Positions 1-64,000 of a DNA stretch of 64,000 bases are shown here, piece after piece. This stretch comes from Weissella confusa (GTDB taxonomy: Bacteria > Bacillota > Bacilli > Lactobacillales > Lactobacillaceae), in assembly GCA_041871065.1 (NCBI GenBank), contig CP168942.1, positions 870,501 through 934,500 of the forward strand, read 5' to 3'. How positions within the stretch are numbered: the first letter of the stretch is position 1; each line of letters starts with the position of its first letter. The notes under the pieces were generated by a model, which saw only the letters and a program-made list of their open reading frames with translations, was not told the DNA's origin and made no database searches. Made by a program: the position numbers and the translations under genes.

Positions 1-1
1 A

Positions 2-64
2 TCGTATGCACCAATTGATACAATAGGGAATTACACGCAGTTAGCTTTACTTAAAAAACGATAA
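2..64 (+). CDS. 3' end of an unidentified protein gene (partial)
   Basis: Frame 2 is open from the window edge to a TAA at 62-64 and gives about 20 residues ending in LALLKKR. A strong terminator follows 15 bases later, as expected for the end of a transcription unit. Too little is visible to name the product, and a chance open frame cannot be excluded over so short a stretch. Confidence 0.45.
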   Translation, partial: SYAPIDTIGNYTQLALLKKR

Positions 65-79
65 TTTCAGGTTATGCAA

Positions 80-116
80 ACAGCCGTGTTCGATATTTGA
101 ACACGGCTGTTTCGTT
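80..116 (+). terminator. Rho-independent terminator upstream of map
   Basis: A perfect 12-bp stem (80-91 with 99-110) and a 7-base loop, followed by TTTCGTT. It ends the partial gene at the window edge and separates it from map. Confidence 0.8.
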
Positions 117-232
117 AAAAAAATATAGTTGTTCTATAATATGTCGCCATTTTGCGCTATACTATCATTATGTGTAATTCTGAAGACATTCGGGATGAAT
201 TTGATATTTACGAATTAAAGAAGGAAATCAAG

Positions 233-1015
233 ATGATTACTATTAAGTCAGATCGTGAAATTGAGGGTATGAAGGCGTCAGGTGCCATCATTGCCGGCAT
301 GCACAAGGGTTTGCGCGACATTATCAAGCCAGGTATTTCTACTTGGGAAATTGAAGAATTTGGTCGTAAGTACATTGAAGACCACGGCGCACGCGCTGCT
401 CAAATCGGTTTTGAGGGCTTTGAATTTGCGACGACTGTTTCGGTTAACAATGAAGTTGCCCACGGTTTCCCTCGTAAGGGATTGATTTTGAAGGATGGCG
501 ACTTGGTTAAGGTTGATACGGTTGTTGATCTTGATGGTTACTATTCAGACTCAGCTTGGACATACGCCGTTGGTGAGGTGTCACCTGAAATCAAGCGTTT
601 GATGGATGTGACGTTGAAGGCGTTGTACTTGGGAATCGACCAAGCGGTGGTTGGTAACCGTATTGGTGATATCGGTGCAGCTATCGATGCGTACGTTACT
701 GACGAAAATGGTTTCGGAAACGTACGCGAGTACATCGGTCACGGTATCCAACCAACGATGCACGAGGAGCCAGCGGTACCAGCGTACGGTGTTGCCGGTC
801 ACGGTTTGCGTTTGAAGCCTGGTATGACGATTACAATCGAGCCAATGGTTAACGTTGGTGGTTGGAAGGTTGACACGTCAGAAGAAGATGGTTGGACTGT
901 AACGACTGAAGACGGTTCATGGTCAGCGCAATATGAGCACACGATTGCCATTACTAATGACGGACCAAAGATTTTGACGAGTCAAGACCCAGAATTCGAT
1001 GCCAAGTACTTGTAA
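233..1015 (+). CDS. map: Type I methionine aminopeptidase
   Basis: Cytosolic metalloenzyme that removes the initiator methionine from new proteins. The 260-residue product has the pita-bread fold signatures: NNEVAHGFP, the metal ligand Asp in VDTVVDLDGYYSDSA, the YIGHGIQP histidine segment, and IEPMVN and QYEHTIA with the glutamate ligands. It aligns over its full length with the family, with a slightly long C-terminus. An upstream in-frame TTG at 152 would add 27 unrelated residues. ATG 233 is preferred because AAGGA at 221-225 sits at normal spacing and the family begins there. It lies alone behind a terminator, with the polysaccharide priming transferase 13 bases downstream, so the two may be cotranscribed. 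Family assignment is secure. Confidence 0.95.
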   Translation: MITIKSDREIEGMKASGAIIAGMHKGLRDIIKPGISTWEIEEFGRKYIEDHGARAAQIGFEGFEFATTVSVNNEVAHGFPRKGLILKDGDLVKVDTVVDLDGYYSDSAWTYAVGEVSPEIKRLMDVTLKALYLGIDQAVVGNRIGDIGAAIDAYVTDENGFGNVREYIGHGIQPTMHEEPAVPAYGVAGHGLRLKPGMTITIEPMVNVGGWKVDTSEEDGWTVTTEDGSWSAQYEHTIAITNDGPKILTSQDPEFDAKYL

Positions 1016-1028
1016 TAAAGGAGCGCTT

Positions 1029-1658
1029 ATGACGAAGCAAAGTAAGAGTTATTTATTCGCCAAGCGTTTTTTGGATATTTCAACTGCGTTGTTTGCATTG
1101 GTGATTTTCTCACCAATCTTTTTGGTTATTTCTTTGTTCTACTTGTTTGGCGATAACAAAGGACCAGTTTTCTATCAGCAACGTCGTATCGGGCAAAACC
1201 ATGAGGAGTTTGGTATTTACAAGTTCCGTTCAATGGTGGTGAACGCTGAAGAGAAGCTATACGCTGATAAGGACTTATATGCTAAGTTCGTTGAGAATGG
1301 CTATAAGTTACCAACCGAAGAAGATCCACGTATCACCAAGTTTGGTGCGTTTATTCGTAAGACATCTTTGGATGAGTTACCACAATTCATCAACATCTTG
1401 ATTGGGAACATGAGTATTATCGGACCGCGTCCAGTTGTTGAACGCGAGTTGGTGGAATACGGCGATCGCGTTGATGAATTTTTGTCAGTAAAGCCTGGCG
1501 CGATGGGCTTGTGGCAAGCAAGTGGTCGTAGTGATATTCAATACCCAGAGCGTGCCGACCTTGAAATTTCGTACGTCGAGCATGCTAACCTGTGGTTTGA
1601 TTTTAAAATTTTGTTTATGACAGTACTCGCCATCTTCAAGGGTGACGGTGCAATGTAG
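1029..1658 (+). CDS. Undecaprenyl-phosphate sugar phosphotransferase (priming glycosyltransferase)
   Basis: Bacterial sugar transferase family (PF02397), 209 residues, the short form with one N-terminal membrane segment (about residues 15-40) and a cytoplasmic catalytic domain. Family motifs are clear: KFRSM, TSLDELPQ, and the GNMSIIGPRP stretch. Members move a sugar-1-phosphate from a nucleotide sugar to undecaprenyl phosphate, the first step of exopolysaccharide or capsule synthesis. The start at ATG 1029 is set by AAGGAG at 1018-1023; an earlier in-frame start overlaps map and has no ribosome site. It opens the polysaccharide region, although a GH25 gene and a Ser-rich protein separate it from Wzz. 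The sugar used cannot be read from sequence. Confidence 0.92.
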   Translation: MTKQSKSYLFAKRFLDISTALFALVIFSPIFLVISLFYLFGDNKGPVFYQQRRIGQNHEEFGIYKFRSMVVNAEEKLYADKDLYAKFVENGYKLPTEEDPRITKFGAFIRKTSLDELPQFINILIGNMSIIGPRPVVERELVEYGDRVDEFLSVKPGAMGLWQASGRSDIQYPERADLEISYVEHANLWFDFKILFMTVLAIFKGDGAM

Positions 1659-1659
1659 T

Positions 1660-1699
1660 AAAATGACGACTTCGAGATTCGAGTCGTCATTTTGTGTTT
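1660..1699 (+). terminator. Rho-independent terminator after the priming transferase
   Basis: The stem pairs 1660-1671 with 1682-1693 and is followed by a T-rich run. It ends the map/priming transferase unit. Confidence 0.8.
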
Positions 1700-1794
1700 T
1701 AGCAGCGCGTTTCTATACGTTTTTTTGCAGATATAAAAAATTCAAACAATAAACCAATCTTGTTTAAAGTTTCGTAAGACGGTTAAGAGCTGTC

Positions 1795-1811
1795 TGTAAC
1801 AAGAATGAAAC
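1795..1811 (+). promoter_or_regulatory. Near-match to a WalR box upstream of the GH25 gene
   Basis: TGTAAC at 1795-1800, five bases, then TGAAAC. The WalR (YycF) consensus is two TGTWAH hexamers separated by five bases; the second half here has one mismatch. The gene downstream is a wall hydrolase, the usual target class. A clear sigma-A promoter was not recognised in the 219-base gap. Confidence 0.35.
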
Positions 1812-1877
1812 TGATGTCGGTTAGTATTGACTTTGGACTTATAAAACGGGAGAGTCAGAACGATTAGGGAGGAAATT

Positions 1878-3527
1878 ATGAACTTTAAGAAGGTTCTATT
1901 TGGGGCTGCAGCTGCGACAGTTGCCGTGAGTGGTGTATCTTTGGTGCCATTCTCATCTGCCTTTGCGGCGGATGGTATCCCAACGATTACAGCTGGTGAT
2001 TCAACTGTCCCAGCGATGGACGTTGTCGACGTGGCATCATATCAAGGAAACTTGTCAGTCAGTGCCTACAACACAATGAAGAAGTATGGCGTTAAGGCTG
2101 TCATCGTCAAGGTGTCAGAAGGTACGAATTACGTAAACCCATACGCTTCAACGCAAATTAAGAATGCACAAGCTGCTGGTTTGGCCGTGGGTGTTTATCA
2201 CTATTCACGTTTCTCAAACGCAAGCGGTGCGAAGTCAGAAGCTAACTACTTTGCCAAGCAAGTAGCGGCTTTGGGCTTGTCAAAGTCAACGTTGATGGTT
2301 GATGATTTGGAAGACTCATCAACGAGTGGTAGTGGATCAACGACCAACGCCAATGCATTTAAGGATCAATTGTCAGCTAATGGCTACAACAATCAAATGT
2401 TGTACACGTATCCTTCATACATGAGCGCAACTGGTCTGAACGTTTCAAGTTACGGTAACGACCGTGTTTGGATGGCGTCATACCCATTTGCACCAAACAA
2501 GAACAACTTGTGGTACACAAATTATGGCGCATGGCAATGGAATTCAGCTACTAAGTTCCCAGGCGTGAACGGATTCTTTGACGTTTCAAAGGATTACTCA
2601 GGTAAGTTGTCAAGCAGTGCCATGACAGGTTACTTGCAAGACAAGGATGGTAACTGGTACTGGTTTGAAAACGGTGTGAAGTACACTGGCTTCCGTTTCT
2701 CCATGGGAACCTACTATTACTTCAAGCAAGGTGTTCGCCAAGAAAACCAATGGGTTTCACAACGGGGTAACACGTACTACGTAGGTTCAGATGGACGTGC
2801 GTACGATGGTGTTCGCACGATTGACGGCAAGAAGTACTTCTTCGGAAACGACGGAACATTCAACTTACGTACGAACCAAATCGTGAAGGTTGATAACGTT
2901 GATTACCGTGCAGCCGCTGATGGTTCATTAACGCCTAACTCTGGTTACCACTATGACGGTTCACAATACAATGGTGGTTACCGTTGGTACGAGAATGGTC
3001 AATTGTACACAGGTTTCCGTTTCTACATGGGCACTTACTACTGGTTCGTTGAGGGTGTTCGCCAAAATGAAGGCTGGCGTTCAGCTTGGAACTACACGTA
3101 CTGGACAGATAACGAAGGTCGTGCCGTTCAAGGATTGCGTTCAGTGGATGGTAAGCAATACTTCTTTGGAAACGATGGCACATACTTTGCTCGTAAGAAC
3201 CAAATTGTGACGACGGGTAACGAAGGTGGCGTAGCTATTAAGTACCGTGCAGCAGCAGACGGAACGTTGTCACCATACTCTGGTTACCAAAATGATGGTA
3301 CTGGTTGGTACTGGTTCGAAAACGGTGCGAAGTTTACTGGCTTCCGTATGTACTACGGTGCCTACTACTTCTTCCAAAACGGTGTTCGCCAAGAGAACCA
3401 ATGGGTTGAGCAATGGGGACACAAGTACTACGTTGGTGCTGACGGACGTACGGTTCAAGGCTCAAACGTTAACATCAATGGCCAAACATATAACTTTGGT
3501 ACTGACGGAACGTTCTACCTACGCTAA
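1878..3527 (+). CDS. Secreted GH25 muramidase with three YG wall-binding repeats
   Basis: 549 residues. A signal peptide ends near AFA (residue 30). A GH25 domain follows at about residues 48-240: it starts with DVVDVASYQG and carries the acidic cluster VDDLED (residues 141-146), as expected for N,O-diacetylmuramidases that cut the MurNAc-GlcNAc bond of peptidoglycan. The C-terminal half is three copies of the aromatic, glycine-rich YG module (hallmarks WYWFENG, TGFRxYMG, GVRQ, DGRAVQG, FGNDGT), shared with five other proteins in this window. The modules probably hold the enzyme on the cell surface. The start at ATG 1878 has a strong AGGGAGGA. No terminator separates it from the next gene 40 bases on. 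The ligand of the repeats is unknown. Confidence 0.88.
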   Translation: MNFKKVLFGAAAATVAVSGVSLVPFSSAFAADGIPTITAGDSTVPAMDVVDVASYQGNLSVSAYNTMKKYGVKAVIVKVSEGTNYVNPYASTQIKNAQAAGLAVGVYHYSRFSNASGAKSEANYFAKQVAALGLSKSTLMVDDLEDSSTSGSGSTTNANAFKDQLSANGYNNQMLYTYPSYMSATGLNVSSYGNDRVWMASYPFAPNKNNLWYTNYGAWQWNSATKFPGVNGFFDVSKDYSGKLSSSAMTGYLQDKDGNWYWFENGVKYTGFRFSMGTYYYFKQGVRQENQWVSQRGNTYYVGSDGRAYDGVRTIDGKKYFFGNDGTFNLRTNQIVKVDNVDYRAAADGSLTPNSGYHYDGSQYNGGYRWYENGQLYTGFRFYMGTYYWFVEGVRQNEGWRSAWNYTYWTDNEGRAVQGLRSVDGKQYFFGNDGTYFARKNQIVTTGNEGGVAIKYRAAADGTLSPYSGYQNDGTGWYWFENGAKFTGFRMYYGAYYFFQNGVRQENQWVEQWGHKYYVGADGRTVQGSNVNINGQTYNFGTDGTFYLR

Positions 3528-3567
3528 AATAAAGGCATAGGGGTTTGATACCACAGGAGGTTTCGAC

Positions 3568-4041
3568 ATGAAAAAGATTATTATCAGCATTATTGCTGTG
3601 CTAGTCGTAGTAGGTGGTGGGGTGACTGCCGCTGTTATGACGCACAAGAGCGCACCTGAGAAGGAGTCATCTTCATCAGTTGCAAAGAAGGAAACGTCGA
3701 GCGAATCATCAAGTTCTTCTTCGTCATCTTCTTCATCAAGTTCTAGTGAAGTTGCGCCTGAATCTTCTTCAGCACCAGCCGTTTCTGAAGCGGCACCAGT
3801 TGAATCAAGTTCATCAGCGCAAGCTCAAGCAGATGCTAACAGCGATTGGGCTAACCCAAACCGCACTGATGCTGGTGAAACTATCACTGCTAAGACGGTC
3901 ACGCAAGCACGTGCTGAATTGAAAGAAAACGGTGTGGACGACACAACGTTGGGTGATGGGGATGTGCAACAATTGATTAAGATTGGTCAAGCACAAAACA
4001 TGTCAGTTTACGAAGTGTATAAGCAAAGTTTTAATCAATAA
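3568..4041 (+). CDS. Membrane-anchored Ser-rich extracellular protein of unknown function
   Basis: 157 residues. One N-terminal hydrophobic segment (residues 3-24) lacks a lipobox Cys, so it is probably an uncleaved anchor. It is followed by a poly-Ser/Glu/Ala linker (about residues 34-90) with a run of 14 serines, then a compact C-terminal domain of about 65 residues (GETITAKTVTQARAELKENG and onward) that I do not recognise. It follows the GH25 gene by 40 bases without a terminator and has an excellent AGGAGG, suggesting coexpression with the hydrolase. The architecture resembles the protein at 50306-50869, although their C-terminal domains look unrelated. It may be a wall-spanning sensor or hydrolase regulator, but this is a guess. 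Confidence 0.8.
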   Translation: MKKIIISIIAVLVVVGGGVTAAVMTHKSAPEKESSSSVAKKETSSESSSSSSSSSSSSSSEVAPESSSAPAVSEAAPVESSSSAQAQADANSDWANPNRTDAGETITAKTVTQARAELKENGVDDTTLGDGDVQQLIKIGQAQNMSVYEVYKQSFNQ

Positions 4042-4049
4042 TGATTAAG

Positions 4050-4080
4050 AAAGGATTGCAGATTATTGCAATCCTTTTTC
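4050..4080 (+). terminator. Rho-independent terminator
   Basis: AAAGGATTGCA pairs with TGCAATCCTTT around a 6-base loop, followed by TTTC. It ends the GH25/Ser-rich protein unit. Confidence 0.85.
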
Positions 4081-4199
4081 TATGGGATTTTAAGTTTGGG
4101 TTAATCTCGTAAAAACACGATATAGGCTGTAAATCCGGCCTTTATTACGGTATACTTGAAAACGGATTTAATTTTTAAATATGTATTGAGGTAGATATC

Positions 4200-4826
4200 A
4201 TGGAAAATCAATTTACCGTAGGCGCATTGTTCAAGCACATGTTGCGCAATGCCTGGTGGATTATTGTCTTAGGAATTGTTGGTGGTGCAGCGATGTTTGT
4301 TTTAACGAACAAAGTTGCGACGACAACGTACGAGGCGACCCGTCAAATGTACATTGGCAAGAACAACACTGACGCAAAGGATCCTAACTCTCGTGTGATG
4401 GCGGATTCATGGTTGTTGCAATCGTACGCACAATTGGCAAAGGACGATGCGGTTGTTAATGCGGCCGTTGCAGACCTAAAGGCCGATGGCATCAAGATTA
4501 AGCCAGCCGCTTTGGTAGATGCAGTTCATGTTTCACCTAAGAAGGACACATTGTTGATGACGGTGCGTGCCACGGCTAACTCAAACAAGAAGGCTGTTAA
4601 GTACGTTAATGCTTACGCAAAGGCCTTTAAGACGGTTGCGCCTGAAAAGTTGTCAGCTATGCCACAACCCGTATTGTTCTCAGCACCTAAGAAGGCCGTT
4701 GCTGTAACGACGCCAGGTGGCTCATCAAAGAAGGCCTTGGTCTTCGGTGCCGCTGCTGGTTTGCTAATCGGTATTGTATTGGCATTCTTTACGGGAATTT
4801 ATAAGAATATGAAGGCAACTGCCTAA
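4200..4826 (+). CDS. Wzz/CapA-type polysaccharide copolymerase (chain-length determinant)
   Basis: 208 residues with two membrane segments (about 18-36 and 180-202) flanking an extracytoplasmic domain, and a conserved proline before the second segment (TTPGGSSKK), as in the Wzz/YveK family that sets chain length in Wzy-dependent polysaccharide synthesis. There is no cytoplasmic tyrosine-kinase domain, and no CpsD/Wze-like kinase or phosphatase gene is visible nearby, although Gram-positive capsule loci usually have them. TATACT at 4151-4156 may be its -10 element. A Wzy-like gene follows 18-24 bases downstream, so the two are probably cotranscribed. The ribosome site (TGAGGT) is modest. Confidence 0.82.
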   Translation: MENQFTVGALFKHMLRNAWWIIVLGIVGGAAMFVLTNKVATTTYEATRQMYIGKNNTDAKDPNSRVMADSWLLQSYAQLAKDDAVVNAAVADLKADGIKIKPAALVDAVHVSPKKDTLLMTVRATANSNKKAVKYVNAYAKAFKTVAPEKLSAMPQPVLFSAPKKAVAVTTPGGSSKKALVFGAAAGLLIGIVLAFFTGIYKNMKATA

Positions 4827-4850
4827 GCGAGTATAGAAAGGGGTATGGTG

Positions 4851-6233
4851 ATGGTTTCTTGGTTATTACCAATCGCACTATTACCAAAGACTTACACATA
4901 CTATCTCTTTGATAGCTCTGCCCAATTGGCCTTGCCACTTTTCGGCTTGTTCATTTTGGTGAAGCTATATCTGCAACCAACTCAGTTGGAGACAGTTCTG
5001 CCAAAGAAAAGCACTCTACGTATTTGGGGTGCTTTTATTGTAGTTCAGCTCGCATTGATGGGCTGGGAGTATTTAAAGATAGGTGAGTCTGTACAGGTTT
5101 ACGGCCTGATTCACGGCTTCGTAGCCTTTATGACGATGTTGCTAGTTATCTGGGTAGCGTACACGATTCAAAAGATGTCACTGCAAAGCTTTGAAGATGC
5201 CGTTAAGTTTGCGAAGTCAGGTTTGATTGCTTTGGTAGTCTACTTGGCGTTGATTGTTTTACCACAAATGCTGGTCATGGTTGGCTTCCATCAGTTGGAC
5301 TTTTACGTGAATGGCTTGGCAAAGGTATTTGAACGTCACTGGCAAGATCGTGACTTCTATGACAACGGTTCATATGTGACGACATTGCACCGTTTGAACG
5401 GCTTTGAGCCAGAAGCATCATTCTTGGCTTTGCTGTTGGGGATGGTCTTCTCACCAGCGCTGATTATGCTGGTGCAAGAGCCAATCAAGAACTTCCGCAA
5501 CAAGCGGTGGCTTTACTGGCTTGGATGGGGCTTAATCGCCTTCATCTTAGTCGTGATGATGTTGGCCAAGACAACGACTGGTTTCTTGTTGATTGGTTTA
5601 CTTGGATTAATCTTTTTGGTTTCAGCACCAAAGACCCAAAAGATTTGGTTTGGTTCAGCAGCCGTTGCCTTTTTGGTACTGGTCGCTTTGGCTTACCAAT
5701 TTGTACCGCCGGTAACCCACCAATTGAACACGTGGTTGTTCGAAAAGAGTGGGACGGACAATCGTCTCGGCGGAACAATCGGTTTGTTGCAAGCTTGGTT
5801 GCACCACCCAATTTTGGGTGTTGGATTTGGTTTTGAAAGTCACTACATTAATGAGTTCTTGCCAAAGTGGTCTAAGGATAATTTGGAATATATTTACGTT
5901 TATAAGAAGACGGCGTACCCAATTTTGAATGATATGTTGGGGTGGTTGACCCGTTTTGGGTTGGTGTTTGTTTTGATGGCGTTCTGGTTATTGGCTGGTT
6001 TGCTAAAGCGTGCGGCACTCGTGCTGAAGCGCTTGGGTTCAGGCGCCAACTTTAAGACGATGTTCTATCGTGTCACGGTGAAGTCATTCTTCGTTGCTGT
6101 GTTCTTGGTAATCGTTGTGGCTTCTATCACACCAGCTAATGCGACGGGCTGGCCAATGATGCTAATGGGATTCTTCTATTGGCGTGTTATCCACATGGCG
6201 GAAGATGATTTGAATAACGGAGTACTACAGTAA
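4851..6233 (+). CDS. Wzy-like polysaccharide polymerase (O-antigen ligase/polymerase type membrane protein)
   Basis: About 460 residues with roughly 10-12 membrane segments and one long extracytoplasmic loop. The motif GLLQAWLHHPILGVGFG, with its conserved glycines and histidines, is typical of the Wzy_C/O-antigen ligase superfamily. Such proteins polymerise or ligate undecaprenyl-linked repeat units outside the membrane. ATG 4845 and ATG 4851 are in frame; GAAAGGGG ends at 4843, so 4851 (7-base spacing) fits better. The gene overlaps the next by the TAATG at 6231-6235, indicating translational coupling. Its position between Wzz and a glycosyltransferase supports the polymerase role. Sequence alone does not settle polymerase versus ligase. 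Confidence 0.75.
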   Translation: MVSWLLPIALLPKTYTYYLFDSSAQLALPLFGLFILVKLYLQPTQLETVLPKKSTLRIWGAFIVVQLALMGWEYLKIGESVQVYGLIHGFVAFMTMLLVIWVAYTIQKMSLQSFEDAVKFAKSGLIALVVYLALIVLPQMLVMVGFHQLDFYVNGLAKVFERHWQDRDFYDNGSYVTTLHRLNGFEPEASFLALLLGMVFSPALIMLVQEPIKNFRNKRWLYWLGWGLIAFILVVMMLAKTTTGFLLIGLLGLIFLVSAPKTQKIWFGSAAVAFLVLVALAYQFVPPVTHQLNTWLFEKSGTDNRLGGTIGLLQAWLHHPILGVGFGFESHYINEFLPKWSKDNLEYIYVYKKTAYPILNDMLGWLTRFGLVFVLMAFWLLAGLLKRAALVLKRLGSGANFKTMFYRVTVKSFFVAVFLVIVVASITPANATGWPMMLMGFFYWRVIHMAEDDLNNGVLQ

Positions 6234-7006
6234 TGAAGATTTTGATTGCGGCCCACAAGCCATATCAAATGCCAACTTCAGATATTTATTTACCAGTAAT
6301 GGTGGGTGCCGCCTTGCATGACAAGGTAATTGATGGATATACGCCTGACAACACTGGCCAAAACATGTCTGATAAGAATGGTTTTTACAATGAGTTGACA
6401 GCCTTGTATTGGGCTAAGTACAACTTGCAAGATGAGGATATCCTTGGATTGGCGCACTACCGTCGTTATTTAGGACGTAAGGCGAGTCACGATTTGGCTG
6501 ATATCTTGTCTGAAGATGATATTCGTAAGGGGTTGGCAGAGGCCGATATTTTGTTGCCAAAGCCACGTAACTACTTTATCGAAACGCAAGAAAAGCACTA
6601 CTTGAATGCTCACATTAACGAGCCTTATTACGCAATGCGTGAAGTGTTGGAAGAGTTCTATCCAGACTATGTACCAGCATTCGATGCGTTGGGTAAGTCA
6701 ACGAAGGCGCACTTATTTAACATGAGTGTGATGCGTCAAGATAAGTTCCAGGCATACACGGATTTTTTGTTTGATGTATTGGGTAAGGTTGATGAACGCA
6801 TCGACGTTGCCAAGTACGAAGGGCAAGATCGCCGTTCACTAGGTTTCTTGGCTGAACGTTTGATGGACACCTGGGTTAACACGCAAAACTTGCGTGTTAA
6901 GGAGTACCCAGTGGTGACAACTGAAAAGACAAACTGGTTGGATAAGGGAACGCAATTTTTGAAGCGTAAGTTTATCAAGAATGGCGAACGCAAGGTTCAC
7001 TTCTAA
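6233..7006 (+). CDS. DUF4422 family glycosyltransferase
   Basis: 257 residues. The N-terminus MKILIAAHKPYQMP, the GFYNELTALYWAKYN segment and LGLAHYRRYLG are the signature of DUF4422 (PF14393) proteins of capsule and exopolysaccharide loci, presumed cytoplasmic glycosyltransferases. There is no membrane segment. The ATG overlaps the stop of the Wzy-like gene and a terminator follows, so it closes the Wzz-Wzy-transferase operon. Donor and acceptor are unknown; galactosyl transfer is a common suggestion for the family but cannot be verified here. Confidence 0.85.
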   Translation: MKILIAAHKPYQMPTSDIYLPVMVGAALHDKVIDGYTPDNTGQNMSDKNGFYNELTALYWAKYNLQDEDILGLAHYRRYLGRKASHDLADILSEDDIRKGLAEADILLPKPRNYFIETQEKHYLNAHINEPYYAMREVLEEFYPDYVPAFDALGKSTKAHLFNMSVMRQDKFQAYTDFLFDVLGKVDERIDVAKYEGQDRRSLGFLAERLMDTWVNTQNLRVKEYPVVTTEKTNWLDKGTQFLKRKFIKNGERKVHF

Positions 7007-7017
7007 ACCGAATGAAG

Positions 7018-7050
7018 CACCGCAGATTTTTTCAAATCTGCGGTGTTTTG
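7018..7050 (+). terminator. Rho-independent terminator ending the Wzz-Wzy operon
   Basis: The stem pairs 7018-7029 with 7034-7045 and is followed by a T-rich tail. Confidence 0.85.
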
Positions 7051-7076
7051 TGCTCTATGACTAACTTTTTAACCCA

Positions 7077-7105
7077 TTGACGGGTAGTTTATGGTAAAGT
7101 AAATA
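7077..7105 (+). promoter_or_regulatory. Possible promoter of glf
   Basis: TTGACG at 7077-7082 and, after 17 bases, TAAATA at 7100-7105. It lies between the preceding terminator and glf. The -10 match is weak, so this is tentative. Confidence 0.35.
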
Positions 7106-7138
7106 GGAAGATTTATATTCTGAAAGGAATCATCAAAA

Positions 7139-8317
7139 ATGACTTTGAATGATAAGAACTACGACTACCTAATCGTCGGTGCTGGACCTTTTGGTTCAAT
7201 TTTTGCCTACGAGGCGGCCAAGCGTGGTAAGCGCTCATTGATTATTGAAAAGCGCCCACACATTGCTGGAAACATGTACACACACACGGAGCACGGAATT
7301 ACGGTTCACGACTTCGGTGCACACATCTTCCACACTGATAACAAGGAAGTTTGGGACTACATCCGTCAATTCGCTGAGTTTAACGGATACCAAAACCAAG
7401 TTGTGGCAAACTACAAGGGTACGTTGTACAACTTGCCATTCAACATGAACACGTTCTACGAGATGTGGGGAACTAAGACTCCTGCAGAAGCTAAGGCTAA
7501 GATCGAAGAGCAAAAGAACGCTGCTTTGGCTGACTTGGGTGACCGTGAGCCACGTAACTTGGAAGAGCAAGCTATCTCATTGATCGGTACTGATATCTAC
7601 GAGAAGTTGATCAAGGGTTACACTGAAAAGCAATGGGGACGTAAGGCAACTGAATTGCCAGCGTTCATCATCAAGCGTTTGCCAGTTCGTTTCATCTACG
7701 ACAACAACTACTTTAACCACCGTTACCAAGGTATTCCAATTGGTGGATACACGCAAATCTTTGAGAAGATGTTGGACAACGATTTGATTGACGTTCGTTT
7801 GAACTCAGACTTCTTCGAGCACAAGGATGAGTACATTGCCGAATTCCCACGCATCTTGTACACGGGAATGATCGACCAATTCTTCGACTACAAGTTCGGT
7901 GAATTGGAGTACCGTTCATTGCGCTTCGAGCACGAAGTTATCGAATCAGATAACTACCAAGGTAACTCAGTTATCAATTACACGGATGCTGAGACGCCAT
8001 ACACGCGTGTGATGGAGTGGAAGCACTTCGATGGATTGTCAGACGATGGTGTGACAATCATTACGAAGGAATACCCACAAACTTGGGATCGTTCAAAGGA
8101 AGCTTACTACCCAGTTAACGACGAGAAGAACACGAACTTGTACAAGGAATACGCTAAGGAAGCGCGCCAACACAAGGATCAATTCATCTTTGGTGGTCGT
8201 TTGGGACAATACCGTTACTTTGACATGGACCAAGTCTTCAACGCAGCATTGAATGAAGTGCGTAAGGAATTCAAGATTCCATCAAGCTTTAACTTTGCTC
8301 ACGACGAAGAACACTAA
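7139..8317 (+). CDS. glf: UDP-galactopyranose mutase
   Basis: 392 residues, the usual length. An FAD-binding Rossmann motif opens the protein (YLIVGAGPFGS, residues 10-20). Family segments follow: HDFGAHIFHT with the active-site region histidine, PFNMNTF, YTEKQWG and FGGRLGQYRYFDMD. The flavoenzyme interconverts UDP-galactopyranose and UDP-galactofuranose in the cytoplasm. Its presence means galactofuranose is probably part of the surface polysaccharide, in line with the GlfT-like transferase at 14071. It is a single-gene unit with its own terminator and a good AAAGGA before the ATG. Its codons are those of a highly expressed gene. Confidence 0.96.
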   Translation: MTLNDKNYDYLIVGAGPFGSIFAYEAAKRGKRSLIIEKRPHIAGNMYTHTEHGITVHDFGAHIFHTDNKEVWDYIRQFAEFNGYQNQVVANYKGTLYNLPFNMNTFYEMWGTKTPAEAKAKIEEQKNAALADLGDREPRNLEEQAISLIGTDIYEKLIKGYTEKQWGRKATELPAFIIKRLPVRFIYDNNYFNHRYQGIPIGGYTQIFEKMLDNDLIDVRLNSDFFEHKDEYIAEFPRILYTGMIDQFFDYKFGELEYRSLRFEHEVIESDNYQGNSVINYTDAETPYTRVMEWKHFDGLSDDGVTIITKEYPQTWDRSKEAYYPVNDEKNTNLYKEYAKEARQHKDQFIFGGRLGQYRYFDMDQVFNAALNEVRKEFKIPSSFNFAHDEEH

Positions 8318-8330
8318 TTTTATTAAAAAC

Positions 8331-8374
8331 AAACGGTCAGTATCCGAAACACTTTGGTTATTGACCGTTTTTGT
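8331..8374 (+). terminator. Rho-independent terminator after glf
   Basis: AAACGGTCA at 8331-8339 pairs with TGACCGTTT at 8362-8370, followed by TTG and T-rich sequence. Confidence 0.75.
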
Positions 8375-8411
8375 TTGGTAGTGTTGTATAGAAGGGGGAG
8401 CAAAGAATAAA

Positions 8412-10121
8412 ATGAAGGATTTTTTGAAATCACGCTGGTTAAGCGTATTAATATATGTCACGTTTTTGGTGGTTACATACGTTACCATTATGCCGTTGAA
8501 GACAGCAAACGCTATATATGGTCAAGGTGATTTGCTATTTCACTTAAATCGTATTACAGGGTTAGCCGAGGGACTTAAAGCTGGAACAATTCCGTATCGA
8601 ATGTTTGATGTACTGTCTAATTTAGGTTCGGCAGTTAACTTCTTTTATCCATTCGTATTTATGCTAGGTTTTGCGGCCTTGTTCATAGTCGTTCCGAATC
8701 TGGTGACGGCCTTCTATATTGGTGAAGCCTTGATGCTGCTGGCAACATTGGTTGTGGCATATCGTGTCATGATGTCGTTTAGTTCAAATCAACGTGGCCG
8801 TAGTGTGCTGTTTGCGTTTTTGTATGCTTATGCTGGCTACAGAAATTACTTGGCATTTGATCAATTTGTGTTAGGCGAGGCATTGGCATATATTTTTATT
8901 CCAATTGCATTGTTAGGTTTTTACAATGTGTTCCTTGGCGATGCTAAAAAGTGGGTACCACTAACTGCCGGTTTGGCGCTTATCTCATACGCCCATATGC
9001 TAAGTACGTTACTTGTTTTAGTATTATTTGTATTCTTAGTGCTAATTATGTTAATCGGGCGCAAAATTGAATTTAGTAAGGTACGCATTTTCGCTTTGCT
9101 TAAGGCGATACTGCTGACGTTGTTACTTGTTTCAGTGATTTACGTGCCATTTATCTACCAAATGCACCAAACCGAAATCATTACAACAATTCAACAGCCG
9201 GTTGCTTTCTTTGGTGGTCTCGGTGAGAATTTACAAAACTCATTGGATGCCAAAGCACAAAACATTGGTCCGCTGGGTGTTTTAGCGGTTATTATCGCTT
9301 TTGTGCAAGTCTTTAAGAAAAAGTGGCAACTTAATGTCGTATTTGGCATGCTTGGTGCAGGACTGTTTATCATGGGAACGACTATTTTCCCGTGGCGTTC
9401 ACTTGATTTAAACGTGCAATATGTGATTCAATTCCCGTATCGTTTGTTCGGATTAGCGTCATTCTTTTTGGCAGTATACTTATCTGGTGCTTTGCTAGAA
9501 ATGCTTAACACACCACGACAACGTCGTTGGACGATTGTGTTGTTTAGTGCATTTTCAGTTCTGATGACTTCAAGCAAGATTTATGACTTGATGTACGCAC
9601 GCAAGGATCAAGCTGAATTGGTAATTAATGATCGGTTTAATGCGCCAGATGTTCAGCTAGAGACATCATTCAAAGCTAATTCAAACGATTTGAAGCTATT
9701 GAATCAATCGCGTCACGATTACATTGGTTCGGTGGATTATGGTCCAAAGGATGTTTGGAAGACATCGTATATTCACCACGTGATGGCACATGAAGTATGG
9801 GTTGATGGTAAGGAGCATAAGGCACAGGATACGTATTCATTGACCAATGCCACGTTCAACATTCGATTGAAAAAGGCAAACCAAGTCGATGTGCCAATCT
9901 TCCATTATGGTAATGAGATTGTGAAGGTAGATGGTAAGACTGTGCCAGCTAAATTAAGTCAACGCGGAACAACTTTGGTCTCAGTTGATAAAGGAACACA
10001 CGAAATTTCGGTTTCGTATGTCACACCTAAATGGCTTTACTTGCCATGGATTAGCGCACTATTTGGATGGTTAATCGTTGTGGTTTTGTATGCTGTGAAC
10101 TTAATTAAAAAGCGTCGTTAG
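8412..10121 (+). CDS. GT-C-like (YfhO/PTPS_related) integral membrane glycosyltransferase, first copy
   Basis: 569 residues: about 11-12 membrane segments followed by a C-terminal extracytoplasmic domain (about 395-540) and a final membrane helix. The first loop contains GDLLFHLNRITGLAEGL, an acidic motif in the position where GT-C enzymes hold a catalytic carboxylate. The family is annotated as YfhO-like or '6-pyruvoyl-tetrahydropterin synthase related, membrane'. B. subtilis YfhO works with the polyprenyl-phosphate transferase CsbB to add sugars to lipoteichoic acid outside the cell. A GtrB/CsbB-like gene follows, and the whole pair is repeated at 11212-13879. The ribosome site (AAGGGGGAG) is about 11 bases from the ATG. 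Function is inferred from architecture and pairing. Confidence 0.72.
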   Translation: MKDFLKSRWLSVLIYVTFLVVTYVTIMPLKTANAIYGQGDLLFHLNRITGLAEGLKAGTIPYRMFDVLSNLGSAVNFFYPFVFMLGFAALFIVVPNLVTAFYIGEALMLLATLVVAYRVMMSFSSNQRGRSVLFAFLYAYAGYRNYLAFDQFVLGEALAYIFIPIALLGFYNVFLGDAKKWVPLTAGLALISYAHMLSTLLVLVLFVFLVLIMLIGRKIEFSKVRIFALLKAILLTLLLVSVIYVPFIYQMHQTEIITTIQQPVAFFGGLGENLQNSLDAKAQNIGPLGVLAVIIAFVQVFKKKWQLNVVFGMLGAGLFIMGTTIFPWRSLDLNVQYVIQFPYRLFGLASFFLAVYLSGALLEMLNTPRQRRWTIVLFSAFSVLMTSSKIYDLMYARKDQAELVINDRFNAPDVQLETSFKANSNDLKLLNQSRHDYIGSVDYGPKDVWKTSYIHHVMAHEVWVDGKEHKAQDTYSLTNATFNIRLKKANQVDVPIFHYGNEIVKVDGKTVPAKLSQRGTTLVSVDKGTHEISVSYVTPKWLYLPWISALFGWLIVVVLYAVNLIKKRR

Positions 10122-10128
10122 ACTTTAT

Positions 10129-10170
10129 ACAGATAAGTGGCACCAGGTGCGCCGCTTATCTGTTTTTTTA
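10129..10170 (+). terminator. Rho-independent terminator
   Basis: ACAGATAAGTGGC pairs with GCCGCTTATCTGT (one G-T pair), followed by seven T residues. Confidence 0.85.
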
Positions 10171-10193
10171 TGCTTTAAATCACTAAGGAAGGC

Positions 10194-10223
10194 TTGTTTC
10201 TTGCTGTTTGTAACGTGTATACT
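10194..10223 (+). promoter_or_regulatory. Promoter of the second glycosyltransferase unit
   Basis: TTGTTT at 10194-10199, an 18-base spacer, and TATACT at 10218-10223, about 37 bases before ATG 10260 and just after a terminator. Confidence 0.5.
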
Positions 10224-10259
10224 AGAATTTAGATTATTTTGGATGACTAGGAGAATCAA

Positions 10260-11195
10260 ATGGCTGATATGCTTTCAATTATCGTGCCGGTTTTTAATGA
10301 AGAAGAATCAGTGCCGCTGTTTTATGATGCAGTGGAAAAAATTCACGGTGAGTCTTTAAAAAACTTTGCATTTGAATATTGGTTTGTTGATGATGGATCG
10401 ACAGATGGCACCGTTGCATCTATTGAGAAACTTCAGCAACATGATGAAAATGTGCACTACATTTCATTTTCACGCAATTTTGGAAAAGAAGCCGGGCTTT
10501 ACGCTGGACTAGAACATGCAACCGGAAATTACGTCGCGGTAATGGACGTCGATCTGCAAGATCCGCCAGCATTGTTGCCTGAAATGGTTGACGGTGTCGC
10601 AAGTGGTGAATGGGATGTCGTTGGAACGCGCCGTGAAACACGTGAAGGTGAGCCGGTAATTCGTACGTTTTTCAGTGAGCTCTTTTACAAGTTGATTAAC
10701 AAGATTTCAAGTAACCATATTGTTGACGGCGCTCGTGATTATCGTGTCATGTCACGCCAAGTTGTTGACGCCATTATGTCACTACCTGAGTACAACCGCT
10801 TTTCAAAGGGGATCTTTACGTGGGTTGGCTTCCGTCAAAAGTACTTGGCATATAAGAACACTGAGCGAGTTGCTGGACAAACGTCTTGGTCATTCTGGAA
10901 GCTGGTTAAGTACTCAATTGAAGGGATTGTTGCCTTTTCACAATTCCCATTGATGCTGGTGTCGGTGCTCGGATTGATTTCGTTCATCTTAGCCTTGATT
11001 GGTGCTGCGTTTGTAATTGTTCGTGCGCTAGCTATCCCTGGCACGTCTGCGTTCGGTTGGCCATCTATGGTTGTGATTATGCTCGGAATGGGCGGTATTC
11101 AACTATTAAGCCTAGGCATTGTTGGTCGCTACATCTCAAGTATTTACTTAGAAGTGAAGAAGCGTCCGCTTTATGTCGCACGAAAAGTTAAATAG
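10260..11195 (+). CDS. GtrB/CsbB-like polyprenyl-phosphate glycosyltransferase (GT2), first copy
   Basis: 311 residues. A cytoplasmic GT2 domain (1-220) has the nucleotide-binding DDGSTDGT and the metal-binding MDVDLQDPP, followed by two C-terminal membrane helices (about 230-300). This is the DPM1/GtrB/CsbB/YkcC architecture: such enzymes load a sugar from a nucleotide donor onto undecaprenyl phosphate for use on the outer face. The TAGGAGA site fits ATG 10260. The following GT-C-like gene starts 16 bases later, so the pair is probably an operon. No small GtrA-like flippase is adjacent, although many three-component systems have one. Confidence 0.88.
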   Translation: MADMLSIIVPVFNEEESVPLFYDAVEKIHGESLKNFAFEYWFVDDGSTDGTVASIEKLQQHDENVHYISFSRNFGKEAGLYAGLEHATGNYVAVMDVDLQDPPALLPEMVDGVASGEWDVVGTRRETREGEPVIRTFFSELFYKLINKISSNHIVDGARDYRVMSRQVVDAIMSLPEYNRFSKGIFTWVGFRQKYLAYKNTERVAGQTSWSFWKLVKYSIEGIVAFSQFPLMLVSVLGLISFILALIGAAFVIVRALAIPGTSAFGWPSMVVIMLGMGGIQLLSLGIVGRYISSIYLEVKKRPLYVARKVK

Positions 11196-11211
11196 AGAGG
11201 CAGCTGGTTAA

Positions 11212-12939
11212 GTGACTAAATATAGAAATTGGCTTGTTTACGCTATCTTGGTGGTAATGCCTGCGTTTGTTGTGATGAGTTATTTCCGATTTGGAATATT
11301 GGCGACTTCTGGAAACGACATGGTCTTCCACCTCTCTAGATTACAAAGTTTACTAACTGAGATGCAGTCTGGGACTGTTCCTGGATGGATTGACTGGGCT
11401 GGTCAAGGCAACATGGGATTTGCGGTGAATATGACCTATCCATGGCTAACGTTACTATTAATTGCCATTCCACAAATGTTGTTTGGGTCAGTTACTGGAT
11501 ACGCGGTGGGCATGTACATCATTAATTTGGTGACGACAATCGGTATGTACAAATTAGTACGTACATTAAATAGCACACGTATCGCGGCTCTATTCAGTAG
11601 CATGATTTACTTGTATTCAACGTACCACTTAATTGAGTTGTATCAACGACAATCAGTGGGCGAGGTACTGGGTTATGCAATGTTACCTTTGGCTGCAATT
11701 GGAATTGTACAAATCTGGCAACACAAGAAAACGGGAATCATCTGGTTGGCCAGTGGAGTGGCGTTAACGATTAATTCACACTTACTTTCAACAGTAGTAG
11801 TTGTCGCTCTGGCCGCCATAGCGGAAGCAATCCATCAGGTATGGGTTAAATTTGATCTTAAAACGCTGATTTTGGAAGCTCTTGCGGCTGTTTTGTCATT
11901 CTTACTATCGATGCTACCGTTGTTGACGCTCGGAATGATTCACATGAAGAATCACATCATTCCATCTGATTATTGGGGTAGTATGTTTGAATTGGCGGTG
12001 CACCCACGAATCGCTTGGCAAACCATGGTTTCTGGCAGCTTGTGGCAGGCTAATCGAACGACCGATTGGAATCCCGGCTTGGTTGTCGTAATCTTTGTGG
12101 TTATTGCGCTTGTCTATTCAGTAGTTAACTTCAAAAAGATTAACAAAACGCAAATTATGTCATTTATCGGCATTGTTGTGTTTGGGTTCTTAAGCTCGAC
12201 TTGGGCACCATGGGGATTGCTAACAAAGTTGGGACTAGGTGTGTTTCAATTTCCTGGTCGTCTCTTATTGCCTGCTGTGTTCTTTGCGGCAATCTTTGTT
12301 GGAAGTAGCCTAACGGTAGCACCGGTCAAGAAAACGACGAATACTATTTTAGCTGGGCTATTTGTCATTGCACTTGGTCTAGTGTCGTTGCAAACGTATA
12401 CAAGCGTCGGGGCGTATGTCAAGCAGGCAACTGCAAGTACAGCTATTTTCCAATATACGGATCAAAACTACGAGCATGAATTAATGAATTTGGCGCCTTC
12501 CTTTGCCTACAGTGCCATTGTTAATTCGAATGCAACTGTGGACGAGGGGCGTAATCGTATGTATCAGACATTGAATGATGCGAAAGCGATGGGTTACCAT
12601 GTCACACAAGTTTCGGGTGACGGAATTCGTGCACAGATTAGTGTTAATGAAAAAAAGCTGGTAACATTGCCAGTATTTAAATATGACGGTGTGAAGTACA
12701 ACGTTATGTTGAATGGTGAGCGTATAGCACCAAAAACGAACGACGCTGGCTTTATGCAGTTAAAGTTAAAACAAGGACAAAATGATATTCAAATCAAAAC
12801 ACCGGTACCAGTTTGGTATACAGCGATGCTAGGATTTGAATTGTTGCTGTGGGCTGCAATTACCGTTTTTACGGTAGTCATTTTTATTCGCTCCTTGGGT
12901 ATGAGTAATAAGAGTAAGGTGGAAAGAGAATATGACTGA
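11212..12939 (+). CDS. GT-C-like (YfhO/PTPS_related) integral membrane glycosyltransferase, second copy
   Basis: 575 residues with the same layout as the protein at 8412: many membrane helices, the loop motif GNDMVFHLSRLQSLLTEMQ matching GDLLFHLNRITGLAEGL of the first copy, and a C-terminal extracytoplasmic region before a last helix. The sequences are clearly diverged paralogues, so the two may act on different sugars or acceptors. The start is GTG 11212; the ribosome site (GAGAGG) is rather distant, and coupling to the preceding gene is likely. It overlaps the next GT2 gene by 8 bases, the tight coupling expected of partners. The precise reaction is inferred. Confidence 0.7.
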   Translation: MTKYRNWLVYAILVVMPAFVVMSYFRFGILATSGNDMVFHLSRLQSLLTEMQSGTVPGWIDWAGQGNMGFAVNMTYPWLTLLLIAIPQMLFGSVTGYAVGMYIINLVTTIGMYKLVRTLNSTRIAALFSSMIYLYSTYHLIELYQRQSVGEVLGYAMLPLAAIGIVQIWQHKKTGIIWLASGVALTINSHLLSTVVVVALAAIAEAIHQVWVKFDLKTLILEALAAVLSFLLSMLPLLTLGMIHMKNHIIPSDYWGSMFELAVHPRIAWQTMVSGSLWQANRTTDWNPGLVVVIFVVIALVYSVVNFKKINKTQIMSFIGIVVFGFLSSTWAPWGLLTKLGLGVFQFPGRLLLPAVFFAAIFVGSSLTVAPVKKTTNTILAGLFVIALGLVSLQTYTSVGAYVKQATASTAIFQYTDQNYEHELMNLAPSFAYSAIVNSNATVDEGRNRMYQTLNDAKAMGYHVTQVSGDGIRAQISVNEKKLVTLPVFKYDGVKYNVMLNGERIAPKTNDAGFMQLKLKQGQNDIQIKTPVPVWYTAMLGFELLLWAAITVFTVVIFIRSLGMSNKSKVEREYD

Positions 12940-13879
12940 CAAATTGGTAATCGTAATTCCTGCATATAACGAAGAGGAAATGTTACCTGTCACGATTCCG
13001 GCTATGACCGGCATTTTAACAGACATGATTGGCAAGGGGAAAATCTCGGCTGAAAGTCGTGTCTTGTTTGTGAACGATGGGTCTCGTGATAAGACATGGG
13101 AAATTATTGAGAATACACATCGTGAGAACGAATTGGTTACGGGAATTAATTTTTCTCGCAATTTCGGTCACCAAAACGCTGTTCTAGCTGGGCTGGAAGC
13201 AGCCCAGGATGCTGATATGGTGGTATCAATTGATGCTGATTTGCAAGATGATATCAATGCCATTGAAAAAATGGTTGATGCTTATCACGACGGTTACGAT
13301 GTTGTATACGGTGTTCGCAATAATCGGGATAGTGACACTGCATTTAAGCGTGGTACGGCAATGGCGTTTTACCGCTTGATGAAGGCTTTGGGCACACACA
13401 CGATTCCTAATCACGCGGACTTCCGTTTGATGAGTCGTCGTGCTGTTAAAACACTCTTGTCATACCCTGAGCGTAACTTGTTCCTGCGTGGTATGGTGCC
13501 ACAAGTAGGTTACCCATCAACGAATGTTTATTACACGCGCTTGGAACGTGAAGCGGGTGAGTCAAAGTATCCTTTGTCAAAGATGCTGAAATTTGCTTTG
13601 GATGGAATCACATCTTATTCGACGACACCGTTGAAGCTGATTTTTGGGCTGGGTGTATTGGGTGTGATTGTTGCTTTTGTGTTAATCGTGATGGCCTTGG
13701 TTCGACACTTTACGGGAAATACAGAAACGGGTTGGTCGTCATTGATGATTTCAATCTGGTTCGTTGGTAGTGCCCAATTGATTTCAGTTGCAATCTTAGG
13801 TGAATATATCGGTAAGATTTTCACGGAAGTAAAGCGTCGACCACGCTTCACAGTCCAGGATGATTTATATCACGAGTAA
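12932..13879 (+). CDS. GtrB/CsbB-like polyprenyl-phosphate glycosyltransferase (GT2), second copy
   Basis: 315 residues. The GT2 domain has VNDGSRDKTW and the metal-binding IDADLQDD, followed by two C-terminal membrane helices, as in GtrB/CsbB. It resembles the enzyme at 10260 but is diverged. It overlaps the upstream GT-C-like gene by 8 bases and has the internal ribosome site AAGGTGG. Together the genes 10260-13879 form an operon of transferase, membrane partner, transferase, ended by a strong terminator. Expected role: synthesis of an undecaprenyl-phosphate sugar donor for extracytoplasmic decoration of a wall polymer. Confidence 0.88.
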   Translation: MTDKLVIVIPAYNEEEMLPVTIPAMTGILTDMIGKGKISAESRVLFVNDGSRDKTWEIIENTHRENELVTGINFSRNFGHQNAVLAGLEAAQDADMVVSIDADLQDDINAIEKMVDAYHDGYDVVYGVRNNRDSDTAFKRGTAMAFYRLMKALGTHTIPNHADFRLMSRRAVKTLLSYPERNLFLRGMVPQVGYPSTNVYYTRLEREAGESKYPLSKMLKFALDGITSYSTTPLKLIFGLGVLGVIVAFVLIVMALVRHFTGNTETGWSSLMISIWFVGSAQLISVAILGEYIGKIFTEVKRRPRFTVQDDLYHE

Positions 13880-13923
13880 CGGATTGAATGTTAAAAAAAT
13901 ACTAAGCTAAATTAGCTTTAACT

Positions 13924-13965
13924 ACCACCGTGTTTAATGGTATTATTAAATACGGTGGTTTTTTA
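13924..13965 (+). terminator. Rho-independent terminator
   Basis: A 15-bp stem (13924-13938 with 13945-13959, one G-T pair) followed by TTTTT. Confidence 0.9.
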
Positions 13966-14070
13966 GACCCTTAACGAGTTTTAGTCCTCGTTACCAGAAA
14001 AAATATTAAACGAAAAATATAAAGAAGAGATTGCTTGAATTCACTGTAATTCAAATAGGAGGAACTTAAC

Positions 14071-14970
14071 ATGTCAGTTAGTGCTGTCGTCGTTACATAT
14101 AATCGTTTGCCAATGTTGAAGGAAGTTATTGCCGCTTTGCAAGCTTCTGAAACACCTGTTGATCACATCATCATCGTTGATAACAAGTCAAACGAAGACA
14201 CGAAGGAATACTTGACGAGCTTGGGTGACCAAATTGAATATGTCCGCTTGGAAGAAAATCTTGGTGGAGCCGGTGGATTCAACCGCGGTGTCCGTTACTT
14301 CATGGAAAACACGACTGACGATTACGTGTGGTTGATGGACGACGACACTGTGCCACATGCTGACACGTTGACTGAGTTGACGGCATACGCTGCTGAAAAC
14401 CCTAAGTTTGGTTTCTTGTCATCAGACGTGCGCTGGACTGATGGTCACCGTGCTTTGATGAATCAACCGGCACCAATGAACCGTTTGCGTGTTATCCCTG
14501 AGGATGCCACGGAACCAGAACAATTGCGTAATGCAACGTTCGTGTCATTGTTGATGAGCCGTGAAGTAGTCGACAAGATTGGTTTGCCAATCACGGACTT
14601 TTTCATCTGGGGCGATGACATTGAGTACACAGAACGTGCTGGACGTGTTTACCCTGGTTACTTTATTCCAAAGGCTAAGGTAACACACAAGATGGCCACA
14701 AACGTTGGATCAAACATCTTGAACGACACGAAGGACCGTACGCCACGTTACTACTACTCATACCGTAACAAGGTTTATTATGGTCGCAAGCGTGATTTCG
14801 TGGGCCACATGAAGTCAAATGCACGTATCACGATGGAATGGATTAAGTTGGCTGTTACACCTGGTGTTGAAGACCGATCAGCTAAGCTAAAGATTTTGGC
14901 AAAGGGTGTTAAGGATGGCCGTAAGTTCAACCCAGTAGTTGAACACGCAACGAACGCCAAGGAGGCCTAG
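14071..14970 (+). CDS. GlfT2-like GT2 glycosyltransferase (probable galactofuranosyltransferase)
   Basis: 299 residues, soluble. The GT2 fold opens with VVVTYNR and IIVDNKS. The segment NLGGAGGFNRG, the metal-binding WLMDDDT and FFIWGDDIEYTERA resemble GlfT-type galactofuranosyl- and rhamnosyltransferases. With glf in the same region, galactofuranose transfer in the cytoplasm is the natural reading, although rhamnosyl transfer is possible. A near-perfect AGGAGG precedes ATG 14071. Codon use is like a highly expressed gene. The acyltransferase gene begins 8 bases after the stop, with its ribosome site inside the end of this gene. Confidence 0.82.
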   Translation: MSVSAVVVTYNRLPMLKEVIAALQASETPVDHIIIVDNKSNEDTKEYLTSLGDQIEYVRLEENLGGAGGFNRGVRYFMENTTDDYVWLMDDDTVPHADTLTELTAYAAENPKFGFLSSDVRWTDGHRALMNQPAPMNRLRVIPEDATEPEQLRNATFVSLLMSREVVDKIGLPITDFFIWGDDIEYTERAGRVYPGYFIPKAKVTHKMATNVGSNILNDTKDRTPRYYYSYRNKVYYGRKRDFVGHMKSNARITMEWIKLAVTPGVEDRSAKLKILAKGVKDGRKFNPVVEHATNAKEA

Positions 14971-14977
14971 TCTGCCA

Positions 14978-16009
14978 ATGAAGCGTCGGTATTATTATAT
15001 GGATGTACTGAACATCATCGCTACGTTGGCTGTGATGTTCTTGCACACATCCGAATTTGCTTTTAATTATGAGCCAACACTTCGTTGGGGTGTTGCGGTT
15101 GTTATTCAAATCGCATTTATTTGGGCCGTACCGATTTTCTTTATGATTTCAGGCGCTAACTTGCTGAATTATCGAGAGCGATATGACACGAAGACGTTCT
15201 TTAAAAAGCGTTTAGGGAAGGTCTTGGTACCTTTCTTAGCTTGGTCTTTGATCTGGTATATCTTTAATCATTTCTATTTTTTGAATCATGATTGGGGTAT
15301 CCGTAACTTTTTTGATTTGTTGATGCATGGTCAAATTCAAGCAGTGTTCTGGTTCTTTTACTTTATTATTCCGTTCTACTTCGCAGTGCCGTTTTTGTCA
15401 TTGATTACGACGCGCGAGAATAAGAAGACGGTATTGTACGTAATCGCTTGGTTTGTTTTGGGCGTTGGTATCGTGGGTTACACGCATTCGTTGCGTGCAA
15501 CGCCGCTTGATTCCTTCTTCTCAAACATGCCATTAATTATGTCGACGGGAATTGGCTTCTTCTTTGCCGGTTGGTATTTGCAACAATTTCCACCAGCAAA
15601 GTCACAAAAGAAGTGGTATGCACTTGGTAGTGTGCTAGCATTCTTGTTTATGCTAGGGTTGACCGTATATATGTCACACCAAGCCGGTAAGACGATTAAC
15701 GCAGTCTACAGCATCTTCAGTATTGGGGGCTTCTTTTTGCCACTCGGTATCTGGGTATATGTTCGCGATGCGTTAGAAAATTGGGAACCATCACCAAAGA
15801 TGGCAGCCTGGTTAAAGCGCCTGTCTGGTGCATCACTCGGTGTCTATGTTATCCACGAGTTTATTATTTACATCGCGGAAAACACATACCACCTACAAGC
15901 GGGATCGTGGTGGCACATGATTGTGTTCCCATGGTTTGTCTGGGTATTGTCAATCGCAATTACGTTGGCATTGCAAAAGATTCCAGTGATTAACCGCTTG
16001 ATGCCTTAA
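14978..16009 (+). CDS. Membrane acyltransferase (acyltransferase 3 family)
   Basis: 343 residues with about 10 membrane segments. The opening YMDVLNIIATLAVMFLHTSEF carries the conserved histidine of the acyltransferase 3 family (OafA/WecH/OatA-type, PF01757). Members usually move acetyl groups onto surface polysaccharide or lipid-linked sugars. ATG 14978 follows AAGGAGG (14959-14965), which lies inside the preceding transferase gene; the in-frame codon at 14939 is not needed. No extracellular SGNH domain is fused, unlike OatA, but two free secreted SGNH hydrolases are encoded 4-6 kb downstream. The acceptor is unknown and is most likely the polysaccharide of this locus. Confidence 0.85.
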   Translation: MKRRYYYMDVLNIIATLAVMFLHTSEFAFNYEPTLRWGVAVVIQIAFIWAVPIFFMISGANLLNYRERYDTKTFFKKRLGKVLVPFLAWSLIWYIFNHFYFLNHDWGIRNFFDLLMHGQIQAVFWFFYFIIPFYFAVPFLSLITTRENKKTVLYVIAWFVLGVGIVGYTHSLRATPLDSFFSNMPLIMSTGIGFFFAGWYLQQFPPAKSQKKWYALGSVLAFLFMLGLTVYMSHQAGKTINAVYSIFSIGGFFLPLGIWVYVRDALENWEPSPKMAAWLKRLSGASLGVYVIHEFIIYIAENTYHLQAGSWWHMIVFPWFVWVLSIAITLALQKIPVINRLMP

Positions 16010-16013
16010 AATT

Positions 16014-16068
16014 TTCACATATTAACTGATAATTTTTAATACTCGGTGCGTATTCTGATACGTATCGA
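16014..16068 (+). promoter_or_regulatory. Conserved upstream block shared with the SGNH gene at 19726
   Basis: TTCACATATT at 16014 and, 36 bases downstream, GTATTCTGATACGTATCGA at 16050-16068. The same two blocks with the same 36-base spacing and one mismatch lie upstream of 19726. The 3' block also forms part of the terminator hairpin of the acyltransferase gene, so its role may be mixed. Confidence 0.5.
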
Positions 16069-16079
16069 GTATTTTTTTA
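16038..16079 (+). terminator. Rho-independent terminator of the acyltransferase gene
   Basis: A 16-bp stem with two G-T pairs (16038-16053 with 16058-16073), loop TCTG, then a run of T residues. It lies only 19 bases before the next start codon. Confidence 0.8.
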
Positions 16080-16097
16080 ATTTTCAGGGAGTAGAAC

Positions 16098-18002
16098 ATG
16101 CGTAAAAAGATGTACAAGGTCGGCAAGCACTGGGTTGCTGCCGCAGTAGCGATTGCCGGAATTGGGTTAGCTGGTGGCGCATCCGTATCAGCTGATCAAG
16201 GTGTTTCAACGGAAACGGCACTTGTTAACAAGCCGACAACGGACCCGGTAACACCGGAGGTGCCAAGCCAACCAGTTGAAGAGGAAAAGGATGTCGCCCC
16301 AACGACACCAAATGATGAAGCGGAAACGCCAACGTCAGTGCCAACGCAACCAGTTGTGCCAACGGCGCCGGCTGAACCAGAAAACCCAACAACACCAGAG
16401 AATCCAACAGTGCCTTCAACGCCAGAAATTGCTGATGGTGTGAATAAGGAAGACGGTTTGTACTATCAAGACGGCAAGGTATTGACGGGGATCGCCAAAG
16501 CAGATGGCAAGATGTATGAGGCTGGTAAGTTGCTGTCAGGGATTTCTTCAGTCGATAAGAAGATGTACAAGAATGGTGTCTTGTTCAACGGTACGCTGGA
16601 CGGATTACTCTACGTTGACGGTGTGAAGTTTAGTGGCACAAAGAATGGTGTTCTATACGAAAACGGTGCCAAGTACAACGGTACAAAGAACGGCATCTTG
16701 TACGTGAACGGTGTGAAGTTCAATGGTACAAAGGATGGCGTTTTGTACGAAAACGGTGCCAAGTATAATGGCACAAAGAACGGCATCTTGTACGTGAACG
16801 GTGTGAAGTTCAATGGTACGAAGGATGGCGTTTTGTACGCGAATGGTGCTAAGTTTAACGGTACGAAGAACGGCAAGGTGTACAAGAACGGTGTTTTGCT
16901 AACAGGGAAGCACTCTGATGGTAAGTTCTACCAAAACGGGGTGGTCTTGACGGGCTATAACGGCAACACATACTACGTGAATGGTGTTGCAGCCAACGGT
17001 TACATGGCTGACAACACGAAGACAAAGTACTTGTACAAGAACGGTGTAAAGCAAGCTGGTCGTCAAAAGATTGATGGTACGTACTACTTCTTTGACTTCA
17101 ACACAAAGCAAATGGTGAAGCACAATTACGTGCAAGCCCAAGATGGTAACTGGTACATGTTCGGTGAAGACGGTAAGATTGTTTCTGATGTTTATCACTG
17201 GGCCGGTACGTACTACTACTTCGATCACAACACGTTTAAGAAGCACACAAACTCATATGATTTGGCTCGCTGGGGTGACTGGTACATGTTTGGTGGTGAC
17301 GGTCGCATCTTGACTGACGTGGTGAAGTGGGCTGGATCATACTACTACTTCGACCATAATACCTATACAAAGCACACGAACTCATATGACTTGGCGCGTT
17401 GGGGCGACTGGTATATGTTTGATGGCTCAGGACGTGTGATTTCAGGATACAAGTACTGGTACGGTCAGTTGTACTACTTCCACGGTGGCACGTTCACCAA
17501 GGCAGTTAACCAACACGTTTATGAAAACGGTAACCGTTACTGGGCAAATGGTTCAGGACACGTGACAGTCGACTGGACAATTGATAACGCCATCAACATT
17601 GGTTCAACGTTGGTTGGTCACTCGCCATATGTTTGGGGTGGTGGGCGTAACGACTGGTCAATTGCGCGTCGCAAGTTTGATTGCTCATCATTCGTGCACT
17701 GGTCATATGCCAACGCAGGGTTAACGTTGGAGCCGGTTGGTTACACAACGACTTACTCACAAGTAAACCGTGGCCGTGGCGTTAACTGGGGTAACTTGCG
17801 TCGTGGTGACTTGATTTTCTTCGGTAGTTTGGGTCACGTGGGTCTATACCTTGGTGGCGGCTACTTCTTGCATGATTCGCCAAACTCACCAACTGGTGGG
17901 GTTGGCGTGTCACACTTGAATGATATCGTTAACCAACATGATGCACGTTATTCATGGGCGTCAATCGCTGACACATGGGCAACACGCCGTGTGCAAGGCT
18001 AG
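16098..18002 (+). CDS. Secreted NlpC/P60 peptidoglycan endopeptidase with two kinds of wall-binding repeat
   Basis: 634 residues. A KxYKxGKxW signal peptide (KMYKVGKHW) cleaves after about residue 33. A Pro/Thr/Glu-rich linker follows (about 38-112), then roughly 17-residue tandem repeats of the type LYxNGVKFNGTK (about 125-275), then three roughly 42-residue aromatic repeats (GDWYMFGGDGR and TYYYFDHNT, about 350-480). The C-terminal NlpC/P60 domain (about 495-625) has catalytic Cys529 in FDCSSF and the histidines GHVGLYLG and FLHDSP. Such enzymes cut D-Glu to diamino acid links in the stem peptide. The repeats differ from the YG modules of the neighbours. The start at ATG 16098 has a CAGGGAG site. 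Confidence 0.88.
   Translation: MRKKMYKVGKHWVAAAVAIAGIGLAGGASVSADQGVSTETALVNKPTTDPVTPEVPSQPVEEEKDVAPTTPNDEAETPTSVPTQPVVPTAPAEPENPTTPENPTVPSTPEIADGVNKEDGLYYQDGKVLTGIAKADGKMYEAGKLLSGISSVDKKMYKNGVLFNGTLDGLLYVDGVKFSGTKNGVLYENGAKYNGTKNGILYVNGVKFNGTKDGVLYENGAKYNGTKNGILYVNGVKFNGTKDGVLYANGAKFNGTKNGKVYKNGVLLTGKHSDGKFYQNGVVLTGYNGNTYYVNGVAANGYMADNTKTKYLYKNGVKQAGRQKIDGTYYFFDFNTKQMVKHNYVQAQDGNWYMFGEDGKIVSDVYHWAGTYYYFDHNTFKKHTNSYDLARWGDWYMFGGDGRILTDVVKWAGSYYYFDHNTYTKHTNSYDLARWGDWYMFDGSGRVISGYKYWYGQLYYFHGGTFTKAVNQHVYENGNRYWANGSGHVTVDWTIDNAINIGSTLVGHSPYVWGGGRNDWSIARRKFDCSSFVHWSYANAGLTLEPVGYTTTYSQVNRGRGVNWGNLRRGDLIFFGSLGHVGLYLGGGYFLHDSPNSPTGGVGVSHLNDIVNQHDARYSWASIADTWATRRVQG
16597..16902 (+). repeat. 51-bp coding tandem repeats in the NlpC/P60 gene
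   Basis: About six tandem units of 51 bases (17 codons) encode alternating ENGAKYNGTKNGILYV and NGVKFNGTKDGVLY segments. Pairs of units (102 bases) are almost identical, so copy number may vary between strains. Confidence 0.75.
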
Positions 18003-18025
18003 GCGGGTATTGGAATAGCATACTC

Positions 18026-18066
18026 AAAACACTTCTTCCGTGCTAAACTGGAAGAAGTGTTTTTAA
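18026..18066 (+). terminator. Rho-independent terminator
   Basis: AAAACACTTCTTCC pairs with GGAAGAAGTGTTTT around a 10-base loop. Confidence 0.85.
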
Positions 18067-18088
18067 TTATGTAAATTAGGTGAATAAC

Positions 18089-19549
18089 ATGCAAATTGTT
18101 AAAAATTATTTGTACAACGTAGGGTATCAGTTGTTGACGGTGATCGCGCCGTTGCTTACGATGACCTACCTAGCGCACGTTTTGGGTACGCAAGGTGTTG
18201 GTATCCAAGCTTGGACAAATTCCGTTGTGACGTACTTCTTGTTGCTAGCAACGCTGGGAATTACCCTGTACGGTCAACGTGAAATTGCGTATGTTCGTGA
18301 TGATGTCGCTGAACGAGATAAGCGTTTCTGGGAAATCCAAATCCTACATATCATCGTCGGAGTCATTGCATTAATCATTTACTTCGTGTTCATATTTGGC
18401 ATGTCACAAGTGATGACTAACGAATTCCATAAGTATTATCCACAATTGATTCTACAAGGGTGGGTGATTGTCTCAGGTATCTTGGATATTTCATGGTACT
18501 TCATGGGACTTGAAGACTTTAAGAAGACGGTTGTCCGTAATTCTTTGGTTAAAATTGCCATGGTGATTTTGATTTTCGTTTTGGTTAAGTCAAGTCACGA
18601 CGTTAACAAGTACATCTTGCTGTTGGCATTGACGCAAGTGATTGGAAACATCACAATGTGGTTCTACTTGCCTGGTAAGGTAAAGCTGCCAAAGTGGTCT
18701 GACATGCAAATCATGCGCCACTTGGGACCAACAGTGGCGATGTTCATTCCAACGATTGCCACACAAATTTATTTGCAACTGAACAAGACGATGTTGCCAA
18801 TGTTGGCACACGGTTCAGCTGACTTGTCAGGTTTCTATGACAATGCTGATAAGATTGTTAAGGTGTCATTGGCTTTGGTTACGGCGATGGGGACGGTGAT
18901 GTTGCCGCGTGTCGCGAACCAATTTGCGAATGGTGATCATAAGGGCGTTAACAAGGCAATCTACAGTTCAATGGACTTTGTGACGGCTTTGGCGGTGCCC
19001 TTGATGTTCGGTATGGCCGCTGTGTCACAAAAGTTGATTTTGTGGTTCTTGGGTCAACCGTTTGCGCCAACTGGTGTGACGATTGCATTCTTATCACCAA
19101 TCATCTTGTTCATTGCATGGAGTAATGTGATTGGCACACAATATTTGATGCCGGTTAACCGCGTACGTGATTACACGGTGTCTGTAACATTAGGTGCGGT
19201 TGTTAATATTGTGCTGAACTTCGGGTTCATTCCGTTGTGGGGCTTGTATGGTGCGGCCTATGCGACGGCTTTGTCAGAGTTGATCGTAACGGTTTATCAA
19301 ATTTGGGTTGTCCGTAAAGATTTGGACATGCACCAATTGTTTGGTGGTGTTTGGAAGTACTTCATTGCGGGCGCAGCCATGTTCATCGTCGTATGGCCGA
19401 TTCAATTGGCGATGCCAGCAACGGCCTTGTGGTCAATGATTGAAATTGCCATCGGTGGTATTATCTATGCAGTCTTAATCGTGGTGTTGAAGACGAACTT
19501 CGCTGGTATCATTATTGATTTCGTGAAGGGGAAGCTTCACCGCGCGTAA
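18089..19549 (+). CDS. Wzx-like polysaccharide flippase (MATE/MOP superfamily)
   Basis: 486 residues with 12-14 membrane segments. The N-terminus (NYLYNVGYQLLTVIAPLLTMTYLAHVLG) and the motif QIYLQLNKTMLPMLAHG are typical of the polysaccharide transport family, which flips undecaprenyl-linked repeat units to the outer face. Although GTG 18080 is in frame, AGGTG at 78-82 is the ribosome site for ATG 18089, so the shorter start is chosen. It completes the Wzx/Wzy/Wzz set of this region. A paralogue lies at 27598. It has its own terminator. Confidence 0.9.
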   Translation: MQIVKNYLYNVGYQLLTVIAPLLTMTYLAHVLGTQGVGIQAWTNSVVTYFLLLATLGITLYGQREIAYVRDDVAERDKRFWEIQILHIIVGVIALIIYFVFIFGMSQVMTNEFHKYYPQLILQGWVIVSGILDISWYFMGLEDFKKTVVRNSLVKIAMVILIFVLVKSSHDVNKYILLLALTQVIGNITMWFYLPGKVKLPKWSDMQIMRHLGPTVAMFIPTIATQIYLQLNKTMLPMLAHGSADLSGFYDNADKIVKVSLALVTAMGTVMLPRVANQFANGDHKGVNKAIYSSMDFVTALAVPLMFGMAAVSQKLILWFLGQPFAPTGVTIAFLSPIILFIAWSNVIGTQYLMPVNRVRDYTVSVTLGAVVNIVLNFGFIPLWGLYGAAYATALSELIVTVYQIWVVRKDLDMHQLFGGVWKYFIAGAAMFIVVWPIQLAMPATALWSMIEIAIGGIIYAVLIVVLKTNFAGIIIDFVKGKLHRA

Positions 19550-19580
19550 CAGCAACGTCATATAAATAGATTATGTTTCA

Positions 19581-19612
19581 GGCATGTTAGCGTTTTGCTA
19601 ACATGCCTTTTC
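19581..19612 (+). terminator. Rho-independent terminator after the flippase
   Basis: A perfect 11-bp stem (19581-19591 with 19597-19607), loop GTTTT, then TTTTC. Confidence 0.88.
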
Positions 19613-19645
19613 AGTTCATTTTCGTTTTGTAAGCAACCAAGAATA

Positions 19646-19700
19646 TTCACATATTGATAGAAAATTGGTTAAAACCGCCCCGTATTCTGATACATATCGA
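19646..19700 (+). promoter_or_regulatory. Conserved upstream block shared with the NlpC/P60 gene at 16098
   Basis: TTCACATATT at 19646 and GTATTCTGATACATATCGA at 19682-19700, with the same 36-base offset as the copy at 16014-16068. Here the full terminator hairpin is absent; only the GTAT-TCTG-ATAC core can pair. Confidence 0.5.
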
Positions 19701-19725
19701 ATTTTTAGGGAGGTATTTTCTAGTC

Positions 19726-21660
19726 ATGGGAGATACACGCAAACAGCTACTGATGGCTGTTTTGGTATTGAGTGCTGGTGGGGTACTTGCGGGTACGAGT
19801 CAGCCAGTATTTGCTGACACGATTGTGCCGGCGACTGAAACAGTAGCGACGACGCAGGCGATTGAAGGGATTACGGCTGTTGCATCAACTTCGGGTCAAG
19901 CAACTGTTGCAAACAAGTCGGGTGAAAAGACAGCTTTTGCTGGTCGTAATTTATGGGCGTTGGGTGATTCACTATCTGTCGGCTATGATGGTATGTCAAC
20001 CGTGCCATCGTGGTCAGTGAATCTTGCCAATAATATGACATTTGACCAGCTGTACAACAACCACGCGCATTCTGGCTCGCAGATTGCTGGTTCAACAAGT
20101 TCAGCAGAGCCGGTACACTTTACGAAGACAGTTTCACAAGTTATCAACGATGCAAATTTTAAAGCTGAAAAGCAACCAATTGTGATGATTGAATTGGGCG
20201 TTAATGATTTGAACTATAGCTCAAATAATTTGCGCTATGTGCAGGAGCGACTGTCAAAGAACATTCGAACGTTACGAACTGCAAACAAGGATGTTGTTAT
20301 CTATGGTATTTTGCCGTTTGCAAATTATCTAGGTGGTGACTTTAACACCATTCATAGTGGTGGCTACAGCTTCAATCAACTAACTGATGCTTTGGCGGAA
20401 GTCTATACAAGTTTCAACATTCCGGTCTTGGATTGGGTTGATTATGATATTGATCGTTCACCGGATGCACTTGGTGATAAGACGGTTCATCCGACTGCCA
20501 GTACGTATGCCCGCATGTCTGAAATTGTCGCTGAGTTTTTGGATAAGAATGCCAATGCCTTAGTTGCTGGTGCTCAAACGGATAAGAATAAATATTTTTA
20601 TTCTAATGGTTGGCAATACAATGATAATGACCAAGCGCAATATGGTTTGGGTAAGGGAACTAATGGCGTAACGCAATTAGCAGCCGGTCCACAAAAAATT
20701 GCTGGCGTCACATACTGGTTCGACCCTAAAACAGGTGTATTGGCTAATCGCGCTGGTGAAGTGACGCATAATGGTAAGGGTTATTACACAGGTGCAGATG
20801 GTAAGTTGATTCAAGGTCTAGTGATGGTTAATGACAAGATTAACTACTATGGTAACAATGGTACGTACCACAAGCGCCAAAATGACCAAACTGGTTACTT
20901 GCAACCATTGAATGGTGGTTGGTACTGGTTCGAAAAGGGCCAATTGTACACTGGATTCCGTAGTTACATGGGGGCTTACTACTTCTTCATCAACGGTGTT
21001 CGTCAAGAGAACAAGTGGGTCTCAGAATGGGGTAACAAGTACTACGTTGGTGCTGATGGTCGATCAGTGCAAGGTTCAGCAGTCTTTATTGATGACGTGC
21101 CATACGACTTTGGTACAAACGGCACTTTCCACCTGCGAGGTGCAGCATCTGGGTACCTAAACGGACCAAGTGGTTGGATGTGGTATGAAAACGGTAAGCC
21201 GTACACAGGTTTCCGTGATTATATGGGTGCGTTCTACTACTTTAAGAAGGGCGTTCGCCAAGAAAATAAGTGGGTCTCAGAATGGGGCAACACATACTAC
21301 GTTGGTGGCGATGGAAGGTCAGTTCAAGGAAATGCCTACATGATTAATGGCGTTGCTTATGACTTTGGTAATAACGGGACATTCTATAAGCGTAGTCGTA
21401 CATCTGGTTACGTGTATGATGGATCAAAGAAGAATGGTGGCTACCGCTGGTATGAAGATGGTAAGTTATTTACCGGTTTCCGTTACTACATGGGCACATA
21501 CTACTGGTTCATTGACGGGGTTCGTCAAAACCAAGGTTGGCGAGAAGCCTGGGGATACAAGTACTGGACTGACAAGGACGGTCGCGCAGTGCAAGGTTGG
21601 CAAACAATCGACGGCAAGCGTTACTTTTTTGGAGACAACGGTACATACTTCCTACGATAA
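19726..21660 (+). CDS. Secreted SGNH/GDSL hydrolase with YG wall-binding repeats, first copy
   Basis: 644 residues. A signal peptide ends near VFA (about residue 32). The SGNH esterase domain (about 70-280) has block I GDSLS (Ser82), block III ELGVNDLNY and block V DKTVHPTAS with the catalytic Asp and His. A partial YG half-module and three full roughly 85-residue YG modules follow to the C-terminus. Extracellular SGNH enzymes usually remove O-acetyl or other ester groups from wall glycans. ATG 19726 follows AGGGAGG at 19707-19713; the in-frame upstream codon at 19654 would break the signal peptide. Its paralogue follows directly. A deacetylase matching the nearby acyltransferase is an attractive but unproven idea. 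Confidence 0.85.
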   Translation: MGDTRKQLLMAVLVLSAGGVLAGTSQPVFADTIVPATETVATTQAIEGITAVASTSGQATVANKSGEKTAFAGRNLWALGDSLSVGYDGMSTVPSWSVNLANNMTFDQLYNNHAHSGSQIAGSTSSAEPVHFTKTVSQVINDANFKAEKQPIVMIELGVNDLNYSSNNLRYVQERLSKNIRTLRTANKDVVIYGILPFANYLGGDFNTIHSGGYSFNQLTDALAEVYTSFNIPVLDWVDYDIDRSPDALGDKTVHPTASTYARMSEIVAEFLDKNANALVAGAQTDKNKYFYSNGWQYNDNDQAQYGLGKGTNGVTQLAAGPQKIAGVTYWFDPKTGVLANRAGEVTHNGKGYYTGADGKLIQGLVMVNDKINYYGNNGTYHKRQNDQTGYLQPLNGGWYWFEKGQLYTGFRSYMGAYYFFINGVRQENKWVSEWGNKYYVGADGRSVQGSAVFIDDVPYDFGTNGTFHLRGAASGYLNGPSGWMWYENGKPYTGFRDYMGAFYYFKKGVRQENKWVSEWGNTYYVGGDGRSVQGNAYMINGVAYDFGNNGTFYKRSRTSGYVYDGSKKNGGYRWYEDGKLFTGFRYYMGTYYWFIDGVRQNQGWREAWGYKYWTDKDGRAVQGWQTIDGKRYFFGDNGTYFLR

Positions 21661-21674
21661 TTTAAGGGTTTTAG

Positions 21675-21706
21675 TAAAGAACAGCATGCGTGCTGTTCTT
21701 TATTTT
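21675..21706 (+). terminator. Rho-independent terminator
   Basis: AAAGAACAGCA pairs with TGCTGTTCTTT around a short loop, followed by ATTTTTT. Confidence 0.88.
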
Positions 21707-21736
21707 TTACTTCCGTGTGAATAGGTGTTTAGCAAT

Positions 21737-21753
21737 TGTTACGAAATGGTAAT
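21737..21753 (+). promoter_or_regulatory. Near-match to a WalR box upstream of the second SGNH gene
   Basis: TGTTAC, five bases, GGTAAT. The first hexamer fits the WalR consensus TGTWAH exactly and the second has one mismatch. It lies about 100 bases before ATG 21849. Confidence 0.35.
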
Positions 21754-21848
21754 GAAAAATACGTACAATTTATCAATAGGTTGACGTTAATCCGTTGCTT
21801 GTTATTCTTTGTATAAGAGCATTAATTAAAAGGGGAGTCTGTTAGGTT

Positions 21849-24113
21849 ATGGGAAAAGTTGGGAAAAACTTGTTACTTGCTGGGTTGGCATTAAGTACAA
21901 GTTTATTGGTGAATGGATCGTTGCAGATGGCATCTGCGGATGAGGGTACAACGCCACGTGAAAGTTTGACAACGACACAAGCGATTGAAGGAGTATTGCC
22001 AACTCAACCAGATGCTGATCAAAAAGTTCCGGTTGATGATACGTCACATACTAAGCAAGCATTTGATGGTCGAAACCTATGGGCATTGGGTGATTCTTTG
22101 TCAGTCGGTTACACTGGCAGCAATACGGTCGACTCTTGGTCATCAGAAGAAAATTTGAAGCCGGTAATGGATTATGGAAGTTCTAAGCGTGGACATTCAC
22201 ACTCAGGTTCTCAAATTTCTGGACCAAGTTCTTCAACAAATCCAATCAATTTTACGAAAACAGTTGCAGATGTTATTGCTGATCCGGATTTTAAGGCTGA
22301 GCAACAACCAATTGTCATTATTGAACTAGGTGTTAACGATCTAAATTACAGCGGAAATAATTTAGGTTACGTGCAACAACGTTTGGTACAAAATATCCGC
22401 ACGTTACGAGCAGCAAATCCTAACATTGTGATTTATGGTATTTTGCCATTTGCAGATTACCTGGGCGGTGACTTCAATACTGTTCATGGTGGTGGATACA
22501 GTTACAACCAACTAACTGATGCATTGACCGATGTGTACAAAGGCTTTAACATTCCGGTTTTGGACTGGTCAAAGTATGATATTGACCGTTCGCCTGATGC
22601 GCTAGGAGATAAGGTTGTTCACCCAACAGCCGAAACTTATCAAAAGATGTCAGCAGTTGTCGCTGAGTTTTTGCAAGCTAATGCCGGCCTTTTGAAGGAT
22701 AACACTGAAACTGATACAACGAGTAATTATCAATCAGTTGGGTGGCAATCTTTGGATAACGGTGATGTCCAATATAGTATGAAAGATGATAAAGGCAACG
22801 TTACGCTAGCTAGCGGCAAAACCAAGATTAACGGTGTATACTATTGGTTCGATCCTAAGACCAATGTGCTAGCTAAGAAAGCTGGCGAAGTTGCCGAAAA
22901 TGGCAAGACTTACTACACTGGTGCAGATGGTAAGTTGATTCAGGGTTATGTTGTTGTTAATGGACAAGTTAACTACTACGGTGATAACAATACGTACTAT
23001 AAGCGATACAAGTCTGACGAATCTGGTTACATTCAAATGGGGGATAATAGCTATCGCTGGATTGAGAATGGACAGCTTTATACCGGCTTCCGTAGCTACT
23101 ATGGTGCTTATTACTACTTTGTAGATGGTGTTCGTCAAGAAAATCAATGGGTATCACAATGGGGCAAGAAGTATTATGTCGGTGCCGATGGGCGTTCAGT
23201 GCAAGGGAAGGCTTACAAAATCAATGGCGTGGCCTATGACTTTGGAACGGATAGCACTTTCTACCTTCGTGGCGGTGAATCAGGTTATCTAAACACGTCA
23301 GATGGTTGGCGCTGGCTTGAAAATGGCCAACTATACACCGGTTTCCGTAGCTATTATGGTGCTTATTACTACTTCATCAATGGTGTTCGCCAAGAAAATC
23401 GTTGGGTGAAGGAATGGGGCAACACGTACTACGTTGGTGCTGACGGTCGTTCAGTTCAAGGTGATGCCTACATCATTGATGGTGTAGCTTACAACTTCGG
23501 CACGAATGGTACGTTTAACCTTCGTGGTACAGCTAGCGGTTATTTGTACGATGGATCACAGTCTAACGGTGGGTACCGTTGGTACGAAGATGGTACCCTT
23601 TACACCGGTTTCCGTTACTATACTGGCACGTACTACTGGTTCGTTGACGGTGTTCGTCAAAATGCTGGTTGGCGTGAAGCATGGGGTAACAAGTACTACA
23701 CGGATGCTAATGGACGTGCTGTCCAAGGATGGCAAACAATTAATGGACAAAGTTACTACTTTGGAAATGATGGCACTTATTTCTTGCGTAATGCTGACGG
23801 ATCGAAGTTTACTGGTGATGTAAGTGATTATAACGGTAGCGCAAGCAGTGCCAAGAGTGGTTACTTGTATGACGGTTCTCAGTTCAACGGTGGTTACCGC
23901 TGGTATGAGAACGGTCAATTGTACACCGGCTTCCGCTTCTACATGGGCACGTACTACTGGTTCGTAGATGGTGTTCGACAAAATGAAGGTTGGCGTACTG
24001 CTTGGGGTTATAAGTACTGGACTGACAAGGATGGACGTGCAGTTCAAGGATGGCAAACAATTGATGGCCAACGTTATTTCTTTGGAAATGACGGCACATA
24101 CTACCTACGTTAA
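21849..24113 (+). CDS. Secreted SGNH/GDSL hydrolase with YG wall-binding repeats, second copy
   Basis: 754 residues. A signal peptide ends near ASA (about residue 31). The SGNH domain resembles that at 19726: Ser83 in GDSLS, the block III segment ELGVNDLNY identical, and the Asp/His block DKVVHPTAE; even the pre-domain segment TTQAIEG is shared. A half-module and four full YG modules follow, the last two of the GYLYDGSxxNGGYRW type. It is a tandem duplicate that has gained a module. The AAAGGGGAG site is 10 bases before the ATG. It probably cleaves an ester on a surface glycan; redundancy with its neighbour or a different specificity cannot be told apart. Confidence 0.85.
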   Translation: MGKVGKNLLLAGLALSTSLLVNGSLQMASADEGTTPRESLTTTQAIEGVLPTQPDADQKVPVDDTSHTKQAFDGRNLWALGDSLSVGYTGSNTVDSWSSEENLKPVMDYGSSKRGHSHSGSQISGPSSSTNPINFTKTVADVIADPDFKAEQQPIVIIELGVNDLNYSGNNLGYVQQRLVQNIRTLRAANPNIVIYGILPFADYLGGDFNTVHGGGYSYNQLTDALTDVYKGFNIPVLDWSKYDIDRSPDALGDKVVHPTAETYQKMSAVVAEFLQANAGLLKDNTETDTTSNYQSVGWQSLDNGDVQYSMKDDKGNVTLASGKTKINGVYYWFDPKTNVLAKKAGEVAENGKTYYTGADGKLIQGYVVVNGQVNYYGDNNTYYKRYKSDESGYIQMGDNSYRWIENGQLYTGFRSYYGAYYYFVDGVRQENQWVSQWGKKYYVGADGRSVQGKAYKINGVAYDFGTDSTFYLRGGESGYLNTSDGWRWLENGQLYTGFRSYYGAYYYFINGVRQENRWVKEWGNTYYVGADGRSVQGDAYIIDGVAYNFGTNGTFNLRGTASGYLYDGSQSNGGYRWYEDGTLYTGFRYYTGTYYWFVDGVRQNAGWREAWGNKYYTDANGRAVQGWQTINGQSYYFGNDGTYFLRNADGSKFTGDVSDYNGSASSAKSGYLYDGSQFNGGYRWYENGQLYTGFRFYMGTYYWFVDGVRQNEGWRTAWGYKYWTDKDGRAVQGWQTIDGQRYFFGNDGTYYLR

Positions 24114-24123
24114 TAGATGAATT

Positions 24124-24147
24124 GATCGGCTCCGGCCGGTCTTTTTT
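24124..24147 (+). terminator. Rho-independent terminator
   Basis: GATCGGC pairs with GCCGGTC (one G-T pair) around a 4-base loop, then six T residues. Confidence 0.75.
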
Positions 24148-24318
24148 GTTTTTTCGTAATAACATTGCAAAACCATCAACAAGACACCGTTAACTGAAAA
24201 GAATAATATGTATTTATATTTTATTTTTTAAATGAAGAAAAATGGAATTTTTCGCAACCGTTGATGCGCAGATGACTCGACGGTGTAGTTGTTAAATTTC
24301 AAAATTGGAGACTTTATA

Positions 24319-26331
24319 GTGAGAAAACAAGTAGTTCGTATACTTAAAAGCAGAGCGTTTATTATGCTACTTGTCGCTTTTTTGTTAGCAGTGGCGTTGA
24401 CTTATGCATTGCAAGTGGCGGCAGTTTGGCAAGTGTGGGGTGCTCCGCACACTGTTTCTGACTACAAAGAAGCAAAAGAGATGGCGTGGTCAATGTTCTT
24501 TGAATCTAGGGTGCTGTGGTTTTCAGTGCTGTGGCTTATTGCGTTTTTTGCCATGTTAGTTGGGATTATCAATCGCTTTGTTGTATCGCTAGCAATCTTT
24601 TTAACCAGTGGTGTCGCTTTCGTTGTGGCTGAGTATGAAAAAATAAGTTTACGAAATGAAGGAATTGTTCCGGCTGATATTTCAGAGATTGGCTCAAGTG
24701 CAAAATTAGCCAAGATGATTGATCCTCAGATTTTAAAAGTGACACTGATTAGTTTGGGTGCCGTCATCATTGTGATGTTTGTGCTGCTAATTGTCGCCAG
24801 ATTGATTAATAAAGGGCGCTTGTCGGCTATGCCCAAAGCTGTTCAAAGTTTTTTTCAATTTGTAGGTGGTCAGTTCTTTAAACGAGAACAAACACGAATT
24901 GCTGTGTCGCTTGTTTCGATGGCTGTTGTGGTCACGCCTTTCTTTATCCCAGCCGAATCGTATGAAGAATTTTATGGTGTTTTTGATCGTTCAAGACAAT
25001 CATGGTCGTCATCGGCAGATGCGGCGTACAATGGTCCGATTATGACGTTCACGTCTAATTTAAAGGCAATTATTATGACGGAACCAGCCGATTATTCCAA
25101 AAAGACGATGATAGAATTGGCCGACAAGTACGAAAAAGAAGCGGCTGCGATTAACGAAAGTCGTGGTAATGCGAATTTTGATGGTCAAACCGTTATTTAC
25201 GTTTTGTCGGAATCGTTGACGAACCCTAAAAATGTGCCGGGCCTTAAAATCAATCAAGATCCGCTAACGAATATTGAAGACATTTCAGCTGAATCGCCAG
25301 CGTCTGGGAAAATGTTATCATCAGGATATGGTGCTGGAACAGCGAATGTTGAGTACATGACGTTAACCGGTACGCCACTGTCTGCGTTTAGCCCGGCAGT
25401 GGATACACCTTACGTTCAATTGACCGGACACGTTAACGAAATGCCAAGCATTCTGTCTTACTTTGATAAGAGTGTGACAGTACACCCGTATAACGGTAGC
25501 TTGTATAACCGCCGGGGGGCATACCATCAGATGGGCATGCAAAAGTTTTTAACGACGGATAAGGAAACTGATGGGCAACTTAATCACCTAGGCACTTGGT
25601 TCCAAGGGGGTAATGTTAAGGACTCGGAGGCTTACCAAGATACGCTAGATTTGATTAGCAAGAGTAAGGATGAGAGTCAGTTTTTGCAATTGCTAACAAT
25701 GCAGAATCACTTGCCATACTACGACGGGACGTATACCGGAGAGAATGCACCGATTAAGGTAACGAAGGCTTTGCCTGGAGAAAATACCAATGAGCAAGTC
25801 ACAACGTACTTAAATGGTTTGTACAACACCGATCTTGCAACACGTTCGTTTATTAATGCGTTAAATGAATTGGACCGGCCTGTTACTGTAGTTTGGTATG
25901 GCGATCACTGGCCAGGCATTTTTACATTCGTGAGAGCTTCTGAGAAGAAAAATGAAATCAAGGCGCATAAGACACAATACTTTATCTGGCAGAACGATGC
26001 TGCGAAGGCAGCAAACGGATCGCAAACGGTTGATAAGTCGGTTGTGTCGCCAAATGAATTTAATTCGATGATGTTGCAAGTGAATAATATGAATGTCACG
26101 CCATTTTTTGCATTGCAAACGGAAGTAGCGAATAAGTTGCCAACGGCAATTACTTACCGACATGATGCGGAAGGTAATCCGCTGTTTGTGGTTGATGGTA
26201 AAGAAAAGCCGTTGAATAAGTTGACAACACATCAACAAAAGCTTTGGCATGACTTAGAACTGATAAATTATGACAGCTCAATTGGTGATAATTATCTAAG
26301 TAAAACGTCGTTCTTTAAAAACAATAAATAG
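24319..26331 (+). CDS. LtaS-like phosphoglycerol transferase (sulfatase/alkaline phosphatase superfamily)
   Basis: About 670 residues. An N-terminal bundle of about five membrane helices (to about residue 215) precedes an extracellular sulfatase-fold domain (PF00884) with YVLSESLTNP, the nucleophile segment GAGTANVEYM (Thr341 predicted catalytic) and VVWYGDHWPG with metal ligands. LtaS-type enzymes polymerise or transfer glycerol phosphate from phosphatidylglycerol onto lipoteichoic acid or other glycans. GTG 24319 with GGAG at 24306-24309 is preferred over TTG 24289, which has no ribosome site. Its place among polysaccharide genes suggests phosphoglycerol decoration of a polysaccharide as an alternative to LTA synthesis. 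It is a single-gene unit. Confidence 0.85.
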   Translation: MRKQVVRILKSRAFIMLLVAFLLAVALTYALQVAAVWQVWGAPHTVSDYKEAKEMAWSMFFESRVLWFSVLWLIAFFAMLVGIINRFVVSLAIFLTSGVAFVVAEYEKISLRNEGIVPADISEIGSSAKLAKMIDPQILKVTLISLGAVIIVMFVLLIVARLINKGRLSAMPKAVQSFFQFVGGQFFKREQTRIAVSLVSMAVVVTPFFIPAESYEEFYGVFDRSRQSWSSSADAAYNGPIMTFTSNLKAIIMTEPADYSKKTMIELADKYEKEAAAINESRGNANFDGQTVIYVLSESLTNPKNVPGLKINQDPLTNIEDISAESPASGKMLSSGYGAGTANVEYMTLTGTPLSAFSPAVDTPYVQLTGHVNEMPSILSYFDKSVTVHPYNGSLYNRRGAYHQMGMQKFLTTDKETDGQLNHLGTWFQGGNVKDSEAYQDTLDLISKSKDESQFLQLLTMQNHLPYYDGTYTGENAPIKVTKALPGENTNEQVTTYLNGLYNTDLATRSFINALNELDRPVTVVWYGDHWPGIFTFVRASEKKNEIKAHKTQYFIWQNDAAKAANGSQTVDKSVVSPNEFNSMMLQVNNMNVTPFFALQTEVANKLPTAITYRHDAEGNPLFVVDGKEKPLNKLTTHQQKLWHDLELINYDSSIGDNYLSKTSFFKNNK

Positions 26332-26336
26332 ACACC

Positions 26337-26371
26337 AAAGGACCCAGGAACCTAGTTTCTGGGTCCTTTGT
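26337..26371 (+). terminator. Rho-independent terminator
   Basis: AAAGGACCCAG pairs with CTGGGTCCTTT across an 11-base loop. Confidence 0.85.
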
Positions 26372-26500
26372 TACATACGTGAAATTTATGACACAAAACT
26401 GCGAAATAACGTCTAACGGACTGTTATTTTAGGCCGGTACAATTTTATGTAATTAGGATTTAATTTGTAATTTAAAAATAGAGACCGAAAAACGGGAGAG

Positions 26501-27484
26501 ATGAACGTGGTTAGTAAACGAGTAAAGTTATCATTAACAGCGATGGCGGCGACAGCGGGTTTGGTTGCTTTGAACAGTAACATGCTTGAAACTAAAGCTT
26601 CTGCCGATACACTTGAGTCAATTCAATCACAACAAAAGACAGGTTACTTGAACGACGGTACAGGCTGGTACTGGTTCCAAGGTGGTCAAAAGTATACGGG
26701 ATTCCGTAACTACATGGGGGCATATTACTACTTTGTAAATGGTGTGCGTCAAGAAAACAGCTGGGAAACAGAATGGGGACTGACATATTACGTTGGTAAC
26801 GATGGTCGCTCAGTACAGGGTCACTACTCAATTGGCGGTGTTGCATATAACTTCGGTGACAACGGCACGTTCTACATGCGTGGTCGCTCAAATGGCTATG
26901 TATTTGATCAAGCGGCCGGCCAATGGTTGTGGATGGAAAACGGTTCACGTTTCACAGGATTCCGCTTCTACATGGGTGCCTACTACTGGTTCCAAAATGG
27001 TGTGCGTCAAGATAACCAATGGGAATATGCTTGGGGTAACACATACTGGGTTGGTGGCGACGGCCGTGCTGCCCAAGGTTTGGTAAACATTGGTGGTAAG
27101 CAATACTACTTCGGTAATGACGGTACGTTTAACATGCGTAAGAACACGCAATTCTCATTGAATGGGGCAACGTATTCAGCTGATGGCAATGGTGTTGTAA
27201 CGCGTACGGGTTCTGCTTCAGTGCAAGACCAAATGAATAACTTTGCCCAATCATGGTATGGTTGGGGTCACAATCAACAATACTACTTGAACTTGTTGAT
27301 TAGTTATGAATCAGGTTGGAACCAATACGCTCAAAACGGTCAATACTTCGGCTTCTTCCAAACAACGGGTATTACAGATACGTCTGTTGAAGGACAAGCA
27401 CGTGTTGGATTGGCTTACATTGCAAACCGTTACGGTAACCCCCAAAATGCATGGGGTCACATCCGCTCACATGGTTGGTACTAA
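26501..27484 (+). CDS. Secreted lysozyme-like (transglycosylase/Apf type) protein with two YG repeats
   Basis: 327 residues. A signal peptide ends near ASA (about residue 36). Two YG modules (about 45-210) are followed by a C-terminal domain of about 90 residues. That domain resembles the lysozyme-like end of aggregation-promoting factors and Lactobacillales transglycosylases: LISYESGWNQYAQNG (Glu270 the likely catalytic acid), YFGFFQTTG, and a terminal AYIANRYGN...HGWY. The repeats come before the catalytic domain, opposite to the SGNH and GH25 proteins. GGGAG ends two bases before ATG 26501, so GTG 26507, with 8-base spacing, may be the real start. Lytic activity is likely but not certain. 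Confidence 0.82.
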   Translation: MNVVSKRVKLSLTAMAATAGLVALNSNMLETKASADTLESIQSQQKTGYLNDGTGWYWFQGGQKYTGFRNYMGAYYYFVNGVRQENSWETEWGLTYYVGNDGRSVQGHYSIGGVAYNFGDNGTFYMRGRSNGYVFDQAAGQWLWMENGSRFTGFRFYMGAYYWFQNGVRQDNQWEYAWGNTYWVGGDGRAAQGLVNIGGKQYYFGNDGTFNMRKNTQFSLNGATYSADGNGVVTRTGSASVQDQMNNFAQSWYGWGHNQQYYLNLLISYESGWNQYAQNGQYFGFFQTTGITDTSVEGQARVGLAYIANRYGNPQNAWGHIRSHGWY

Positions 27485-27518
27485 TCTGAACTGTCGATAA
27501 TAGTAATATTCTGTAATT

Positions 27519-27553
27519 AAACTGGGAGTTATGCGATAACTGCCAGTTTTTTT
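27519..27553 (+). terminator. Rho-independent terminator
   Basis: A 14-base stem with one mismatch (27519-27532 with 27536-27549), then TTTTT. Confidence 0.82.
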
Positions 27554-27597
27554 GTTATCATTAGAAACAGATATTAGAGTGCAGAAATGAGTTTCAC

Positions 27598-29082
27598 ATG
27601 CAATTATTAAAAGTTTATTTACAAGAAACAGGAATGCGGTTGCCGACTGAGCTGGTGCCGCTTTTCTTCTTAACCTACATTGCCCATATTTTACGACAAC
27701 ATGCTTTTGGTATTCAGGTTTGGACGTATGCGCTGGTGATGCTAACAATTGGCATCTTTTCAACCGCTATTCGTCTTTATGCGCAGACTGAATTGAATAA
27801 GATGCCGCCTGATAAAAAAGGGAATTCGCATTTCTTTTGGGGTGTTTGGTCAATTCAGGTCTTAACTTTCGCAGTCCTAGCATTATTGACCTATGGATTC
27901 GTGCAACTGTTTGATTTGCCGTACGAAGGGGCAATCAGATTACAATTATTGTTCTATGTTGGGGCGATGTTAGATATTTCATGGTTGTTCAATGGGATTA
28001 ATAAGACACGGATTGTTGTGCGTCGTGATGCGATTATCCAAATGGCTCGTTTTGTGCCGTTGATCATATTCGTTAAAAGTCCGGATGACTTGGCAGCGTT
28101 CATTTTATTGTTGGCGATTACGACGATTATTGGAAATGTGGTGATGTGGTTTAAGTTGCCACAGACCCTAGTGCGTGTCGATGTGGCGCGCATTCCAATT
28201 CGGCGGCATATGCGCTTGATGACAACGTTCTTCTTGGCGGCTATTTTGCCCCAATTGGCGTTGTACTTGAATAAAGTGTTGTTGTTTTGGCATGATGGCG
28301 TTGACGAGGTTGCATCTTATTATAGTGCTGAGTTGATGGTGAAAGTCGGGATTGCATTGGTACTTGGCATCGGAATTGCAATGATGGGCCGAGTGGTTGA
28401 ACAACGACGTCAAGGAGATGCATCAGGCGTGCAGCAATCGTTCTATGATGCTGTGGAGAATAGTACGGCGTTGGCGATTATTATTGCGGTCGGTGTAGCA
28501 ATTGTTGGGTCACAAACTGTGTATTGGTTCTTAGGAATTGACTACGAACAAGTGGGGGCAATTTTGCATGTGCTTGCGTTCGTAATTGTGGTCGCTTCAT
28601 GGCGTTACAGTTTAGCGTTGCAACAATTGGCAGCTGAACGTGGTTTCCGCAATTTATCGATGCCAGTTCAAATTGCGACTGGTCTCAATGTGGTGTTGAG
28701 CTTAGCTTTGATTCCGTGGTTAGGTGTGATGGCCGCTGCGTGGATTGCGCTCGTGAGTGAAATTGTGGCGTTGGTGTTGCAATTGCTCTCATTGCGCCAC
28801 GTTATTCATTTATGGCGTTTGGTAGCAGTCGTCTGGCGTTACATTGTAGCTGGCGTTGTAACAGCGGTTGTGTTGATTGCGATGGTGCGTGCTGGTGTAC
28901 CTGCTTATCCAAAGTATTCAGCATTAGAAGCGGCGGTTGGATTAGTTGTATATGCATTGGTGGTTGTTTCGTTCGATACACCGGTTGCGAAGGCGACTAA
29001 CCAAGTCTTGCTATTCTCTGGTAAAAGAATGTTTGAATCAACGATTGAGTTTATTCGCATTGTGCTAAGAATTAAAAAATAG
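27598..29082 (+). CDS. Second Wzx-like polysaccharide flippase
   Basis: 494 residues with 12-14 membrane helices, a paralogue of the protein at 18089 (shared segments YIAHILRQHAFGIQVWTYALV and DISWLFNGINKTRIVVR, compare DISWYFMGLEDFKKTVVR). It is therefore in the same polysaccharide transporter family. Two flippases in one locus suggest two different lipid-linked units, for example a main polysaccharide and a second wall glycan. The ribosome site before ATG 27598 is weak (GAAATGAG), which predicts low expression. It is the last gene of the surface region before the heat-shock operon. Confidence 0.85.
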   Translation: MQLLKVYLQETGMRLPTELVPLFFLTYIAHILRQHAFGIQVWTYALVMLTIGIFSTAIRLYAQTELNKMPPDKKGNSHFFWGVWSIQVLTFAVLALLTYGFVQLFDLPYEGAIRLQLLFYVGAMLDISWLFNGINKTRIVVRRDAIIQMARFVPLIIFVKSPDDLAAFILLLAITTIIGNVVMWFKLPQTLVRVDVARIPIRRHMRLMTTFFLAAILPQLALYLNKVLLFWHDGVDEVASYYSAELMVKVGIALVLGIGIAMMGRVVEQRRQGDASGVQQSFYDAVENSTALAIIIAVGVAIVGSQTVYWFLGIDYEQVGAILHVLAFVIVVASWRYSLALQQLAAERGFRNLSMPVQIATGLNVVLSLALIPWLGVMAAAWIALVSEIVALVLQLLSLRHVIHLWRLVAVVWRYIVAGVVTAVVLIAMVRAGVPAYPKYSALEAAVGLVVYALVVVSFDTPVAKATNQVLLFSGKRMFESTIEFIRIVLRIKK

Positions 29083-29088
29083 AAATGT

Positions 29089-29117
29089 AAGCGTCGCAAG
29101 GGATTGCGACGCTTTTT
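29089..29117 (+). terminator. Rho-independent terminator before the hrcA operon
   Basis: AAGCGTCGCAA pairs with TTGCGACGCTT, followed by TTT. Its T tract abuts the first CIRCE element. Confidence 0.85.
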
Positions 29118-29142
29118 AGCACTCTGAAATTTAGAGTGCTAA
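29116..29142 (+). promoter_or_regulatory. CIRCE operator 1 (HrcA binding site), perfect
   Basis: TTAGCACTC, nine bases, GAGTGCTAA: an exact match to the CIRCE consensus, lying just upstream of the -35 element of hrcA. Confidence 0.97.
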
Positions 29143-29147
29143 AAATG

Positions 29148-29176
29148 TTGACAAGGGTGTATGAGACGTGTATTAT
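29148..29176 (+). promoter_or_regulatory. Sigma-A promoter of hrcA-grpE-dnaK-dnaJ
   Basis: TTGACA at 29148-29153, a 17-base spacer, and TATTAT at 29171-29176. It is flanked by two CIRCE elements. Confidence 0.88.
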
Positions 29177-29184
29177 AATAATCG

Positions 29185-29211
29185 TTAGCACGAAGTACTT
29201 GAGAGTGCTAA
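29185..29211 (+). promoter_or_regulatory. CIRCE operator 2, imperfect left arm
   Basis: TTAGCACGA, nine bases, GAGTGCTAA. The left arm differs from consensus in its last two bases. It lies between the -10 element and the hrcA ribosome site. Confidence 0.88.
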
Positions 29212-29225
29212 GAGAGGTGAAGCGT

Positions 29226-30251
29226 ATGTTAACAGAACGGCAGCGGTTAATTTTAGCCGCAATAATTCAAGATTACGCAAAAACCGGTAAAGCTGTTGGA
29301 TCAAAAACGTTGCTTGAAGAATTAGGGTTGGCAGTCAGTTCAGCCACGGTTCGTAATGAGATGGCCTCATTGGAAGAGCAAGGTTTGTTGCAAAAGGAAC
29401 ATACATCGTCGGGGCGGGTACCTTCACAACGTGGTTATCGTTACTATGTAGATAAGATTATGCGTAGTGAACATATGACCCAGGTTGCTCAACAATCCCT
29501 TGAACGTGTTTTCAATCGTAATTTTCAGCAAATTGACGATTTGATGCAGACGATGGTGACTGAATTAGCAAATATAACAGGTTACACGGTGGTTGCATTG
29601 AAGCCGGAATCAGTTGACACGCGATTGTCTGGGTTCCGGCTGGTACCGGTCGACGGTCAACAAGTGATGGCGATAATCGTCACAAATGACGGTCAGGTTA
29701 CGAGTCAGAGTTTTAGACTACCCGAGGGAATGGATGTACGTGGTCTGGATGACATGGTGCGCTACATTAATCAAACGTTGGTTAACCAACCGATTGTGGA
29801 TGTGTTGCGAACATTGTCAGGAGATTTACCATTAAAGATGGAGCGAACAATTCGTACACCAGTTGCATTCTTGCAATTGTTCGGTGATGTTTTGGCCCGC
29901 TCGATTCGCGATAAAGTGTTTGTTGGTGGTCGACTAAATGTGTTGGATTACACGGATGACACGGAGCTGCAAGAAATCAAGCAATTATTGCAATTGCTTG
30001 ATGCACCAAGTGCAATGCGCCAGGTAATGGGGAACGCAAACGATGGGGTGTTAATTCAAATTGGGGATGAAAACGGGAACAGCTTGTTGTCACCATACAG
30101 TTTGATTTCAGCCACATACCGCGTGCCACAGCATGGTGTCGGTGCGCTGGCAGTGCTTGGACCGACGGCAATGCGTTACGCGGATGTTGTTAATTTGGTA
30201 GATGCCTACCGCAGTACATTATCAACACAGTTATTAGAATATTATCGTTAG
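29226..30251 (+). CDS. hrcA: Heat-inducible transcription repressor HrcA
   Basis: 341 residues. The N-terminal winged helix (about 1-75; MLTERQRLILAAIIQDYAKTGKAVGSKTL and VSSATVRNEMASLEE) binds CIRCE; a GAF-like middle and C-terminal domains follow. ATG 29226, preceded by AGAGAGGTGA, is the family start; the in-frame codon at 29136 lies within the promoter region and is rejected. HrcA represses its own operon, and its activity depends on GroE in related bacteria. Two CIRCE sites around the promoter predict tight control. It is the first gene of the hrcA-grpE-dnaK-dnaJ order standard in Firmicutes. Confidence 0.97.
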   Translation: MLTERQRLILAAIIQDYAKTGKAVGSKTLLEELGLAVSSATVRNEMASLEEQGLLQKEHTSSGRVPSQRGYRYYVDKIMRSEHMTQVAQQSLERVFNRNFQQIDDLMQTMVTELANITGYTVVALKPESVDTRLSGFRLVPVDGQQVMAIIVTNDGQVTSQSFRLPEGMDVRGLDDMVRYINQTLVNQPIVDVLRTLSGDLPLKMERTIRTPVAFLQLFGDVLARSIRDKVFVGGRLNVLDYTDDTELQEIKQLLQLLDAPSAMRQVMGNANDGVLIQIGDENGNSLLSPYSLISATYRVPQHGVGALAVLGPTAMRYADVVNLVDAYRSTLSTQLLEYYR

Positions 30252-30266
30252 AAAAGAGGTGTTAGC

Positions 30267-30827
30267 ATGGCAGAGGATAAGCAAACTCCTGAAGAAGAAG
30301 TTGTAGAAGAAACGGTTGAGACACCGGATGTTGACACCGACGCAACGGCGGATGTAGATCCAATCGTTGCGCTAGAAACGAAGATTGCAGAAGCGGAAGA
30401 AAAAATCGCTGAAGCAGAAGACAAGTACTTGCGTGCTCACGCAGAAATGCAAAACATGCAAACACGTTATGCAAAGGAACAAGCGACGGCAGTGAAGTAT
30501 GCTAGTCAAAACTTGGCAAAGTCAGTTTTGCCAGCGCTTGATAATTTGGAACGTGCTTTGCAAGTTGAAGCAGATGATGCAGCGGCACAACAAATCAAGA
30601 CGGGAGTCGAGATGGTGTACAAGACGCTTGTATCTGCTTTGGAAGATAACGACATCAAGGCTGTTGGAGCCGAAGGTGAACCGTTTGACCCTAACTTCCA
30701 CCAAGCAATTCAATCTGTACCGGCGGATGATGATCACCCGGCAGATACAATTGCTCAGGTTCTTCAAAAGGGTTATGTGTTGGCGGACCGTGTGATTCGT
30801 CCAGCAATGGTAGCTGTTTATAACTAA
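30267..30827 (+). CDS. grpE: Nucleotide exchange factor GrpE
   Basis: 186 residues. An acidic, low-complexity N-terminus (about 1-45) is followed by a long coiled coil and then the C-terminal beta domain (GEPFDPNFHQAIQSVPADDDHPADTIAQVLQKGY, the typical segment). The dimer releases ADP from DnaK. It starts 16 bases after hrcA with a GAGGTG site. Confidence 0.96.
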   Translation: MAEDKQTPEEEVVEETVETPDVDTDATADVDPIVALETKIAEAEEKIAEAEDKYLRAHAEMQNMQTRYAKEQATAVKYASQNLAKSVLPALDNLERALQVEADDAAAQQIKTGVEMVYKTLVSALEDNDIKAVGAEGEPFDPNFHQAIQSVPADDDHPADTIAQVLQKGYVLADRVIRPAMVAVYN

Positions 30828-30884
30828 ACAACTATTCATTTATTTATTAAAACAAAAAACTGATCAATAAGAGGTAAAGTAATT

Positions 30885-32714
30885 ATGTCAAAGATCATTG
30901 GAATTGATTTGGGAACTACAAACTCAGCTGTTGCCGTTTTGGAAGGTGGACAACCAAAGGTTATCACTAACCCTAACGGTGGTCGCACGACACCATCAGC
31001 TGTTTCATTTAAGAACGGTGAAGTGCAAGTTGGTGACACGGCAAAGCGCCAAGCCATCACAAACCCAGACACGATTTTGTCAATCAAGTCACACATGGGT
31101 GATGCCAACTACAAGGTAACTGTAGACGGTAAGGACTACACACCACAAGAAATCTCAGCAATGATCTTGCAATATATCAAGAAGTACGCTGAAGACTACC
31201 TAGGTGAGACGGTTGATAAGGCCGTTATCACGGTTCCTGCATACTTTAACGATGCCCAACGTCAAGCTACGAAGGACGCCGGAAAGATTGCTGGATTGGA
31301 AGTTGAGCGTATCATCAACGAGCCAACGGCTGCTGCTTTGGCATACGGTTTGGACAAGTTGGAGAGCGATGAAAAGGTTCTTGTTTACGACTTGGGTGGT
31401 GGAACGTTTGACGTTTCTATCCTTGAGTTGGGTGACGGTGTCTTCGAAGTTTTGTCAACGAATGGTGACACGCACCTTGGTGGTGACGACTTCGACGAAA
31501 AGGTTATCGACTGGTTGGCCGAGAACTTTAAGAACGAGCACGGTGTTGATTTGAAGGCTGACAAGTTGGCCTTGCAACGTTTGAAGGATGCTGCAGAGAC
31601 GGCAAAGAAGACGTTGTCATCAGCTAACGAAGCACAAATCGACTTGCCGTTTATCACGGCAACGAACGAAGGTCCTTTGCACATTCAAACGACTTTGACG
31701 CGTGCCCAATTCAACCAATTGACGGCTGACTTGGTAAAGCGTGCTGAAGAGCCAGTTCGCAACGCTTTGAAGGATGCTGGTTTGACGATGAACGATATCG
31801 ACAAGGTTATCTTGAACGGTGGTTCAACACGTATCCCTGCTGTGCAAGAGTCTGTTAAGGCCTTGACTGGTAAGGAGCCAGATCACTCAATCAACCCTGA
31901 TGAAGCCGTTGCTTTGGGTGCTGCTGTACAAGGTGGTGTTATCACTGGTGATGTTAAGGACGTTGTTTTGCTTGACGTTACACCTTTGTCATTGGGTATC
32001 GAAACGATGGGTGGTGTGTTCACGAAGTTGATCGACCGCAACACGACGATTCCTACGTCAAAGTCACAAGTGTTCTCAACGGCCGCTGATAACCAACCAG
32101 CTGTTGATATCCACGTTTTGCAAGGTGAGCGTTCAATGGCTGCCGACAACAAGACGTTGGGTCGCTTCCAATTGACTGACATTCCTGCTGCACCACGTGG
32201 TGTTCCACAAATCGAAGTTAAGTTTGACATTGACCGTAACGGTATCGTTTCTGTATCTGCTAAGGATTTGGGAACGAACAAGGAGCAAAAGATTACAATC
32301 CAAAGCTCAGGTTCATTGTCAGAAGAAGAAATTGAGCGTATGATGAACGACGCCAAGGCTAACGAAGAGGCCGACAAGAAGCGTAAGGAAGAAGTTGACT
32401 TGCGTAACGATGTTGACCAATTGATCTTCCAATCAGAAAAGACTTTGGAAGAAGTTGGCGACAAGTTGCCTGATACTGACAAGAAGCCAGTTGAAGACGC
32501 AGTTGCTGAGTTGAAGGCTGCTAAGGAAGCTGACAACTTGGATGACATGAAGACAAAGAAGGAAGCTTTGGAGAAGGTTGCCCAAGAATTGGCAGTTAAG
32601 TTGTATCAACAAGCTGCTCCTGAGCAAGGTGCACAAGCTGCTGACGGTGCTGCATCAAACGATGACAACACGGTTGACGGTGACTTCGAAGACGTTTCTG
32701 ACGACAAGAAGTAA
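30885..32714 (+). CDS. dnaK: Chaperone DnaK (Hsp70)
   Basis: 609 residues, normal for Firmicutes. The ATPase domain starts [15 protein letters not shown] and contains the phosphate loops ([12 protein letters not shown] and the [14 protein letters not shown] region). The substrate-binding domain follows ([14 protein letters not shown]) with an alpha-helical lid, ending in an acidic tail. It refolds and protects client proteins together with the J-protein and GrpE of this operon. Codon use is strongly biased, as in abundant proteins. The AGAGGT site is 10 bases before ATG 30885. Confidence 0.98.
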
Positions 32715-32764
32715 TTTAGTAACTAAAAACACACTCTTAACTACCCCTATGGTTACTGAGTGAC

Positions 32765-32794
32765 ACGAAGCGAGGCCGCAATGCCTCGCTTTGT
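32765..32794 (+). terminator. Hairpin between dnaK and dnaJ, possible attenuator
   Basis: AAGCGAGGC at 32768-32776 pairs with GCCTCGCTT at 32783-32791, and CAC/GTG can extend the stem. The downstream T tract is weak (TTTGTG), so it may reduce rather than end transcription into dnaJ, or protect the dnaK message. Confidence 0.55.
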
Positions 32795-32828
32795 GATACA
32801 TATTGAGAAAATTGGGAGGATTGGCCTC

Positions 32829-33740
32829 ATGAACAACACAGAGTTCTACGAGCGTTTGGGCGTTGATAAGAGCGCTTCACAAGATGAGATTAAGAAGGCT
32901 TACCGTAAGCTATCAAAGAAGTATCACCCAGACATCAACCACGAGGAAGGTGCCGAGGCGAAGTACAAGGAAATTCAAGAAGCCTATGAGACGCTAGGTG
33001 ACGAGCAAAAGCGTGCCATGTACGACCAATACGGTGCAACTGATGGTCAAGCTGGTGGCTTTGGCGGTCAAGGTGGTTTCGGTGGCTTTGGTGGTGGCCA
33101 ATACGGCGACTTCTCAGATCTTGGGGACATCTTTAGCCAAATGTTTGGCGGTGGCTTCCAAGATCCTAACCGTCCTCGCAAGGGTCAAGATTTGCAATAT
33201 CGCATGAACTTGACGTTTGAGGAAGCTGTTTTTGGTAAGGAAACAACGATTTCATACACGCGTTCAACGGAGAACGGTGGCCAAGAAAGCAAGGAGTTGA
33301 AGGTGACGGTGCCAGCCGGTGTCGAGAACGGTCAACAAATGCGCTTGTCTGGTCAAGGTGAGGCCGGCTACAACGGTGGTCCTTACGGAGATTTGTTCGT
33401 GGTCTTCCGTGTTGCACCTTCAAAGGATGGTTTTGAGCGCGATGGTGGCACGATTTACTCACGTGTTGCGATTGATTATGCCACAGCTGTTCTTGGTGGT
33501 GAAATTGAGGTTAAGACAGTTAATGGTTTGAAGAAGTTGAAGATTCCAGCAGGAACGCCAACTGAAGCGAACTTCCGTCTACGTGGTCAAGGAGCGCCAT
33601 TTATGCGTGGTGGTCAAGGTGATCACATTGTGACAATTTACGTTGATGTGCCTAAGAAGTTGAACAAGGACCAAAAGAAGGCCCTTGAAGCCTTCCAAGC
33701 TGCGATGAATGGCGAGCACAAGAAGGGCTTCTTCGGATAA
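32829..33740 (+). CDS. dnaJ: DnaJ-family chaperone without the zinc-finger domain
   Basis: 303 residues, about 75 fewer than a typical DnaJ. The J domain (1-68) has the HPD motif that stimulates DnaK. A Gly/Phe-rich region follows (about 72-115), then two C-terminal beta domains ([16 protein letters not shown] onward, [42 protein letters not shown]). The cysteine-rich zinc domain, normally four CxxCxGxG motifs between TISYTR and the second part, is replaced by about nine residues, and the protein contains no cysteine. It is thus a type II (class B) J-protein, although it occupies the dnaJ position in the operon. GGGAGGA at 32813 sets the start at ATG 32829; the in-frame 32760 start is rejected. 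Confidence 0.93.
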
Positions 33741-33757
33741 AGTAGACTGGGAATGTC

Positions 33758-33917
33758 GGAGGTTTTAGACCTTCGACGTGACCAAGTCGCCCTTATCAGG
33801 TGCGTTTTTGGTCTGCCCCTGACTTCAGTCAGGGGGTTTAGACCAACAGCTGCTGTGATAATACTCCAGAATTTTAAGGGAAGATGGCAACCGTTTAAGG
33901 TTCGTCATCTTTTTTTA
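33758..33917 (+). ncRNA. Candidate structured RNA or dnaJ 3' UTR element
   Basis: This gene-free 210-base gap is rich in pairing. CGAC/GTCG arms lie near 33774. A very stable hairpin spans 33809-33845: TGGTCT pairs with AGACCA, enclosing CCCCTGAC, loop TTCA, GTCAGGGG. A terminator follows at 33881-33917. The sequence around GGTTTTAGACC recurs as GGTTTAGACC. I do not recognise it as a known riboswitch, SRP, 6S or tmRNA. No clear promoter is seen, so it may be a processed dnaJ 3' UTR. Confidence 0.4.
33881..33917 (+). terminator. Rho-independent terminator downstream of dnaJ
   Basis: AAGATG and AACC pair with GGTT and CATCTT, followed by seven T residues. Confidence 0.85.
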
Positions 33918-33951
33918 TGGCAAAATAGGCTAATAGGAAAAGGTGATAAAC

Positions 33952-34224
33952 ATGTTGCTAGCAGATTTTAAATTGTCGACGGCTGGTATGCCGATTGACC
34001 GGTTGTTGGCAGCTAGGGTTGATGGTGACATCGTGCCATTGCGATTGGTCGGGATTGATGGTGATCAATTGATATTGGGTACCGATGTTGACCGGCAAGT
34101 GACGTTGTCGGATGTCATTGCCTTAGAAGATAATAATTTAAACCTGGTTGTGCGCGATGAGGCACAACAGTTGCACCCTGTTTTTGGCTACCGCGTGGTG
34201 GCGGAGCAATTGGTGCTGGGTTAA
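33952..34224 (+). CDS. Small hypothetical protein
   Basis: 90 residues, soluble, acidic, with no membrane segment or recognisable motif. The pattern of short beta-like stretches (DGDIVPLRLVGIDGDQLILGTDVDRQVTLSDVIAL) suggests a small beta-barrel or SH3-like fold, but I cannot name it. AAAAGGTGATAAAC before ATG 33952 is a good ribosome site; the in-frame GTG at 33943 is part of that site. The next gene starts 12 bases after the stop, so the two are probably cotranscribed. Confidence 0.72.
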   Translation: MLLADFKLSTAGMPIDRLLAARVDGDIVPLRLVGIDGDQLILGTDVDRQVTLSDVIALEDNNLNLVVRDEAQQLHPVFGYRVVAEQLVLG

Positions 34225-34236
34225 TTGGAGAGAGAC

Positions 34237-34983
34237 ATGCAGAAACGTTTAGGATGGCTGATTTTTAGCTTATTATTGGTCGTGGTTGGTAGTGTGATGG
34301 TGTTTTTTTATTTCACCGGGCATATGCAAACGCGTGTAAATACGATTGCTGAAGAGAAGTTCACAAAACAATTTAAGTCGCCGACTGGTGATGATGATAG
34401 CATGAGTGGCGCTGGTAACCAGCCAACGGCTACTGATCAAGCGTCATCTAACTTCGTGGGGACTGCGCAATTGACCGAGGTGGGGCAATATCGATTAACT
34501 GCTGATGGTATTGAGCAGAAGCTGGTGAAGATGAAGACGCTGAACAAGTACATGACCGATGGTGATTTCACGTATCATATTACTGGCGTTGCGTTGGTTC
34601 GTGAGCGTGCCCGTGACAACCATGCCTTGCAAATCGCCCGTCGTTTGTACAACGACCATGGATTATCCTCTGAGTACTATACGTTGACGCTTTCGTATAC
34701 CGTTGCAAACGATTCTGCGAATACCGTTGTGACACGTGGCGTAACCGCTGCGACGTATAAAAACAAAGTTGCCATGTCAATGCTGACAGGACTGGTGAAT
34801 AGTGGTTTGGCGACGACCTCTGGTGTTATTTCCGGTGGGTCATCAACAGCCATGATGACTGCTTTGGTACCAAAGGAATACGGCAAAAAAGTGAATCGCG
34901 TGGATTTGCAATTCTCAGCGTTGTTTGATTCGAATGGCTTACAGGTCACGAAACCAACGCGTGCGATGACCGTGACGTTCTAG
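34237..34983 (+). CDS. Membrane-anchored hypothetical protein
   Basis: 248 residues. One N-terminal membrane segment (about 7-27) without a clear cleavage site, an Asp/Ser/Thr-rich linker (about 50-75), then an extracellular domain of about 170 residues. The family is unknown to me. ATG 34237 has TTGGAGAG at 6-base spacing; the in-frame TTG at 34225 is inside the ribosome site. A terminator follows. It forms a two-gene unit with the small protein upstream. Confidence 0.75.
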   Translation: MQKRLGWLIFSLLLVVVGSVMVFFYFTGHMQTRVNTIAEEKFTKQFKSPTGDDDSMSGAGNQPTATDQASSNFVGTAQLTEVGQYRLTADGIEQKLVKMKTLNKYMTDGDFTYHITGVALVRERARDNHALQIARRLYNDHGLSSEYYTLTLSYTVANDSANTVVTRGVTAATYKNKVAMSMLTGLVNSGLATTSGVISGGSSTAMMTALVPKEYGKKVNRVDLQFSALFDSNGLQVTKPTRAMTVTF

Positions 34984-35048
34984 TCGGAAACCGTTGGGTG
35001 ATTGACTATAAAAGCCTTGCTAAAAATGGTAAACTAATAGTTAGCTGT

Positions 35049-35073
35049 AAACCGTCAGTTTGACGGTTTTTTA
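35049..35073 (+). terminator. Rho-independent terminator before rnz
   Basis: AAACCGTCA, loop GTT, TGACGGTTT, then TTT. Confidence 0.85.
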
Positions 35074-35108
35074 TTTGGTAAAGATGAAAGATAAGGAGTT
35101 CCGAAGCC

Positions 35109-36098
35109 ATGCAAATCGAGTTTTTAGGAACTGGTGCCGGCGTTCCAGCGCGTTTTCGTAATGTGACGAGTATCGCGCTACGCCTGCTTGAAGAAATTAA
35201 TTCCGTTTGGTTGTTTGATGCCGGTGAAGGTACGCAAATGCAAATGTTGAGTTCAACGATTCGACCACGAAAGGTTGATAAGATTTTTGTGACCCACTTA
35301 CACGGTGATCACATTTACGGACTGCCAGGATTGTTGTCATCACGCTCATTCCAAGGCGGTGAAGATGAATTGGTTATCTATGGGCCTCATGGTATCAAGC
35401 AATTCGTTGAAACGAGTTTGCGCGTTGCTCAAACCCACCTAACATATCCACTGAAGTTTGTGGAGTTGCCTAATGAAGGTGGCGAAGTGTTGCGCACGGA
35501 TAAGTTTACGGTGACGGCTTTGCCTTTGGATCACAAGATTTTGTCATTTGGCTACCGCGTGGTGGAGCATGATCACGCCGGCGAGTTGTTGGTTGACCGT
35601 TTGCGCGAGATGAACGTGCCCGCAGGACCGCTTTATGGTGAGTTGAAGCGTGGTAAGGACGTCACGTTGCCTGATGGACGCACAATTAAGAGCGCTGATG
35701 TTATTGGACCAGCCAAAAAGGGCCGTACCGTGACGATTTTGGGTGATACGCGTAAAACACCTAATTCAGTTGTTTTGGGACGTGATGCCGATGTTTTGGT
35801 GCACGAATCAACTTACGGTAAGGGTGAAGGGAAGCAAGCCCGTAATCACTACCACTCAACGAGCATGCAGGCAGCTGATGTGGCGAAGGAAGCTGGTGCT
35901 GGGCGTTTGCTATTGACGCACATTTCAGCGCGCTATGCGGGTAAGTCAGCAAATGAGTTGGCCTATCAAGCGCGTACGACGTTTGAAAACACGCGAGTTG
36001 TGAATGACTTTGATGTCTTTGAAATTCCATTCGGGAAGCAAAGCAACAGCAAGCCAATTAAATTAACACCAGTAGATGATGAAGAACTAGAAGGATAG
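35109..36098 (+). CDS. rnz: Ribonuclease Z
   Basis: 329 residues. Metallo-beta-lactamase fold with the zinc motif [13 protein letters not shown] (about residues 61-73), the opening [14 protein letters not shown] and later metal ligands in ILGDTRKT and the [10 protein letters not shown] region. The enzyme removes the 3' trailer of tRNA precursors that lack an encoded CCA. This fits with cca in the same window, since such tRNAs need CCA added. It starts with AAGGAG upstream and is followed 12 bases later by recJ, forming the unit rnz-recJ-apt. Confidence 0.95.
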
Positions 36099-36110
36099 GA
36101 GGACCAAACG

Positions 36111-38417
36111 ATGATTTCACCACGCTATCAATGGGATTTTCCAGCTGTAGCCAATGAAGGGGCTGCCAAAGAAATCGCTGAGACATTCGGTGTTTCAGAT
36201 TTGGTCGCTAAAATCTTAGTTAATCGAGGGTATGACACTGTTGAAAGTGCCAATGCCTTTTTGCGTCCGGGGATGGATGCGTTGTATGATCCGTTTTTGT
36301 TGCATGACATGGATGTGGCGATTGACCGCATTATGACAGCTATCGACAACGGTGAAAAGATTGTGGTCTACGGTGACTATGACGTCGATGGAATTACCAG
36401 TACGGCGATTATGACGTGGGCGCTTGAATTGATGGGCGCTGATGTGAGTTACTATGTGCCGAACCGCTTTAATGATGGCTATGGCCCTAACATGGCGCAA
36501 TATCAACGTTTGGCTAGCGAAGGCATGCAGTTGTTGATTACGGTCGATAACGGTGTTTCTGGTCGTGAAGAAGTGAATTGGTTGATGGCCAATGGCGTTG
36601 ATGTTATTGTGACCGACCACCACGAGTTACCAGAACAATTACCTGATGCGGTTGCAGTTGTGCACCCACGTCACCCGGAAGGTGATTACCCATTCGGCGG
36701 ACTTTCTGGTGCCGGTGTCGCCTTTAAGGTGGCATCAGCGTTGCTAGAAGAACCAGCCGATGAGGTGATGGATTTAGCGGCCTTAGGTGCAGTGGCTGAC
36801 GTCATGGAGTTGGTCGATGAAAATCGTGCGATTGTGGCGATGGGCTTGGCGAACTTGAAAGAAGATCCACGCCCTGGTTTGGCGGCTTTGTTAGAAGTTG
36901 CTGGCACTGCCCAGGCGGATATCGACTCAATGACTATCGGCTTTACGATTGGTCCGCGTTTGAATGCATTGGGACGTATGGCTGATGCAACAGATGGTGT
37001 GCGTCTATTGTTGTCAGATGACCCTGAGGAAGCCAGTGAACTAGCCAAGCGCATTGATAAGTTGAACCGTGAGCGTCAAGACTTGGTGGCATCGATTTCT
37101 GAAGAAGCACTTGCTCAAGCGGCCGAGCTAACAACTGATCCAGTATTGGTGGTTGCCGGTAGTGGCTGGCACGAAGGTGTACTGGGTATTGTTGCTAGTA
37201 AGTTAGTTGAAGCGACGGGTAAGCCGGCGATTGTCTTGAATAACGAAGATGGTCAAATGAAGGGGTCTGGTCGCTCAGTGGCGGCCTTTGATTTGTTCGC
37301 TGCGTTGGACGGGCACCGTGACTTGTTGACTGCGTTTGGTGGTCACGCCAGTGCGGCTGGTATGACGATTCCCACGGCCAACTTGCAAGCGGTACGTGAT
37401 GTTTTGCGCGAAGAGGCAGCCAATCAACATTTGGCGGAAGCTGGTTTGCCAGAAATTCGAATCGCCGCTGAAGTGACAGCCAAGGACTTTAACCGTCAAA
37501 ACTACGAGCAATTGCAGGTGCTGGCACCATTTGGTGAAGGGAATCCTGAGCCATTATTCGCCGTTAATTTGGCAGGTGTCCAGAACGTTAAGACAATGAG
37601 TGAAGGCAAGCACTTGCGCTTTACGGCTGAAACATCTGCCGGTACATTGCCGGTAGTTGCATTTGGTCGTGGGCCGCTTGCTGAAGATCTAGCGGGCCGT
37701 TTTGAGTCAATTCGCATTGTCGGGACGATGAGTGAAAATAGTTTCCGTGGGGATGTGTCATATCAAATGATGCTCACGGATATCGAAGCTAAGGGATCTT
37801 CATTGTTAGATTGGCGTACGACGCGTTTGACGACGCAAACGTTTGCCAACCCAGCCACATATATTTTCTTTAACAAGAAGCATTATGAACAACTAGCGCC
37901 AACAATTAAGGCGCCGGCTGAAGCGTTGTATTGGGAAGATGCCTTTAACCGAACAAGCGTCGGCACAATGGCCTTTGTGGATATCCCTGACGATATGTCA
38001 CAATTGGCCGACTTGCTAAAGTTTGTGCCAGCGGGTCGTTTGGCACCAATCTTTTATGCGAAGACACCGGCATATTTGCAAAAAGTCCCTTCAAAAGCCG
38101 ACTTTGCGAAGGTGTACAAGTTTGCCCGTTCATTCCAAGATATCGCACTGAGAACGCAATATGATGCGGTTTTGGCGCACTTGGGGATGGAACGTTCAAT
38201 GTTAACGTTGATATTACAGGTGTTTTTGGACGCAAAGTTTGTTACAATAGTTGATGGTGTTTTAAATGCCGTACCTGAGCCAGCGCCAATGGCGTTAGAG
38301 GAAACTGCTAGTTATCAGCAATTCCTGGCTCGTCGGCAACTTGAAGAGCAATTGATTTACAGTTCAACTTCTGAATTGGAATCATTGCTCACGAACCTAA
38401 GTAAGCAGGAGAGCTAA
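36111..38417 (+). CDS. recJ: Single-stranded-DNA-specific exonuclease RecJ
   Basis: 768 residues, the long Firmicutes form. The DHH domain has [14 protein letters not shown] and VTDHHELPE; the DHHA1 domain has the [11 protein letters not shown] segment; an OB-like domain and a C-terminal extension typical of Lactobacillales follow. It degrades single-stranded DNA 5' to 3' in mismatch repair and recombination. AGGAGGACC precedes ATG 36111. apt starts 4 bases after the stop, so the two are cotranscribed, the common rnz-recJ-apt order. Confidence 0.96.
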
Positions 38418-38421
38418 GCAG

Positions 38422-38937
38422 ATGTTGGATTTGCATGATTACGTTGCCTCAATCCCTAACTTCCCAGAAGAAGGGGTTACGTTCCGCGACATTACGCCTT
38501 TGTTGGCTGATGGTGCCGCTTATGCGGAAGCAACGCGTCAAATTACTGAATTCGCTAAGGAGCGTGGTGTTAACGTTATTGTTGGCCCAGAATCACGCGG
38601 ATTCTTGGTTGGGGCACCAGTTGCCCACCAAATGGGAATTGGATTGGTTCCAGCCCGTAAGCCAGGCAAGTTGCCTCGCGAAGTTATTAGCCAAAGCTAC
38701 AAGCTAGAATATGGTGAAGCAACTTTGGAACTGCACAAGGACGCTATCAAGCCTGGTGATAAGGTTTTGATTACGGACGACTTGTTGGCCACTGGTGGTA
38801 CGATTGAAGCCACGATTAAGTTGGTTGAAGCCCTTGGTGGTGAAGTCGTTGGTTTGGCTTTCTTGATTGAGCTTAACGCTTTGCACGGTCGTGATCGTCT
38901 TGACGGTTACGAGTTGTTGGCATTGATGAATTACTAA
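38422..38937 (+). CDS. apt: Adenine phosphoribosyltransferase
   Basis: 171 residues, a full-length type I phosphoribosyltransferase. Signatures are [34 protein letters not shown] and the PRPP loop [14 protein letters not shown]. It salvages adenine to AMP. It is the last gene of the rnz-recJ-apt unit and ends at a bidirectional terminator shared with lexA on the opposite strand. Confidence 0.97.
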
Positions 38938-38939
38938 CA

Positions 38940-38988
38940 AAAATAGGACCATCTGTTCAAATTTGAACGGATGGTCCTTATTTTTTAA
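38940..38988. terminator. Bidirectional terminator between apt and lexA
   Basis: A long inverted repeat (AATAGGACCATCTGTTCAAA against TTTGAACGGATGGTCCTTATT, one bulge and one G-T pair) is flanked by A and T runs on both sides, so it can terminate both convergent genes. Confidence 0.88.
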
Positions 38989-39617
38989 TAAATTGAATCG
39001 CGATACAAACCGACAACTTTACCTAGAATAGTGATGTCAGTTGTGATGACCGGTTCGTGGTTATCGTTTTCTGGTTGCAATCGATATTGTGATGCTTCAC
39101 GGAAGAAACGTTTGATTTGCGTTTGCCCGTTATCAGGTTTTGCGACAACAATGTCACCGTTATCCGCATCATTTTGTCGACGCACAATCATATAATCGCC
39201 ATCTAGAATCCCAATGTTAATCATGGCGTTGCCTCGATTGCGAATCATGAACAAATCACCTTCAAAACGAATCAAATCATCTGGTACTGGGAAGTAATCG
39301 ACGATATGGTTATTGAGATGCTCATCAGATGTGATGGGCTCATTCTCATCCATAATGGGCATCATGGTTTTATTTGGTTCGTGTAGTCCAAGTGCCTTGA
39401 TGCCTTCTGGTGTGACGTCGATAGCGCGCGGCTTATCAGGGTCTTTGTGAATGTATCCTTTCTTTTCCAAGCGGCTTAAGTGGCCGTGAACCGTTGAAGA
39501 TGATGAAAGACCAACGCCCTCACCGATTTCACGAACAGTTGGCGGATACCCTTTTTCGAGTTGTTTCTCGTAAACAAAACGGAGGATCGCAATTTGATTA
39601 CTTTCTTTTTCGGCCAT
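38985..39617 (-). CDS. lexA: LexA-family repressor lacking the self-cleavage residues
   Basis: 210 residues. The N-terminal winged helix (about 1-66) is intact, with PPTVREIGEGVGL and SSSTVHGHLSRLEKKGYI close to B. subtilis LexA. The C-terminal S24 domain is recognisable (GILDGDYMIV, NGDIVVA, QIKRFFRE, YRLQPEN). However, the catalytic serine of the GxSM motif is Ala131 (GNAMIN; codon GCC on the minus strand, 39225-39227), and no Ala-Gly bond is present where cleavage normally occurs (residues 86-98, PIMDENEPITSD). Lys169 is retained. The protein should bind DNA and dimerise but not cleave itself. AGGAGG lies before the ATG. I found no clear LexA box upstream. DUF896 and yneF genes nearby match the B. 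subtilis lexA neighbourhood. Confidence 0.9.
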   Translation of the reverse strand: MAEKESNQIAILRFVYEKQLEKGYPPTVREIGEGVGLSSSSTVHGHLSRLEKKGYIHKDPDKPRAIDVTPEGIKALGLHEPNKTMMPIMDENEPITSDEHLNNHIVDYFPVPDDLIRFEGDLFMIRNRGNAMINIGILDGDYMIVRRQNDADNGDIVVAKPDNGQTQIKRFFREASQYRLQPENDNHEPVITTDITILGKVVGLYRDSIY

Positions 39618-39797
39618 AAGCTGAAGGACCTCCTAATTCGAATATATTACTATCTATTTTACTTTTAATTCGGGTGGAAATAAAGTAGGGGCAGGAATGG
39701 AATTGAAGTTTATTTTTAAAAAATCAGGATTTTCGGTAAGGGTTTTTGGTAGAATGAAATGGTTAGTGAAAAATGCAATTAATTCTGAGGCGGGAAA

Positions 39798-41479
39798 ATG
39801 ATAAAAAAGAAAAATGTTGTTTTAAAAATTGTGGTCATATTATTTATTAGCGCTGGTTGGGTAATGGCAAATTCGATTTCTAAAACCGGGGATCCTTTTG
39901 CTGGTATTATGAACAGCGACCTAATTTTTGGTAATGTATTTTTGTTCCTGTTTATGACGATTGTGATATCTGGGATAATCTACGCTTTAGAACAACTATA
40001 TAAAAAGCGATTTACTTATCTTGAAGGTGATTTTCCATGGTGGAAGGTTTGGGCGCTGCTTTTAATTTTTTGGGCGCCATATGTGATGCTGGCATTTCCA
40101 GGAGTGGTTGGTTGGGATGGTGCGGATCAATTAAATGCTTTTTTCCAAGTGGACATGCCTAAACAGGCTATTCACTTTTATGGAACAAATTATAATTTTC
40201 CAAATCAGCAATTCTATTTAACAAATCATCATCCTTTTATGTCTAGCTTATTTTTGGCGACTCTTTTTTCATTAGGAAAAACAGTGTTCCAAAATGCAAA
40301 TGGGGCTATTGCGACCGTGGTGTTAGGTCAATATATTTTGATGAGCTTAAGTATTACGTATTTAATAATGGCTATAAAAAAATGGCAAAAGGCATTTTTG
40401 AGATTGACACTTTTCTTTTTTGCGTTATTTCCCGTATTTCCGTTGGTTGTAGTTAATGTTAATAAGACAGCGCTACTTTTGGCGATTTATGCATTATTTA
40501 TTGGATCATTGCTTCGCGTTATATCAAGTGAAAATAAAAATCATATTGTTTCGTTTACAGCAGCGACAACAATCCTGCTTTTGGTGAGAAACGATACGAT
40601 AATATTATTAATTGTATTGCTGTTAATGGTTCCAATTTTGAAATTGCCCCTAAAAAAATATATCTATCTGCCGCTATCGCGCTTGTTATTTTTATTGGGT
40701 GGAATAAGGTTATGTTACCCGCAGTTAAAGTTCTTCCCACGGAGCCTGTCGAAGCATTGGCAGTTCCAAGTCAGCAAATTGCATATACATTAATTCATAA
40801 TCCGAAGGCATATACTAAGCGGGATCTTACGGTATTGAAAAAAGTAGCGGATCTCGGTGCGATGAAACAAGCATACACCGATGGCGCATATGATCCTGTT
40901 AAGCATACGTTTTATTACTATCCAGATGGATTTTGGCAGAAAGGTAAAAGTTATGAACAGGCTCGGCAATTACTGGAGAATGCGCCTATTGTAAAAAATA
41001 AATCGGAGTACTTTCGAGTATGGTTTAATGGCTTGATAAAATCACCAACCACATATGTACAGGCCTACTTGCTTAACTATTATCATTACTTTTATTTTGG
41101 AGATATGAAAATTAATCTTGATTTGTCTTATCGAGGTGGATTTGAAGATTATGAAAATACTACCTTATTCAAGGGATTAGATTACAGAGATTCGGTAGGT
41201 CGCAAAAATTTGTCAAACTGGTCTGATGTACAACGAACAGTGCCGATTTTGAAGACTATGCTGACAACGGGATTTTGGGGAGTCACTATTTTATTGATGT
41301 TAGTTTTGGCTGTAGAAACGAAAAATAAACGCGCGATACTACTTGCGGCACTTTCGTTAGGTTCTGTCGGTGTTGGAATGTTATCACCGGTAGATGGTTA
41401 TTTGCGTTATGTAATGCCACTTATGGTTTCTGTGCCAATCATTTTGGCGATTTTGTTCCAACACAAGGAAGAATCGTGA
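39798..41479 (+). pseudogene. Large membrane protein (DUF6020-like), frameshifted in a poly-A tract
   Basis: Two overlapping frames, 39798-40793 and 40712-41479, together make one protein of about 560 residues: many membrane helices, an extracellular loop with GWDGADQLNAFF and TNHHPFMSSLF, then a soluble domain and final helices. Such proteins are often annotated DUF6020 and resemble GT-C glycosyltransferases. The break lies at the A7 run 40652-40658, in phase as A_AAA_AAA: a -1 slip there, or one extra A in the DNA, joins the frames without loss. It may be a true mutation, a phase-variable switch, programmed slippage or a sequencing error. The gene is more AT-rich than its neighbours and separates lexA from the DUF896 gene, suggesting acquisition. 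Confidence 0.75.
40652..40658 (+). other. Slippery heptamer A_AAA_AAA at the frameshift
   Basis: Seven A residues, positioned so that the zero-frame codons are CTA AAA AAA TAT. A -1 ribosomal or transcriptional slip continues as ATA TAT CTA TCT GCC into the second frame. Confidence 0.7.
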
Positions 41480-41701
41480 TGTTTTTTAAAAGTGTGAAGG
41501 TAGCTTATTGATTTTTTACTGTTATGCGTTAGCACAATATTTCCTCTATAAGATTGCAAGATGATTAATCTATCGTTGATTTATGTGGTAGATTCGGAGA
41601 GGCGATCCAGAGGGCTGTTAAAATAAGAAACAAAGTAAGACAGGAATGGTTGCGTTTTCGTGTTAAAATAGATGCAAAAGCAGATAAAGGTGGTGAAAAC
41701 C

Positions 41702-41956
41702 ATGGCAGAAACAGAACGTATGATGGCTGTTCGTACCCGCATTAATGAATTGGCAGCCAAGGCGAAGACGCCTGAAGGATTGACTGACGATGAAATCGCA
41801 GAGCGTGCAGAATTGCGTACGGAGTTCTTGGAGAACTTCAAGGCTGCTTTCCGTTCACAAGTTGAAATGTTGCAAGTTTTCGATGAAAACGGTAATGAAG
41901 TTACACCTGAAAAGGTTAAGGACATTCAACGTGATAAGGGATTGCGTGATAACTAG
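41702..41956 (+). CDS. DUF896 family protein (YnzC-like)
   Basis: 84 residues, soluble and helical. RINELAAKAKTPEGLTDDEIAERAELRTEFLENFKAAFRSQVE is the hallmark of DUF896 (PF05979). B. subtilis YnzC, in the lexA-yneA-yneB-ynzC neighbourhood, is the reference; its function is unknown. AAAGGTGG sets ATG 41702 rather than the upstream in-frame codon at 41672. yneF follows 90 bases later, preserving the B. subtilis-like arrangement, although yneA is absent. Confidence 0.9.
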   Translation: MAETERMMAVRTRINELAAKAKTPEGLTDDEIAERAELRTEFLENFKAAFRSQVEMLQVFDENGNEVTPEKVKDIQRDKGLRDN

Positions 41957-42046
41957 TGAATATTTTGGGAAGAAACCCAGGATAACCTAGTCAAACGGGC
42001 GTTTATTCGCTACAATAATATACGAATAACATAATGGAGTAATATC

Positions 42047-42274
42047 ATGAGCACTAGTATTTGGATTTTGATTGTCATCCTTGCCGCAGTCTTGGGTGCA
42101 GTTGCAGGTTTCTTCTTGGCACGTCGCTCAATGCAAACGTACTTGAAGAACAACCCACCTATCTCAGAAGAGATGATGAAGTCAATGATGGCTTCAATGG
42201 GTCAAAAGCCTTCTCAAAAGCGTTTGAACCAAATGATGGCTCAAATGAAGGCACAATCTTCTTCAAAGAAGTAA
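42047..42274 (+). CDS. YneF family (UPF0154) membrane protein
   Basis: 75 residues. One N-terminal membrane helix (about 5-27; IWILIVILAAVLGAVAGFFLARR) is followed by the conserved YLKNNPPISEEMMKSMMASMGQKPSQKRLNQMM segment that defines UPF0154/YneF. Function unknown; widespread in Firmicutes. GGAG lies at good spacing before ATG 42047 and a strong terminator follows. Confidence 0.93.
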   Translation: MSTSIWILIVILAAVLGAVAGFFLARRSMQTYLKNNPPISEEMMKSMMASMGQKPSQKRLNQMMAQMKAQSSSKK

Positions 42275-42283
42275 GGATATATT

Positions 42284-42316
42284 AAAGGACTGAATCGCGT
42301 GATTCAGTCCTTTTTT
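42284..42316 (+). terminator. Rho-independent terminator after yneF
   Basis: AAGGACTGAATC pairs with GATTCAGTCCTT around GCGT, followed by TTTT. Confidence 0.92.
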
Positions 42317-42428
42317 GCGTACTATGGAACGAGAATCGTGGCGGAAATTCTATATTTTTGAATAAAATGTGAAATGATTGTGTATTGTTTCACGTTGTAA
42401 TAAATTAATAAAATATTAAGGCGCCTAT

Positions 42429-42445
42429 TGTAATGAACGTGTCAC
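42429..42445 (+). promoter_or_regulatory. Near-match to a WalR box upstream of the NlpC/P60-YG gene
   Basis: TGTAAT, five bases, TGTCAC. The first half fits TGTWAH and the second has one mismatch. It lies about 50 bases before ATG 42492. Confidence 0.4.
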
Positions 42446-42491
42446 ATTCAATTGGTATTCTAATAACATCAACAACAGGGGTTATGTTTAT

Positions 42492-43499
42492 ATGACATTG
42501 TTTAAAACGAAAACTAAAAAGGCATTGGCACTGATCGCAGCAGTCGTTGCCGGTTTCACGTTTGCGATGGGACTTGATGCTGGTCACTCAGTTTCAGCCG
42601 CCGGCCAAACGGGTTACATTCATGATGGGTCTCAGTATAATGGTGGTTATCGCTGGTACGAGGATGGTGAGCTTTACACAGGCTTCCGATTCTACATGGG
42701 AACATACTACTGGTTCGTTGACGGTGTCCGTCAAAATGCTGGTTGGCGTGAAGCTTGGGGATTGAAGTACTATACTGATAATCAAGGGCGCGCTGTTCAA
42801 GGTAATGTCGTAATTGACGGCACTGCTTACAACTTTGGAGACAACGGTACTTACTACTTGCGTGGTAACGGATCAGGTTACTTGTTCGATGGCTCGCCAG
42901 CAAACGGTGGTTACCGTTGGTATGAAAATGGAACTGTTTACACAGGCTTCCGATTCTACATGGGAACGTACTACTGGTTTGTTAACGGTGTTCGCCAAAA
43001 CGCAGGATGGCGTGAGGCATGGGGATACAAGTATTATACTGACGAACAAGGACGTGCTGTTCAAGGAACACGCGTAATTGACGGTAAGTCATACTTCTTC
43101 GGTAATGATGGTACGTACTACTTGCGTGACGACGATGCCGGTGCTCGTATGATTGCGGAGGCCAACCACTGGCTTGGAATTCCTTACCTTTACGGTGGGG
43201 CAACGCAATACGGTGTTGACTGCTCAGGATTCGTTTACTTGGTTCGCCAACACGCGCACTTGACTGATTTGGGTCGCACGACGAATGCACAAGCTGCATA
43301 CTTGCGTTCACACGGTTCACAACCAAAGTCAGCCTCACAAGTACAACCAGGTGACTTGTTGTTCTGGGGTTCAGTTGGTGGTGAGTACCACGTTGGTATG
43401 TACATTGGTAACGGTCAAATGATCGACGCACCACAACCTGGTATGACGACCGGTGTTCACCAAGTTTGGGGACAACCATTGGCTTACCACACTATCTAA
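42492..43499 (+). CDS. Secreted NlpC/P60 endopeptidase with two YG repeats
   Basis: 335 residues. A signal peptide ends near VSA (about residue 36). Two YG modules (about 40-210) are of the GYxxDGSxxNGGYRW type. The C-terminal NlpC/P60 domain (about 218-330) has Cys244 in YGVDCSGFVYL, the His in GGEYHVGMYIG and the QMIDAPQP segment. It is predicted to cut peptide stems of peptidoglycan. The AGGGG site is about 11 bases before the ATG. The gene stands alone between terminators. Unlike the P60 protein at 16098, it uses the YG modules seen in the GH25, SGNH, lysozyme-like and GH53 proteins. Confidence 0.9.
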   Translation: MTLFKTKTKKALALIAAVVAGFTFAMGLDAGHSVSAAGQTGYIHDGSQYNGGYRWYEDGELYTGFRFYMGTYYWFVDGVRQNAGWREAWGLKYYTDNQGRAVQGNVVIDGTAYNFGDNGTYYLRGNGSGYLFDGSPANGGYRWYENGTVYTGFRFYMGTYYWFVNGVRQNAGWREAWGYKYYTDEQGRAVQGTRVIDGKSYFFGNDGTYYLRDDDAGARMIAEANHWLGIPYLYGGATQYGVDCSGFVYLVRQHAHLTDLGRTTNAQAAYLRSHGSQPKSASQVQPGDLLFWGSVGGEYHVGMYIGNGQMIDAPQPGMTTGVHQVWGQPLAYHTI

Positions 43500-43511
43500 T
43501 AACAAATGGTT

Positions 43512-43544
43512 AACACGATCTGCTTCGGCAGGTCGTGTTTTTTT
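43512..43544 (+). terminator. Rho-independent terminator with a UUCG tetraloop
   Basis: AACACGATCTGC pairs with GCAGGTCGTGTT around TTCG (one G-T pair), then TTTTT. Confidence 0.92.
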
Positions 43545-43569
43545 GTTGCGTTGCGTGATGGCAAAAAGA

Positions 43570-43601
43570 AAACGCCGGTCAAAAGTTGACCAGCGCTTTG
43601 T
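43570..43601 (-). terminator. Terminator of plsC (minus strand)
   Basis: Read on the minus strand, GCGCTGGTCAA pairs with TTGACCGGCGT, followed by TTTCTTTTT. Confidence 0.75.
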
Positions 43602-43602
43602 A

Positions 43603-44247
43603 CTACTTTGATTCAATTTGTTCTGTCTTGGGCTTGGGATCAATGTATACCCAAGTTGGGTCGATTGACTTGTCGATCTTATCGAAAGCATTAGTCAACG
43701 TGTCGCCAAATTCGGCCATTGTTTCGTCGGTCAACTTAATCTTCTTGTCGACGTAGATTGGATCACCGAAAGCCATTTTAACGTTGTTACGCTTGAACAA
43801 GTCGCCAAACTTAACGGGTCCTTGGTAAACCATCGGCACAAGTGGTGCACCTGACAACTTTGCAATCATCATCGCGCCACCCTTCATCTCTTGTGAGTGA
43901 CGGCTTCCTGATGGGAACATGATAACGCCAAGTTCAGTTTTCTTTAGGTTGTTCACTGGAATCTTAATCGCTGATGGACCTGGATTTTCACGATCAACGG
44001 AAAAAGCATTGGCGTGAACCAAAATCCAGCGTAAAATAGGATTCTTGAAGAGCTCTTTCTTAGCCATGAAGCTAAACTTGTGTGGCCAAGCAGCAAGAGC
44101 GAAGAAAATTGGGTCCCACCAAGTGCGGTGTGGGCCAACTAAAATATAATTGCCTTGAGGTAGTTTGTCTTGACCTGTCAACGTGTAACGGCCGTTAATT
44201 AGCCATACCACTCCGGCAGCGACATAACGAATAAATGTATAGAACAT
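43603..44247 (-). CDS. plsC: 1-acyl-sn-glycerol-3-phosphate acyltransferase
   Basis: 214 residues. An N-terminal membrane segment (about 1-20) is followed by the acyltransferase motifs GPHRTWWDP (the HX4D catalytic pair), FPSGSRH (variant of FPEGTR) and PLVPMVYQGP. It makes phosphatidic acid from lysophosphatidic acid at the membrane. The Ser in the second motif replaces the usual Glu-Gly, a tolerated variation among Lactobacillales. AGGAGG lies before the ATG on the minus strand. It is a single gene convergent with the NlpC/P60 gene. Confidence 0.9.
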   Translation of the reverse strand: MFYTFIRYVAAGVVWLINGRYTLTGQDKLPQGNYILVGPHRTWWDPIFFALAAWPHKFSFMAKKELFKNPILRWILVHANAFSVDRENPGPSAIKIPVNNLKKTELGVIMFPSGSRHSQEMKGGAMMIAKLSGAPLVPMVYQGPVKFGDLFKRNNVKMAFGDPIYVDKKIKLTDETMAEFGDTLTNAFDKIDKSIDPTWVYIDPKPKTEQIESK

Positions 44248-44323
44248 TTGGTTAATCCTCCTAATAATAACGATTTATTATCCCACAGGTTAGGCAATCT
44301 TGGCAAACTAACAGGAGAACATC

Positions 44324-45085
44324 ATGGACGTGAAATTATTACCCGACGAGCGGGTCGACATGCTTTATAACGATGAGGTACATATTATTCAGAGTAAGGA
44401 AGTCTTTTCCTTCTCGCTAGATGCCGTCTTGTTGGCGAACTTTGCCCAACCGCGTAAAAACGGCCGTGGCTTGAACGTTGACTTGGGCGCTGGTAACGGT
44501 GCAGTGTCATTGTTTATGGCGCACAAGGTGGCAGGCCAAATCGTTGGCGTTGAAATCCAAGAGCGTTTGGCTGATATGGCGACACGTTCAGTTCAAATGA
44601 ATGATTTGACGGACAAAATTACAATTATCAATAAAGATATGCGTGATATCTTCGAAGATATTCGTCCAGGTTCGGCAGACATGGTCGTTTCAAATCCACC
44701 ATACTTTACAGTCGACAATGAAAATACGGTGATGCACGAAGATGAGCACTATGCGATTGCACGTCATGAAATTAAGGCTGATTTGGACTTGGTAACTTAC
44801 ACTGCCAAGAAGTTGTTGAAGAATAAAGCACACTTTTTCATGGTTCACCGCCCAGATCGTTTATTTGAGATCCTTGAGTCTTTGCAAAAGAATCATTTGG
44901 CGCCTAAGCGTATTCAATTTGTGTATCCAAAAGCTGGTGAGCCGGCTAATGTCTTGTTGATTGATGCGATTAAAGACGGCGCCTTGACGGGGGCAACGAT
45001 TTTGCCACCAATCGTGACGCACAATGACGACGATACGTACACGAAGGCTGTTTGGGACATCTACGAAGGCAAGAGTAATGACTAA
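44324..45085 (+). CDS. tRNA1(Val) (adenine-N6)-methyltransferase-like protein
   Basis: 253 residues. The class I methyltransferase fold has [16 protein letters not shown] (SAM loop) and the adenine-N6 signature SNPPYF. The family (TrmN6/YfiC, B. subtilis YabB) methylates A37 of tRNA(Val), and the linked GIY-YIG gene is the usual B. subtilis neighbour (YabB-YazA). ATG 44324 has ACAGGAGA upstream. The next gene overlaps by 8 bases. Confidence 0.92.
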
Positions 45086-45368
45086 ACCGTACTATATGTA
45101 TGTGTTGTTGACTGCTGACAACACATTTTATGGTGGCTTTACGGATGATGTTGGGAAACGTTTCGCGACACACGAGGCAGGTAAAGGGGCAAAGTACACG
45201 CGCCCGGCTAGTCGGCATCCATTGAAGCTGCTGTATGCAGAAGCCTTTGATAATAAGTCGGACGCATTGAAAGCTGAAGCAGCTTTCAAGAAGTTAAAGC
45301 GCGTTGATAAAGTTGCGTTTTTGAAGGAACATGGTGTGACGGATTTTGAACCGGCAAAGCGGGATTAG
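45078..45368 (+). CDS. GIY-YIG domain protein (YazA/YhbQ family)
   Basis: 96 residues. The GIY-YIG nuclease-like fold is seen in [36 protein letters not shown] and LLYAEAF. It is a stand-alone UPF0213 protein of the YazA/YhbQ type; the cellular role is not established. ATG 45078 overlaps the end of the methyltransferase gene, so translation is coupled; the longer frame from 45024 lies inside that gene. Confidence 0.92.
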
Positions 45369-45371
45369 TAG

Positions 45372-45400
45372 TTGACTACTTACCCAAAATCATGTATCAT
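45372..45400 (+). promoter_or_regulatory. Promoter of rpsB
   Basis: TTGACT at 45372-45377, a 17-base spacer, TATCAT at 45395-45400. A leader of about 115 bases follows, with GC-rich pairing potential near 45455-45500, which could be an S2-responsive leader; this is unproven. Confidence 0.8.
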
Positions 45401-45523
45401 TTGTTCTTGGTCTTAGACCATAAAAAATTACTCACTAGTTCTCAATAGTTCTACGGTGTGCCCGCAAAGGGTCGCGGAATTACATGCGAGGCTAGGTGGA
45501 AAAACATTTGGAGGCAGATACTC

Positions 45524-46300
45524 ATGGCAGTTATCTCAATGAAGCAATTGCTTGAAGCTGGTGTTCACTTCGGACACCAAACTCGTCGTTGGAACCCAAA
45601 GATGTCAGAATACATCTTTACGGAGCGTAACGGAATCTACATCATCGACTTGCAAAAGACGGTGAAGTTGGTTGACCAAGCTTACAACTACGTTCGCGAC
45701 GCAGCTGCTAACGGTGCTACGGTTTTGTTCGTTGGTACTAAGAAGCAAGCTCAAGATGCAATTGCTGAAGAAGCAACTCGTGCAAACATGTACTTCGTAA
45801 ACCACCGTTGGTTGGGTGGAACGTTGACTAACTGGTCAACGATCCAAAAGCGTGTTGCACGCTTGAAGGAATTGCGCGCAATGGCAGAAGATGGAACTTT
45901 CGACCGTTTGCCAAAGAAGGAAGTTGCTTTGTTGAACAAGCAACGCGAGAAGTTGGAGAAGTTCTTGGGTGGTATCGCAGATATGCCTAAGATTCCTGAC
46001 TTGTTGTTCATCGTTGATCCTCACAAGGAACAATTGGCTGTGCAAGAAGCACACAAGTTGAACATTCCTATCGTGGCTATGGTTGACACGAACGCCGACC
46101 CTGACCAAATCGATGTGAAGATTCCATCAAACGACGACGCTATCCGTGCCGTTCGCTTGATCACTGCTAAGATGGCTGACGCTATCATCGAGGGTAACCA
46201 AGGTGAAGACGCAGTTTCTGCAGATGACTTCGCAGCTGAAGGTGCTGACAAGGCAGCTTCAATCGAAGAATTGACTGAAATCGTTGAAGGTAACAACTAA
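45524..46300 (+). CDS. rpsB: 30S ribosomal protein S2
   Basis: 258 residues. [22 protein letters not shown] and [17 protein letters not shown] are the family signatures. ATG 45524 is placed by TTGGAGG upstream; the longer frame from 45458 is leader. Codon use is extreme, as in ribosomal protein genes. It is followed by a terminator rather than by tsf, which lies 5.9 kb downstream. Confidence 0.98.
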
Positions 46301-46317
46301 TTCGATTTTAATCGGTT

Positions 46318-46357
46318 AAAAAGAGCACTTACTCTCGGGTAAGTGCTCTTTTTTTAT
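46318..46357 (+). terminator. Strong terminator between rpsB and the GH53 gene
   Basis: A 15-bp stem (46318-46332 with 46339-46353) followed by TTT. Confidence 0.93.
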
Positions 46358-46513
46358 GTCGTTGCATGTCTGAACTTTTGGAATATTCATTTTTTAAAAA
46401 TACGATAATTAGTACAAAAGGTGTGCATTACTCTCAATGTGGTAAACTTACTATTGTCATAAAAACTGCTGAGATTTTTAGTTGTTTTGAAAAAGGATAT
46501 GGGAGATTTATTG

Positions 46514-49500
46514 ATGGGTAAGCGCAATATTGTTGCCGGTCTAATGACAGCAACCCTAATGTTGTCGTTAGTGGCAGCTCCAGCCAATGTTGCTTTGGTG
46601 CATGCAGATTCTATTTCTGATGCTTATGCTAACGGTACTGATACTGGTGCAAGTAAGCAAGCGGCGACTGTTGGAAAAGTTACTACAGTTACAAAGGATA
46701 CAATTCGTGGTGTAGATTTAACATCTTATCAAGCTGAGTCAAAGGCTGGTGTTCAGTACTTCGATTTCGATGGTAAGCGTGTTGATGGCGCAGGATTGAT
46801 GAAATTATTGTCTGACAGCGGTGTTAATTATATTAATTTGAAGGTTGCGGTAGACCCTTCAGATGATAAGGGACACACTTATGGTGCAGGAAATCCAACG
46901 TTAACGAACGCGATTGCGACGGCTAAGTTGGCAAAGGCAGCCGGCTTGAAGGTAAATATTGATTTCTTGTACTCAGATGCAATGACATCAAATAATAACC
47001 AAAAGTTGCCTAAGGGTTGGCCAACGGACGCTGATGGTTTGACGGCAAAGGTGAAGAACTATACTGCTGATTCACTAGCGCAATTGGCAAGTGCCGGTGT
47101 AACGCCCGATATGGTTACGGTTGGAAATGAGATGGGCCAAAATTTCTTGTCTCAAACTGATTGGGCTACCATTACGCAATTGTTGAGTGCTGCGACAGCG
47201 ACGATTCGTGAAAAGGCACCAAAGGCAAATATTGCTTTGTCTTTCGCAAAGCCTTCAGGTTCTTGGTGGTCAACGATTGCTTGGAATTTGCAACAAGGCA
47301 AGGTTGATTACGATACCATGGCTGCAGTTATCTACCCAGCATGGGATAAGTTGAGTGACGTCAAGGACGCTAAGGATGAAATTGTTAACAACTATCACAA
47401 GAAGTTCTCAATTGCCTCAGTAACGTATCCATTTACTGATCAAGATTCGGATGGACAAAACAATGGGACGACTGCTAGCGATATCCTAAGTTCAGGCGTT
47501 GGTACAGTGAGTCCGCAAGGGCAAGCGACGTACTTGCAACAGTTGTTTAGCACTGTTGCGACGGCGGACAACAATTCAGGCGCTGGTGTTTTCTATGGTG
47601 ACGCTGTCTGGATTGCAACGAAACCTGGAAACAGTAATCCAGCTTGGCAAATTAACCGTGATAATGCGGACAAGTTTGGTACAGGTTGGGCAACGCAATA
47701 TGCTGATGGTTATGTTGATGGTGCTGCTCAGTATTGGGGAGCTGGTTCACAAGACAACCAAGCGCTTTTCGATGACATGGGTAAGCCACTCCAATCATTG
47801 ACGACGTTTAAGCAAATTGCTGATGAATCAAACACTAGTGATACGCCGACGGAAGATACAACGAGCAATGTAAAGTCTGATCCTTTCCAAACGGGTGAGG
47901 ACACTGGCTTGAAGCAACAACAAGTTACAATCAACAAGGTGCCAAACATGACATCTGATACGATTCGTGGTGTGGATGTTTCTTCATACGAGGCTTTGAA
48001 AGAAGCTGGCGTAAAGTATTACGACTATGATGGCAATGAAGCTCCTTTGATGAAGATTTTGGCCGAATCAGGTGTGAACTACATCCGTTTGCGTATTTGG
48101 AATAATCCATACAATGACAAGGGGCAAACATATGGTGGTGGTGCTTCTGATGTGGCACATGAGTTGAAAATCGCTAAGGAAGCTAAGCAATACGGTATGA
48201 AGGTGTTGCTTGATTTCCACTACTCAGACTTCTGGGCGGATCCGGCACAACAAATTTTGCCAAAGGCTTGGAAGAACCATTCTCAAGCGCAATTGGAACA
48301 AGATGTTTACAACTACACATCTGACACGGTGAAGAAGTTCACAGATGCTGGTGTGAATGTTGGTATGGTTCAAATTGGTAACGAAATTACCAATGGTATG
48401 ATGGGAATTACGACTAACCGCGACAAGGGTGAGTCTTACTCTGGTGTCTGGGACGACGCGAACAAGAGTAAGAACCTAACCGCTCTTTTGAACGCAGGGT
48501 CAAAGGCCGTTCGCAAGACTGCGCCAAATGCATTGATTACAGTGCACATCGAAACGCCTGAAATGAATAAGTATGATGATATTATGAGTGTCCTAAAAGC
48601 TAATAATGTTGATTACGATGTTTTAGGATCTTCATACTATCCATACTGGTCGGTCTCAGCAAAAGCAAATACGCCAGAGACGTTGACGGCTGTTCAAAAA
48701 ATGGCTGGCGAGAAGTACGGTAAGTTGTTTGCTGTTATGGAGACGGCATGGGTAAACTCATTGCAAGATGCTGATGGTACGCCTAACTCAATCGGTGATG
48801 AGCAATCAGATTGGCAAAACACAAAGGCATACGGCGTTGGCCCACAAGGTCAAGTCGATGAATTGTCTGACTTGTACAAGACGATGATGAGCCAACCGAA
48901 CGGACTTGGTGCATTCTACTGGGAACCAGCTTGGGTTCCGGTTAAGGCGGGGTGGAATAACTGGCAAGCCAACAAGGATGCTGCTGAAAAGTACGGTACT
49001 GGTTGGGCATCATCGGGTGCGCTTGGTTACTTCCCTGATGAGAAGATGTACTACAACGGTAAGCCTGCATGGGGCGGAACGTCATGGGATAACAACACGT
49101 TGTTCGATGACCGTGGTTATGCATTGCAATCTTTGAAGTTCTACAAGGATGCTGCAAGCGAACAAAAAGTCCAAACGACACGTGTTAATTTTGTTCATGG
49201 CGAATCTGGCGAAGTGCTAGCTACCCATTATGGTTCAACGGTTCTTGATCAAACGGTCACGGTTCCATCAGGTGATGTTGAAGGTTATCTTTCAGGTCAA
49301 TATACCGGCAAGGCTGATACTGAAGGCTTGAAGACAGTGACGGTTAAGTTGACTGAAGCGCAACCAACGGGAAATGCGAAGACGGGCTACTTGCAAGCTA
49401 ACGATGGTAAGTGGTACTGGTTTGAAAACGGTAAGAAGTTTACGGGCTTCCGTTACTACATGGGTGCTTACTACTGGTTTAACAAGGGTGTTCGCCAAAA

Positions 49501-50140
49501 CAACAAGTGGGAAACTGCTTGGGGCATGAAGTACTATGTCGGTGCGGATGGTCGTGCGGTGCAAGGTGTACATGCAATCGATGGTAAGGCGTATGACTTT
49601 GGCACGAATGGCACGTTTAACTTGAAGGGGAACGCTTCAGGTTACTTGCAAGACACAGATGGCCACTGGTACTGGTTCGATAATGGATCGAAGTACACAG
49701 GCTTCCGTTACTACATGGGTGCTTACTACTGGTTCGAAAAGGGTGTTCGCCAAAACAACAAGTGGGAAACTGCTTGGGGTATGAAGTACTATGTCGGTGC
49801 TGACGGTCGCGCAACACAAGGTGTGCATGCAATCGATGGTAAGGCATATGACTTTGGCACGAATGGTACATTTAACTTGAAGGGAAACGCTTCAGGTTAC
49901 TTGCAAGACACAGATGGCCACTGGTACTGGTTCGATAATGGATCAAAGTTTACAGGCTTCCGTTACTACATGGGTGCTTATTACTGGTTCGAAAAGGGTG
50001 TTCGCCAAAACAACAAGTGGGAAACTGCTTGGGGCATGAAGTATTACGTTGGTGCTGACGGTCGTGCGGTTCAAGGACGTCAAGTTATTGATGGCAAGAC
50101 GTACAACTTTGGTGACAACGGAACATTCTACTTGCGTTAA
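46514..50140 (+). CDS. Secreted protein with two GH53 (endo-beta-1,4-galactanase) domains and three YG repeats
   Basis: About 1208 residues. A signal peptide ends near VHA (about residue 33). GH53 domain 1 (about 60-400) keeps the acid/base region VTVGNEMGQ (Glu206), but Ser302 (FSIAS) stands where the nucleophile Glu is expected. GH53 domain 2 (about 470-875) is canonical: IRGVDVSSYEALKEAG, LLDFHYSDFWADP, QIGNEITNG (Glu624) and FAVMETAW (Glu743). A MucBP-like beta domain (about 890-950) and three YG modules follow. Domain 2 should cut beta-1,4-galactan; domain 1 is probably a binding or structural relic. ATG 46514 follows GGGAG at 8 bases; the earlier TTG 46487 is rejected. It is inserted between rpsB and tsf. 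Confidence 0.9.
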   Translation: MGKRNIVAGLMTATLMLSLVAAPANVALVHADSISDAYANGTDTGASKQAATVGKVTTVTKDTIRGVDLTSYQAESKAGVQYFDFDGKRVDGAGLMKLLSDSGVNYINLKVAVDPSDDKGHTYGAGNPTLTNAIATAKLAKAAGLKVNIDFLYSDAMTSNNNQKLPKGWPTDADGLTAKVKNYTADSLAQLASAGVTPDMVTVGNEMGQNFLSQTDWATITQLLSAATATIREKAPKANIALSFAKPSGSWWSTIAWNLQQGKVDYDTMAAVIYPAWDKLSDVKDAKDEIVNNYHKKFSIASVTYPFTDQDSDGQNNGTTASDILSSGVGTVSPQGQATYLQQLFSTVATADNNSGAGVFYGDAVWIATKPGNSNPAWQINRDNADKFGTGWATQYADGYVDGAAQYWGAGSQDNQALFDDMGKPLQSLTTFKQIADESNTSDTPTEDTTSNVKSDPFQTGEDTGLKQQQVTINKVPNMTSDTIRGVDVSSYEALKEAGVKYYDYDGNEAPLMKILAESGVNYIRLRIWNNPYNDKGQTYGGGASDVAHELKIAKEAKQYGMKVLLDFHYSDFWADPAQQILPKAWKNHSQAQLEQDVYNYTSDTVKKFTDAGVNVGMVQIGNEITNGMMGITTNRDKGESYSGVWDDANKSKNLTALLNAGSKAVRKTAPNALITVHIETPEMNKYDDIMSVLKANNVDYDVLGSSYYPYWSVSAKANTPETLTAVQKMAGEKYGKLFAVMETAWVNSLQDADGTPNSIGDEQSDWQNTKAYGVGPQGQVDELSDLYKTMMSQPNGLGAFYWEPAWVPVKAGWNNWQANKDAAEKYGTGWASSGALGYFPDEKMYYNGKPAWGGTSWDNNTLFDDRGYALQSLKFYKDAASEQKVQTTRVNFVHGESGEVLATHYGSTVLDQTVTVPSGDVEGYLSGQYTGKADTEGLKTVTVKLTEAQPTGNAKTGYLQANDGKWYWFENGKKFTGFRYYMGAYYWFNKGVRQNNKWETAWGMKYYVGADGRAVQGVHAIDGKAYDFGTNGTFNLKGNASGYLQDTDGHWYWFDNGSKYTGFRYYMGAYYWFEKGVRQNNKWETAWGMKYYVGADGRATQGVHAIDGKAYDFGTNGTFNLKGNASGYLQDTDGHWYWFDNGSKFTGFRYYMGAYYWFEKGVRQNNKWETAWGMKYYVGADGRAVQGRQVIDGKTYNFGDNGTFYLR
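49385..50140 (+). repeat. Three 255-bp tandem YG units in the GH53 gene
   Basis: Units start at 49385, 49640 and 49895, exactly 255 bases (85 codons) apart, with near identity especially between the second and third. This level of identity favours copy-number change by recombination. Confidence 0.85.
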
Positions 50141-50154
50141 TGAATATGTTTTTT

Positions 50155-50191
50155 AAGGTGGTAACCTGTGTCAGGGTTACTGCCTTTTTTG
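50155..50191 (+). terminator. Rho-independent terminator after the GH53 gene
   Basis: AAGGTGGTAACC pairs imperfectly with GGGTTACTGCCTT, followed by TTTT. Confidence 0.78.
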
Positions 50192-50240
50192 TGTGGTTAA
50201 AATTCAAAAATCCGTTCATGAAAAGTCTTATAAACATCAT

Positions 50241-50257
50241 TGTTACATTGCTGTAAC
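50241..50257 (+). promoter_or_regulatory. WalR box, exact match
   Basis: TGTTAC, five bases, TGTAAC: both halves fit the WalR/YycF consensus TGTWAH with the correct spacing. TATGAT at 50264-50269 could be the -10 element, placing the box over the -35 region of the Ser-rich protein gene. Confidence 0.65.
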
Positions 50258-50305
50258 GTATGTTATGATTATGACAACAAATAAGATTAAACGGGGGATA
50301 AATCG

Positions 50306-50869
50306 ATGAAAGGCGTAAAGGCAATTGGAATTGTCGCACTAGTATTCCTGCTAGGGTTTGGTGGTGCGATGGCGTGGAATGTGGCTGATGGTCGCGATAC
50401 AACAACGCAGGAAGCTAAGCAGGCGAAGTCTAACTCAAAGGTTGTAAAGTCATCATCAAGTCGTGAGTCTTCAAGCAGCTCATCTGTTTCATCAAGTAGT
50501 TCATCATCTGTCAGTTCTTCAGTTGCGTCATCGGCACCGGTTGTCAGTGAAGCAACATCACAAACTGAAGTGGCACCAGTTGCGCAACCAGCAGCCACGT
50601 CTGTCACAGCTGAGTCTGTAACGCCAGCGCCAGTTAGTGATTCTGAACGTGCAGTTGATGCGGTTGCTGCTTATGCACGTGATCACGGTTCACTACGTCA
50701 TGGTGTAACGTTCTACATTACATCAAACACTGGTTCGGTTTATCAAATTGAATCTCGTGAAGATAATCCGGCTGACCCACAAGTGACGAGTACGGCGGGG
50801 ATGTACCACTACGATGCAACGACTAACCAAGTCACACAATTGGACGACGTGACGGGTGAATTTAAGTAG
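50306..50869 (+). CDS. Membrane-anchored Ser-rich extracellular protein of unknown function
   Basis: 187 residues. An N-terminal membrane anchor (about 4-24), a poly-Ser linker (about 42-78), an Ala/Pro/Thr stretch, and a C-terminal globular domain of about 65 residues (AVDAVAAYARDHGSLRHGVTFYI ... GMYHYDATTNQVTQLDD) that I do not recognise. The layout matches the protein at 3568, which also sits beside a wall hydrolase gene. An exact WalR box upstream suggests it belongs to the wall-stress regulon, so a role in sensing or controlling wall hydrolases is plausible but unproven. Confidence 0.82.
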   Translation: MKGVKAIGIVALVFLLGFGGAMAWNVADGRDTTTQEAKQAKSNSKVVKSSSSRESSSSSSVSSSSSSSVSSSVASSAPVVSEATSQTEVAPVAQPAATSVTAESVTPAPVSDSERAVDAVAAYARDHGSLRHGVTFYITSNTGSVYQIESREDNPADPQVTSTAGMYHYDATTNQVTQLDDVTGEFK

Positions 50870-50989
50870 TATTTTGTGTTATTTTCTGAAAAATGTGTAA
50901 CATTTTGTCATATTACGTTGGATAAAGTAACGAAAATCGCTAAAAAGAAACTTTTAATCATGAATCAAATGTGAAGTTGTGAATTAGTT

Positions 50990-51036
50990 AAAATAGGCCG
51001 AAACCCTAGTTGTCAAGGTTTCGGCCTATTTTAGTT
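50990..51036 (+). terminator. Strong terminator
   Basis: A perfect 16-bp stem (50990-51005 with 51017-51032). It lies 120 bases after the preceding stop codon, and nothing else is recognised in that gap. Confidence 0.9.
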
Positions 51037-51061
51037 TGTGAATATTGTGTGAATTACAACT

Positions 51062-51089
51062 TGTTTTATAGCTGTTATATGAGTGTTAC
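51062..51089 (+). promoter_or_regulatory. WalR box upstream of the LysM-CHAP hydrolase (three half-sites)
   Basis: TGTTTT, TGTTAT and TGTTAC start at 51062, 51073 and 51084, each separated by five bases. The last two form an exact WalR box. A possible -10 (TATATC, 51106) would place the box over the -35 position. Confidence 0.62.
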
Positions 51090-51196
51090 GTGCGCTCGAT
51101 AAGCTTATATCTGTTGTTCAGGCGACAACGAAATACGATTTAAGAAAAACAAGAGAAGAGACGCTTTACACGAGCGACAATCAAAGGGAGTTAATC

Positions 51197-52045
51197 ATGC
51201 AAAACGCTAATTCACACAAGAAGATGTACAAGTCAGGTAAGAACTGGGTCACAGCGACGGTTGTTGCAGCCGCAGTTGCAATCGTACCAATGGTTATGAC
51301 GACGGCTGTTTCAGCCGACGAGTCAGCACAACCAACGTCATCATGGCGCGCGAAGACGGTTGATGATGTTAAGGTGGCCGTACAATCTGCCGGTGAGACT
51401 TACATTGTGCAAGAGGGTGACACTTTGTCAACGATTGCATCAGCAACGGATTTGACGACTGAAGAAATTGCTGCCGCAAACGATATCTCAGATGCGAACT
51501 TCATCGTAGTTGATCAAGAAATCAAGTTGACGTCAGGCGCAGTTGTAGCGTCAGAAGCTACGGTTGCACCAGTAGCCGCTGAAGAAGTTGCAGAATCAGT
51601 TGCACCTGTTGCTGAAGTAGCACCTGCTGAAGAGTCAGTTGTTGCACAAGCACCAGTGGCCTCAGAAGCTGTTTCAGAAGCACCGGTATCACAAGCACCA
51701 AGCTACAACACGGATACGACTGCAGTTGCCGGTAACTCATACTACGCTGGTCAATGCACGTGGTACGTAAAGAACACGTTGCCATGGGTTGGTAACTTCT
51801 GGGGAAACGCTAACCAATGGGCAGCCAGCGCAGCCGCTGCAGGCCGTTTGGTAGACTCAAACCCAACTGTTGGATCAGTTGCTGTCTTCATGCCAGGCGT
51901 AGCCGGTGCCTCATCATACGGACACGTTGCCGTTGTGACGGGTGTTAACGGTGGTATGGTGACGATTTCAGAAATGAACGCACAAGGTGAATACGTTGTG
52001 TCATCACGCACGATTTCACCAGCTGGTGTCTTGTTCATCCACTAA
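51197..52045 (+). CDS. Secreted LysM-CHAP peptidoglycan hydrolase
   Basis: 282 residues. A KxYKxGKxW signal peptide (KMYKSGKNW) is cleaved near VSA (about residue 42). One LysM domain (about 69-115; YIVQEGDTLSTIA...IKL) binds peptidoglycan. An Ala/Pro/Val/Glu-rich linker follows, then a C-terminal CHAP domain (about 178-282) with Cys187 in AGQCTWYV and His in YGHVAVV. CHAP enzymes are amidases or endopeptidases; this layout is typical of essential separation hydrolases controlled by WalRK, and an exact WalR box lies upstream. CAAAGGGAG sets ATG 51197; the frame from 51083 is leader sequence. Confidence 0.92.
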   Translation: MQNANSHKKMYKSGKNWVTATVVAAAVAIVPMVMTTAVSADESAQPTSSWRAKTVDDVKVAVQSAGETYIVQEGDTLSTIASATDLTTEEIAAANDISDANFIVVDQEIKLTSGAVVASEATVAPVAAEEVAESVAPVAEVAPAEESVVAQAPVASEAVSEAPVSQAPSYNTDTTAVAGNSYYAGQCTWYVKNTLPWVGNFWGNANQWAASAAAAGRLVDSNPTVGSVAVFMPGVAGASSYGHVAVVTGVNGGMVTISEMNAQGEYVVSSRTISPAGVLFIH

Positions 52046-52059
52046 TATTAAGAACTAAT

Positions 52060-52096
52060 GGAGTTATGTCTGCTTGCAGATGTAGCTCTTTTTTCG
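52060..52096 (+). terminator. Rho-independent terminator after the CHAP gene
   Basis: GGAGTTATGTCTGC pairs with GCAGATGTAGCTC (imperfect), followed by TTTTTT. Confidence 0.78.
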
Positions 52097-52226
52097 TATT
52101 GTAAGTAGAAGATGTGATTGGGCATCTTTAATTTTGAAAGTTCTATGTCGGTATACTAGATATAACCTAAGAAATCATGTATACTTTTATAGATAAAGAT
52201 TTAGCATTTACAAGGAGACCATAACA

Positions 52227-53105
52227 ATGGCTATTACTGCTTCACAAGTTAAGGAATTGCGTGAAAAGACTGGTGTCGGAATGATGGACGCCAAGAAGGC
52301 GTTGGTTGAGACTGACGGTGACATGGACAAGGCAATCGACGTATTGCGCGAAAAGGGAATGGCTAAGGCTGCTAAGAAGGCTGACGCCGTTGCTGCCGAA
52401 GGTATGACTTTCGTTGCCGTTAAGGACAACGCTGCTGCAATCATCGAATTGAACTCACAAACTGACTTCGTTGCTGGTAACGCTGAGTTTAACGACTTGT
52501 TGCACGCTGTTGCAAACGCAATCGTTGAATTCAAGCCAGCTGATGTAGAAGCTGCATTGGCTTTGCAAGTTTCTGAAGACGCTACGTTGAACGAAATGAT
52601 CATCCGCACGACGCAAGTTACTGGTGAGAAGATCACTTTGCGTCGCTTCCAAATCGTTGAAAAGGTTGAAGGACAAGAGTTCGGAACTTACTCACACATG
52701 GGTGGACGTATCTCATCTGTAGTATTGTTGGACGGTGCTGATGCAGAGACTGCTAAGGACGTTGCTATGCACGTTGCAGCCATTGCACCACAATACGTAT
52801 CACGCGAAGAAGTTCCTGCTGATGTCTTGGCACACGAGAAGGAAGTTCAAATGAACTCAGAAGACTTGCAAGGAAAGCCTGACAACATCAAGGAAAAGAT
52901 GGTTGAAGGTCGTTTGAACAAGTTCTTGGCTGACATCTCATTGGTTGACCAACCATTCGTTAAGGGTGACGGTAAGGAAACTGTTGCTAAGTTTGTTGAG
53001 TCAAAGGGTGGCAAGGTTGTTTCATTCGTTCGCTACGAAGTTGGTGAAGGTATGGAAAAGGCTAACGTTGACTTTGCTGCTGAAGTTGCCGCACAAATCG
53101 GTTAA
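52227..53105 (+). CDS. tsf: Elongation factor Ts
   Basis: 292 residues. The N-terminus [26 protein letters not shown] and the core NSQTDFVA define the family. It exchanges GDP on EF-Tu. In most bacteria it follows rpsB directly; here a terminator and three secreted-protein genes intervene, so tsf must have its own promoter. Two TATACT hexamers (52152 and 52180) are candidate -10 elements without good -35 partners. AAGGAGACC precedes the ATG. It heads tsf-pyrH-frr. Confidence 0.98.
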
Positions 53106-53852
<747 letters not shown>

Positions 53853-53853
53853 C

Positions 53854-54411
53854 ATGGCAAACCCAATTCTTGATTCAGCAAATGAGCGTATGGGTAAGGC
53901 TGCTGACGTTTTGCGTCGTGAGCTAGGTAACATCCGTGCGGGTGTTGCAAACCCATCAATCTTGCGTAACGTTACGGCTGAGTACTATGGTGCAGAAACA
54001 CCATTGAACCAATTGGCATCAATTACGGTGCCTGAAGCCCGCGTTTTGTTGATTACACCATTTGACAAGTCAATCTTGAAGGACATTGAGCAAGCTATCT
54101 TTGCTTCTGACCTAGGATTGACGCCTGCCAACGACGGATCTGTAATCCGTTTGGTAATTCCTGCCTTGACTGAGGAGACTCGTAAGTCATTGGCTAAGGA
54201 AGTTAAGGGTGAGTCTGAAAAGGCTAAGGTTGCGGTTCGTAACGTTCGTCGTGACGCCATGGACGATGCCAAGAAGGCATTGAAGAACGGTGACATGTCA
54301 GAAGACGAAGCTCGTAAGCTTGAAGATGACATCCAAAAGGCAACTGACGCTGCGGTGAAGAACATCGACAGCATCGCTGCTGAAAAGGAAAAGGAATTGT
54401 TGACTATCTAA
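53854..54411 (+). CDS. frr: Ribosome recycling factor
   Basis: 185 residues. [26 protein letters not shown] and the C-terminal helix ending EKEKELLTI match the family. It splits post-termination ribosomes with EF-G. GGAGGTAAAG inside the end of pyrH is its ribosome site, so the two are coupled. A strong terminator ends the tsf-pyrH-frr unit. Confidence 0.97.
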
Positions 54412-54434
54412 TTCTAGGTATTTAACAATTCAAC

Positions 54435-54470
54435 AAAAGACTAGGTCTGAATGGACCTAGTCTTTTTGTG
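54435..54470 (+). terminator. Rho-independent terminator after frr
   Basis: AAAAGACTAGGTC pairs with GACCTAGTCTTTT around TGAATG. Confidence 0.92.
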
Positions 54471-54501
54471 TATACAGGGGATTTTGGCCTATACCACAAT
54501 A

Positions 54502-54518
54502 TGTAAGGATTCCTGACA
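54502..54518 (+). promoter_or_regulatory. GlnR/TnrA box upstream of amt
   Basis: TGTAA, seven bases, TGACA: an exact match to TGTNAN7TNACA. The site centre is 54510. TATACT at 54548-54553 is the likely -10, with no good -35, so the box centre would be about 50 bases before the transcript start. Confidence 0.75.
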
Positions 54519-54597
54519 AGGTTCGTTCCGATTATCAAAATGGCGCCTATACTAATCGTAAAGTTAAGGAACGATTAGAAAGACGGAGGGTGATAAC

Positions 54598-55815
54598 ATG
54601 AGCGGATCGGATATAGCATGGGTATTAATGAGTTCAGCGTTAGTTTGGTTAATGGTGCCAGGCCTTGCGTTGTTTTACGGTGGATTTTCGGACGTTAGAT
54701 CAACGGTTAACACACTGGCTATGGTTTTGATTGCCATCGCCATTGGGGGTGTGTTGTGGTTCACGGTTGGCTATTCATTGACGTTTAGCGGTAACGGGCC
54801 AATTATTGGAGATCTAAAACATGCCTTTTTGAACGGTGTCTCGATGACACAAAGTACGCGTGGCCTATCAATTCCTGATGGTGCGTTTGCCTTGTTCCAG
54901 GGGATGTTTCCAATGATTACGATGGCAATCATTGCTGGTGCGGTTGTGGGACGTATGAACTTCAAAGCGTTTGTATTGTTCTTGATTGGCTGGATGATGT
55001 TGGTATATGTACCATTGGCTCACATGGTTTGGGGTGGTGGCTTGCTAGCTCAAATGGGTGCCATTGATTTTGCTGGAGGAGATGTGGTTCACATTTCATC
55101 GGGTGTTTCAGGATTGGTTTTGGCATTGTTGATTGGTAAGCGTCAGCACGTTACGCAATTAACTGCGCATAACATGCTTTCAATCGTTATTGGTGGTGGC
55201 CTGTTGTGGTTCGGTTGGTTTGGATTCAACTCGGGTTCAGCATTGGCAGCCGATGGCGTGGCAATCTTGGCCTTCTTGAACACAAGTATTGCGGCCGCAA
55301 CGGCGATGCTAACATGGGTGATGTTCGATTTGTTGGTGTTTAAGCAGGTTAAGGTTTCTGGCGCCGTATCCGGTGGTATTGCAGGACTGGTGGCGATAAC
55401 GCCAGGTGCTGGGTTCATCGAACCGGTCGGTGCGGCGATCACAGGTGGTATCGTCGCGTTGATTGTGTACGTCGCAACCACGGTCATTAAGTACCGAATG
55501 GGATATGATGACACACTGGATGCCTTTGGCTTGCACGGTGTTGGCGGTGTCGCTGGTGGTTTGTTTACTGGTATTTTTGCAACTAAGGCATTATCAGGAC
55601 AAGCCGGTTTGTTGGCTGGTGGCTGGCATTTGTTCGGCATTCAGGTAGCAGCAATTGTGCTGACAATCATCTTGTCGGTTGTCATGACTTGGGTAATTGC
55701 GAAAGCAGTTGCCGTGATAACGCCATTGCGTGTGAATGAGAAGGCCGAGGCAACTGGACTTGATTTGTGGCAACACGGTGAAACAATTGTGACGCAAATC
55801 CAAACAACACGCTAA
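54598..55815 (+). CDS. amt: Ammonium transporter
   Basis: 405 residues with 11 membrane helices. AmtB/MEP signatures are PGLALFYGG, FQGMFPMITMAIIAGAVVGR, DFAGGDVVHISSGVSGLVLAL and TLDAFGLHGVGGVAGGLFTG, including the twin-histidine regions of the pore. It imports ammonium at low nitrogen. No glnK (PII) gene is adjacent. A GlnR box upstream fits nitrogen control. GGAGGGTGA precedes ATG 54598. No clear terminator follows before the next promoter. Confidence 0.95.
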   Translation: MSGSDIAWVLMSSALVWLMVPGLALFYGGFSDVRSTVNTLAMVLIAIAIGGVLWFTVGYSLTFSGNGPIIGDLKHAFLNGVSMTQSTRGLSIPDGAFALFQGMFPMITMAIIAGAVVGRMNFKAFVLFLIGWMMLVYVPLAHMVWGGGLLAQMGAIDFAGGDVVHISSGVSGLVLALLIGKRQHVTQLTAHNMLSIVIGGGLLWFGWFGFNSGSALAADGVAILAFLNTSIAAATAMLTWVMFDLLVFKQVKVSGAVSGGIAGLVAITPGAGFIEPVGAAITGGIVALIVYVATTVIKYRMGYDDTLDAFGLHGVGGVAGGLFTGIFATKALSGQAGLLAGGWHLFGIQVAAIVLTIILSVVMTWVIAKAVAVITPLRVNEKAEATGLDLWQHGETIVTQIQTTR

Positions 55816-55821
55816 TGACTG

Positions 55822-55850
55822 TTGACATTGTTCGATATTAGGAGTAAATT
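55822..55850 (+). promoter_or_regulatory. Promoter of the small gene at 55911
   Basis: TTGACA at 55822-55827, a 17-base spacer, TAAATT at 55845-55850, beginning right after the amt stop codon. Confidence 0.7.
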
Positions 55851-55862
55851 AATATTACAGAT

Positions 55863-55883
55863 TTGTAAAGGTTTCCTTTACAA
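55863..55883 (+). promoter_or_regulatory. Perfect inverted repeat between promoter and small gene
   Basis: TTGTAAAGG, three T residues, CCTTTACAA. It starts about 12 bases after the -10 element, the position of an operator or of a 5' hairpin in the message. It has two more internal bases than a GlnR box. Confidence 0.6.
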
Positions 55884-55910
55884 TGTCAAAGAACAAAAGG
55901 GGGTAACAGT

Positions 55911-56015
55911 ATGTTTGGAATGAATGTATTGAATAAGAAAATTGATCGCGCCGTCCGTGAGTATCAGAAGATGGATCCGGACTATCGCCCCGTAAAGAAG
56001 TCTAAGAAGCGTTAA
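55911..56015 (+). CDS. 34-residue basic small protein
   Basis: It begins MFGMNVLNKKIDRAVREYQK and ends PVKKSKKR, strongly basic at the C-terminus, with no membrane segment. Although very short, it has every signal of a real gene: a consensus promoter at 55822-55850, an inverted repeat, an excellent AAAAGGGGG ribosome site 7 bases before the ATG, and its own terminator immediately after the stop. The family is not recognised. The basic tail suggests RNA or ribosome contact, which is speculation. Confidence 0.68.
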   Translation: MFGMNVLNKKIDRAVREYQKMDPDYRPVKKSKKR

Positions 56016-56027
56016 GTCGCTAAATTT

Positions 56028-56064
56028 GAAACGCCGAATCACGCAAGTGACTCGGCGTTTTTCT
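56028..56064 (+). terminator. Rho-independent terminator of the small gene
   Basis: AAACGCCGA and TCAC pair with GTGA and TCGGCGTTT, followed by TTC. Confidence 0.9.
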
Positions 56065-56131
56065 GTGCATGTCGGTAATGGTATGAATTCTAAAACGTTT
56101 TACGATTCGCTAAATTTTGTATAGTTACACC

Positions 56132-56150
56132 TATACCAATTTATACCAAT
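56132..56150 (+). promoter_or_regulatory. Direct repeat of an operator half-site upstream of glmS
   Basis: TATACCAAT occurs twice, 10 bases apart (56132 and 56142). On the other strand it reads ATTGGTATA, like half of a NagR/YvoA (GntR/HutC) operator. Confidence 0.4.
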
Positions 56151-56234
56151 TAATTCACAAATGTCCGATTTCCAGTTGATTATGCTTTTGTTTGTGCAAT
56201 AATAGTCTTTGTATTAAAACGCAATGAAAACTCT

Positions 56235-56250
56235 AAGTGGTATACCACTT
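56235..56250 (+). promoter_or_regulatory. 16-bp perfect palindrome, candidate GntR/NagR operator of glmS
   Basis: AAGTGGTATACCACTT, 33 bases before the glmS start. The TGGTATA core resembles NagR-type dre sites. It lies downstream of the likely promoter, a position suited to repression. Confidence 0.6.
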
Positions 56251-56282
56251 GGTTTATGAAAGTGCATTAGGGGGAAATATAT

Positions 56283-58100
56283 ATGTTTTGCGGAATTGTT
56301 GGATTTACTGGTTTGAACTACCAATCAGCACCAATCTTGTTGAAGGGGTTGGAAAAGCTTGAATACCGTGGTTACGATTCAGCTGGTATCTTCGTGGCTG
56401 ACCAAGCTTTGGGAACCGACCAATTGGTTAAGGAAAAGGGTCGTGTTGCGCAGCTTGAAGCATTGGTTGATACGAAGAACGTGACGGGTACAAGTGGTAT
56501 CGCACACACTCGTTGGGCAACTCACGGTGTGCCATCAATTAACAACGCACACCCACACCTATCTGCAGACGGCCGTTTCTACTTGGTGCACAACGGGGTT
56601 ATCGAAAACTACCTTGAGTTGAAGCAAGAGTACTTGTCAGATGTGACGTTCCACTCAGATACTGATACTGAAGTGGCCGTGCAACTGATTGGTAAGTTTG
56701 TTGATGAAGGCATGACAACATTCGATGCTTTGAAGAAGTTGATTAGCTTGTTGGATGTTAACTCAGCTTACGGATTCTTGTTGATGGACCGCAACGAGCC
56801 AGATCGTATGTATGTTGCAAAGCAAAAGTCACCTTTGCTAATTGGGGTTGGTGAAGACTTTAACGTTGTAACGTCTGACGCGGTTGCGATGTTGGACCAA
56901 ACGCACGACTTTATCGAATTGCACGATGGTGAAATTGCCATCATCGATCCTGATAACGTTCGTTTGTTCGGTGCAGATGGTGTTGAAACGTCACGTGAGC
57001 CATTCCACTTGGACATTGACGCATCAGAGACGGATAAGGGAACTTACCCATTCTATATGTTGAAGGAAATTGACGAGCAACCGATCGTTATCCGCCACTT
57101 GATTGAAAAGTACTTGGATAGCGAAGGTGGTGTACACGTCGGTCAAGCCATCTTGGATGACATCAAGGCTGCTGATCGTTTGTACATCGTTGCTGCTGGT
57201 ACGTCATACCACGCTGGTTTGGTCGGAAAGCGTTTGTTCGAACAATGGGCAGGTATTCCAACGGAAGTGCACTTGTCATCTGAATTTGCTTATGAGCAAC
57301 CATTGTTGTCAGAGAAGCCATTCTTTATCTTCTTGACGCAATCAGGTGAAACGGCTGACTCACGTGAAGTTTTGCAAAACGTTAACGAACAAGGCTTTAA
57401 GTCATTGACGTTGACGAACGTTGAAAAGTCAACGTTGTGGCGTGAAGCAACGTACGCTTTGCCATTGTTGGCAGGACCTGAAATTGCCGTTGCTTCAACG
57501 AAGGCTTACGTTGCCCAAGTTGGTTTGCAAGCTATCTTGGCATACGCAGTCGCTGACCGCGATGCGCTTGGCTTCAACTTGGAGCAAGACTTGTCAAAGA
57601 TTGCTGTTGGTATCCAAGGAATCGTCGACGATAAGGAAACGTTGCAACGCGTTGCCAACGAGATGTTGGTTGAGTCACGTAACGCATTCTTCATCGGTCG
57701 TGGGGTTGATTCAACGGTTTCATTGGAAGCTGCTTTGAAGTTGAAGGAAATCTCATACGTACAAGCTGAAGGATTCGCCGCTGGTGAGTTGAAGCACGGT
57801 ACTTTGGCTTTGATCGAAGAAGGTACGCCAGTGATTGCGTTGATTACGCAATCAAAGACGGCGGGCTTGGTTCGTGGAAACTTGGCTGAAACACAAGCAC
57901 GTGGTTCACGCGCTTACACAATTGTGACTGAAGAATTGGCTAAGGAAGGTGATGACTTCATCTTGCCAAACGTCAACGAATTGTTGTCACCATTGCTATC
58001 AGTTGTGCCCACACAATTGTTGGCCTACTACACATCATTGGGCCGTGGCCTAGACGTGGATCGTCCACGTAACTTGGCTAAGTCAGTGACTGTGCAATAA
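56283..58100 (+). CDS. glmS: Glutamine-fructose-6-phosphate aminotransferase
   Basis: 605 residues. The N-terminal glutaminase domain has RWATHG and NGVIENY; two SIS domains follow (TSYHAGLVGK and SQSGETADSREVL; KLKEISYVQAEGFAAGELKHG), ending in PRNLAKSVTVQ. It makes glucosamine-6-phosphate, the entry to peptidoglycan and amino sugars. The N-terminus reads MFCGIVG: an extra Phe stands between Met and the nucleophilic Cys, which is normally codon 2 and exposed by Met removal. No other start is possible next to the Cys. AGGGGG is 8 bases before ATG 56283. A glmS ribozyme was looked for and not recognised; a palindromic operator is present instead. Confidence 0.95.
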   Translation: MFCGIVGFTGLNYQSAPILLKGLEKLEYRGYDSAGIFVADQALGTDQLVKEKGRVAQLEALVDTKNVTGTSGIAHTRWATHGVPSINNAHPHLSADGRFYLVHNGVIENYLELKQEYLSDVTFHSDTDTEVAVQLIGKFVDEGMTTFDALKKLISLLDVNSAYGFLLMDRNEPDRMYVAKQKSPLLIGVGEDFNVVTSDAVAMLDQTHDFIELHDGEIAIIDPDNVRLFGADGVETSREPFHLDIDASETDKGTYPFYMLKEIDEQPIVIRHLIEKYLDSEGGVHVGQAILDDIKAADRLYIVAAGTSYHAGLVGKRLFEQWAGIPTEVHLSSEFAYEQPLLSEKPFFIFLTQSGETADSREVLQNVNEQGFKSLTLTNVEKSTLWREATYALPLLAGPEIAVASTKAYVAQVGLQAILAYAVADRDALGFNLEQDLSKIAVGIQGIVDDKETLQRVANEMLVESRNAFFIGRGVDSTVSLEAALKLKEISYVQAEGFAAGELKHGTLALIEEGTPVIALITQSKTAGLVRGNLAETQARGSRAYTIVTEELAKEGDDFILPNVNELLSPLLSVVPTQLLAYYTSLGRGLDVDRPRNLAKSVTVQ

Positions 58101-58110
58101 GGAAAAACAA

Positions 58111-58165
58111 AAAACACCGTTGTAATCGAGTCTGTGAGCTCGATTACAACGGTGTTTTATTTGGC
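58111..58165 (+). terminator. Very strong terminator after glmS
   Basis: A perfect 20-bp stem (58111-58130 with 58139-58158) with an 8-base loop. Being nearly symmetric with A and T flanks, it could also act for the minus-strand gene. Confidence 0.9.
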
Positions 58166-58208
58166 ATTAATGTCTTGTTAAGTTGTTGTTGTGCGTATGT
58201 TTGTGAAT

Positions 58209-59285
58209 TTAAGCGAATTCTTTTGCAGCTTCAATAATTTGGTCAGCGTGTGAGTAAATATCAATTGGCTGATTAAATTCGATTTGTGTATTCTCTTTGT
58301 CTTTTAGCACAATCCATGAACGTGAAGAGTTAAAGTATGCGCGGAGTACCCAGCGACGATTATTATCGTCAATTAGGATGTTAAAGTACGTCGTATTATC
58401 TCGGTAAAACACTCGGTTAGATGGAATGATCTTGCTAAGAATTAGCTTGGTGATTGTGTATGCTTCAAGTTCGTCTTCAGTAGTGACTATTTGATTATCT
58501 GATTTTTCAATCGAAGAATCTTCGGTAGTAACGACAATCTCTTCATCATTAGAAACCTTTGTGGAGTTAAGTGCGCTTGATAAGCGGTCGTTTACGCGTT
58601 CGCTGATTAATGACTGAACGGCGCGTGACACCATTGGCTTAAATTCGTCGATAACATTTTGACGCTTGACACCGTCGTAACCAATTTCGTCAAGAACAAG
58701 CCTCACAAAGTCATCGTTTGGTGATTCAATGGCATGTGTGAAAAATGCTTTGATTTGACTAACGTACTTCAAGTCTGAGGCTGTGCTTGTGATGTTTTCT
58801 GAATCAAAGTTCTCTTTAACGAACTTAAATAATTCGTTAATCTGAGCGTCCTTCAAGTCAGTCATATCGATGGTCAAGAACGGCTTTTCATCCATGATAT
58901 TTTCTTTTTCTAAATCGGTGTAGAAACGGTACTCACGACCGTTTGTAATGATTGCGAATTTTGCATCTACAACGTTGAAATAGCGATTGGTTTGAGTAGT
59001 GTGCTTATCAAGGGAAGCATTCAACTCTTTTGCCTCAACGAGAATCGCTACTTGGCCATCAAGTTTAATGGCGAAGTCTACTCGTTCACCTTTTTTAACA
59101 CCCGAAACATCAGCAGTAAATTCTGGAATGAATTCAAGCGGATTAAATACGTCATATCCCAAAGCAGAGAAAAATGGCAGGATCAACGAGTTTTTTGTCT
59201 GTTCTTCGTTTGTAATAGTTCCCCCAAATTGTTCAATACGAGATGAAAATTGCTTCATTTTTGAAGCGAACTCTTGCTTTTCCAT
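58209..59285 (-). CDS. Solitary HsdR N-terminal-like (HSDR_N) nuclease-domain protein
   Basis: 358 residues. The N-terminal domain (about 20-170) carries a PD-(D/E)xK core: Asp70 in ERVDFAI and Glu84/Lys86 in AILVEAKE, with QTNRYF and FAIITNGREYRFYTDL, as in the HSDR_N domain (PF13588) of type I restriction subunits. No helicase motifs, specificity or methylase genes are nearby. The C-terminal part (about 270-358) may be a small sensor-like domain (NRVFYRDNTTYFNILIDDNNRRW). Such solitary proteins are common in prophages and mobile regions; their function is not established. AGGGG lies 8 bases before the ATG on the minus strand. It is flanked by a gene-poor gap, suggesting an insertion. Confidence 0.8.
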   Translation of the reverse strand: MEKQEFASKMKQFSSRIEQFGGTITNEEQTKNSLILPFFSALGYDVFNPLEFIPEFTADVSGVKKGERVDFAIKLDGQVAILVEAKELNASLDKHTTQTNRYFNVVDAKFAIITNGREYRFYTDLEKENIMDEKPFLTIDMTDLKDAQINELFKFVKENFDSENITSTASDLKYVSQIKAFFTHAIESPNDDFVRLVLDEIGYDGVKRQNVIDEFKPMVSRAVQSLISERVNDRLSSALNSTKVSNDEEIVVTTEDSSIEKSDNQIVTTEDELEAYTITKLILSKIIPSNRVFYRDNTTYFNILIDDNNRRWVLRAYFNSSRSWIVLKDKENTQIEFNQPIDIYSHADQIIEAAKEFA

Positions 59286-59891
59286 TTTATAACCCCTAAT
59301 ATTCCGAAGCTTTTAGCGTCATTCACGTTTGGACGTGTTGATTATTTTGAGATAATCGCTTTTGCCATTGTCCTAAAATGAGGTGGCAAGACTTGAAAAC
59401 CAATAAAGTCCAACAAGTTATTGCTTTTTTCTGGAATGGCGGTAGCGAGTTAAGAAAGTCTCTCGATTTCACCAATTTACCAAACATAAACTTAGCTATT
59501 TCATGTGACTTGAATTTCTGTTCATCAGCCAGTTGTGATGAGAACCTATTTTAGCCGGCGTACAAATTGAATAATAATATTATAGGCTAGCAGGGAAATT
59601 TGAAATGAACGTAAAGGAAGCGCGAATTGTAATGGAAAGTGCGAGTGGGCGAGAGTTTTAATCCGCATTTCCTGTGGAGTGACATGAACAACCCGTGTAA
59701 TTAGTCAGGTGAAGCATACTTATCCCGTTTGAATTTAATGGACAGAAAAATAAAGTGACAAAAAATCCACAAGTCGATAGCTTTTATTGTCGCTATGCTG
59801 GGACCGGTTTTCTTAGAATTTTTCTATGTTCAAGTCTGGTTTAAGTCGCGTTCACTACCATAGCAAGCAAAGTGATATTGAGGAGGCGCTT
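59286..59891. other. Gene-poor gap of 0.6 kb
   Basis: No convincing gene, RNA or repeat is seen. The sequence is AT-rich and without long open frames. A short frame at 59605-59661 (MNVKEARIVMESASGREF) has no good ribosome site. It may be decayed DNA from the insertion that brought the nuclease gene. Confidence 0.5.
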
Positions 59892-61031
59892 ATGCCAAGT
59901 GAGAATGCAGAGAAACCAAGAAACTATCTCTATGAGGTGGACCTATTGCGCGTGTTGTTTATTTTCAGCGTGATTGCGACGCACGTGACGACGAAAATTA
60001 ATGAAGCAATTCCAAATGATACATTTGCTTCACAGTATTTATTTGCGACGCACATGACGCTACACTTCAGTCGGTTGGGCTTTATGTTCGTGTCTGGGTT
60101 AGTCATCTTTTTGAACTATTACGCTAAGAAACTGGATATTTGGCGGTTCTGGCGGAAGCGGTTCTTCGGGATTATCTGGGCGTACCTGCTTTGGATTTTG
60201 ATTTATACCAGTATTCAAGCGGCGATTCAAAATGCGACGGCTACCGAATTCTGGCGTACATTAACAAAGAACTGGTTGTATGGGGATGACTTCTACATGT
60301 ACTACGTGATCGTGACGCTACAGTTCTATCTAGTTTTTCCGGCGTTGCGATGGTTATTTAAGCGATTTAATCACGAGCGATTACTTGTAGTTTCGCTGAT
60401 TTTGCAACTAATCACGTTGACGGTTATCAAATATGTTATTCCAAACGTAGATACGTCGCACTGGCTATGGTGGTTTAGAGAGTACGGCTACAATTTCTTC
60501 ACGTATCAATTCTATTTTGTACTAGGTGGCTACGTGGCTATTCACTATCATCAAGTGATGTCGAAGCTAATGATGTATCGCCGTCAATTAACGGTGGCCG
60601 TGGGGGTGCTGGGTGCCTTAACAATTGCTGTGTTTGGCATTAATCGAAATGTTTTGGATCGCACAATTGATCAAGCACAAAACGTGCATCAACCGTTTGT
60701 CTTATTCTATGCGGTGGTTGTCATTGCATGGGCGATGACACTCGGTATGAAGTATGCCCAAGTACGCGAAAACAATGAGCTGCCAAAGTGGGTAGTGGAT
60801 GCAGTATCATTTGGGTCAAAAATTTCGTTTGGTATGTATCTGAGTCAAACTGTCATTTTGACTATTCTAAGTGCGTTACTCTCACATCTGTCGGTGGATT
60901 CATGGCTGCTATTGGTAACAGTACCAGTAAGTTTGCTGGTGGTCTTCGGGTTCACATACTTTCTCTCTGGTATGCTGTATCGCACGCCGAAGCTCAGCGT
61001 TTTAGCGGGCAAGTCACCACGGCGTTCATAA
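59892..61031 (+). CDS. Membrane acyltransferase (acyltransferase 3 family), second copy
   Basis: 379 residues with about 10 membrane helices. YEVDLLRVLFIFSVIATHVTTK carries the family histidine; a cytoplasmic KRFFGIIWAYLLW segment follows. It probably acetylates a surface polysaccharide or lipid carrier. ATG 59892 follows AGGAGG (59881-59886); the longer frame from 59826 lacks a ribosome site. It is unlinked to the polysaccharide cluster and distantly related to the protein at 14978. Confidence 0.85.
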   Translation: MPSENAEKPRNYLYEVDLLRVLFIFSVIATHVTTKINEAIPNDTFASQYLFATHMTLHFSRLGFMFVSGLVIFLNYYAKKLDIWRFWRKRFFGIIWAYLLWILIYTSIQAAIQNATATEFWRTLTKNWLYGDDFYMYYVIVTLQFYLVFPALRWLFKRFNHERLLVVSLILQLITLTVIKYVIPNVDTSHWLWWFREYGYNFFTYQFYFVLGGYVAIHYHQVMSKLMMYRRQLTVAVGVLGALTIAVFGINRNVLDRTIDQAQNVHQPFVLFYAVVVIAWAMTLGMKYAQVRENNELPKWVVDAVSFGSKISFGMYLSQTVILTILSALLSHLSVDSWLLLVTVPVSLLVVFGFTYFLSGMLYRTPKLSVLAGKSPRRS

Positions 61032-61095
61032 ATGAATGTTCATTCTTTTAAAATGTGGGTTGCTTTAATTTAATGCCGTACGAACGGCCATTTCC

Positions 61096-61104
61096 TGGTA
61101 TACT
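61096..61104 (+). promoter_or_regulatory. Extended -10 promoter of cca
   Basis: TGG directly before TATACT gives an extended -10 element, about 35 bases before ATG 61139. No strong -35 is seen. Confidence 0.6.
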
Positions 61105-61138
61105 TAAGGGACGAGTAAGTCCAAGGAGGACCTTTGAA

Positions 61139-62359
61139 ATGAAGTTAGAAAAGATGCCCGCCGAATTCGTGGCGGCGCTACCAATTCTTGAAACAATCGA
61201 AGCAGCCGGTTTTGAAGCGTACTTCGTTGGTGGATCAGTGCGTGACACTTTGTTGGGCAAGCCAATCCACGACGTTGATATTGCGACTTCTGCCTATCCT
61301 GAAGAAGTAAAGGCTTTGTTTGATCGTACAGTTGATACTGGTATTGAACATGGCACAGTGATGATTTTGGATCACGGCCAAGGTTATGAGACGACGACGT
61401 TCCGAACGGAATCAACGTACACGGATTTCCGTCGTCCTGACGAAGTAACGTTCGTCCGTTCACTAGAAGAAGACTTGAAGCGTCGGGATTTCACGGTGAA
61501 TGCCTTTGCGTTGACGAAGGACGGCGAAATTATTGATATGTTTGACGGCTTGTCAGACATGGACAATCATATCTTGCGTGCGGTTGGCGAAGCGGAAGAA
61601 CGTTTCCACGAAGATGCGTTGCGCATGATGCGTGCGGTTCGCTTTGCGGCGCAATTGGACTTCAAGATTGAAGAGAGGACGCTACAAGCTGTTAAGGATA
61701 ACGCACACTTGTTGGCCAACATTGCGATTGAGCGTACGAATGTCGAATTCACGAAGCTCCTTCAAGGTAAGGCAGCACGTTATGGTTTGCTAGAAATGAT
61801 TGCCACGACGTTGAACAAGTACATGCCCGGTCTTGAAACGGTCGACATTGATTTGATTGGCTATGCGGACTTGTTGGCTGATCAACAACCAGCCAACGAT
61901 GAAGAGGCCTGGACGTTGTTGGCCTTCGAACTTGGTTTGACACCTGAAGATGCAGGTATGTTCTTGAAGAAGTGGAAGCATTCAAATGACATGGTGAAGA
62001 CCATCAAGGCATCAATCAAGTTGTTGAACAAGTTACGCTTAGGTGATGTTGAAGCCTGGGATTTGTACGAGACTGGGGCAGCAATCGACAACGCACTTCG
62101 TGTTGCAACTTTGAGTGAGCTAGTGGTTGATGTGCCAAAGCTTGAAAGTCGCTATGCTGACTTGAAGATTAAGACGAAGAACGAATTGGCCTTTAATGGT
62201 GGTGATTTGACTAAGGGCATGGGCCTTAAGCCAGGACCATTGTTTGGCAAGATTTTGGCAACCCTTGAACGTAAGGTCGTTGCTGGTGATTTGGCAAACA
62301 ACCATGCTGTGTTGCAAGCTGAAGCACAAAAGATGGTAGAGAAAGAGACGAATAAGTAA
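61139..62359 (+). CDS. cca: CCA tRNA nucleotidyltransferase
   Basis: 406 residues, class II nucleotidyltransferase. GGSVRDTLLGKPIHDVDIATSAYPEEV (catalytic DxD), TVMILDHGQGYETTTFR, DLKRRDFTVNAFA and EDALRMMRAVRFAAQL match the Firmicutes type. It adds or repairs the 3' CCA of tRNAs. ATG 61139 follows AAGGAGGA at 8 bases; the longer frame from 61055 is rejected. The stop overlaps the start of the next gene (TAATG). Confidence 0.96.
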   Translation: MKLEKMPAEFVAALPILETIEAAGFEAYFVGGSVRDTLLGKPIHDVDIATSAYPEEVKALFDRTVDTGIEHGTVMILDHGQGYETTTFRTESTYTDFRRPDEVTFVRSLEEDLKRRDFTVNAFALTKDGEIIDMFDGLSDMDNHILRAVGEAEERFHEDALRMMRAVRFAAQLDFKIEERTLQAVKDNAHLLANIAIERTNVEFTKLLQGKAARYGLLEMIATTLNKYMPGLETVDIDLIGYADLLADQQPANDEEAWTLLAFELGLTPEDAGMFLKKWKHSNDMVKTIKASIKLLNKLRLGDVEAWDLYETGAAIDNALRVATLSELVVDVPKLESRYADLKIKTKNELAFNGGDLTKGMGLKPGPLFGKILATLERKVVAGDLANNHAVLQAEAQKMVEKETNK

Positions 62360-64000
62360 TGAAGCAACTACGCGCGACTGATTTAAAGAGTGTTTATGGT
62401 GAGAAAACACTACTTGACCAAGTATCTTTTTTGATTGAAACGGGCGACCGTGTCGGGATTGTTGGTGTGAATGGAACTGGTAAGACAACTTTGCTGAACG
62501 CCATTTCTGGTTTGAACCCAGCTGACAGTGGCTCAATCGATACGCCAAATGACTACACGATTGGTTATTTGCAACAAGAGCCACCACTAGACGGTGACAA
62601 GAAGGTGATGGAAGCTATCTTTGCTGGTGCGCAACCAGTGTTCCAATTGATTCGTGATTACGAAGCGGCTTTGGAAGCTTATTCAGCTAACCCAACTGAC
62701 GAGAAATTGTTGAACCGTTACACGAAGTTGGAACAACAAATGACGCAAGAAGATGCTTGGGTAGCTGAGTCTGAAGTGAAGACGATTTTGACGCAATTGC
62801 ACTTGCCTAACTTGGATTTGCCGGTGTCAGCTTTGTCTGGTGGACAACGTAAGCGTGTTGGATTGGCCCAAGTGTTGATTCAAGCGCCTGACTTGTTGCT
62901 TTTGGACGAGCCAACCAACCACTTGGATTTTGATTCAATCGAGTGGTTGGAAAAGTATTTGTCTGATTACAAGGGTGCTGTGATGACGGTTACCCACGAT
63001 CGTTACTTCTTGGATATCGTGACGAACCGCATTTTTGAAATGTCATTTGGTAAGTTGTACGAATACATTGGTAACTACGAGAAGTATGTGACGTCTAAGG
63101 CTGAACGTGTTGAGGCTGAAGCGGTTGCTGAACACAAGTCTGCCCAACTTTACAAGAAGGAATTGGCTTGGATGCGTACGGGTGCGAAGGCCCGTTCTAC
63201 GAAGCAAAAGGCCCGTGAAAATGCCTTTGCTGACTTGGCAGAGCAACAAGGAACCCGCCAAGTTGAAGGCGACGTTGAAGTGAATATGGGTCAACAACGT
63301 TTGGGTAAGAAGGTTATCAACATTGAACATGCTAGCTTGGCCTTTGATGGTCGTGTGATTTTGGATGATTTCAATGAATTGATTCAAGCGAACCAACGCA
63401 TTGGAATTACCGGTCCAAACGGAACCGGAAAGTCAACGTTGTTGAATGCGATTGCAGGTGTACAACAACTAGATTCTGGTGTGATTGAAATCGGTGAGAC
63501 GGTTAAGATGGCTTACTACACACAAGTCACAGAACCAATTCCTGAGGACAAGCGCATGCTGGCATACCTTTCTGAAGTTGCTGAAGAAGTGACTGATCGT
63601 GATGGTAACGTTGTGTCTGCTGCTGAACTGTTGGAGCAATTCTTGTTCCCAAGCTTCATGCACGGTACGTTGATTCGTCAACTTTCAGGTGGCGAGAAGC
63701 GTCGTTTGTACTTGTTGAAGTTGTTGATTCAACAACCAAACGTGTTGCTTTTGGACGAGCCAACTAACGACTTGGATATCGGCACGTTGACGGTTTTGGA
63801 AGATTATTTGCGTTCATTCGCTGGTACGGTTATTACCGTTTCCCACGACCGTTACTTCTTGGACAAGGTTGCTGACCAATTGATTATTTTCCGCGGTGCC
63901 GGTCAAATTACCCGTTACCGTGGGATGTTCAGCGATTACTTGGCGGAATTTGGTGCACCGACGACGGATGCTCAAAAGCCTGCTAAGCCAGCTGTTGAAA
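62359..64000 (+). CDS. ABC-F family ATPase (Uup-like), 3' end beyond the window
   Basis: At least 547 residues, open to the window edge. Two ABC domains: Walker A GVNGTGKTTL and GPNGTGKSTL, signatures LSGGQRKRVGLA and LSGGEKRRLYLL, Walker B LLLLDEPTNHLD and VLLLDEPTNDLD. The linker between them is basic and helical (KKELAWMRTGAKARSTKQKARE), the Uup subtype. There are no membrane segments. ABC-F proteins act on the ribosome to resolve stalled states; Uup also binds branched DNA in E. coli. It is translationally coupled to cca through TAATG, without a clear ribosome site of its own. Not a drug exporter. Confidence 0.92.
   Translation, partial: MKQLRATDLKSVYGEKTLLDQVSFLIETGDRVGIVGVNGTGKTTLLNAISGLNPADSGSIDTPNDYTIGYLQQEPPLDGDKKVMEAIFAGAQPVFQLIRDYEAALEAYSANPTDEKLLNRYTKLEQQMTQEDAWVAESEVKTILTQLHLPNLDLPVSALSGGQRKRVGLAQVLIQAPDLLLLDEPTNHLDFDSIEWLEKYLSDYKGAVMTVTHDRYFLDIVTNRIFEMSFGKLYEYIGNYEKYVTSKAERVEAEAVAEHKSAQLYKKELAWMRTGAKARSTKQKARENAFADLAEQQGTRQVEGDVEVNMGQQRLGKKVINIEHASLAFDGRVILDDFNELIQANQRIGITGPNGTGKSTLLNAIAGVQQLDSGVIEIGETVKMAYYTQVTEPIPEDKRMLAYLSEVAEEVTDRDGNVVSAAELLEQFLFPSFMHGTLIRQLSGGEKRRLYLLKLLIQQPNVLLLDEPTNDLDIGTLTVLEDYLRSFAGTVITVSHDRYFLDKVADQLIIFRGAGQITRYRGMFSDYLAEFGAPTTDAQKPAKPAVE

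Follow-up and report, generated by a model that had tools for sequence, protein, structure and literature searches.

Autocleavage of LexA is the textbook trigger of the SOS response, and non-cleavable forms are familiar from the laboratory as the lexA3-type and Ser-to-Ala mutants of E. coli. The closest precedent for the protein described here is LexA of Synechocystis sp. PCC 6803, in which Ala-Gly has become Gly-Gly and the catalytic serine has become aspartate; the protein is believed to control genes that lie beyond the SOS regulon (PMC3091678, PMC7567884). The first of these papers also records cyanobacteria that have lost lexA and in which the binding sites are degraded (PMC3091678).

We describe a LexA from Weissella that shares with the Synechocystis protein the loss of both Ala-Gly and the catalytic serine. 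A LexA lacking both is therefore already known, and the Weissella case appears to be new: the literature searched, in which subscription journals are thinly covered and some papers are represented in part, gave no prior account of a non-cleavable LexA in this genus. Unlike the cyanobacterium Synechocystis, Weissella is a Firmicute genus affected as a whole; further catalytic residues are drifting, lexA has been lost at least two times, recA and almost every lexA gene have lost their SOS boxes, and RecA is altered too. The targets of the Synechocystis LexA are partly known, whereas the Weissella protein is known from sequence alone. Three Weissella genomes (G002, G014 and G024) resemble the cyanobacteria without lexA, although in Weissella gene loss follows a genus-wide non-cleavable state. 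The E. coli Ser-to-Ala mutants carry the same nucleophile change as our protein, but they are engineered or selected, single, and set in an intact SOS regulon, whereas in Weissella the change arose naturally and has become fixed. LexA of Leuconostoc, Oenococcus and Periweissella belongs to the same family by descent, has the same DNA-binding domain and is about 55-59% identical to the protein studied here among the matches listed, yet it retains Ala-Gly, Ser, Lys and the lexA box. Weissella is widespread in food and among probiotics, and the joint change of switch, operators and partner protein in this genus lets one ask how bacteria live without an inducible SOS response and what the role of an unremovable LexA might be.

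The lexA locus of the window

The gene lies in what we call the window, the whole 64-kb stretch of Weissella confusa DNA that was analysed. Its features are as follows.

36111..38417, plus strand: recJ, next neighbour and marker of the conserved lexA locus (TIGR00644, 565 bits)
38422..38937, plus strand: apt, convergent neighbour (NCBIfam apt models above cut-off)
38985..39617, minus strand: lexA, 210 aa, without self-cleavage residues (TIGR00498, 168 bits; Pfam LexA_DNA_bind and Peptidase_S24)
39012..39314, minus strand: S24/dimerisation domain, residues 102-202 (PF00717, 85.6 bits)
39111..39113, minus strand: codon AAA, Lys169, general base, retained (alignment)
39225..39227, minus strand: codon GCC, Ala131, at the catalytic Ser position (alignment)
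39324..39359, minus strand: cleavage region PIMDENEPITSD, residues 87-98, without Ala-Gly (sequence)
39423..39599, minus strand: LexA DNA-binding domain, residues 7-65, retained (PF01726, 69.7 bits)
39618..39747, minus strand: lexA promoter region, 130 bp, where SOS-box scores do not exceed those of shuffles (best -7.1 bits, reached in 70% of shuffles)
41672..41956, plus strand: ynzC-like DUF896 gene, other flank of the locus, retained where lexA is lost (PF05979, 89.6 bits)

The open reading frame is intact and reads ...RGNAMINIGILDGDYMIV... and ...MMPIMDENEPITSD... within its 210 residues. Three things place the protein in the LexA family by descent: a full-length match to the NCBIfam lexA model TIGR00498 (residues 6-207, against a cut-off of 110.95 bits), the winged-helix domain, and the ynzC locus. 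Both Pfam domains score above cut-off. No XRE-type helix-turn-helix was matched at E 0.001, the N-terminal domain being LexA_DNA_bind, and the protein does not have the XRE-S24 fusion architecture of HdiR or phage CI. The recognition-helix region, SSSSTVHGHL, closely resembles that of relatives. An AlphaFold model (mean pLDDT 84.7, pTM 0.59) has N-terminal helices and a beta-rich C-terminal part.

A preliminary description of this DNA had claimed that the catalytic serine is replaced by alanine and that Ala-Gly is missing from the cleavage region, with the DNA-binding domain and the lysine kept. The intact frame, the alignment and the domain matches bear it out on each point. Ala-Gly, the Ser-Lys dyad and SOS boxes at lexA and recA, the marks of a self-cleaving SOS repressor, are all missing from the window genome.

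The surroundings are those of the conserved lexA locus, with the DUF896 gene on the divergent side of lexA and one inserted gene between them. In G004, G008 and G011 lexA directly adjoins ynzC, a neighbourhood that we take to be the B. subtilis arrangement. The inserted gene, a DUF6020 gene at 39798-41479, is split over two frames (39798-40793 and 40712-41479) and is absent from the same-species genome G006. Near its ynzC-side end lies an apparent diverged second copy of the sequence upstream of lexA.

Distribution of the altered LexA

LexA was found in 25 of 28 Weissella genomes. With columns aligned to B. subtilis LexA, Ala-Gly is absent from all 25, and Ser and Lys never occur together. The nucleophile column holds T in seven, A in six, N in six, S in four, H in one and D in one; the lysine column holds Y in ten, K in six, A in three, G in three, and L, D and S in one each. 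No LexA match was found in G002, G014 and G024. There the order of recJ, apt, ynzC and acyltransferase matches is retained, and lexA is gone from between apt and ynzC. On the RecA tree G014 pairs with the lexA-bearing G004, and G002 and G024 pair elsewhere, so at least two of the losses are independent.

Among named relatives, Ala-Gly, Ser and Lys are all present in 80 of 80 (these being the top 80 among 587 records, from which some very close to the window are possibly omitted), which places the Weissella state far from chance. The three features also occur together in 108 of 121 LexA proteins (P0001 plus 120 listed matches out of 7918); 12 of the 13 exceptions are of the window type or about 70% relatives of it, one of them named W. 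cibaria, and the thirteenth is a metagenome protein, P0060. A second set comprised 22 LexA loci, of which 21 were translated and 20 are intact, the exception being G184. Further relatives are intact in 20 of 20 cases, and so are the LexAs examined from Periweissella, Oenococcus and Leuconostoc. A LexA tree was used for close groupings alone, since its deep branches are unreliable among such divergent proteins (B. subtilis falls inside Periweissella).

Some cases outside the genus deserve mention of their own. G184, from another genus of the family, has a separate degenerate and shortened LexA (L129), with a one-mismatch box at its lexA promoter and none at recA. The metagenome LexA P0060, 55% identical to that of the window, lacks Ala-Gly and carries EDM in the nucleophile position and VRRF in the lysine position. 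In G044, G054 and G060, from three other genera, LexA was not found, the recA box is absent and RecA is otherwise normal; these are apparent further losses of LexA control in the family, in genomes of which G044 is 87% and G054 91% complete. G060 has a second RecA match (503 bits, C1:535685-536635) besides that at C1:1340706.

SOS boxes and RecA

Promoters were scanned within 130 bp upstream, at a threshold of 10 bits, with a 14-bp SOS-box matrix built from 47 boxes of relatives; since the matrix was trained on boxes of the relatives, there is some circularity in their scores, which the Weissella scores do not share. At recA, none of the 23 Weissella genomes examined has a box above 10 bits within 130 bp (best 6.7). 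The box is present in 31 of 36 relatives, 30 of them above 10 bits in the matrix scan; the 31st is G124, in which the recA start codon had been placed too far upstream. The five relatives without it are G062, whose LexA is intact, and G184, G044, G054 and G060, whose LexA is degenerate or was not found. A 300-bp scan of recA gave a one-mismatch site at -135 in G014, which has no LexA, and a two-mismatch site in G018. The lexA promoter has a box above threshold in one of 24 Weissella genomes (G021, 12.1 bits; G006 left out), and a box with at most one mismatch in 37 of 42 relatives (17/22 and 20/20). Upstream of Y-family polymerase genes, a box with up to two mismatches was found at 0 of 24 genes in 12 Weissella genomes and at five of six genes in three relatives; another three matches in Weissella and one among relatives lie outside these counts.

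The window genome itself follows this pattern. Its best recA promoter box scores -11.0 bits, not above shuffles; no residual operator at lexA rises above shuffles in the window's clade, and box counts inside the window are at or below chance. Counted genome-wide, a perfect canonical box occurs once in the window genome and not at all in G006, G005, G007, G010 and G003. Such CGAACNNNNGTTCG counts are uninformative alone: counts of the reversed control differ greatly, perfect boxes are few in most genomes of the family, and the promoter scans were taken instead. One study used an E. coli matrix to infer that LexA controls the promoter of a W. cibaria dextransucrase (PMC9498152). As that promoter illustrates, caution is needed: LexA or SOS control in Weissella should not be inferred from an E. 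coli motif.

RecA has changed as well. Between positions 229 and 239 (numbered by E. coli RecA) there are 17 residues in 18 Weissella genomes, 18 in two and 20 in three, which accounts for all 23, compared with 11 in E. coli and in 36 of 36 relatives; the insertion is thus 6, 7 or 9 residues long. Of the columns that at least 94% of relatives conserve, twelve differ in 23 of 23 Weissella (90, 150, 156, 159, 163, 170, 195, 224, 232, 261, 264 and 302), and four other clades have 0-3 fixed changes each. Six of the twelve fall inside 150-165 or 224-243, to which 20 of the 188 conserved columns belong (hypergeometric p 0.0004); these two regions were picked after consulting PMC3834820. In that paper, presumed LexA contacts in RecA include the L1 loop (157-165), E156, G165, G229 and R243, and E156 is among the residues whose mutation alters LexA binding and not recombination (PMC3834820). 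Position 229 is variable also among relatives with intact LexA. Five of the twelve changes (150, 159, 170, 224 and 302) are to the residue of E. coli, whose RecA does cleave LexA; without them, three of seven lie within the contact stretches (p 0.03).

RecA was compared with its neighbour PgsA in 42 genomes: at a PgsA identity of 0.65-0.70, mean RecA identity is 0.67 in 208 Weissella-other pairs and 0.79 in 25 other-other pairs. On this comparison RecA evolution sped up, relative to PgsA, on the Weissella stem. RecA of the window genome is 95-96% identical to W. cibaria RecA, and the best matches outside the genus, at 65-72% identity, are from Fructobacillus, Oenococcus, Periweissella and other Lactobacillaceae. 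The long Weissella stem on the RecA tree had raised the possibility of a foreign RecA acquired by horizontal replacement. We rejected it, since the nearest outsiders are Lactobacillaceae, and regard recA as native but fast-evolving. Weissella is natural material for separating the RecA residues that serve LexA from those required for recombination.

Fate of LexA-RecA control and competing explanations

Our reading, to which we give a probability of roughly 0.8, is that LexA-RecA control of the SOS response was dismantled on the Weissella stem, leaving LexA of the window's clade as a putative damage-insensitive, dimeric DNA-binding regulator and LexA elsewhere in the genus drifting or deleted. 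On that stem, LexA would have lost its scissile bond and catalytic dyad, SOS boxes would have disappeared from recA, nearly all lexA genes and the examined Y-family polymerase genes, and RecA would have gained its insertion together with fixed changes over-represented in reported LexA-contact stretches. DNA damage would then no longer remove LexA, RecA filaments would no longer act as its co-protease, and recA and the polymerase genes would stand outside LexA control. In the window's clade LexA may act constitutively, or on another signal, at other sites; in the rest of Weissella it would have been left to drift or be deleted. Points against dismantling are the five E. coli-like RecA changes, the G021 lexA box, the G014 recA site, and G062, which has an intact LexA and no recA box. 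The lesion noticed in the preliminary description is real, and its scope was drawn too narrowly, as the state is genus-wide and comes with lost SOS boxes and an altered RecA. Its proposal that SOS is not triggered here by LexA autolysis is very probably right, nucleophile and scissile bond both being gone. A more specific version, which we put forward tentatively and would not yet favor, is that Weissella RecA is a natural separation-of-function RecA that kept recombination and lost its co-protease role for LexA and phage repressors, with a LexA that is signal-independent or differently sensed and that purifying selection strongly maintains in the W. confusa clade.

It is also conceivable, though unlikely, that LexA still governs the damage response and is inactivated in some other way, by another protease, a ligand or phosphorylation, so that SOS sensing has been replaced. 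Consistent with this, purifying selection acts strongly on both LexA domains in the window's clade: three pairs (G000 with G010, G005 and G007; dS 0.64-0.98) have dN/dS values of at most 0.004 for the C-terminal domain and of 0.00-0.03 for the N-terminal domain; the G000-G003 pair is saturated. Among relatives, the C-terminal dS was usable in three pairs, which have dN/dS of 0.00-0.02. A phosphorylation change has also been proposed for the non-cleavable Synechocystis LexA (PMC7567884). However, in the window genome neither recA, lexA nor the polymerase genes examined have a canonical box, so that the usual targets are not obviously bound, and three genomes live without lexA.

Very improbable is the idea that LexA is a functionless relic persisting by chance. 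Wear is visible elsewhere in the genus: beyond the loss from three of 28 genomes, lexA of G026 has an in-frame TGA stop, the C-terminal domain of G016 and G017 is shortened and has strongly diverged between the two (41% identity versus 92% in the N-terminal domain), and in the G012 group C-terminal dN/dS is relaxed to 0.19 and 0.30, with N-terminal values of 0.02 and 0.05. C-terminal dN/dS is not relaxed in G018/G009 (0.06) and G022/G008 (0.07). A relic would not be expected to show the purifying selection on both domains seen in the window's clade, nor an N-terminal domain constrained in every pair with usable dS (dN/dS 0.00-0.14). Strong selection here, mixed selection elsewhere and three losses suggest that LexA is kept in the window's clade, loosened in some others and dispensable in at least three genomes. 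The window LexA combines the loss of Ala-Gly and Ser with a gene kept by selection, as a repurposed, Synechocystis-like LexA would. The preliminary description had spoken of selection for a stable repressor, which agrees with the strong purifying selection in the window's clade and fails for the genus as a whole, with its relaxed, shortened, interrupted and thrice-lost genes.

That a second LexA or an HdiR-type repressor runs the SOS response, the alternative offered in the preliminary description, is close to untenable. Repressors of the phage CI/HdiR type are cut with the help of RecA, and proteins of this kind do occur in relatives: 10 of 28 genomes have additional S24 proteins scoring 39 bits or more, 17 in all, and 15 of the 17 keep Ser and Lys as judged by eye. 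In the window genome (completeness 99.99), however, a search at E up to 1 matched LexA and, as the sole other S24 protein, a signal peptidase, and the paralogue was rejected. The 28 Weissella genomes gave 44 S24 matches, 23 to LexA and 21 below 30 bits; three of the latter were inspected and are signal-peptidase-like, and 18 were judged by their short matched range alone. Odd S24 matches in G021 and G022 were considered as repressors and set aside, as their sequences look like signal peptidases. No phage-type self-cleaving repressor was seen in the 28 genomes. The contrast with relatives (0/28 versus 10/28 genomes; Fisher p 0.0007, uncorrected for kinship) is weakened because in the five Periweissella genomes, whose LexA is intact, S24 repressors above 39 bits are likewise absent. 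Weissella commonly carries prophages: in one study every W. paramesenteroides strain has 2-7 phage sequences (PMC10102382), and one W. confusa has three intact prophage regions (PMC12982343). Among the relatives' repressors, the XRE-S24 protein L130 of G044 has DAM where the nucleophile would stand and VRRF in place of the lysine motif; judging from these residues, it is apparently also unable to cut itself. In the XRE-S24 repressors L335 and L336 (G033 and G072), DGM replaces the Ser motif and TLRH the Lys motif.

Finally, a sequencing error or a strain-level mutation can be dismissed, because the same residues recur in proteins from other sources and NAM stands at the nucleophile in G010, G005 and G007 (LexA 97-99% identical), in G003 (72%) and in G006, a genome of the same species, where the serine that would have spoken for such an error was looked for and NAM was read instead.
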